Source of the DNA: a virus
Virus record (IMG/VR): IMGVR_UViG_3300021417_000055
Span: 1 to 20,538 of that record
DNA: 20,538 nucleotides
Direction: 5' to 3' (one strand)
Shown: positions 1 through 20,538 of the stretch, in pieces
Numbering within the stretch: position 1 is the first letter of the stretch
Layout of the letters: each line of letters begins with the position of its first letter
Notes under the pieces: generated by a model
Database searches by the model: none
What the model was told of the DNA's origin: nothing
Seen by the model: the letters and a program-made list of their open reading frames with translations, nothing else
Program-made: the position numbers and the translations under genes

Positions 1-63
1 AATAATGCCACGTCTATCACTCCGTTTTCTCCTGCCAGAAAATCCGCAGGAGTCATTAAAGGA

Positions 64-118
64 GTGGATCAATTTTCGATGCAAATTATGGGGTGAAGTG
101 GATCAGTTTTGTCTGCAA
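64..118. repeat. Two 21-nt direct repeats, possible insertion-sequence end
   Basis: Two copies of the pattern GTGGATCA-N8-TGCAA lie at 64-84 and 98-118, 34 bp apart. Short multiple repeats of this type are known near the ends of IS21-family elements. The first 60 bases hold no gene I can identify. If this is an IS end, the element lies mostly to the left of the window and has cut into the reading frame that follows. No transposase residue is visible here, so the IS assignment is only a suggestion. Confidence 0.3.
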
Positions 119-825
119 TTCAACACTACAGTGACGAGCCAAGCACACTTCGTATGAGACAATCGATAGTGGCACAGAATGAGGCGAGGACAAGTCATAA
201 CTGGGCATATACATCTGAAGACAACAGAACCATTCAACTATCGCAGTCTGACCTATCATGCAGACGGATATTTAAAGGTCAGTGGTGTATTGGTGGAAGG
301 TTTTACTGTGACGCTCAGAACCTACCCCAAGTTGTCAGAAGGACTATCACGATTAATGAAGAGCCCTGCGTTGAACTTGACTACAAGTCGATGCACCCTC
401 GTCTTCTGTATCATTTATCAGGCGCAGAAGCTCCAAGTGACTGCTACGACATCGAAGGAGTAGCAAGAGGCAAAGTTAAAAAGATAGCCTTGATTGCGAC
501 CAGCACCAGCAGCAAAAACCAAGCAATCAGAGCAGTATCTTTCCACCTTAAAGTCAATGCCAAGCAGGCAGGAAGCCTTCTGAGGATGTTTGAAGCCAGA
601 CATAAAGCGATTGCAGACTCACTTTACCGCAATGCCTGGCAAACGCTTCAGAATATCGACAGCAAGATTGCAAATGACGTTATGGACTCATTAACGCGAG
701 AAGCTATACCCGTGATTCCTGTTCATGACAGCTTTATCGTCCCTGCGTCGAAGGCTCAGCAGTTGCAGCAAGCGATGTACGAACAGTATGAAGCAAATAC
801 AGGCATGCTTGCTGCAATCGGCTGA
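109..825 (+). CDS. Truncated family-A DNA polymerase-like palm-domain protein
   Basis: The 238-codon frame opens with a weak TTG at 109; an in-frame ATG at 154 is an alternative start. Two stretches look like family-A polymerase palm motifs. A motif-A-like ELDYKSMHPRLLY contains Asp91, and a motif-C-like PVHDSFIV contains His206-Asp207. Between them, around residues 120-140, is a Lys-rich helix that could play the motif-B role. Exonuclease and thumb regions are missing and the protein is far shorter than PolA. Proteins with this compact arrangement occur as uncharacterised ORFs in mobile elements. The reading frame starts right at the putative IS repeats, so its original N-terminus is probably lost. 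The motif reading is solid; polymerase activity is not established. It lies outside the integrated satellite. Confidence 0.5.
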   Translation: MSAIQHYSDEPSTLRMRQSIVAQNEARTSHNWAYTSEDNRTIQLSQSDLSCRRIFKGQWCIGGRFYCDAQNLPQVVRRTITINEEPCVELDYKSMHPRLLYHLSGAEAPSDCYDIEGVARGKVKKIALIATSTSSKNQAIRAVSFHLKVNAKQAGSLLRMFEARHKAIADSLYRNAWQTLQNIDSKIANDVMDSLTREAIPVIPVHDSFIVPASKAQQLQQAMYEQYEANTGMLAAIG

Positions 826-847
826 CTAACTATTTCCACCAAACAAA

Positions 848-882
848 AAGGTGCCTGAAACATTCGGCACCTTGGACTTTTT
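848..882. terminator. Bidirectional intrinsic terminator
   Basis: A perfect 8-bp stem, AAGGTGCC at 848-855 with GGCACCTT at 866-873, is followed by a T-rich run on the plus strand. The reverse complement is likewise followed by TTTTT. It sits between the converging ends of the polymerase-like gene and the membrane-protein gene, so it can serve both. Confidence 0.75.
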
Positions 883-917
883 AATTTTCAAGAATAATGC
901 GAATCAGTTAAGGCTTC

Positions 918-1613
918 TCAATTCAAACACGAACTTGAAATCTTTTTTGAAATAATTTGTAAATGACGATCTAAATGCTTGTCATTTTCAACGAAATTGT
1001 CTTGAAGCTGATAGTGCATTTGCTTGATGGTCTCTAGTGTTTCGATAACCTTTGCTTGCTCTAACTTGCAAAAGTCACCTTTTTCACTCAGGCCTATCAC
1101 GTCAGGGGGGGTACTAATTACTTCGTAAATCAACTTAAGAGTGTCATTAATATGTACAAGTGTATCTTCTATTTTAGTTGACTTACTGTTTGTGTTTTCT
1201 TTCGCGTAAGTAGAAAAAGCCAAGGCAACAATAAAAATTATTAACCCCCCTACGAAGCTAAATCCCCAATGTTTCAGCAAAGAACCCATCCACTTTCGTT
1301 TAGAATAATAGTTATCTAAAACACTCTTCTCTATGGAGTTTTCATAGTTTGTAAACACAGTCAATCGAAGTGTTATAAAAAAACTGTATGCAAATACAAT
1401 AAGACTGAACAATATGTAATTATATTGCTCCCCCAACGTACTCCTAATTGTTAAGATTGCCACAATCAAAAACGTAGTAACAGAAAATAGAAATTTACCT
1501 ATGTCGTAATACTGATTAGCCGAGGCGGCAATCTCCTGCTTAACATATTCTTTTAAGCCTTCATCCATACTTTTATTATATGACATTTCATCCATGCCTT
1601 TGTTAGTGGTCAT
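918..1613 (-). CDS. Hypothetical three-helix membrane protein
   Basis: The 231-aa protein is of unrecognised family. Three hydrophobic segments lie near residues 42-60, 66-84 and 115-135. A soluble C-terminal tail (about 140-231) is helical and charged, with two Cys residues. Several Met codons (1, 7, 10, 16) could be the start. An AAAGGC just before Met7 looks like a ribosome site, whereas Met1 has none, so the true start may be about six codons later. It follows the 126-aa gene by 33 bp on the same strand, suggesting one leftward operon. Base composition is AT-rich, as in mobile regions. It may be a small accessory or defence-type effector, but no motif supports a specific role. Confidence 0.6.
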   Translation of the reverse strand: MTTNKGMDEMSYNKSMDEGLKEYVKQEIAASANQYYDIGKFLFSVTTFLIVAILTIRSTLGEQYNYILFSLIVFAYSFFITLRLTVFTNYENSIEKSVLDNYYSKRKWMGSLLKHWGFSFVGGLIIFIVALAFSTYAKENTNSKSTKIEDTLVHINDTLKLIYEVISTPPDVIGLSEKGDFCKLEQAKVIETLETIKQMHYQLQDNFVENDKHLDRHLQIISKKISSSCLN

Positions 1614-1646
1614 TTTATAAGCCTACGCCAAGATTATGTGTCGTTA

Positions 1647-2027
1647 CTAAAAACATGAATGCCCTACTTGAACGTAATTACCACAAGAATCGCACTTATA
1701 AATACCATCGGGGAGAGCCATCTTATCGTAAACTTGCTGCTTTCTGCCTGGAACAAATATTGTGGGACTGTCTTTTCGAACAACCCTGCCTCGATTCATA
1801 GGATTTATAGTTTCTATTGCATGGCCAACGCAATACCCATTTTCCCATACTGGAGTTATCGCATATTTCGCATCGCCAATGTTTTCATATGTGCGCTTGT
1901 CCCGAGGAACATTTACTACTTTCGTTACAATATGGCCTGCTTCTAACGTTTTTACCTGCAAGCGCTCAACACGGCCACGTATTGCAGCTGATTTTCGCCC
2001 TCGTCTCCCTCTTTGTATGAACTTCAT
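1647..2027 (-). CDS. Hypothetical small basic protein with C-terminal Cys/His zinc-ribbon-like tail
   Basis: The 126-aa protein begins with a very basic stretch (KFIQRGRRGRKSAAIRGR). It ends with CDSCGNYVQVGHSCF, a CxxC plus HxC arrangement that could bind one zinc ion. The ATG at 2027 has a good ribosome site (AAAGGAA, 7 nt upstream). It is the first gene of a probable two-gene leftward operon with the membrane protein at 918-1613. The basic N-terminus and zinc-like tail suggest nucleic-acid binding, which is inference only. I do not recognise the family. Confidence 0.6.
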   Translation of the reverse strand: MKFIQRGRRGRKSAAIRGRVERLQVKTLEAGHIVTKVVNVPRDKRTYENIGDAKYAITPVWENGYCVGHAIETINPMNRGRVVRKDSPTIFVPGRKQQVYDKMALPDGIYKCDSCGNYVQVGHSCF

Positions 2028-2163
2028 AATTTATTCCTTTCTCATATGGTCAAAATTCAATCTGAGATATGCTTTTAAAAACTTTAGATATCTTAATTTC
2101 TAAAGATTCTGGCGTCGAATGAAATTTTGAATTAGATATTTTCGCCTACATCACTGTCTTTAA

Positions 2164-2427
2164 TTGCTTTCATATCAACCAAAAAAACATAACCAATTGA
2201 TTCAATTTACAATTAAAAACTCTAATTACAACAATCTAATTAACGACCATGTAATTTTTCTAAGAGTGGATTTAGCTGAGCTGAAGGGTAAACTTGAAGA
2301 GTTAAAGCCTGATGTAGATTTTCTGACTGATGCTGAAGCTCAGGACTATCACCAAAGTCTATTAATCACTCAAGACAAAATCAAAGAAGACAACACTGTT
2401 AACCGTAAGCTACCTGAAGAAATTTGA
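2164..2427 (+). CDS. Weak hypothetical ORF, possibly a gene remnant
   Basis: The 87-codon frame starts with TTG and has no convincing ribosome site. The C-terminal two thirds (VDLAELKGKLEELKPDVDF onward) reads like a genuine acidic helical protein segment, and an in-frame GTG near 2267 precedes it. The first 30 residues are low-complexity and Asn-rich. It could be the tail of a decayed gene or a chance ORF. It faces away from the 1647-2027 gene, with an AT-rich gap of about 135 bp between them that may hold promoters. Confidence 0.25.
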   Translation: MLSYQPKKHNQLIQFTIKNSNYNNLINDHVIFLRVDLAELKGKLEELKPDVDFLTDAEAQDYHQSLLITQDKIKEDNTVNRKLPEEI

Positions 2428-2489
2428 AGGAGCTTCCCAGACTCAACATTCGGACAACATCACGACTGCCTGATGTGTCTAGAAGATGA

Positions 2490-2524
2490 TTCACGAGTGT
2501 GAACAAGATTGTGAACGTTCACAA
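2490..2524. promoter_or_regulatory. Pair of operator-like palindromes outside attL
   Basis: A perfect 16-bp palindrome, TTGTGAACGTTCACAA, lies at 2509-2524. A related imperfect site, TTCAC-N4-GTGAA, lies at 2490-2503. Both use the half-site GTGAA(C), and their centres are 20 bp apart, about two helix turns. That geometry fits cooperative binding by a dimeric repressor. No regulator gene is adjacent, so the client is unknown. The stretch 2428-2637 holds nothing else I can identify. Confidence 0.4.
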
Positions 2525-2637
2525 ATTTGGCTAATATCGGAATGGTCGTGAATTCTGTGAGTTGTCTTGAAGTTTGACTTTAAGATGTGCTGTAGAGTCC
2601 GCCAGATTAGGCTTAGAGCGTCATGAAGAAAGGAGAG

Positions 2638-2685
2638 ATTGGTCGGTGTGAGAGGATTTGAACCTCCGACCCCTGACACCCCATG
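2638..2685. repeat. attL, 48-bp tRNA-Pro fragment
   Basis: This matches 13813-13860 base for base. It corresponds to the 3' part of tRNA-Pro(GGG), from the anticodon loop through CCA plus three bases. Identity stops at CCCCATG, after which the sequences diverge. It is a recombination scar and not a second tRNA gene, because the D-arm and 5' acceptor strand are missing. Confidence 0.93.
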
Positions 2686-2838
2686 CATGATTTTTACATC
2701 CTTACCTGTCATTAGATTTACTAAACCATCACTCCCCGCCCTACTCTAACCATATATAAATTATAGATTTTTGATGACACCATGCAGCTAGAGACACTTG
2801 TAGACAAGCAGGTGCTTATGGGTATCTTTTTGCCGTCC

Positions 2839-2890
2839 GTGCAACACAGGTGCAACATATTTCCAAATTTAAAGATAACTGGTGCAACAT
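2839..2890 (+). promoter_or_regulatory. Left integrase arm-site cluster, GTGCAACA(C/T) x3
   Basis: Three same-strand copies lie at 2839-2847 (ending C), 2850-2858 (T) and 2882-2890 (T). The same 9-mer occurs three times at the other end of the element. Repeats flanking the att core at both ends are the hallmark of arm-type sites bound by the N-terminal domain of tyrosine integrases. The third copy runs into the integrase start codon at 2889, so integrase binding could also repress its own gene. Confidence 0.7.
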
Positions 2891-4145
2891 GGAAACGATC
2901 AAAATCAAACTTACAGAATCAGTGATTAAAGGAGTCCCAACAGACGTAGAACGGATTACCGATACAGAAATAAATGGTTTTCACCTTCGTATTGGTAAAC
3001 CTTTAAAAGATGGAAGCAGGACCAAGAAATACTATCTCTACTACCGCTTAGGTGGCAGGGGGAGCAAAGCGGGTAATTATTTAATAGGCAGCACCAATAC
3101 AATAGATCTAAAAGACGCGCGTAAAAGGGCTAAAGATTTAATAGGCCAGGTTTCCAGAGGTATCGACATTTGTGGAGAAAAGCAAACTAATAAGCAGACT
3201 CAGACTAACCTTCACAGATCAGCAAAAGTTAGCGATCTGCTGGATGCTTTCGAGGGACACATAAAGATTCAGCGTAAAAGACCAGAAGAAGTCGTGAGAG
3301 CATTCAAGGCTGACGTTAGACCCACTATCGGTAAGTTAAGGCTTGCAGGTATTTCAAAGCAAGTAATCGTCGAAAAATGTTTGAATCCTATAATTAAGAG
3401 AGACGCATTGGTTCAAGCTAATAAAACCCTGTCGTTACTAAAACAGACTTTCCAATTTGGAGTAGAAACAGGACTAATTGAGCAGAACCCTTTAATTGGA
3501 ACCCGGCGACAAAATATTGGAGGCAAGGAAAAACCAAGATCGCGTAACTTAGCAAAGCAGGAACTAAAGTCATTCTTCACATGGTTGAATACATCAACTG
3601 CGAGTCTACAAGTAAGACAAGCATTAAAGTTACTTTTACTCACCGGTTGTAGAGCCCAAGAAATGACCTTAGCAAAGTGGAGCAATATAGATTTCAAAAA
3701 ACAACTCTGGACCTTCCCTGAATGTGACAGAAAAGGTAACAAGGGAGAAACCAAAAGTCATGTTGTGCCGATAACGCCAATGATGAAATCATCTTTATTA
3801 ACTCTGAAATCAGCTTATTCAGATTTAGGCTCAGACTATGTTTTTCCATCTACTGCAGGGAAAATCGGAATTGAGCCCATAGATAGATCAGCCTGTGCAA
3901 AGTTTTTACGCAGACGATTTGAGAACGACGAAATTAAGCTAGAAAAATTCGTACCCCACGATTTGCGCAGAACATTTCAAACTCTCTTAAGCAGTCTAGG
4001 TGTAGACGCTATTGTGTGCGAAAAGCTGTTAAGCCATGAATTACAAGGTATGCTCAAGATATATAACCAGTATGATTATATGAAAGAAAGAAAAGCCGCT
4101 TTAATAATGTGGGACAAATGGTTAACCGAACAAGGTATTCTGTGA
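2889..4145 (+). CDS. int: P4-type tyrosine integrase
   Basis: This site-specific recombinase of 418 aa catalyses integration and excision between the tRNA-Pro attB site and the satellite attP site. The N-terminal ~90 residues (TDTEINGFHLRIG, then a KKYYLYYRLGG region) match the DUF4102-type arm-binding domain of P4-like integrases. A core-binding helical domain follows. The catalytic set is complete: Arg255 (LLTGCRAQEM), His357 and Arg360 (HDLRRT), His383 (LSHE) and the nucleophile Tyr392 (IYNQYDY). I chose ATG 2889 over the upstream in-frame GTG at 2850. METIKIKLTE begins the conserved domain, and the longer start would translate through arm repeats. It lies about 200 bp inside attL, the normal place for an integrase. 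The next gene starts on its stop codon (TGATG). Confidence 0.95.
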   Translation: METIKIKLTESVIKGVPTDVERITDTEINGFHLRIGKPLKDGSRTKKYYLYYRLGGRGSKAGNYLIGSTNTIDLKDARKRAKDLIGQVSRGIDICGEKQTNKQTQTNLHRSAKVSDLLDAFEGHIKIQRKRPEEVVRAFKADVRPTIGKLRLAGISKQVIVEKCLNPIIKRDALVQANKTLSLLKQTFQFGVETGLIEQNPLIGTRRQNIGGKEKPRSRNLAKQELKSFFTWLNTSTASLQVRQALKLLLLTGCRAQEMTLAKWSNIDFKKQLWTFPECDRKGNKGETKSHVVPITPMMKSSLLTLKSAYSDLGSDYVFPSTAGKIGIEPIDRSACAKFLRRRFENDEIKLEKFVPHDLRRTFQTLLSSLGVDAIVCEKLLSHELQGMLKIYNQYDYMKERKAALIMWDKWLTEQGIL

Positions 4146-4732
4146 TGACGCATGATATAGACATGAAAGAAATCGTAAAAGCAGGCTACTTCGATAAAGA
4201 CGTTTCTTACTACGATAAACTTCAAAAGATTGTTGAAGCATCAAAAAAAGAATCACCTGCAGGCATAGAAATCCCGAACGATAGAATCCGTGCACTCGTA
4301 AAGCCAGTACCTGAAGAACGACAAATAGTTTTAAGTGAATTAATAAAGCTTAAAAATGCATTAAAAAAACAAATAAATACTCTTGAAAAAATAGGCGGTA
4401 ACAGCATAGCCGAGATTGTAAGGCAATATAAAGACTTGTCTTTTAACTCAAAAATAACACCAGAATCTTATCAGTTCGATAAGGAATTTGAACTTGAAGC
4501 AGTAGAAACTTTAATTTCTTTTATTAAAAGTCAATCATCCAAAAGAGATATACCATATTTTCTTATTGGAAAGACCGTCGAGTTGTATGACCATTATTGC
4601 CTGAATGTTCTTAAACAGAAAAAGCTGTTTAAAGCACCGAAACAACTGAAGTCACTGATAACTGAACTTACCGGTATTGAAGAGCCTGCATGCCATATAA
4701 ATGAATCAAGAAAAAAACTTAAAAATATTTAA
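4145..4732 (+). CDS. Hypothetical satellite protein coupled to the integrase
   Basis: The 195-aa protein is of no family I recognise. It is mostly alpha-helical and Lys/Glu-rich, with no signal peptide or membrane segment. Residues about 55-85 (RQIVLSELIKLKNALKKQ) could form a short coiled coil. The start at ATG 4145 overlaps the integrase stop (TGATG), which implies translational coupling. A longer version from 4109 would overlap int and is unlikely. Its place between int and alpA suggests a role in excision, integrase control or early satellite regulation, but that is position-based inference only. Confidence 0.7.
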   Translation: MTHDIDMKEIVKAGYFDKDVSYYDKLQKIVEASKKESPAGIEIPNDRIRALVKPVPEERQIVLSELIKLKNALKKQINTLEKIGGNSIAEIVRQYKDLSFNSKITPESYQFDKEFELEAVETLISFIKSQSSKRDIPYFLIGKTVELYDHYCLNVLKQKKLFKAPKQLKSLITELTGIEEPACHINESRKKLKNI

Positions 4733-4805
4733 AAGTTATTTCCTATGATCTCCGATTCTCAGATATAAGATGGGTATCGTCATCTATAAACACGAGGCGA
4801 TAACT

Positions 4806-5015
4806 ATGAACTTACTGACATCACAAGAAGCTGCAACATATCTAGGCTTCAAAGAAGCTACACTACGCAACAGTCGTTGCACATCAAAACTAGCAAACAT
4901 TCCAACACCGCGTTATCTCAAACTCGGAAACACTGTCCGTTACAAAAGAGAGGACTTAGATAACTGGCTAGACTCATTAAATGCATACGCTGTATGCCAA
5001 GGTGAGGAGGCTTAA
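4806..5015 (+). CDS. alpA: AlpA-like helix-turn-helix regulator/excisionase
   Basis: The 69-aa protein is a MerR/excisionase-type winged helix of the AlpA class. It shows LTSQEAATYLGF (first helix and turn), KEATLRNSR (recognition helix), then PRYLKLGNTVRYKREDLDNWL (wing and final helix). In P4-like elements and gram-negative PICIs, AlpA acts as activator and as recombination directionality factor. I chose ATG 4806, preceded by GAGGCG, over an ATG at 4770 that would add 12 unconserved residues. It ends 2 bp before the next gene, so it is co-transcribed with the replication genes. It is the likely switch between the integrated and excised states, possibly under helper-phage control. Confidence 0.85.
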   Translation: MNLLTSQEAATYLGFKEATLRNSRCTSKLANIPTPRYLKLGNTVRYKREDLDNWLDSLNAYAVCQGEEA

Positions 5016-5017
5016 TC

Positions 5018-5476
5018 ATGTCTAATTACATTGAAAACTTTCAACTAGCCGCTTCAGTTTTAAGAAACTTGAAGAAGAAAATAGCACAGCCTACCCCGGC
5101 CTTCTCTGAAGATTTCGAAGAATTATGTACTGACTTGAACCGAGGTTTAACCGGGCTCTTATCTACTTCAAAATTACTCGAAGTTTTACCGAACTTTAAA
5201 GCGGAAAATTCAAAGGATTACCGACTGGAAACCCTCTCAAGATTGTTAATCTTGGGTCACAACACTGAGGCCATTTTAAGTTATGAATTCCGGGATTATT
5301 CATTATTCAGACTGAAACAGTTGGCCACAAATATTCTAAAAGAACGCTCACCATGGATTAAAACCATTGACATAAATGAGCGATTTAGGCGATGGGAGAC
5401 GGAGCTTTACGAACTTAGATTGCTAGAACGTCTTATCTACGAAATTGGCTACATTGCGGAGGTCGATCATGTTTGA
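5018..5476 (+). CDS. Hypothetical satellite protein, 152 aa
   Basis: The protein is of unrecognised family, almost entirely helical by its residue pattern, soluble, with many Leu, Arg and Glu residues. A strong ribosome site (GAGGAGG, 7 nt before ATG 5018) overlaps the end of alpA. The 3' end overlaps the following gene by 8 bp. This tight packing between alpA and the primase gene indicates an early replication/regulation operon. No catalytic or DNA-binding motif is evident. Confidence 0.75.
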   Translation: MSNYIENFQLAASVLRNLKKKIAQPTPAFSEDFEELCTDLNRGLTGLLSTSKLLEVLPNFKAENSKDYRLETLSRLLILGHNTEAILSYEFRDYSLFRLKQLATNILKERSPWIKTIDINERFRRWETELYELRLLERLIYEIGYIAEVDHV

Positions 5477-5843
5477 TTTATTTAAACAAGCTAACGCAAT
5501 GATCATTGAAAACCCAGACAAACTTTTGAAGGTTGAGAGGGATTTCTTTTTACTCTTCCACAACAAGCGACTAATGATAAGAGGGCTCAAAGAGTTTGAG
5601 TCTAAAAAGTATTCTAATACCAGGCCGGAACCCTGTGCTGTTTTTGTCATGCCAATGAATCGTGAAAGGACGCGCTTTATGAGGCTGTACTGCAAAGCAG
5701 ACTTACAAACGTCATTATTCATTCGGTGTATCAGTGATGCAGCATCTTACATTCACCCGGAAGATAAATCCGGCAATGATTCTTTCGACCAATTTTTGGC
5801 AAGCTTAATTGAGCCCTTCACAGCCAGCACCTTGATCGACTAA
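5469..5843 (+). CDS. Hypothetical satellite protein, 124 aa
   Basis: The start at ATG 5469 (MFDLFKQANAM) is set by a clear GGAGG 7 nt upstream. An upstream in-frame start at 5445 would extend the overlap with the previous gene and lacks such a site. The protein is soluble with a basic patch (RTRFMRLYCKAD) and no family I recognise. The 8-bp overlap with the upstream gene and an 18-bp gap to the primase-helicase gene place it in the same operon. It may be a replication accessory protein; no motif proves this. Confidence 0.7.
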   Translation: MFDLFKQANAMIIENPDKLLKVERDFFLLFHNKRLMIRGLKEFESKKYSNTRPEPCAVFVMPMNRERTRFMRLYCKADLQTSLFIRCISDAASYIHPEDKSGNDSFDQFLASLIEPFTASTLID

Positions 5844-5861
5844 TAAAGATTGGAGTCCAAC

Positions 5862-7853
5862 ATGCAACCTAAAAGATCAGGTGGCCCTATGCCACCTGCT
5901 CTTCACTCTTTGTCCTTGAATCAGGGTTATCCAGAGGAATTAAAAGCTTTTAACCAATGGCTTTTATATCGCCTGCAATGGAACGAGAGTAAGAGCAAAT
6001 ACAATAAAATTCCTTCAACAATTAACAATGGGCGATTGATAAACGGCAGCAAAACCAACGAAGCGCACTGGATGAGTTTTGATACTGCAATACATCATCT
6101 TGAGCAAGGTTTAGGTGATGGACTTGGATTTTGTATAACGCCATACGATCCATTTCTATGTTTAGATTTTGACAAGTGTATTCAAGAGCCTTGGTGTTTT
6201 GAAGCCATTAAAAATTTTGATAGTGCTGCAGAATTATCTGTTTCAAAAGAAGGTTGTCATATTTTTATTGAAGCAGAAAAGCCCGGTGGAATGGGCACTA
6301 AAAGTAAGACCTTCCACAATAGCAAAGTTGAAATACTGGGAAACGGACAATTCGTTGCTCTCACCGGGGAGTTCAATGGAAAGCCTGTCGCAAACCGGCA
6401 ATCATTATTGCTGGAATTTGCCGCACCTTTGCAAAAACAGAAAGAAAAAATATCTGTTCAAGCAAAACAGTCTGAATGCTCAGAAACAGCAAGCAATGTT
6501 CTAGAGAAATTAAAACAAAGCAGATTTGCTGAGTCTTTTACCAAGCTGTTTGAAGGTTGCAATCTGTCAGATGATACCAGCGCTGATGACTTAGTATTCT
6601 GCAATTACGTAGCGTCAGTTGCTTCCGATCCTGTTGTGATAGATGTGATTTACCGGCAATCAAATCGATACCGGGATAAGTGGGACCAAAAACGAGGACA
6701 ACACACCTACGGCGAACTAACAATTGAAAAAGCCCTGAGTTCAGCAAATCCATTAATTAAACAGTCTGCTACTGAAGCGTTTGCAGGTATGGCTGTACCT
6801 CAACCGGTGCCTCCTTCCCCATCATCTAAACAAGGTTTTTCGTTCGATAAATTCGTTATGAATGAGCATATCGAGGAGCTGCAGAAGAAAGCGTTGGAGG
6901 ACAAATTTGTACTTCCTAAACTTGCAATATATGGACAACTGACAGTATTTTTCGCAGAACCCAATACAGGGAAAACTATATTAACGATTCATCAGATAAT
7001 AGAAAACATTCGCAGCGGTGAAATTGATGGTCACAATGTTTACTATCTAAATTGTGATGACACTTACAATGAGGGCCTTGTTAAAGCTAGGATTATGGAC
7101 GAATTTGGCATCAATTGTATTGTTCCCGATATAAATGGATTTAAGCTATCTGAATTTCCTGAGTATTTAGAAAAAATAGTCAACGAAGACTCTGCGACCG
7201 GTAAAATTATGGTTTTAGACACGCTTAAGAAATTCTCCGACATCATGAATAAAAAGAAGTCTACTATTTTTAATACGCTCGCCCGACGATTTACGCAGAA
7301 AGGAGGTACCCTCATTGCGCTTGCACACACTAATAAAAATAGAGCTGAAGATGGGAGTTTGATCGCGGCTGGCACGTCAGATGTTGTTGATGACTTTGAT
7401 TGTGCTTTTACTATTGATGTTCTTGAAACCAACGATTCTGACTTGAGGACGGTTCAATTTAAAAATATAAAACAAAGAGGAAATGTATCTCGCAAAGTCT
7501 CTTTTAGCTATTCCACAAGGGAGGGGATAAAATATCAAGAATTATTGGATAGCGTTACTCGTTTAGATGAGACAAAAACCCAGCAACGTGAGATTGAAGC
7601 GAAAGTTAAGTCTGATGCAGAGCTAATCAATATTATCTGCCAGAACATTAATAAAGGTAATGTAAAACGCACTGAATTGATAAACGCTTCACACAAAGAA
7701 AGTAAATCCTTTGCCAGCCGCAAAGACGTCGAACGAGTTCTTAACCAGTATACCGGTGATGATTACTCACAAGGTGATCGTTGGTTAGTCAAAATCGGGG
7801 ATAAAAATTCACACACCTATACGATATTAACTCCCAAACTCCCTACCCCCTAG
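5862..7853 (+). CDS. Satellite replication protein: primase-like domain plus RepA-type helicase
   Basis: The 663-aa protein has two apparent enzymatic parts. Residues about 25-190 resemble an archaeo-eukaryotic-type primase/polymerase module of phage and plasmid replicases: LLYRLQWNESKSKYNKIP, a metal-binding-type CLDFDKC, then HIFIEAEKPGG. Residues about 340-560 form a RecA-like ATPase of the RepA/AAA_25 class. They carry a Walker A EPNTGKT near residue 366, a Walker B GKIMVLDTL, and a sensor-type LIALAHTNKNR. The C-terminal ~90 residues look like a winged-helix tail that could bind an origin. ATG 5862 with GGAG upstream is preferred to TTG 5850. It is the last gene of the early operon and ends at a strong terminator. 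Family membership is clear in outline; the origin was not located. Confidence 0.85.
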   Translation: MQPKRSGGPMPPALHSLSLNQGYPEELKAFNQWLLYRLQWNESKSKYNKIPSTINNGRLINGSKTNEAHWMSFDTAIHHLEQGLGDGLGFCITPYDPFLCLDFDKCIQEPWCFEAIKNFDSAAELSVSKEGCHIFIEAEKPGGMGTKSKTFHNSKVEILGNGQFVALTGEFNGKPVANRQSLLLEFAAPLQKQKEKISVQAKQSECSETASNVLEKLKQSRFAESFTKLFEGCNLSDDTSADDLVFCNYVASVASDPVVIDVIYRQSNRYRDKWDQKRGQHTYGELTIEKALSSANPLIKQSATEAFAGMAVPQPVPPSPSSKQGFSFDKFVMNEHIEELQKKALEDKFVLPKLAIYGQLTVFFAEPNTGKTILTIHQIIENIRSGEIDGHNVYYLNCDDTYNEGLVKARIMDEFGINCIVPDINGFKLSEFPEYLEKIVNEDSATGKIMVLDTLKKFSDIMNKKKSTIFNTLARRFTQKGGTLIALAHTNKNRAEDGSLIAAGTSDVVDDFDCAFTIDVLETNDSDLRTVQFKNIKQRGNVSRKVSFSYSTREGIKYQELLDSVTRLDETKTQQREIEAKVKSDAELINIICQNINKGNVKRTELINASHKESKSFASRKDVERVLNQYTGDDYSQGDRWLVKIGDKNSHTYTILTPKLPTP

Positions 7854-7863
7854 AAACTTCCGA

Positions 7864-7906
7864 AACATCCCAAACACACGTGACATCTAAGTTTGGGATG
7901 TTTTTT
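7864..7906 (+). terminator. Strong intrinsic terminator ending the early operon
   Basis: A perfect 12-bp stem pairs AACATCCCAAAC at 7864-7875 with GTTTGGGATGTT at 7891-7902, followed by TTTTTT. It lies directly after the replication gene and separates the satellite core from the nuclease cassette. The rest of the gap to 8028 is AT-rich and probably holds the cassette promoter. Confidence 0.9.
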
Positions 7907-8028
7907 ATGTTTATGAAGTTTATTAGATTTTTAAGATTAATACGTTTACCATCACAGGTAATCATCAAAAATAATAATCGCATACAAAGTTGTGAGGCTA
8001 TAACTACCTAACTAGGGATGGATACCAT

Positions 8029-8970
8029 ATGAGATATTTTGCTGTCTTCATTACACTTCTAATTTTCTCTTCAAATGCTAACGCACTCAGATTAAAAGAT
8101 TGCAAACTCACGGAAAGCCAAGAACAAGCAAGCTTAGATGAACACATATATGGTGGCTCTTTAGACGATTCTAAGCTGTATGAACGACGAGCTTATGTTC
8201 TAGCTTACGATGACGCTAATTTAGTACCTAAATGGGCTGCTTGGCACGCTCAAAAATCTTATCGTGACACTCCTACTCGAAAGTCAAGATGGTCAAGTTT
8301 TAGAACCGACCCTGAAATAAGTACGGTCAAAGACGATGATTACGTTGGCTGGTACGACTCAGAGAAAAATTATGCAAGAGGCCATATAGTTCCGTACTAC
8401 ATATCGGGTGGAGATCGTGATCATGATGGTAAAAATGCATATTACGAAGATCAAAGTATTGAAGATGTTGATGACGCTTGCACAATTTATGAAGTAAATT
8501 CCATGTCAAATATTGCTCCGCAATACCACGACAAGTTTAATGGTGTAGGCGGTGGTTTATGGTATGCATTAGAAACAGACATTAGGGCATTAATCGATAA
8601 TGGCGCTTCATTTAATATTTATGCTGGAACTATTTTCTCAGCTAACACGCCCATTGAAAGAATTGGCGATAGAGACGACGAAGCAAGCACATGGAAGATT
8701 GGTGTACCACATGGATTTTTTAAAGTAGTAATCAATGATCAACGTGATGAAGCGGTTGCATTTATTTTCGATCATGCCAGCAATTTAGAAACAGGTTGCG
8801 ACTTGGCTAGTATATCTGTTAGATACCCTTCTGACTGCATACGTCCAATTGAAGAAGTAGAAAAGCTCACAGGATTAACATTTTTCAAAAAAATTGAAGG
8901 TCCTCTAAAACAACGGCTACGAACTACTAGTAAAAAAGAAACTTGGATTTCTTGGTTAAGTAAGTATTGA
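8029..8970 (+). CDS. Exported DNA/RNA non-specific endonuclease (NUC family)
   Basis: The 313-aa protein has a Sec signal peptide (MRYFAVFITLLIFSSNANA, cleavage after about residue 19), so the nuclease should act in the periplasm or outside. The beta-beta-alpha-metal NUC domain is recognisable: ERRAYVLAYDDANLVPKWAAW, then ARGHIVP with catalytic His119. SNIAPQ follows, with Asn161, and KFNGVGGGLW contains the likely metal ligand Asn171. The canonical DRGH motif reads ARGH here (Ala116), a change at a residue that helps catalysis in Serratia nuclease. A C-terminal extension of about 50 residues is basic. Four Cys residues in the mature part fit an exported protein. It lies 10 bp before the membrane coiled-coil gene, so the two are probably co-expressed. 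Plausible roles are degrading incoming phage DNA or nutrient scavenging; the satellite context favours the former. Confidence 0.85.
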   Translation: MRYFAVFITLLIFSSNANALRLKDCKLTESQEQASLDEHIYGGSLDDSKLYERRAYVLAYDDANLVPKWAAWHAQKSYRDTPTRKSRWSSFRTDPEISTVKDDDYVGWYDSEKNYARGHIVPYYISGGDRDHDGKNAYYEDQSIEDVDDACTIYEVNSMSNIAPQYHDKFNGVGGGLWYALETDIRALIDNGASFNIYAGTIFSANTPIERIGDRDDEASTWKIGVPHGFFKVVINDQRDEAVAFIFDHASNLETGCDLASISVRYPSDCIRPIEEVEKLTGLTFFKKIEGPLKQRLRTTSKKETWISWLSKY

Positions 8971-8980
8971 GATTAATAAA

Positions 8981-10183
8981 ATGAGTGCTGGTTTCACAGA
9001 TACGATTCAAAACTTTTTAAAAAGTGCATCAGATAGAATAAACAACCCATTTATTTTTAGTTTTTGCGTGAGCTTTTTAATTGTTCACTTTGATGCATTT
9101 TTATATTTAATTTTAAGCGACGATTATGTAAACGAAAGAATAAGAGTCTTTTATGAATTACTTGGTAAAAACGAAAAAACTCTTCAAATATCCTCAACCC
9201 TTGACTCTATTTTCTTACCATTAATCCTTGCTTCGGCGTACACTTTCGGATGGCCATACATTGATAAAATAATAGAATTATTTCGAGCAAAATCAGGCAT
9301 ATATCTCAATGATAAAATTTCAGACATTCTAAAAACGAAAACATATTCATACGAAGACGTTGAGAAATTAATCGAACAAAAAGATACAGCAATAAAAAGA
9401 ACGGTTGAACAAGAAGCAACCATAGATAACAACACCCAAACACTCAGCCGAAATAGACAGTTAATTGCTGAAAGAGATGAACAGGTCGAAAGTCTTAAAG
9501 CTGACAATGAACAGATTAAATCTAAGCTTAATTCGAATTCTGACAGAATATCTATATTAATGAAGAAAAATGGCGAATTATTAGATAACAACAAAAGGTT
9601 AACTGAAATAGCCAGCGACTATGAAAAGAAAAACTTGAAAGTTTTTGATGATATTGGAAGGTTAAAAAAAGAGTTAGAAATAGAAAAGGAAAGAGCAATT
9701 CTAAATCACTCAATACCTTTTGAGTTTCCAAACGAAAAATTTTCTCCAAAAGAAAGTTCTAACACTGTAGAACTTATGGAACACGCGATTAAAATCATAA
9801 GAAACATATTTATCAGAAGTGTCGGAATATTTATTTTTAAAACTCAAAAAGAGCCACTTATAAGAGAGTTCTTCATAGAGAATCTTCTAAACCTGTCGCA
9901 GGAGACTTTAGATAAGGAATTTCCAAAAGGTGACTATATGCGTGATTATTCTTGGGAACTTATGGAAGAAACAGTTCCAAAATTCATCGTCTATTCCACT
10001 CGAAAATTCATGAGTGAGCGAGCCATCAATAATGCGAATAATATTACTCTAGTAAAGAATCATATAGATAGGAGTTTAAAATTAATTGAAAGCGTACCTT
10101 TAGTTGATGTTTTGGAATATATAAATAAATGCATTAATTTTGATAATTATAGTAACTCCCAGTCATCCCCTGATAGTGACTGA
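8981..10183 (+). CDS. Membrane-anchored coiled-coil protein of unknown function
   Basis: The 400-aa protein has two N-terminal hydrophobic segments (about 22-46 and 74-92). They are introduced by DRINNPFIFSF, a pattern I associate with uncharacterised membrane proteins of accessory regions. A long charged coiled coil spans about 120-245, with regular Leu/Ile spacing (EQVESLKADNEQIKSKL). A helical C-terminal domain (about 250-385) follows. No enzymatic motif is evident. It follows the nuclease gene by 10 bp, though its ribosome site is weak, which suggests coupling to the upstream gene. Its 3' end overlaps the oppositely oriented small-terminase gene by 37 bp. With the nuclease it could form a two-gene defence or exclusion unit, the coiled coil acting as sensor or scaffold at the inner membrane. 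This is inference; I do not recognise the family. Confidence 0.75.
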   Translation: MSAGFTDTIQNFLKSASDRINNPFIFSFCVSFLIVHFDAFLYLILSDDYVNERIRVFYELLGKNEKTLQISSTLDSIFLPLILASAYTFGWPYIDKIIELFRAKSGIYLNDKISDILKTKTYSYEDVEKLIEQKDTAIKRTVEQEATIDNNTQTLSRNRQLIAERDEQVESLKADNEQIKSKLNSNSDRISILMKKNGELLDNNKRLTEIASDYEKKNLKVFDDIGRLKKELEIEKERAILNHSIPFEFPNEKFSPKESSNTVELMEHAIKIIRNIFIRSVGIFIFKTQKEPLIREFFIENLLNLSQETLDKEFPKGDYMRDYSWELMEETVPKFIVYSTRKFMSERAINNANNITLVKNHIDRSLKLIESVPLVDVLEYINKCINFDNYSNSQSSPDSD

Positions 10184-10509
10184 CCAGATAGCTCAACACC
10201 ACGGCTAGCAGGGCTCATTTTAAACTGTGATAGATAATGTTTAACTTGGGCCTGAGACTCTTTTAGCAACTCAAATGAGGGATTCCGTTTTCTAACGATA
10301 TGACCGCGATCACCAGACACCTCAACATGAATACCGTTTTCCTTTAAATCTTCCCGGCATTCTTCCACTGTCGCGAGATTGCAGGCAAGCATACCAAGAG
10401 CATAATAATCGATACTTTGAACCGGTGTTCCGCGTTCTTGCAACACAGTTAAGAGCTTACGCCAGTAGCGCTTTTCTAATGTCGTTTTAACGTAATCAGG
10501 GGCTTTCAT
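10147..10509 (-). CDS. terS: Phage terminase small subunit, P27 family
   Basis: The 120-aa protein fits the P27 small-terminase pattern: a tryptophan-containing first helix (RYWRKLLTVL), a middle helix after SIDYYALGMLACNL, a G/R-rich strand, NPSFELLKESQAQVKHYL, and a closing SPASRGVEL resembling the family's GLtPasR ending. Small terminases recognise the packaging site on DNA and recruit the large subunit. ATG 10509 is preceded by AAGAGG. It is the last gene of the leftward morphogenesis operon. A large terminase would normally follow, but none is present. The partner would therefore be a helper-phage motor, or a host-encoded one elsewhere. Confidence 0.8.
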   Translation of the reverse strand: MKAPDYVKTTLEKRYWRKLLTVLQERGTPVQSIDYYALGMLACNLATVEECREDLKENGIHVEVSGDRGHIVRKRNPSFELLKESQAQVKHYLSQFKMSPASRGVELSGQSLSGDDWELL

Positions 10510-10594
10510 AGCGGCCTCTTAAAGATGGTGGGGAATAAATGCCGGTCCAATTTGGGTATAAACGACCAAAGCGGGGATGGTCGAGTGTTCTTGA

Positions 10595-11800
10595 TTATTC
10601 ATCAACCTCCCCCCCGTTGTGTTCAACCTGGCCTTTTTGAATCCATGACTGAGAATACTCATCACCACCTTCTCTTGGCGCTAAATTCTCTGCTCTTCTG
10701 CATTCATTGGGATTCATGATGCCATTGCGAATGGCTGTATCGTAGACTTCAAAGCGTTCAGCCGTAGAGCCACGTAACAGGTCTTTGGTCTCAAATTCAA
10801 TGTTAATCCTGAGACTATTTCTTTCCGAAACGAGACAATCATTCAGGGCACTTTGTATATTTGTGAGCCATGGACGTAGGGATTGAGACAGAAATGAACG
10901 TTGGGCCTCACTGTGATTGTTGAATGTACTGTGTGAGTAATCCATCAAAAAGATAGGACTCAGCTTAAACATACGAGCTACATCAACAACACTGAAGTTA
11001 CGGCTCTCTAACCATTCAGCATCGACATTACTGAGACTAATACTCTGCCATTTGAGACCATTTTCAAGAATTGGCGTTTTACCTACATTCTTTGACCCAC
11101 TGAATTTACTATTCCATTCGTCACTAAGACGCTTAATAGCATTACCCTTGTCACTAAACTCATTGTCAGTAGTTAAAATGCCTGAAGGTCTGGCTGAGTT
11201 TTTAAATGTTACAGCTCCGAATTCCTGTTGAGCCAGTCCCAAACCGATAGACTCACGACATACTTGGATAGGGCTTTTACCGGTTATGCCATCATCACTG
11301 TGATATTTGATATGTAAGATCTGCTCTTGAAGCAAGTTTTGAGTATCGCCATTGTCAAAATCAACCTGATAACCAATCCGCTTCGTTGATAGCTTTTTGA
11401 TTATCACAGAGTCAGGGTGAAGCCAGTGTAAACCTGCCACTCTGCCAGCCCTGTCATAGTCGATATAAGCGTAACCATTACCTCTTAATAGGATTGAACG
11501 CATTAAGGCAATCATGAAATCATAGCTTGTCTGGTAGCCGTTTGGTTTACGGTTTAACAGCTTATCCAAATAATGCTCCTGGACACGCTCTCGTTCATTG
11601 TTGTCACGCTTTTGATAGATATGAATAGGCAGGCTGGCTATCGCCTCAGCAATCGTAGAGACAGCGCAATACACAGCTGGTAAAGACTGTGCCGTTTCAG
11701 CGTTAACTGCTTTGCCAGAAGACGTTTGTACACCAAAGCCAAGGGACTGTAGTAAGCTCCAATTGCTATTAGGATTGCTGCGTTTAAATAACCCGAACAT
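10595..11800 (-). CDS. Phage portal protein, HK97 family
   Basis: The 401-aa protein forms the dodecameric ring at one capsid vertex, through which DNA enters and leaves. Family features are plain: AVYCAVSTIAEAIASLPIHIY near the N-terminus, a GNGYAYIDYD strand, LHPDSV, and a clip/stem region around SNVDAEWLESRNFSVVDVARMFKLSP. A C-terminal RNGIMNPNECRRAENLAP completes the pattern. Its length is normal for the family. ATG 11800 has a perfect AGGAGG site and overlaps the protease stop codon by one base (TAATG), so the two are translationally coupled. An 85-bp gap separates it from terS. Confidence 0.95.
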   Translation of the reverse strand: MFGLFKRSNPNSNWSLLQSLGFGVQTSSGKAVNAETAQSLPAVYCAVSTIAEAIASLPIHIYQKRDNNERERVQEHYLDKLLNRKPNGYQTSYDFMIALMRSILLRGNGYAYIDYDRAGRVAGLHWLHPDSVIIKKLSTKRIGYQVDFDNGDTQNLLQEQILHIKYHSDDGITGKSPIQVCRESIGLGLAQQEFGAVTFKNSARPSGILTTDNEFSDKGNAIKRLSDEWNSKFSGSKNVGKTPILENGLKWQSISLSNVDAEWLESRNFSVVDVARMFKLSPIFLMDYSHSTFNNHSEAQRSFLSQSLRPWLTNIQSALNDCLVSERNSLRINIEFETKDLLRGSTAERFEVYDTAIRNGIMNPNECRRAENLAPREGGDEYSQSWIQKGQVEHNGGEVDE

Positions 11801-12330
11801 TACAACACCTCCTGCAATGCGAAATATTGACGGAATGCTGAAAGCCGGGGCTGGTTATTCTGAAGATTGCGTAAAGCTACTTCAGTATTTCGATAAGCTG
11901 GATTACTTGTAATAGTGATTTCATGCAGTACGGCTTTATTCACCGTTCTGAGAGTAAGAGTTTTTGTGTAATCCCATGAATCACCACCAGCAGGAACAGT
12001 AAAACCAAACGACATTCCGCTAATGTCACCACGCTGTATTGATACCATTAGATCGCGAGCAGCTTGTGTATCAGGCGGGTCAATTTCAATAGTGATACCG
12101 GTGCTATCTTCGGCAATGCGAAGTGTACCGGACTGAGTACGGCCCAACAGTAAATGAGGTATATGCTCTACTAAGGCTCGAATATCACCAGATACAGACT
12201 CTTTAAAAGCACCGGTGGCGATAACCTCAGTAAAGCCCCCTAAATTCTCAGACTGGGCACCATAAATGATAGGCCGACCGACGATCTTTCGACCATCGAC
12301 CGACACACTGGATATTGAACGACATTCCAT
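11800..12330 (-). CDS. Prohead maturation protease, HK97 family
   Basis: The 176-aa serine protease (peptidase family U35/S78) cleaves the capsid scaffold during head maturation. It has the expected order: RALVEHIPHLLLGRT with the catalytic-position His, a TQAARDLMVSIQRGD helix, GMSFGF with the nucleophile Ser, and HEITITSNPAYRNTEV near the end. The usual NHD around the His reads EHI, a minor departure. ATG 12330 follows the capsid gene by 8 bp with an AGGTGA ribosome site. The order here, capsid then protease then portal, is reversed relative to classical HK97 phages. Confidence 0.93.
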   Translation of the reverse strand: MECRSISSVSVDGRKIVGRPIIYGAQSENLGGFTEVIATGAFKESVSGDIRALVEHIPHLLLGRTQSGTLRIAEDSTGITIEIDPPDTQAARDLMVSIQRGDISGMSFGFTVPAGGDSWDYTKTLTLRTVNKAVLHEITITSNPAYRNTEVALRNLQNNQPRLSAFRQYFALQEVL

Positions 12331-12338
12331 AGAATCAC

Positions 12339-13496
12339 CTATGCAGCCGCTTTAAGGATCTTGATAGCGTTACTATCAACCAGACCGCCACCAACATAAC
12401 GAGTTGCCAGCATTTTAACGAAACCGGGTTTAGTAATGTTGTCACGAATTAAACGAGTGCCAGTGCTGTGGTCGATAACGTAATATGCCAGAGCCAGATC
12501 ACCAAATACCACTTCATCATCTGGTACCTGGTCTGAAATCACTACCGGTTTACCAAGTAACGTAGTCGGCTGACCTTCTTGAACACTATCACGCCAAATA
12601 TACTCATCCTGATTGTTTTTCAGTTTACGTAGGGTCATTGCCATTGTGTCTGAAAGATAGAACTTACCGCCCGGACGATAAGCGATAGCAAGACTGTGAT
12701 AGAAAGTAATCAGATCATCAAAATCGATTACCCCTGATGCTGCGCTGGTAACTTCCTGCAACTGACCAAATGTGCGAGAACTATCATTACTTGCAGAGCG
12801 AGTATAAGTAAGTAAACCTTTTGGTTTCTTGGTGCCATCACCGTTCCAGAATGCCGCCTCTTCTTTCAGTACAGACTCTGCAGTGATTTCTGATGATAAC
12901 CAGCCAGCAACGTCAAAGTCTGACCAATCCAGCAATTCCTGTGTGGTTTGAGGATATGCATAGAGGCTATTCACGCTAATAGCTACTTCCTGCAGTGAAC
13001 TGGTATTAGTCTCATTCCGGGTATCAGATTCAGCCGCCCATTCAGTAGTAGTGCCACCAGTGGAGACCAGCTTTTTATAGGTTTCAGTGCCAATACTTTT
13101 AACAGTAGCATTCTGACGAAATACAGAACGCTCTCGTAGCTGTTTATGAATTGTTTTGTCTACAGATGGAATGACAGTGTAACCACCATCAGAATCAGAG
13201 CCCGCAGATAAAGAACGGCGATCACCTGTCACAACAAAAGCACGTAGCTCACTATTACTAGGTGCATTGATGTCATTACCCGGCATGGTGCCAATCAGAG
13301 AGCGTTCTTCCTCAGCTAACAATTCATGATGCTCAATAGCAGCATTAATTTGTTCTATCTGATTTCGGTATTCACTGAGACTACGGCTTTCTTGCTCAGT
13401 CAGATTGCGCTTTTCTGTCTCAGAACCAGTGAGAATTGCTTTTGATTTCTGCACCAGTTCGGCTTTTTGTTGGCGTAATTCAAGTAAGTGTTTCAT
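12339..13496 (-). CDS. Major capsid protein, HK97 fold
   Basis: The 385-aa protein has the same length as HK97 gp5. Residues 1 to about 70 (MKHLLELRQQKAELVQKSK and the following Gln/Glu-rich helices) form the delta scaffold that the adjacent protease would remove. The GGYTVIP start of the mature shell domain is near residue 103. Family signatures include TTEWAAES, AFWNGDGTKKPKGLL and LLGKPVVISDQVP. ATG 13496 with GAGG upstream is preferred to an upstream in-frame start at 13565, which would add a hydrophobic, unrelated stretch from AT-rich leader DNA. Being the first gene of the leftward operon, it is probably the most highly expressed. The satellite thus makes its own shell instead of reusing helper capsids. 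Confidence 0.95.
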   Translation of the reverse strand: MKHLLELRQQKAELVQKSKAILTGSETEKRNLTEQESRSLSEYRNQIEQINAAIEHHELLAEEERSLIGTMPGNDINAPSNSELRAFVVTGDRRSLSAGSDSDGGYTVIPSVDKTIHKQLRERSVFRQNATVKSIGTETYKKLVSTGGTTTEWAAESDTRNETNTSSLQEVAISVNSLYAYPQTTQELLDWSDFDVAGWLSSEITAESVLKEEAAFWNGDGTKKPKGLLTYTRSASNDSSRTFGQLQEVTSAASGVIDFDDLITFYHSLAIAYRPGGKFYLSDTMAMTLRKLKNNQDEYIWRDSVQEGQPTTLLGKPVVISDQVPDDEVVFGDLALAYYVIDHSTGTRLIRDNITKPGFVKMLATRYVGGGLVDSNAIKILKAAA

Positions 13497-13508
13497 TGGA
13501 ACCTCATA

Positions 13509-13603
13509 TTTGCATAAAAAATGAATAACAATGCAAAATATGGGATATTTTGAATATATATGCAATTATTATTTGATAAAACCACATAAATATGCAAAAT
13601 TAT
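13509..13603 (-). promoter_or_regulatory. AT-rich leader of the capsid operon with repeated ATGCAA sites
   Basis: Three plus-strand ATGCAA copies begin at 13531, 13560 and 13592, about 30 bp apart, each followed by an AT-rich tract. An inverted TTTGCAT lies at 13509-13515. On the minus strand these read TTGCAT, close to a -35 box. The array lies just upstream of the capsid start and may be the operon promoter with sites for an activator such as AlpA or a helper protein. No single promoter can be fixed by eye. Confidence 0.4.
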
Positions 13604-13654
13604 GAATAGAAGAATTCATTTCTTCAATCCATCGGACTCCTCAAAGCGTTAAGG

Positions 13655-13686
13655 GCCTCAACAGTGGGAACTGTTGGGGCTTTTTT
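13655..13686 (+). terminator. Plus-strand intrinsic terminator inside attR
   Basis: A 10-bp stem with one G-T wobble pairs GCCTCAACAG (13655-13664) with CTGTTGGGGC (13671-13680), followed by TTTTTT. No plus-strand protein gene leads into it. It could end a small RNA from the capsid leader, or insulate the island from readthrough. Confidence 0.75.
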
Positions 13687-13718
13687 ATTTCCACGATAAA
13701 TTCTAATGCAAATAAACG

Positions 13719-13767
13719 GTGCAACATACGTGCAACACAGATTAAAAATACTGTATTGGTGCAACAT
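13719..13767 (+). promoter_or_regulatory. Right integrase arm-site cluster, GTGCAACA(C/T) x3
   Basis: Copies lie at 13719-13727 (ending T), 13730-13738 (C) and 13759-13767 (T), all on the plus strand. The 11-bp spacing of the first pair repeats that at the left end. They lie 46-94 bp from the att core and are probable integrase-binding arms for attR. Confidence 0.7.
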
Positions 13768-13812
13768 ACGGGAAATTTAGATTTGATATAAACTATTGAT
13801 ATTGGGGGAGGA

Positions 13813-13860
13813 ATTGGTCGGTGTGAGAGGATTTGAACCTCCGACCCCTGACACCCCATG
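13813..13860. repeat. attR core, 48-bp repeat within tRNA-Pro
   Basis: This is identical to 2638-2685. It covers the tRNA from the anticodon loop to CCA plus three downstream bases. The intact tRNA is reconstituted on this side, so integration does not destroy the gene. Confidence 0.93.
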
Positions 13861-13891
13861 ACAGTGCGCTACCAGGCTGCGCTACACACCG
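13815..13891 (-). tRNA. proL: tRNA-Pro (anticodon GGG)
   Basis: This is a 77-nt cloverleaf on the minus strand with genome-encoded CCA. The acceptor CGGTGTG pairs with CACACCG. The D-arm is GCGCAGCCTGGTAGCGC, the anticodon loop ATGGGGT gives anticodon GGG, and the T-arm GGAGGTTCAAATCCTCT is canonical. The anticodon stem has a U-U mismatch (CTGTC/GTCAG), as in E. coli proL. It is the integration site of the satellite. The 140 bp upstream to 14031 presumably hold its promoter. Confidence 0.96.
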
Positions 13892-14031
13892 ACCGAAAGA
13901 GCCGCTAAGTGTACTCATATTTTGTCTGATTGCAACGGTTACGCCATACAATTATCAGGCTTTTGTTCTGGTTGTCGAAAATTCCATCAGAGTACAGACT
14001 TCACTTTCAATAAAGCGGTAATCAATATCCG

Positions 14032-15183
14032 CTATTCAGTGTTGGTAATGGTATTAAACACAGCTTCGCGAACCTCGCTAAACGCCTCGAAGACTTGGTC
14101 ATTAGAAACATCGTTGCACATCATGGCAAAAGATAGCTCCAATTCGGGATATCTCGCGAAATAGGTAGCGGTGCCTAACCACCCTCCTGAATGTGAGTAT
14201 GCCTGATAATCTTTAAACGTGTGGATAAACTGCCCATTAGCGTAAAAGACCCCTTCTCCAGCTTGCTGCTGACTATTCGGCGTATTCATTGCGTCAATCA
14301 ATGCCTGGGGTGATTTACCAATTTTCGGCTGCAGAAAATTATCACTCCATCGCAATAAATCATCTAAATTAGTGTGTAAGCCACCATCACCAACCCAAAA
14401 TAAATTCGTCATATCAGTAACATAGCTGCCATTTTCTAGTTGCCTGTAGCCATAAGCACGATTCTTAACAATTTCCACGGGATTATCGCTAAAGAAGGTG
14501 TGTTTCATGTTGAGTGGTTTGAAGACATATTGATGGCTAAACTCTCGCAGTGTCTGTCCTGAAACCTCTTCAACAAGCATAGACAGTAAGAAGTAGGCAA
14601 GATTGCTGTACTGGTATTTCTGTTCTGGTGGCATGGCTAATGGTACTCGCTTTACCACATCATAAAATTCACTGATGGTAAGGTAGTCTTCATTACCTAA
14701 ACGAAAATCGCCGCCTGCGGCAGATTTTAACCCAGTATTATTTTCTGTTTTGCTGCCTTCATACGAATCAGCGATAAGATCATAGTCGCCCATACCAGCG
14801 GTATGACCTAACATTTGACGGACGGTTACGGTATGTCCGTAGTCTCGCAATTCAGGTAAATAGGTGTGAATGTCCTGATCAAGATCAATTTTGCCCTGTT
14901 CCACCAACATCAATACGGCCATGGCAGTAAATTGCTTGGAAACCGACGCCATTCTGTGCACCTGATTTCCATCTAGCGGCACGTTCAGTTCAAGGTTAGC
15001 CAGTCCGTAGCCCGCTTTATGTAAAAACTCTCCCTTGTGCATTATTCCCAAATTACAGCCTGGCGCCTCGGCCTCTATCGCGGACTGCATGAGTGCATCA
15101 ATTTTTTGATTTAAATCCTTTGCATTAGACCAGCCAGAAAGCAGTAGAAAACTCAATGCACATAGCGTAGTAAATCTGCTCAC
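14032..15183 (-). CDS. Exported serine hydrolase, beta-lactamase class C family
   Basis: The protein is 383 aa from a GTG start at 15183. That start has AGGGAAAG 8 nt upstream and gives a clean Sec signal peptide ending SGWSNA at residue 21. Longer starts at 15234 or 15273 would bury this signal. The family's nucleophile motif SVSK is at residues 80-83, with the general-base motif YSN in QKYQYSNLAYFLL. A late HSGGWLG takes the place of the KTG box. Such proteins (Pfam PF00144) include class C beta-lactamases, D-aminopeptidases and esterases; the substrate cannot be read from sequence. The lack of a KTG motif makes a true beta-lactamase less likely. It is a monocistronic host gene downstream of the GH97 terminator. 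Confidence 0.88.
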   Translation of the reverse strand: MSRFTTLCALSFLLLSGWSNAKDLNQKIDALMQSAIEAEAPGCNLGIMHKGEFLHKAGYGLANLELNVPLDGNQVHRMASVSKQFTAMAVLMLVEQGKIDLDQDIHTYLPELRDYGHTVTVRQMLGHTAGMGDYDLIADSYEGSKTENNTGLKSAAGGDFRLGNEDYLTISEFYDVVKRVPLAMPPEQKYQYSNLAYFLLSMLVEEVSGQTLREFSHQYVFKPLNMKHTFFSDNPVEIVKNRAYGYRQLENGSYVTDMTNLFWVGDGGLHTNLDDLLRWSDNFLQPKIGKSPQALIDAMNTPNSQQQAGEGVFYANGQFIHTFKDYQAYSHSGGWLGTATYFARYPELELSFAMMCNDVSNDQVFEAFSEVREAVFNTITNTE

Positions 15184-15316
15184 GAAATCTTTCCCTGTTG
15201 TTTTGGTCAATGACAACTGTATAGGTAATGCCATGCCAGTACAATATTTGTTCGATGCTGCTCTGCTGCACAATGGAAGTCACTAAAGGTATTGTTATAC
15301 AGGTAATTGGGTAATG

Positions 15317-15355
15317 AAAAAAAAAGGCGCCGTTGGTTGGGGATTTGGCGCCTTT
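15317..15355 (-). terminator. Intrinsic terminator after the GH97 gene
   Basis: AAAGGCGCC at 15323-15331 pairs perfectly with GGCGCCTTT at 15347-15355. Read on the minus strand, the hairpin is followed by nine T residues. It lies 26 bp downstream of the glucosidase stop codon. Confidence 0.88.
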
Positions 15356-15380
15356 GGTCTCACTGGTTTATTTTTACTGT

Positions 15381-17450
15381 TTACAGCTGTTTAAACCTTA
15401 TCGCCGCACCACCAGCCGCAGCAAGGTGCAAGGTTAATGAATCTTTGCTGGTCACCTTTCTTTTACTGATATCCACGTCATAGGGGTTGGTTTGCCAATC
15501 GGCTTTTTTGCCGTCTTTGTAGATTTGCGCTTCGTAGGTTTTACCGGGTTTCAGAAAACTCAGTGGCACGGTGATATCCCGCGCCTCTTCGTTAGTAATT
15601 GCCCCTAAATACCAGTCGTTCCCTGTGTACTCACGGGCTTTACGTTCCTGGCGAGCGATAACGACATAATCCCCTACTTCGCCCTGTAAAGCCCGGGTTT
15701 GCTCCCAGTCGGTAGGCACATCCTTGATAAACTGGAATGGTGCCATTTTCGCTTCGTAGTTTTCCGGCAGGTCAGCGGCCATCTGGATGGGACTGTAAAG
15801 CACAACATATTCGGCTAACTGCTTAGCAATGGTGGTTTGCGGGCGCATGTATTTAACCCGGCCATGTTCTTCTGTGCCCCCTTGGATTGGTGGGTAATCC
15901 AGGTCGAATATGCCCGGCGTAAAGTCCATAGGGCCGGATAGCATGCGGGTAAACGCCAGCATTGGCACATGCTCGGGTGGATTCGGCGCTGCCCAGCCGG
16001 AGTTGTATTCCTGGCCGCGCGCACTTTCGCGGGCAATCCAGTTTGGATAAGTACGGCGTAGGCCAGTGTCTTTTACCGATTCATGGGTGTTAATCGAAAT
16101 ACCGTATTTCGCCGCAGTGGTAATGTTTTTAATAAAGTGATTTACCAATGGTTGACTGTCGGTATATTCAAGGCGCTTTATGCCCGTATCACCGGTCACT
16201 TTCAGACTCTGGCCGTGGGCGACATAGCCGGTTTTTATCTGCTCGACGCCCATCTTCTGATACAGTGCAAAACCGTCTTCCATCTGTGCTTCGTAGTTGG
16301 TTATTCCGCCTGAAGTTTCATGGTGCCCAATGAGCTTAACCCCCACTTTTTTGCCGTGGTCGCTGACTTTTTTGATATCAAAATCCGGGTAACTTTGGGT
16401 AAATGAGAACAGCTCTGAGTTTTGGATCCAGTCGCCATCCCAGCCTACATTCCAACCTTCTACTAACACACCGTCGAAGCCGTGCTCTGCGGCAAAGTCC
16501 ATGTAGCGCAAGGTATTTTCAGTCGTAGCGCCATGCTTTTCACCGGAGCCCCAGGTGTATTTCTGAATATGCATTCCCCACCAGATACCGATGTATTTAC
16601 CCGGGTTAATCCAGTCAACCTCACCCAGTTTATTGGGTTCGTTAAGATTAAGGGTGATGTACGAGTTGATTAACCCTGCTGCATTCGGTGCTATCTGCAC
16701 GGTGCGCCATGGCGTAGTAAAACTGCCTTGCTTGCGAACTTTAATGCCGTCCGCACGTGGGGCTAAATCAGCTTCAAAGCGCCCCAGCACCTGCCAGTCG
16801 AGGCTCATGCCTGCATAATCCACCAGCGCTGCCTCATGAATTGCCAGGTGCGTGCCGTCATCCAGTTTTATGGTCATAGGTGTGCTGGCTTTGCCTACAT
16901 CCTGCAACCGGGTCTCGCGATACAAATATTCCTGACGGTCATAACCCTGCCCCGGGATCCAGTAAGCGGTAGCCGTATGCGAATCGATAATCGAAAACTC
17001 GGTCATTTCACGGGTGATATCACGCTGCCCGTCGGCAATTACGTGATAACGAAAGCCAATGCCGTCATCAAATACCCGTACCTGCACGTTAAAGGCATTA
17101 TCGGCATCATTCTTATCGGTAAATTTAACCACCAACTCATTGTAGTGGTTGCGAATGAGGCGTTGCTCACCCCAGGGTTGCTCCCAGGTACTGTCTTCAC
17201 TGCTGCGGCTAACCTCACTGACCTTAAGGTGGCGATACATTTATTTGGCCTTCGCAAAAGCAAAACCCAGGCGCGCCGGGCGCATGATCTGCTTACCGTT
17301 GTAGTCCACGGTGTACTGGGCGTAATCGTTTTTATCGGTAAAGGTAAATGTAATATCACCGTCTGGTGAGGCTACCGAAACGTCAGTAGCCTGTGCAGTA
17401 AAACTCAGCAGTGAGAGAGCCGACAAATATAAAGCGGTAGCCAGGCGCAT
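15381..17450 (-). pseudogene. Glycoside hydrolase family 97 alpha-glucosidase, split by an in-frame stop
   Basis: Read through one TAA at 17241-17243, this is a full-length GH97 enzyme (about 689 residues, compared with 650-740 usual). GH97 members cleave alpha-glucosides in the periplasm. ATG 17450 with GGAAG upstream gives a signal peptide (MRLATALYLSALSLLSFTAQA). The N-terminal beta-domain continues across the stop into STWEQPWGEQ, the family's typical segment. The downstream 619-aa frame keeps the (beta/alpha)8 barrel (FDGVLVEGWNVGWDGDW, GHHETSGG). It also keeps the glutamates in THES and RGQE, 24 residues apart as I recall for the SusB catalytic pair, which points to an inverting enzyme. 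A C-terminal beta-sandwich follows. The downstream frame opens with ATG right after the stop, so reinitiation is possible, but that product would lack a signal peptide. Either a nonsense mutation or a sequencing error explains this. Confidence 0.8.
17241..17243 (-). other. In-frame TAA splitting the GH97 frame
   Basis: The codons before (GFAFAKAK) and after (MYRHLKVSEV) the stop are in the same frame and both fit the GH97 N-terminal domain. A single base change, for example AAA, CAA or GAA to TAA, would account for it; no frameshift is needed. Confidence 0.85.
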
Positions 17451-17491
17451 AGTTGCTTCCTTATCAGGTTTTAATACCCAATAAGATAGCA

Positions 17492-17507
17492 ACTTAATCG
17501 ATTAAGT
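17492..17507. promoter_or_regulatory. Perfect 16-bp palindrome, LacI-type operator
   Basis: ACTTAATCGATTAAGT is its own reverse complement with a central CG, the usual form of LacI-family operators. It lies 41 bp upstream of the GH97 start, where a sugar-responsive repressor would control the glucosidase. The regulator gene is not in the window. Confidence 0.6.
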
Positions 17508-17584
17508 AAAGTTTTAGATGTAAATTTTAAACAATAAATTTACAAGTAATTGTGGCACTTTAAAAAATAATCGAAAGGAATACT

Positions 17585-18184
17585 TTACTCGCTGTCGTCT
17601 TTACCGTCTGCGGATATACGACTCGCCACAGCGCCTGCCTGCCCTTTGTACTTGGCGTCAATTCGGGCATTGTAGGGTTTTTCTGCAGACTGGCTGAGTA
17701 CTTCAAAACTCAGCGCACCAATTTTCATTAGTGGGCGTAACGCCAGTGGTAACTTACCGCTGTTGTAAAACTCCAGGACAATATTACCCGACCAGCCAGG
17801 GTCAATACGATGAGCGGTTACATGCACCATCAACCCAAGGCGAGCCAGTGAGGACCGTCCGTCAAGCCAGCCTACGATATTGTCTGGCAAGGTGACTGAT
17901 TCATGAGTAATGGCCAGGGCCAGCTCTTTAGGATGGAGAAAAAAAGCTTTGTCTTCCGACAGTTCAATTTCGTCGCTCATTACCGACTCAAGGGCGGCCT
18001 GCACCTGCGATTTAGGCCCGCTTAAATCAATGTATGGTGCGGCGTGATCTTCGAATACACGAAATTTATTGCCCAGACGAATATCCACCGTGAGGCCGCT
18101 GATCTGATCGTAATCAGGTTGCGGATCGATTTTAATTTTGCCGTCTTGCAGGTACTTATAAATATCGCGATCACAAAGACGCAT
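17585..18184 (-). CDS. dcd: dCTP deaminase
   Basis: The 199-aa enzyme deaminates dCTP to dUTP, the main source of dUMP for thymidylate synthesis in enterics and relatives. The sequence tracks E. coli Dcd closely: MRLCDRDI start, [44 protein letters not shown], then the catalytic-Glu motif [16 protein letters not shown]. The ATG at 18184 is chosen because the family begins MRLCDRD. An upstream GTG at 18229 would add 15 unconserved residues. The C-terminus carries a short acidic tail (DGKDDSE). The enzyme is cytoplasmic and a homotrimer in the family. Its nearness to mrp is common in gammaproteobacteria; here a PEP-CTERM gene lies between them. Confidence 0.97.
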
Positions 18185-18321
18185 GAGATAGTCCAGAATA
18201 TATAGTAGTGCGCCATTATCCTTACTCACACGAATACATTCAATGGATTAACCGGCTTTTTTGGTATTGAAAAGGAAAATTAATGCGGAAAGGTTAACCC
18301 TGATTTCGCGAGTCATCAAAG

Positions 18322-18346
18322 AGCAGGCAATTAATTATTACCTGCT
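18322..18346 (-). terminator. Possible weak terminator after the PEP-CTERM gene
   Basis: AGCAGG at 18322-18327 pairs with CCTGCT at 18341-18346 downstream of the PEP-CTERM stop. On the minus strand only CTTTG follows, so it is a weak candidate. Confidence 0.35.
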
Positions 18347-18365
18347 ATTTGAGAGAAAATGCTAT

Positions 18366-19082
18366 TTAAGCGCGAATGCGCTTTGATCTTGCAATACCCA
18401 TTAAACCAATAAAGAGCAGCGCCAAAGTTGCCGGTGCAGGGGCTGGAGTAGCCTCAGGATCAGTTGCTTCAACTTCAGCAGAGAAGTTATCAATACCCAC
18501 GGTATTGTTCCAGCCGCCAATTCCAATACTGCTACCAAGCAGATTTACAGGAACATCACTTTTTACTACTTGGTAATCACTAACACCGTCAAAATCCACA
18601 TCGAAATCAATTTGAAGGTCGGTGTTAAATAAAGATAATGTCATGCGAAGCGAGGTTACCGCCGTACCTGGGAATACATCGAAATCCGATTCAGTCCACA
18701 AAGGGTTGCCTGTGCCGTTTGAACCAAAATAATAACCAACACGTTCAAAACCAGCAATTGAATCCTGACTTTGTAATTTTACATACAAGCTGTTAGTTGA
18801 ATCTGCAAAACCCAAAACCAGCGCGCCGTAGCCGTCGTCCGCAGACAGATGGTAAAAGTCAGCGTAAATGTTCGAAGAAGTCACGCCATTGTAAACAGAT
18901 GCTCCTACGCCCTGACAAACAGCTTGGTTAGAAATGATTTGACAGCTACCAGTGTCATTGGTCCAGTCGGCACCTAAAGAAGCAGTATCGGCTCTATCGA
19001 AGCTATCGATAAGCGTTGCGTTTGCAACCATGCTCAGTGTTGTTAAGCCTGCGACGAGTATTAATTTGGTCAAGTTTTTCAT
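18366..19082 (-). CDS. PEP-CTERM sorting-domain surface protein
   Basis: The 238-aa protein has a signal peptide (MKNLTKLILVAGLTTLSMVANA, cleavage near residue 22). A beta-rich, Asp/Gly/Ser-rich body follows, resembling a concanavalin-like or Calx-type shell. The C-terminus is a canonical exosortase signal: APAPATLALLFIGLMGIARSKR, that is, a Pro-Ala-Pro motif, a hydrophobic helix and a basic end. The family is processed by exosortase and displayed at the surface or in extracellular polysaccharide; no exosortase gene is in the window. ATG 19082 has AAGG 10-13 nt upstream. Two Cys in the N-terminal body may form a disulphide. A sigma-54-type promoter lies 65 bp upstream. Ligand and function are unknown. 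Confidence 0.85.
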   Translation of the reverse strand: MKNLTKLILVAGLTTLSMVANATLIDSFDRADTASLGADWTNDTGSCQIISNQAVCQGVGASVYNGVTSSNIYADFYHLSADDGYGALVLGFADSTNSLYVKLQSQDSIAGFERVGYYFGSNGTGNPLWTESDFDVFPGTAVTSLRMTLSLFNTDLQIDFDVDFDGVSDYQVVKSDVPVNLLGSSIGIGGWNNTVGIDNFSAEVEATDPEATPAPAPATLALLFIGLMGIARSKRIRA

Positions 19083-19146
19083 GTTACAACTACCTTGTTT
19101 AGTTTATGCAAATAAAACGGGATTTTGTAAAATTCAAACTTGGTTG

Positions 19147-19163
19147 TACAACAACTGTGCCAA
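19147..19163 (-). promoter_or_regulatory. Sigma-54-type (-24/-12) promoter of the PEP-CTERM gene
   Basis: The minus strand reads TTGGCACAGTTGTTGTA, matching the RpoN consensus YTGGCACGRNNNTTGCW at all but two fixed positions with correct spacing. The -12 element is TTGT instead of TTGC. It sits 65 bp before the PEP-CTERM start. In other bacteria, exosortase-linked genes are often driven by RpoN with the PrsK/PrsR two-component pair. Confidence 0.55.
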
Positions 19164-19290
19164 AATAAATAAACCAATAAATATCAGGTACATGGATAAT
19201 TGACGTTTAATTTTCAAACAGAAAGTGTAAAAAAACTGGGCACTTCCAATTTCAATGAAACAGACAGTAACAGTCTAGAATGAGCTATGA

Positions 19291-20391
19291 CTATTTCACA
19301 TCATTAAACGCGATCGGGTCACCTTTAATGTTCTTACCCTGCTCCGCCGCTACCGGCACGGTTGTAGCCAGCTCAATTGATACTGCCCGGGCCATTTCCC
19401 GGTAAGTCTCGGCCAGCGGACTGCCTGGTTCGCTAACCAACAGTGGCTGCCCGGAACCGGCGTGTTCACGGATGCGCACGTCCAGCGGTAGCGCCCCTAA
19501 CAGCGGTAAATTGTAGCGTTCTGCTAATAAGTTGCCGCCATCTTTGGCAAAAATATACTCTTTATGCCCACAAGCCGTGCACTGATAAAAGCTCATATTC
19601 TCCACCAGCCCCAGCACCGGAATATTGACCTTATTAAACATGGCAATGCCTTTCTGGGCATCGGCAATGGCTAAGTCCTGCGGCGTTGTTACTATCACCG
19701 CTGCGGTTAACGGCACCTGTTGTGCCATGGTGAGCTGTATATCGCCGGTGCCCGGGGGCATATCCACAATAAGGTAATCCAGCACCGGCCACAGGGTTTC
19801 ATTAATGATTTGCGAAAGCGCTTTACTGGCCATGGGGCCGCGCCATATGGCTGCATCTTCTGCAGGCACCAGATAGCCAATCGAGTTTGCCACCATACCG
19901 TGGGCCTCTAAAGGCTGCATATGTTTATTATCCGCAGTTGCCGGACGTTCGCTAACATTTCCCAACATAATAGGCACAGATGGGCCATAGATGTCAGCAT
20001 CAAGGATCCCCACTCTGGCCCCTTCCTGCATGAGTGCAAAGGCCAGGTTGATACTGGTGGTCGATTTACCCACTCCGCCCTTGCCGGAGGCAACCGCAAT
20101 AATGTTGCGAATGTTAGTAACCGGAGGTTTTGCGGTTTGCCCGCTGTGGATTTGGGTTTTAAAACTCAACCTGGTGCTAAGCTTTTTATTATCCAGCGCT
20201 TGTGCAAGGCCGGCTTCAACAAACGGCCATTGGCTCTGATTAGCAAAGGGAAAGGTAATGGTAATCGTGCCTTCATCTTCGGCACACCATGGCAATACCT
20301 CGTCTTTATCTACCACAAAATAGTTGCTCAAATAATCAACTACACACTGAAGTATCGCCGAGGGTTTGGAAGACTTTCGCGAAAAAAACAT
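19291..20391 (-). CDS. apbC: Mrp/ApbC-type iron-sulfur cluster carrier ATPase
   Basis: The 366-aa P-loop protein of the Mrp/NBP35 family (also called mrp) binds and delivers Fe-S clusters to apo-proteins in the cytoplasm. A short N-terminal MIP18/DUF59-like region (about 1-85) precedes the deviant Walker A motif ASGKGGVGKST at about 101-111. LDADIYGPSVP and IVDMPPGTGDIQLT follow. The family's CxxC reads QCTACGH. Its length and motifs are normal. ATG 20391 has an AGG ribosome site. It is transcribed away from a gene starting at 20512, the same divergent layout as mrp and metG in E. coli. Confidence 0.96.
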   Translation of the reverse strand: MFFSRKSSKPSAILQCVVDYLSNYFVVDKDEVLPWCAEDEGTITITFPFANQSQWPFVEAGLAQALDNKKLSTRLSFKTQIHSGQTAKPPVTNIRNIIAVASGKGGVGKSTTSINLAFALMQEGARVGILDADIYGPSVPIMLGNVSERPATADNKHMQPLEAHGMVANSIGYLVPAEDAAIWRGPMASKALSQIINETLWPVLDYLIVDMPPGTGDIQLTMAQQVPLTAAVIVTTPQDLAIADAQKGIAMFNKVNIPVLGLVENMSFYQCTACGHKEYIFAKDGGNLLAERYNLPLLGALPLDVRIREHAGSGQPLLVSEPGSPLAETYREMARAVSIELATTVPVAAEQGKNIKGDPIAFNDVK

Positions 20392-20511
20392 ACAATACCT
20401 GCAAATTTATCGGTTAGATAAGATTAACTCATACAAAAACAATGCAAAAAAAGCGCTTTTCCGCTAGTATTTGCGCCATTTCCAATAGCAATTAGCCGAA
20501 CGAATTATTCT

Positions 20512-20538
20512 ATGTCTGAACAGAGTCAGCTGACTAAC
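20512..20538 (+). CDS. metG: 5' end of a divergent gene, probably metG
   Basis: Only nine codons are inside the window (MSEQSQLTN), opening with ATG 20512. The identity is inferred from position: methionyl-tRNA synthetase is the usual divergent neighbour of mrp/apbC in gammaproteobacteria. The visible residues do not themselves show a synthetase motif. The 120-bp intergenic region must hold both promoters. Confidence 0.4.

Follow-up and report, generated by a model that had tools for sequence, protein, structure and literature searches.

We analysed a 20,538-bp IMG/VR contig (IMGVR_UViG_3300021417_000055, hereafter the window, with no wider genome beyond it) and found at positions 2638-13860 an element, hereafter the island, which is probably an active, integrated phage satellite, as judged from its sequence and its relatives. 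It carries capsid, protease, portal and small terminase (TerS) genes of its own, and it is related to the capsid-forming PICIs (cf-PICIs) but reduced. Satellites of its clade would, in our judgement rather more probably than otherwise, build their own prohead and choose their DNA with their own TerS, and rely on a visiting helper phage for the motor, neck and tail. We see even chances that they form a distinct marine clade, supplying DNA-free proheads and DNA choice for use with a helper's motor, neck and tail, in which the portal is an exchangeable adaptor to different helpers. Chances are equally balanced that such a clade is intermediate between cf-PICIs, which borrow tails, and classical PICIs, which borrow the whole particle.

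An island integrated at tRNA-Pro(GGG)

The island has a length of 11.2 kb (a 14-kb average is reported; PMC10803314) and is bounded by identical 48-bp repeats, the only direct repeat of at least 18 nt within the window. Its features are given below, where L-numbers (L001 to L210) stand for compared loci or contigs; G-numbers used later stand for compared genomes.

2638-2685: attL, 48-bp direct repeat, copy of the tRNA-Pro 3' half, exact copy of 13813-13860
2850-4145, + strand: tyrosine integrase (PF00589, 6.8e-22; phrog_1, 4e-57)
4109-4732, + strand: 207-aa protein after the integrase gene (no family match; conserved in L011)
4770-5015, + strand: AlpA-like HTH regulator/excisionase (PF12728, 3e-8; phrog_66)
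5018-5476, + strand: early protein (no family match; conserved in L011)
5445-5843, + strand: early protein (no family match; conserved in L011)
5850-7853, + strand: primase-polymerase/helicase (NrS-1 HBD, 1e-13; phrog_1829, 6e-57; PDB primases 6a9w/7ola)
8029-8970, + strand: cargo, Endonuclease_NS, DNA/RNA non-specific endonuclease (PF01223, 8e-26; Serratia nuclease 1g8t)
8981-10183, + strand: cargo, 400-aa protein with a coiled-coil-like stretch (phrog_4780, 9e-14)
10147-10509, - strand: TerS, Terminase_4 (PF05119, 5e-13; phrog_83)
10560-10615, - strand: candidate cos site, GGGGGGG-N-ATCCCCGCTTTGGTCGTTT, overlapping the portal 3' end (conserved in L001, L010 and L011)
10595-11800, - strand: portal, Phage_portal (PF04860, 5e-104)
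11800-12330, - strand: prohead protease, S78 (PF04586, 6e-37)
12339-13565, - strand: major capsid protein (MCP), HK97 Phage_capsid (PF05065, 2e-66)
13813-13860: attR, 48-bp repeat inside tRNA-Pro
13815-13891, - strand: tRNA-Pro(GGG), intact (ARAGORN)

A single exact copy of the 48-bp sequence was found at locus L119 of genome G075, which GTDB places in one family with Aliiglaciecola lipolytica. The right-hand neighbours mrp, dcd, GH97 and tRNA-Pro are common to G075 and the contig at ~71-77% DNA identity, and a 55-nt stretch of the tRNA 3' flank in L119 recurs at 100% identity to the left of attL. This flank match together with the single 48-bp copy indicates that the G075 site is an empty attB. 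The host is likely a marine Alteromonadaceae bacterium; we call the family likely only, since the host-flank comparison was limited to Alteromonadaceae genomes. Near-identical copies of the island (~93-97% DNA identity) were found in three other contigs, the left att junction being present in L011, the right one in L001 and the head genes in L010. A sequence-only reading of the same DNA had pointed to exact 48-bp repeats, integration at tRNA-Pro(GGG) and a marine-type gammaproteobacterial host, all of which agree with these results, and the empty site and related islands that it proposed to look for were recovered, in a related Alteromonadaceae genome and, at the same att site, in other metagenome contigs.

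Within the left flank (1-2637) lie two fragments that are missing from the empty site L119: a phage gene (phrog_4756) represented by its 3' part, and a C-terminal piece with a match to phrog_1847. Situated beside attL, they are probably left over from a different mobile element.

The left arm of the island, on the + strand, runs from the integrase through the 207-aa ORF, the AlpA-type HTH protein, two further ORFs and the primase-helicase, which has NrS-1-type primase and AAA_25 domains, to the cargo. The cargo endonuclease has a signal-peptide-like N-terminus, and its dS to L011 is 0.74, far above that of most neighbouring genes, which suggests exchange by recombination. The 400-aa cargo protein also varies between copies, with 30% identity over 182 aa at the equivalent position of L011, and the cargo slot adjoining TerS holds different genes in the island, L011 and L010, a pattern that would be in keeping with active elements. 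No known defence systems were found among the island cargo by PADLOC. In L010, a transposase-like ORF (3455-4588, ISAs1-like by eye) adjoins the cargo slot.

The head module ends at the small terminase

The right arm, on the - strand and convergent with the early genes, is a closed head operon in which MCP, protease, portal and TerS are tightly packed: the portal-TerS interval measures 85 bp, and TerS abuts the cargo. All core frames are open, and alignment places the true capsid start probably at 13496 (M24). There are no tail, lysis or TerL genes within the island. The TerL family PF03354 was absent from the whole 20.5-kb record in a profile search; tblastn with TerL and connector queries against the contig returned TerS only, and no relics of TerL, HNH or connectors were detectable in it by tblastn. 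The island is thus without HNH and head-tail connectors as well as TerL, the first two absences being unmentioned in the sequence-only reading. That reading named the integrase, AlpA and primase-helicase (which have the Pfam and phrog matches listed above), the four head genes (which have Pfam matches), and the lack of tail and lysis genes within the island, and it stands on all these points.

Its label of cf-PICI holds in one part: the island is an integrated, probably active satellite with its own capsid genes. It fails in the other, in that TerL, connectors and HNH are lacking. The claim that cf-PICIs carry the gene set of the island and take only tails from helpers finds no support in published cf-PICIs, which encode head-tail connectors, HNH and both terminases in addition to capsid, protease and portal (PMC10690885), or in the non-marine relatives, nearly all of which do likewise. 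In our profile census over the related loci, non-marine loci whose sequence extends over 4 kb past the portal contained TerL in 101/103 cases and at least one connector in 101/103. The gene order in vB_KppS-Ant and Pmp8 (Escherichia phage and Pasteurella phage records) is capsid-protease-portal-closure-adaptor-HNH-TerS-TerL. With three defining cf-PICI features missing, the island should not be filed as a cf-PICI, and if it is packaged, more than tails must be borrowed. It would probably work like a cf-PICI with a borrowed TerL and neck in addition.

A graded series of reduced satellites in the marine group

The profile census found TerL and connectors absent from the island, L011, L016, L017, L018, L019, L126 and L128, and from the shorter contigs L005, L006 and L009; L206, L207 and L208 lack them as well. 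About a dozen other marine/Alteromonadaceae satellites, at tRNA-Val and tRNA-Leu, have capsid, protease and portal, usually with TerS, and lack TerL; together with the island lineage, the TerL-less satellites sit at tRNA-Pro, tRNA-Val and tRNA-Leu, and the relatives measure 10.0-10.8 kb. The last gene of the module in this group is a TerS of the Terminase_4 type, an assignment that Pfam confirms in ten cases. HNH is retained in L002, L008, L009 and L018, and TerL in L124, L127 and L012. The relatives therefore include the full set, sets without connectors, without TerL, and without TerL and HNH, and finally L207, which keeps capsid, protease and portal and is further reduced, with no recognisable TerS (L207:7582-10520).

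The marine capsids form a supported group (96/94) whose best named matches are cf-PICI-type records, with an unsure rooting by distant phages. L124, which has TerS, TerL and HNH, is the nearest capsid relative of the island and pairs with it as sister in the capsid tree (100/100). Because this sister bears TerL, the island lineage probably lost it, and TerL losses elsewhere in the marine group were probably separate. A genome scan with the capsid protein alone as query gave no match. In some marine relatives (L004:4011-4340 and L127:1205-1534), a connector-like (Ad1) gene now lies between capsid and protease, having moved there.

The reduced module is maintained under purifying selection

We compared dN/dS between the island and L011/L001. 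The MCP showed 0-1 amino-acid changes against 19-21 synonymous ones; portal, protease and TerS had values of 0.03-0.09 (TerS 0.04), the integrase 0.05 and AlpA 0. The head genes overall (dN/dS 0-0.09) are under purifying selection, indicating that the head module has been maintained as protein after TerL loss. Open frames, purifying selection and near-identical copies at the same att site also support the earlier suggestion, made from the intact core frames, that the island may still be active.

These values bear on the reading that the island is a decayed cf-PICI or prophage remnant, immobile after deletion of TerL, HNH and connectors. Genes are indeed missing relative to L124, and the left flank carries remnants of another mobile element. 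However, the remaining frames are intact and strongly selected, the att repeats are exact, the same reduced set recurs in many relatives at three tRNA sites, and near-identical copies with exchanged cargo exist in other metagenome contigs, so that we consider decay unlikely. Another reading takes the island for an ordinary cf-PICI that needs helper tails only and whose TerL and connectors are too divergent to recognise. Its capsid, protease and portal share 43-48% identity with those of vB_KppS-Ant and Pmp8, as this reading would have it, but the closed operon, with its 85-bp portal-TerS interval and TerS directly against the cargo, leaves it little room, and the early ORFs lacking a family match encode 132, 152 and 207 aa, far below TerL size; we regard it as improbable. 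Just as improbable, in our view, is that the island capsid proteins co-assemble or interfere with the helper capsid and that mixed particles carry the DNA. The missing connectors and TerL would fit this, as would L207 with only capsid, protease and portal and no TerS, whereas the island's own portal and prohead protease, kept under selection, point to complete proheads.

A cos-like site beside TerS

The HNH-TerS gap of cf-PICIs contains a G-run, a spacer, a C-rich block and a T-rich block. We built a profile from 75 non-marine gaps only and searched 398 kb with it. All eleven of its best matches fell in the gap preceding TerS. Eight belong to TerL-less satellites, two to the TerL-bearing L012 and L127, and one to the Alteromonadaceae prophage L210. 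Most TerL-less relatives thus keep a cos-like gap upstream of TerS, being among the top matches of the profile, and position and conservation suggest that this gap is cos.

The TerS-portal gap of the island lineage was undetected by this profile. It shares GGGGGG-N-ATCCCCGYTTTNNTCGTTT with L208, where the motif lies just upstream of TerS; the motif was first spotted by eye, and the alignment score of the two gaps was reached in 3/5000 shuffle pairs. The TerS proteins of L208 and the island are 35-37% identical. Minus its last three bases, the island-type pattern occurred among 397 Alteromonadaceae genomes only in L208.

The search for a helper and a breakpoint at the portal

A search for the helper by the island-type pattern returned only island copies and L208. 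The L016-type pattern was found in 4/397 Alteromonadaceae genomes, all of them satellite carriers, and in IMG/VR in one satellite only and in no helper phage; no helper was thus identified by packaging-site patterns in IMG/VR or the 397 genomes. Blastn of the gaps against phages gave nothing useful. We also searched the host genomes, some of them drafts, for PF03354 as the sole TerL family, with two prophage-bearing genomes positive as controls. It was absent from six carrier genomes (G001, G002, G003, G169, G203 and G232) and gave a single weak match in G004, so that 6/7 carriers are without an HK97-type TerL. From this, a resident HK97-type prophage does not appear to be the usual TerL lender; a visiting phage, perhaps a virulent one, is more likely. 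A tape-measure family search of the host genomes found no prophage tails.

The closest named TerS proteins to that of the island are from Vibrio and Aeromonas siphophages (33-37% identity), which is a lead only. An origin of the island TerS from virulent siphophages of these genera was considered and dropped, since a relationship to the TerS of L124, a locus with TerL, is detectable as well.

L207 and L208 are 93% identical in MCP and 82% in protease, and only 38% in portal. Their DNA similarity ends at the portal start, where the breakpoint is observed directly. Such a breakpoint may mark the retuning of an element to the motor or neck of another helper.

Proposed cycle and comparison with known satellites

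According to the borrowed-motor reading that we prefer, helper infection would lead to excision and replication of the island, and its capsid, protease and portal would form its own prohead. TerS would then bind the packaging site beside its own gene and recruit the helper TerL, which would dock on the island portal and fill the head. Helper neck proteins and tails would complete the particle, and helper lysis would release it. The interface with the helper would lie at the portal and not at the head-tail joint. In cf-PICIs, satellite and helper parts join between the head connectors and the tail.

The cf-PICIs vB_KppS-Ant and Pmp8 resemble the island in integrase, AlpA-type regulator, primase, related capsid, protease and portal, a TerS of the same Pfam family and, as would apply to the island, helper tails. 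Unlike it, they have a large terminase, head closure, head-tail adaptor and HNH, and their head genes are not convergent with the early genes. Classical PICIs such as SaPIs use their own TerS to redirect the helper TerL (for SaPI TerS, PMC10690885), the logic proposed here for the island; SaPIs remodel the helper capsid, whereas the island has capsid, protease and portal genes of its own. PICMIs, which are marine satellites of virulent phages, share with the island marine gammaproteobacterial hosts and possibly a virulent helper. They lack capsid and packaging genes, their integration site is near fis, and full-size heads of the helper carry them as concatemers (PMC10803314); the island differs in its capsid genes and in its tRNA-Pro site instead of fis. 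The cf-PISP of Vibrio crassostreae is marine and capsid-forming like the island, but it is a plasmid with terminases, HNH, adaptor and closure (PMC13230959). We found no paper on a capsid-encoding Alteromonas phage satellite in the openly readable literature, and a prior description is possible.

If this reading is true, what a satellite borrows can change one gene at a time, from tails alone to motor, neck and tail together, and the motor of one element can fill a head made by another. The graded series makes gain and loss of helper independence testable in culturable hosts (Aliiglaciecola, Paraglaciecola and Alteromonas); cultured strains with a TerL-less relative include Aliiglaciecola lipolytica E3 and Paraglaciecola chathamensis S18K6.

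In the Alteromonas sp. LOR satellite, a 620-aa tape-measure-like gene (L019:13532-15394) lies directly after TerS and is the one tail gene identified there. Its product might set the length of the helper tail.

Follow-up and report, generated by a model that had tools for sequence, protein, structure and literature searches.

An exported NUC-family nuclease and a fast-diverging membrane coiled-coil protein as candidate phage-exclusion cargo of a cf-PICI-like satellite

Introduction

SNIPE, a nuclease bound to the membrane, cleaves phage DNA as it is being injected, and its highly variable non-nuclease regions, which accompany a conserved nuclease, are read as specificity adapters (PMC13190303). 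It is a single protein that combines DUF4041 with a cytoplasmic GIY-YIG domain. In the exclusion exerted by phage T4 the DNA left in the periplasm is cut by endonuclease I of the host. Superinfection exclusion by T4 Imm and Sp relies on a small membrane protein that blocks genome translocation (PMC6832632). P2-like phages and P4-like satellites possess anti-phage hotspots and the gpA-gpQ site of P2 is one of them (PMC9122126). In the NucA-NuiA pair a NUC nuclease has a neighbouring gene that encodes a small soluble inhibitor.

Here, we analyse a two-gene cassette found in the IMG/VR virus record IMGVR_UViG_3300021417_000055 (20,538 nucleotides; this whole stretch is called the window). It encodes a predicted exported NUC-family endonuclease and a membrane coiled-coil protein (P0002, the partner). 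With SNIPE it shares membrane anchoring and a nuclease as an envelope strategy as well as a conserved nuclease with a variable remainder, which serves as a working analogy only; it differs in having two genes and a separate, exported NUC enzyme, and neither of its proteins has a Pfam match to DUF4041 or GIY-YIG. In the T4 case, an analogy of mechanism, the nuclease is a host enzyme, whereas the partner of the cassette has a long predicted cytoplasmic coiled coil. As in the P2 and P4 hotspots, a variable slot lies between replication and packaging genes, and a relative of the partner (L040) occupies the gpA-gpQ slot of a P2-like prophage; the type of element is different and the antiphage role of the cassette is putative. 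The likeness to NucA-NuiA is limited to a NUC nuclease with a neighbouring gene: the partner is a fast-diverging membrane protein instead of a small soluble inhibitor, no inhibitor family was found in it in Pfam or NCBIfam, and it matches phrog_4780.

The satellite element and its cargo slot

Within the 20.5-kb record an element of 11.2 kb is flanked by 54-nt direct repeats. Its borders and core genes are as follows.

2632-2685, no strand: attL, copy of the 3' part of tRNA-Pro (54-nt repeat, 96% identical to 13807-13860)
2850-4145, plus strand: satellite tyrosine integrase (PF00589, E 6.8e-22; phrog_1, E 4.4e-57)
4770-5015, plus strand: AlpA-like helix-turn-helix regulator (PF12728, E 3e-8)
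5850-7853, plus strand: primase/helicase-type replication protein (PF22763, E 1.1e-13; phrog_1829 DNA primase, E 5.8e-57)
10147-10509, minus strand: terminase small subunit terS (PF05119, E 4.6e-13), whose stop codon bounds the variable cargo slot
10595-13565, minus strand: satellite portal, prohead protease and major capsid (PF04860, PF04586, PF05065)
13807-13860, no strand: attR, inside the intact tRNA-Pro gene 13815-13891 (minus strand)

The cf-PICI set of integrase, AlpA-like regulator, replication protein, capsid, protease, portal and terS is present between the att repeats, and by its gene content and borders the element is a tRNA-Pro-integrated, capsid-encoding, cf-PICI-like phage satellite. 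No open reading frame for an HNH protein or a large terminase lies between 2632 and 13860 and the related element L099 has both, therefore we speak of a cf-PICI-like element and not of a member of the cf-PICIs. The packaging module (10147-13565) is antiparallel to the integrase-primase operon; in the related elements L099 and L109 both are co-directional. Direct repeats of GTGCAACA are located close to both ends of the element (2838-2877 and 13718-13797) and represent candidate arm-binding sites of the integrase. Around the element host genes are found, namely GH97, beta-lactamase-like, dCTP deaminase-like and Mrp genes, and for the flanking Mrp the nearest genomes in the comparison set are 64-66% identical.

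The cassette is placed after the primase and before the terS/portal/protease/capsid genes, and comprises two ATG-started reading frames on the same strand with a gap of 10 bp.

7862-7904, plus strand: intrinsic terminator at the boundary of primase and cassette (14-bp stem, -20.4 kcal/mol, z -5.1)
8029-8970, plus strand: exported NUC-family (DNA/RNA non-specific) endonuclease, 313 aa (PF01223 Endonuclease_NS)
8029-8085, plus strand: predicted signal peptide of this nuclease, residues 1-19, with AxA cleavage motif (sequence features; retained in the sister gene)
8981-10183, plus strand: predicted inner-membrane hairpin and coiled-coil protein P0002, 400 aa, phrog_4780-like
8981-9331, plus strand: common 2TM anchor domain of P0002, residues 1-117 (family profile built here, 96 bits, a score that holds by construction as P0002 itself is in the profile)
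9716-10180, plus strand: variable C-terminal region of P0002, residues 246-400 (only a self-match in the family set)

The arrangement given in the initial annotation, with two adjacent genes 10 bp apart in one orientation between the replication and capsid modules, is thus confirmed. Its description of the cassette as isolated from the satellite core by a strong terminator is correct for the 5' side only. There the hairpin was equalled by none of 200 shuffles and is also conserved in the sister satellite L004 (a simple scanner misses it because of its loop of 15 nt). On the 3' side the membrane-protein gene and the convergent terS share 37 bp (10147-10183).

Most of the compared sequence of the element is shared with the sister satellite L004 at 93-97% identity, and in the nuclease gene the DNA identity is 86-88%. 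Two other satellites (L090 and L091) are 97% identical to the window from the capsid gene through the terS stop codon and then carry unrelated cargo; homology to L090/L091 and to L004 stops at window positions 10144-10147. In L090 and L091 the slot contains the gene of an exported-looking 173-aa protein, in L090 also that of an ISAs1-like transposase (L090:2837-4588; L091:3736-4257). More distant satellites with 56-62% identical capsids have other cargo after terS in opposite orientation. A membrane protein of 261/262 aa with a weak phrog_8999 match follows terS on the opposite strand in L105 (4659-5444) and L109 (9801-10589) and is possibly a further cargo family, and L106 has a patatin-like fragment in the slot. 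Because the cargo differs between near-identical satellites this region is an accessory slot, and the site is used repeatedly. This agrees with the earlier view of the two genes as accessory cargo.

The exported nuclease

The first gene had been annotated as a NUC endonuclease and His119 named as the residue to mutate, and both assignments hold. Its product matches PF01223 with 91.6 bits against a cut-off of 23 (E 7.6e-26) and shows a detectable relation to the Serratia nuclease (1g8t) in an alignment. The active-site residues are intact, with RGH at 117-119 (H119) and N161 within NIAPQ (161-165), and the motif reads ARGH, i.e. the D of DRGH is replaced by A. The N-terminus (MRYFAVFITLLIFSSNANA, with L following the cleavage point) is composed of n-, h- and AxA c-regions with a 13-residue hydropathy peak of 2.11 at residues 3-15. 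From these N-terminal features it is most likely that the nuclease is exported to the periplasm. Compared with its sister gene in L004 the protein is 93% identical at a dN/dS of 0.047, which suggests strong purifying selection and a retained function.

Scans of viral contigs with each of the two cassette proteins returned L004 only, and a single scan of genome contigs with the nuclease alignment returned only a 44% identical relative on a Hyphomicrobiales plasmid, which is the closest one outside the satellites and has no such partner. Sampling of the related order and class gave no close nuclease, with no positive control in the class sample. Of 394 genomes of the related order, 28 have EndA-like NUC genes of the general type.

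The membrane partner and its family

As the initial annotation had stated, the second gene product has membrane segments and a long coiled coil. Two hydrophobic segments (19-residue windows 27-45 and 68-86) are followed by coiled-coil composition over about 130 residues (from about 120 to 245). P0002 matches phrog_4780 with an E-value of 8.6e-14 over residues 8-218 and phrog_13369 with 1.8e-7. Weak Pfam matches to Proton_antipo_C and RIMB1_N were set aside as coiled-coil matches. Basic residues are enriched past the second helix relative to the loop, and a homologue (L051:8780-9868) is fused to a C-terminal GGDEF (diguanylate cyclase) domain (E 4.1e-29). A GGDEF domain needs a cytoplasmic substrate. 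Judging from this homologue and the flank charges the coiled coil of P0002 most likely faces the cytoplasm. With the nuclease exported, a loop of about 30 residues would then be all that P0002 exposes to it. This predicted topology, with coiled coil and nuclease on opposite faces of the membrane, weakens the earlier proposal that both products meet at the cell envelope.

Both phrog_4780 and phrog_13369 are families without assigned function, and phrog_4780 is modular: in the family alignment the two-helix anchor is common to the members and the remainder is freely different. P0002 has the same 2TM anchor, but its C-terminus is unique and the pairing with NUC is absent in the sampled relatives. 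The order of the nearest relative in the comparison set, sampled with 394 genomes, contributed about 18 true phrog_4780-type members; the many matches confined to profile positions 120-230 were left out as coiled-coil matches.

The initial annotation had proposed to look for the pair in defence islands; the family of the partner groups with defence genes and with cargo sites of phages. Type I restriction-modification adjoins the relatives in L003, L043 and L050, and in L047 (4654-9558) the relative is directly beside HamA and a helicase on the same strand, so that it may be an accessory gene of this Hachiman-like system. HNH and methylase genes are neighbours of the relative in L049, and the relative in L040 lies at the P2 hotspot mentioned above. 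Phage recombination genes are found near the relatives in L042 and L045, and housekeeping genes (e.g., tRNA synthetase and aldehyde dehydrogenase) surround those in L044 and L055. A lone gene opposite to its neighbours is the usual appearance of a moron. In two Klebsiella phages the relative is such a lone gene, antiparallel to the neighbouring lytic genes.

Co-occurrence and divergence of the two genes

A NUC profile search detected no NUC gene near partner-family relatives in 21 neighbourhoods (plus the partial locus L056), which included family members of the related order, a Vibrio plasmid locus and the two Klebsiella phage loci. Members of the partner family can thus do without this nuclease. 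In the reverse direction, the anchor profile recovered its positive controls and found no partner relative near the NUC genes of 39 loci, most of which had flanks as short as about 1.5 kb. The pair is currently known from two sister satellites only (window and L004). The initial annotation had made its proposal of a new two-gene system dependent on co-occurrence of both families elsewhere; with its absence in the 21 and 39 loci this proposal is largely undone, and a recurrent two-gene system is rejected on present data. The accompanying statement that no named defence system has this pair stands: neither protein corresponds to one in PADLOC 2.0.0, NCBIfam or Pfam, and PADLOC 2.0.0 gave no significant match for either of them, only DruC at E 0.085 in the coiled coil.

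The two genes diverge at very different rates. Between window and L004 the partner (P0002 versus P0004) is 29% identical overall and about 30% over the first 182 residues, the rest being unalignable, and its divergence is about twenty times faster than that of the nuclease. A tree built from the anchor domain places P0004 as the sister of P0002 (support 100/99), and gene order and spacing of the cassette are equal in both satellites. From this sisterhood it follows that the nuclease and the partner lineage were kept together through at least one split; with two loci, joint retention is suggestive and not proven. Replacement of the partner by a random family member was considered and, given the same sisterhood, is not supported. 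The synonymous divergence is about 0.18 for integrase and primase and rises to 0.74 for the nuclease, 0.50 for terS and 0.40 for portal. These raised values suggest that the cassette was exchanged, along with the adjoining packaging genes, with a more distant relative; those of terS and portal (10147-11800) are a sign that this flank moved jointly with the cassette.

Possible function of the cassette

As a tentative explanation, in which our confidence stays below even, we suggest that the cassette is moron-like phage-exclusion cargo acting at the envelope, in which an unvarying nuclease is combined with a membrane factor that changes fast. It would exclude incoming phages from the satellite-carrying cell. 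The nuclease would be exported to the periplasm, where it would act as a constant effector without sequence specificity, and the partner would reside in the inner membrane by its two-helix hairpin, with the coiled coil in the cytoplasm and a C-terminus that varies. By acting on the genome-entry step of the phage the partner could stall the DNA outside the cytoplasm, where it would be cut by the nuclease, and the fast-changing partner might set which phages are affected. Since the predicted topology puts both proteins on opposite faces of the membrane, their cooperation may be functional (block, then cut) and need not involve a stable complex. A bolder version is unlikely: a split two-component injection-blocking defence, i.e. 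a two-gene periplasmic counterpart of SNIPE, in which an interchangeable and rapidly diversifying membrane adaptor would choose the phages whose DNA the constant exported NUC nuclease cuts during its passage through the envelope.

Equally likely as the envelope exclusion proposed above, and likewise possible rather than probable, is that promoter and slot are shared by two cargo genes that work independently, with the membrane protein as a stand-alone exclusion or defence factor, as seems to be the case for its relatives, and the nuclease as a separate periplasmic barrier or scavenger. The partner relatives, which occur alone in phages or beside varied systems and never with NUC, are in line with this, as are the plasmid-borne NUC relative without such a partner and the uncoupled coding divergence (93% versus 29%); the identical order and spacing in both satellites and the sisterhood of the partners slightly favour joint keeping instead. 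DNA scavenging and biofilms are ordinary fields of action of secreted NUC nucleases. Shewanella ExeM and Vibrio Dns and Xds are secreted nucleases of marine relatives with roles of this scavenging/biofilm type. That the present enzyme serves scavenging, biofilm or competitor functions outside the cell as a kind of lysogenic conversion, with the partner being incidental, fits the general EndA-like NUC genes in the related order but seems a doubtful account, as it leaves the context of the partner family and the location in a satellite slot unexplained and the sampled order and class lack this NUC subfamily.

A cassette directed at the helper phage or at the life cycle of the satellite itself (interference, particle release or protection of transfer) would suit a capsid-encoding element in which both genes lie between the replication and packaging modules. 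The terminator parts them from the replication operon, however, and near-identical satellites without the cassette show that the life cycle does not require it, which makes this quite improbable. Least of all do we expect a nuclease with its inhibitor or immunity protein, as in NucA-NuiA or an effector-immunity pair. Neutralising neighbours do occur, and on a Tolypothrix plasmid a NUC gene is followed by a gene annotated as "nuclease A inhibitor"; here the partner has changed almost wholly beside a 93% identical nuclease, which is the opposite of a matched inhibitor, and it is a membrane coiled-coil protein located mostly across the membrane from the exported enzyme.

If the pair cooperates as in the proposed envelope exclusion, a secreted unspecific nuclease, directed by a variable membrane protein, would catch phage DNA while it is still outside the cytoplasm, and the distinction of self and non-self would be solved by place. 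Even without cooperation the phrog_4780-type anchor family, with its sites in RM loci, beside HamA/helicase genes, in the P2 hotspot and among phage cargo, is a widespread, unstudied and modular family and a good candidate for roles in exclusion or defence.
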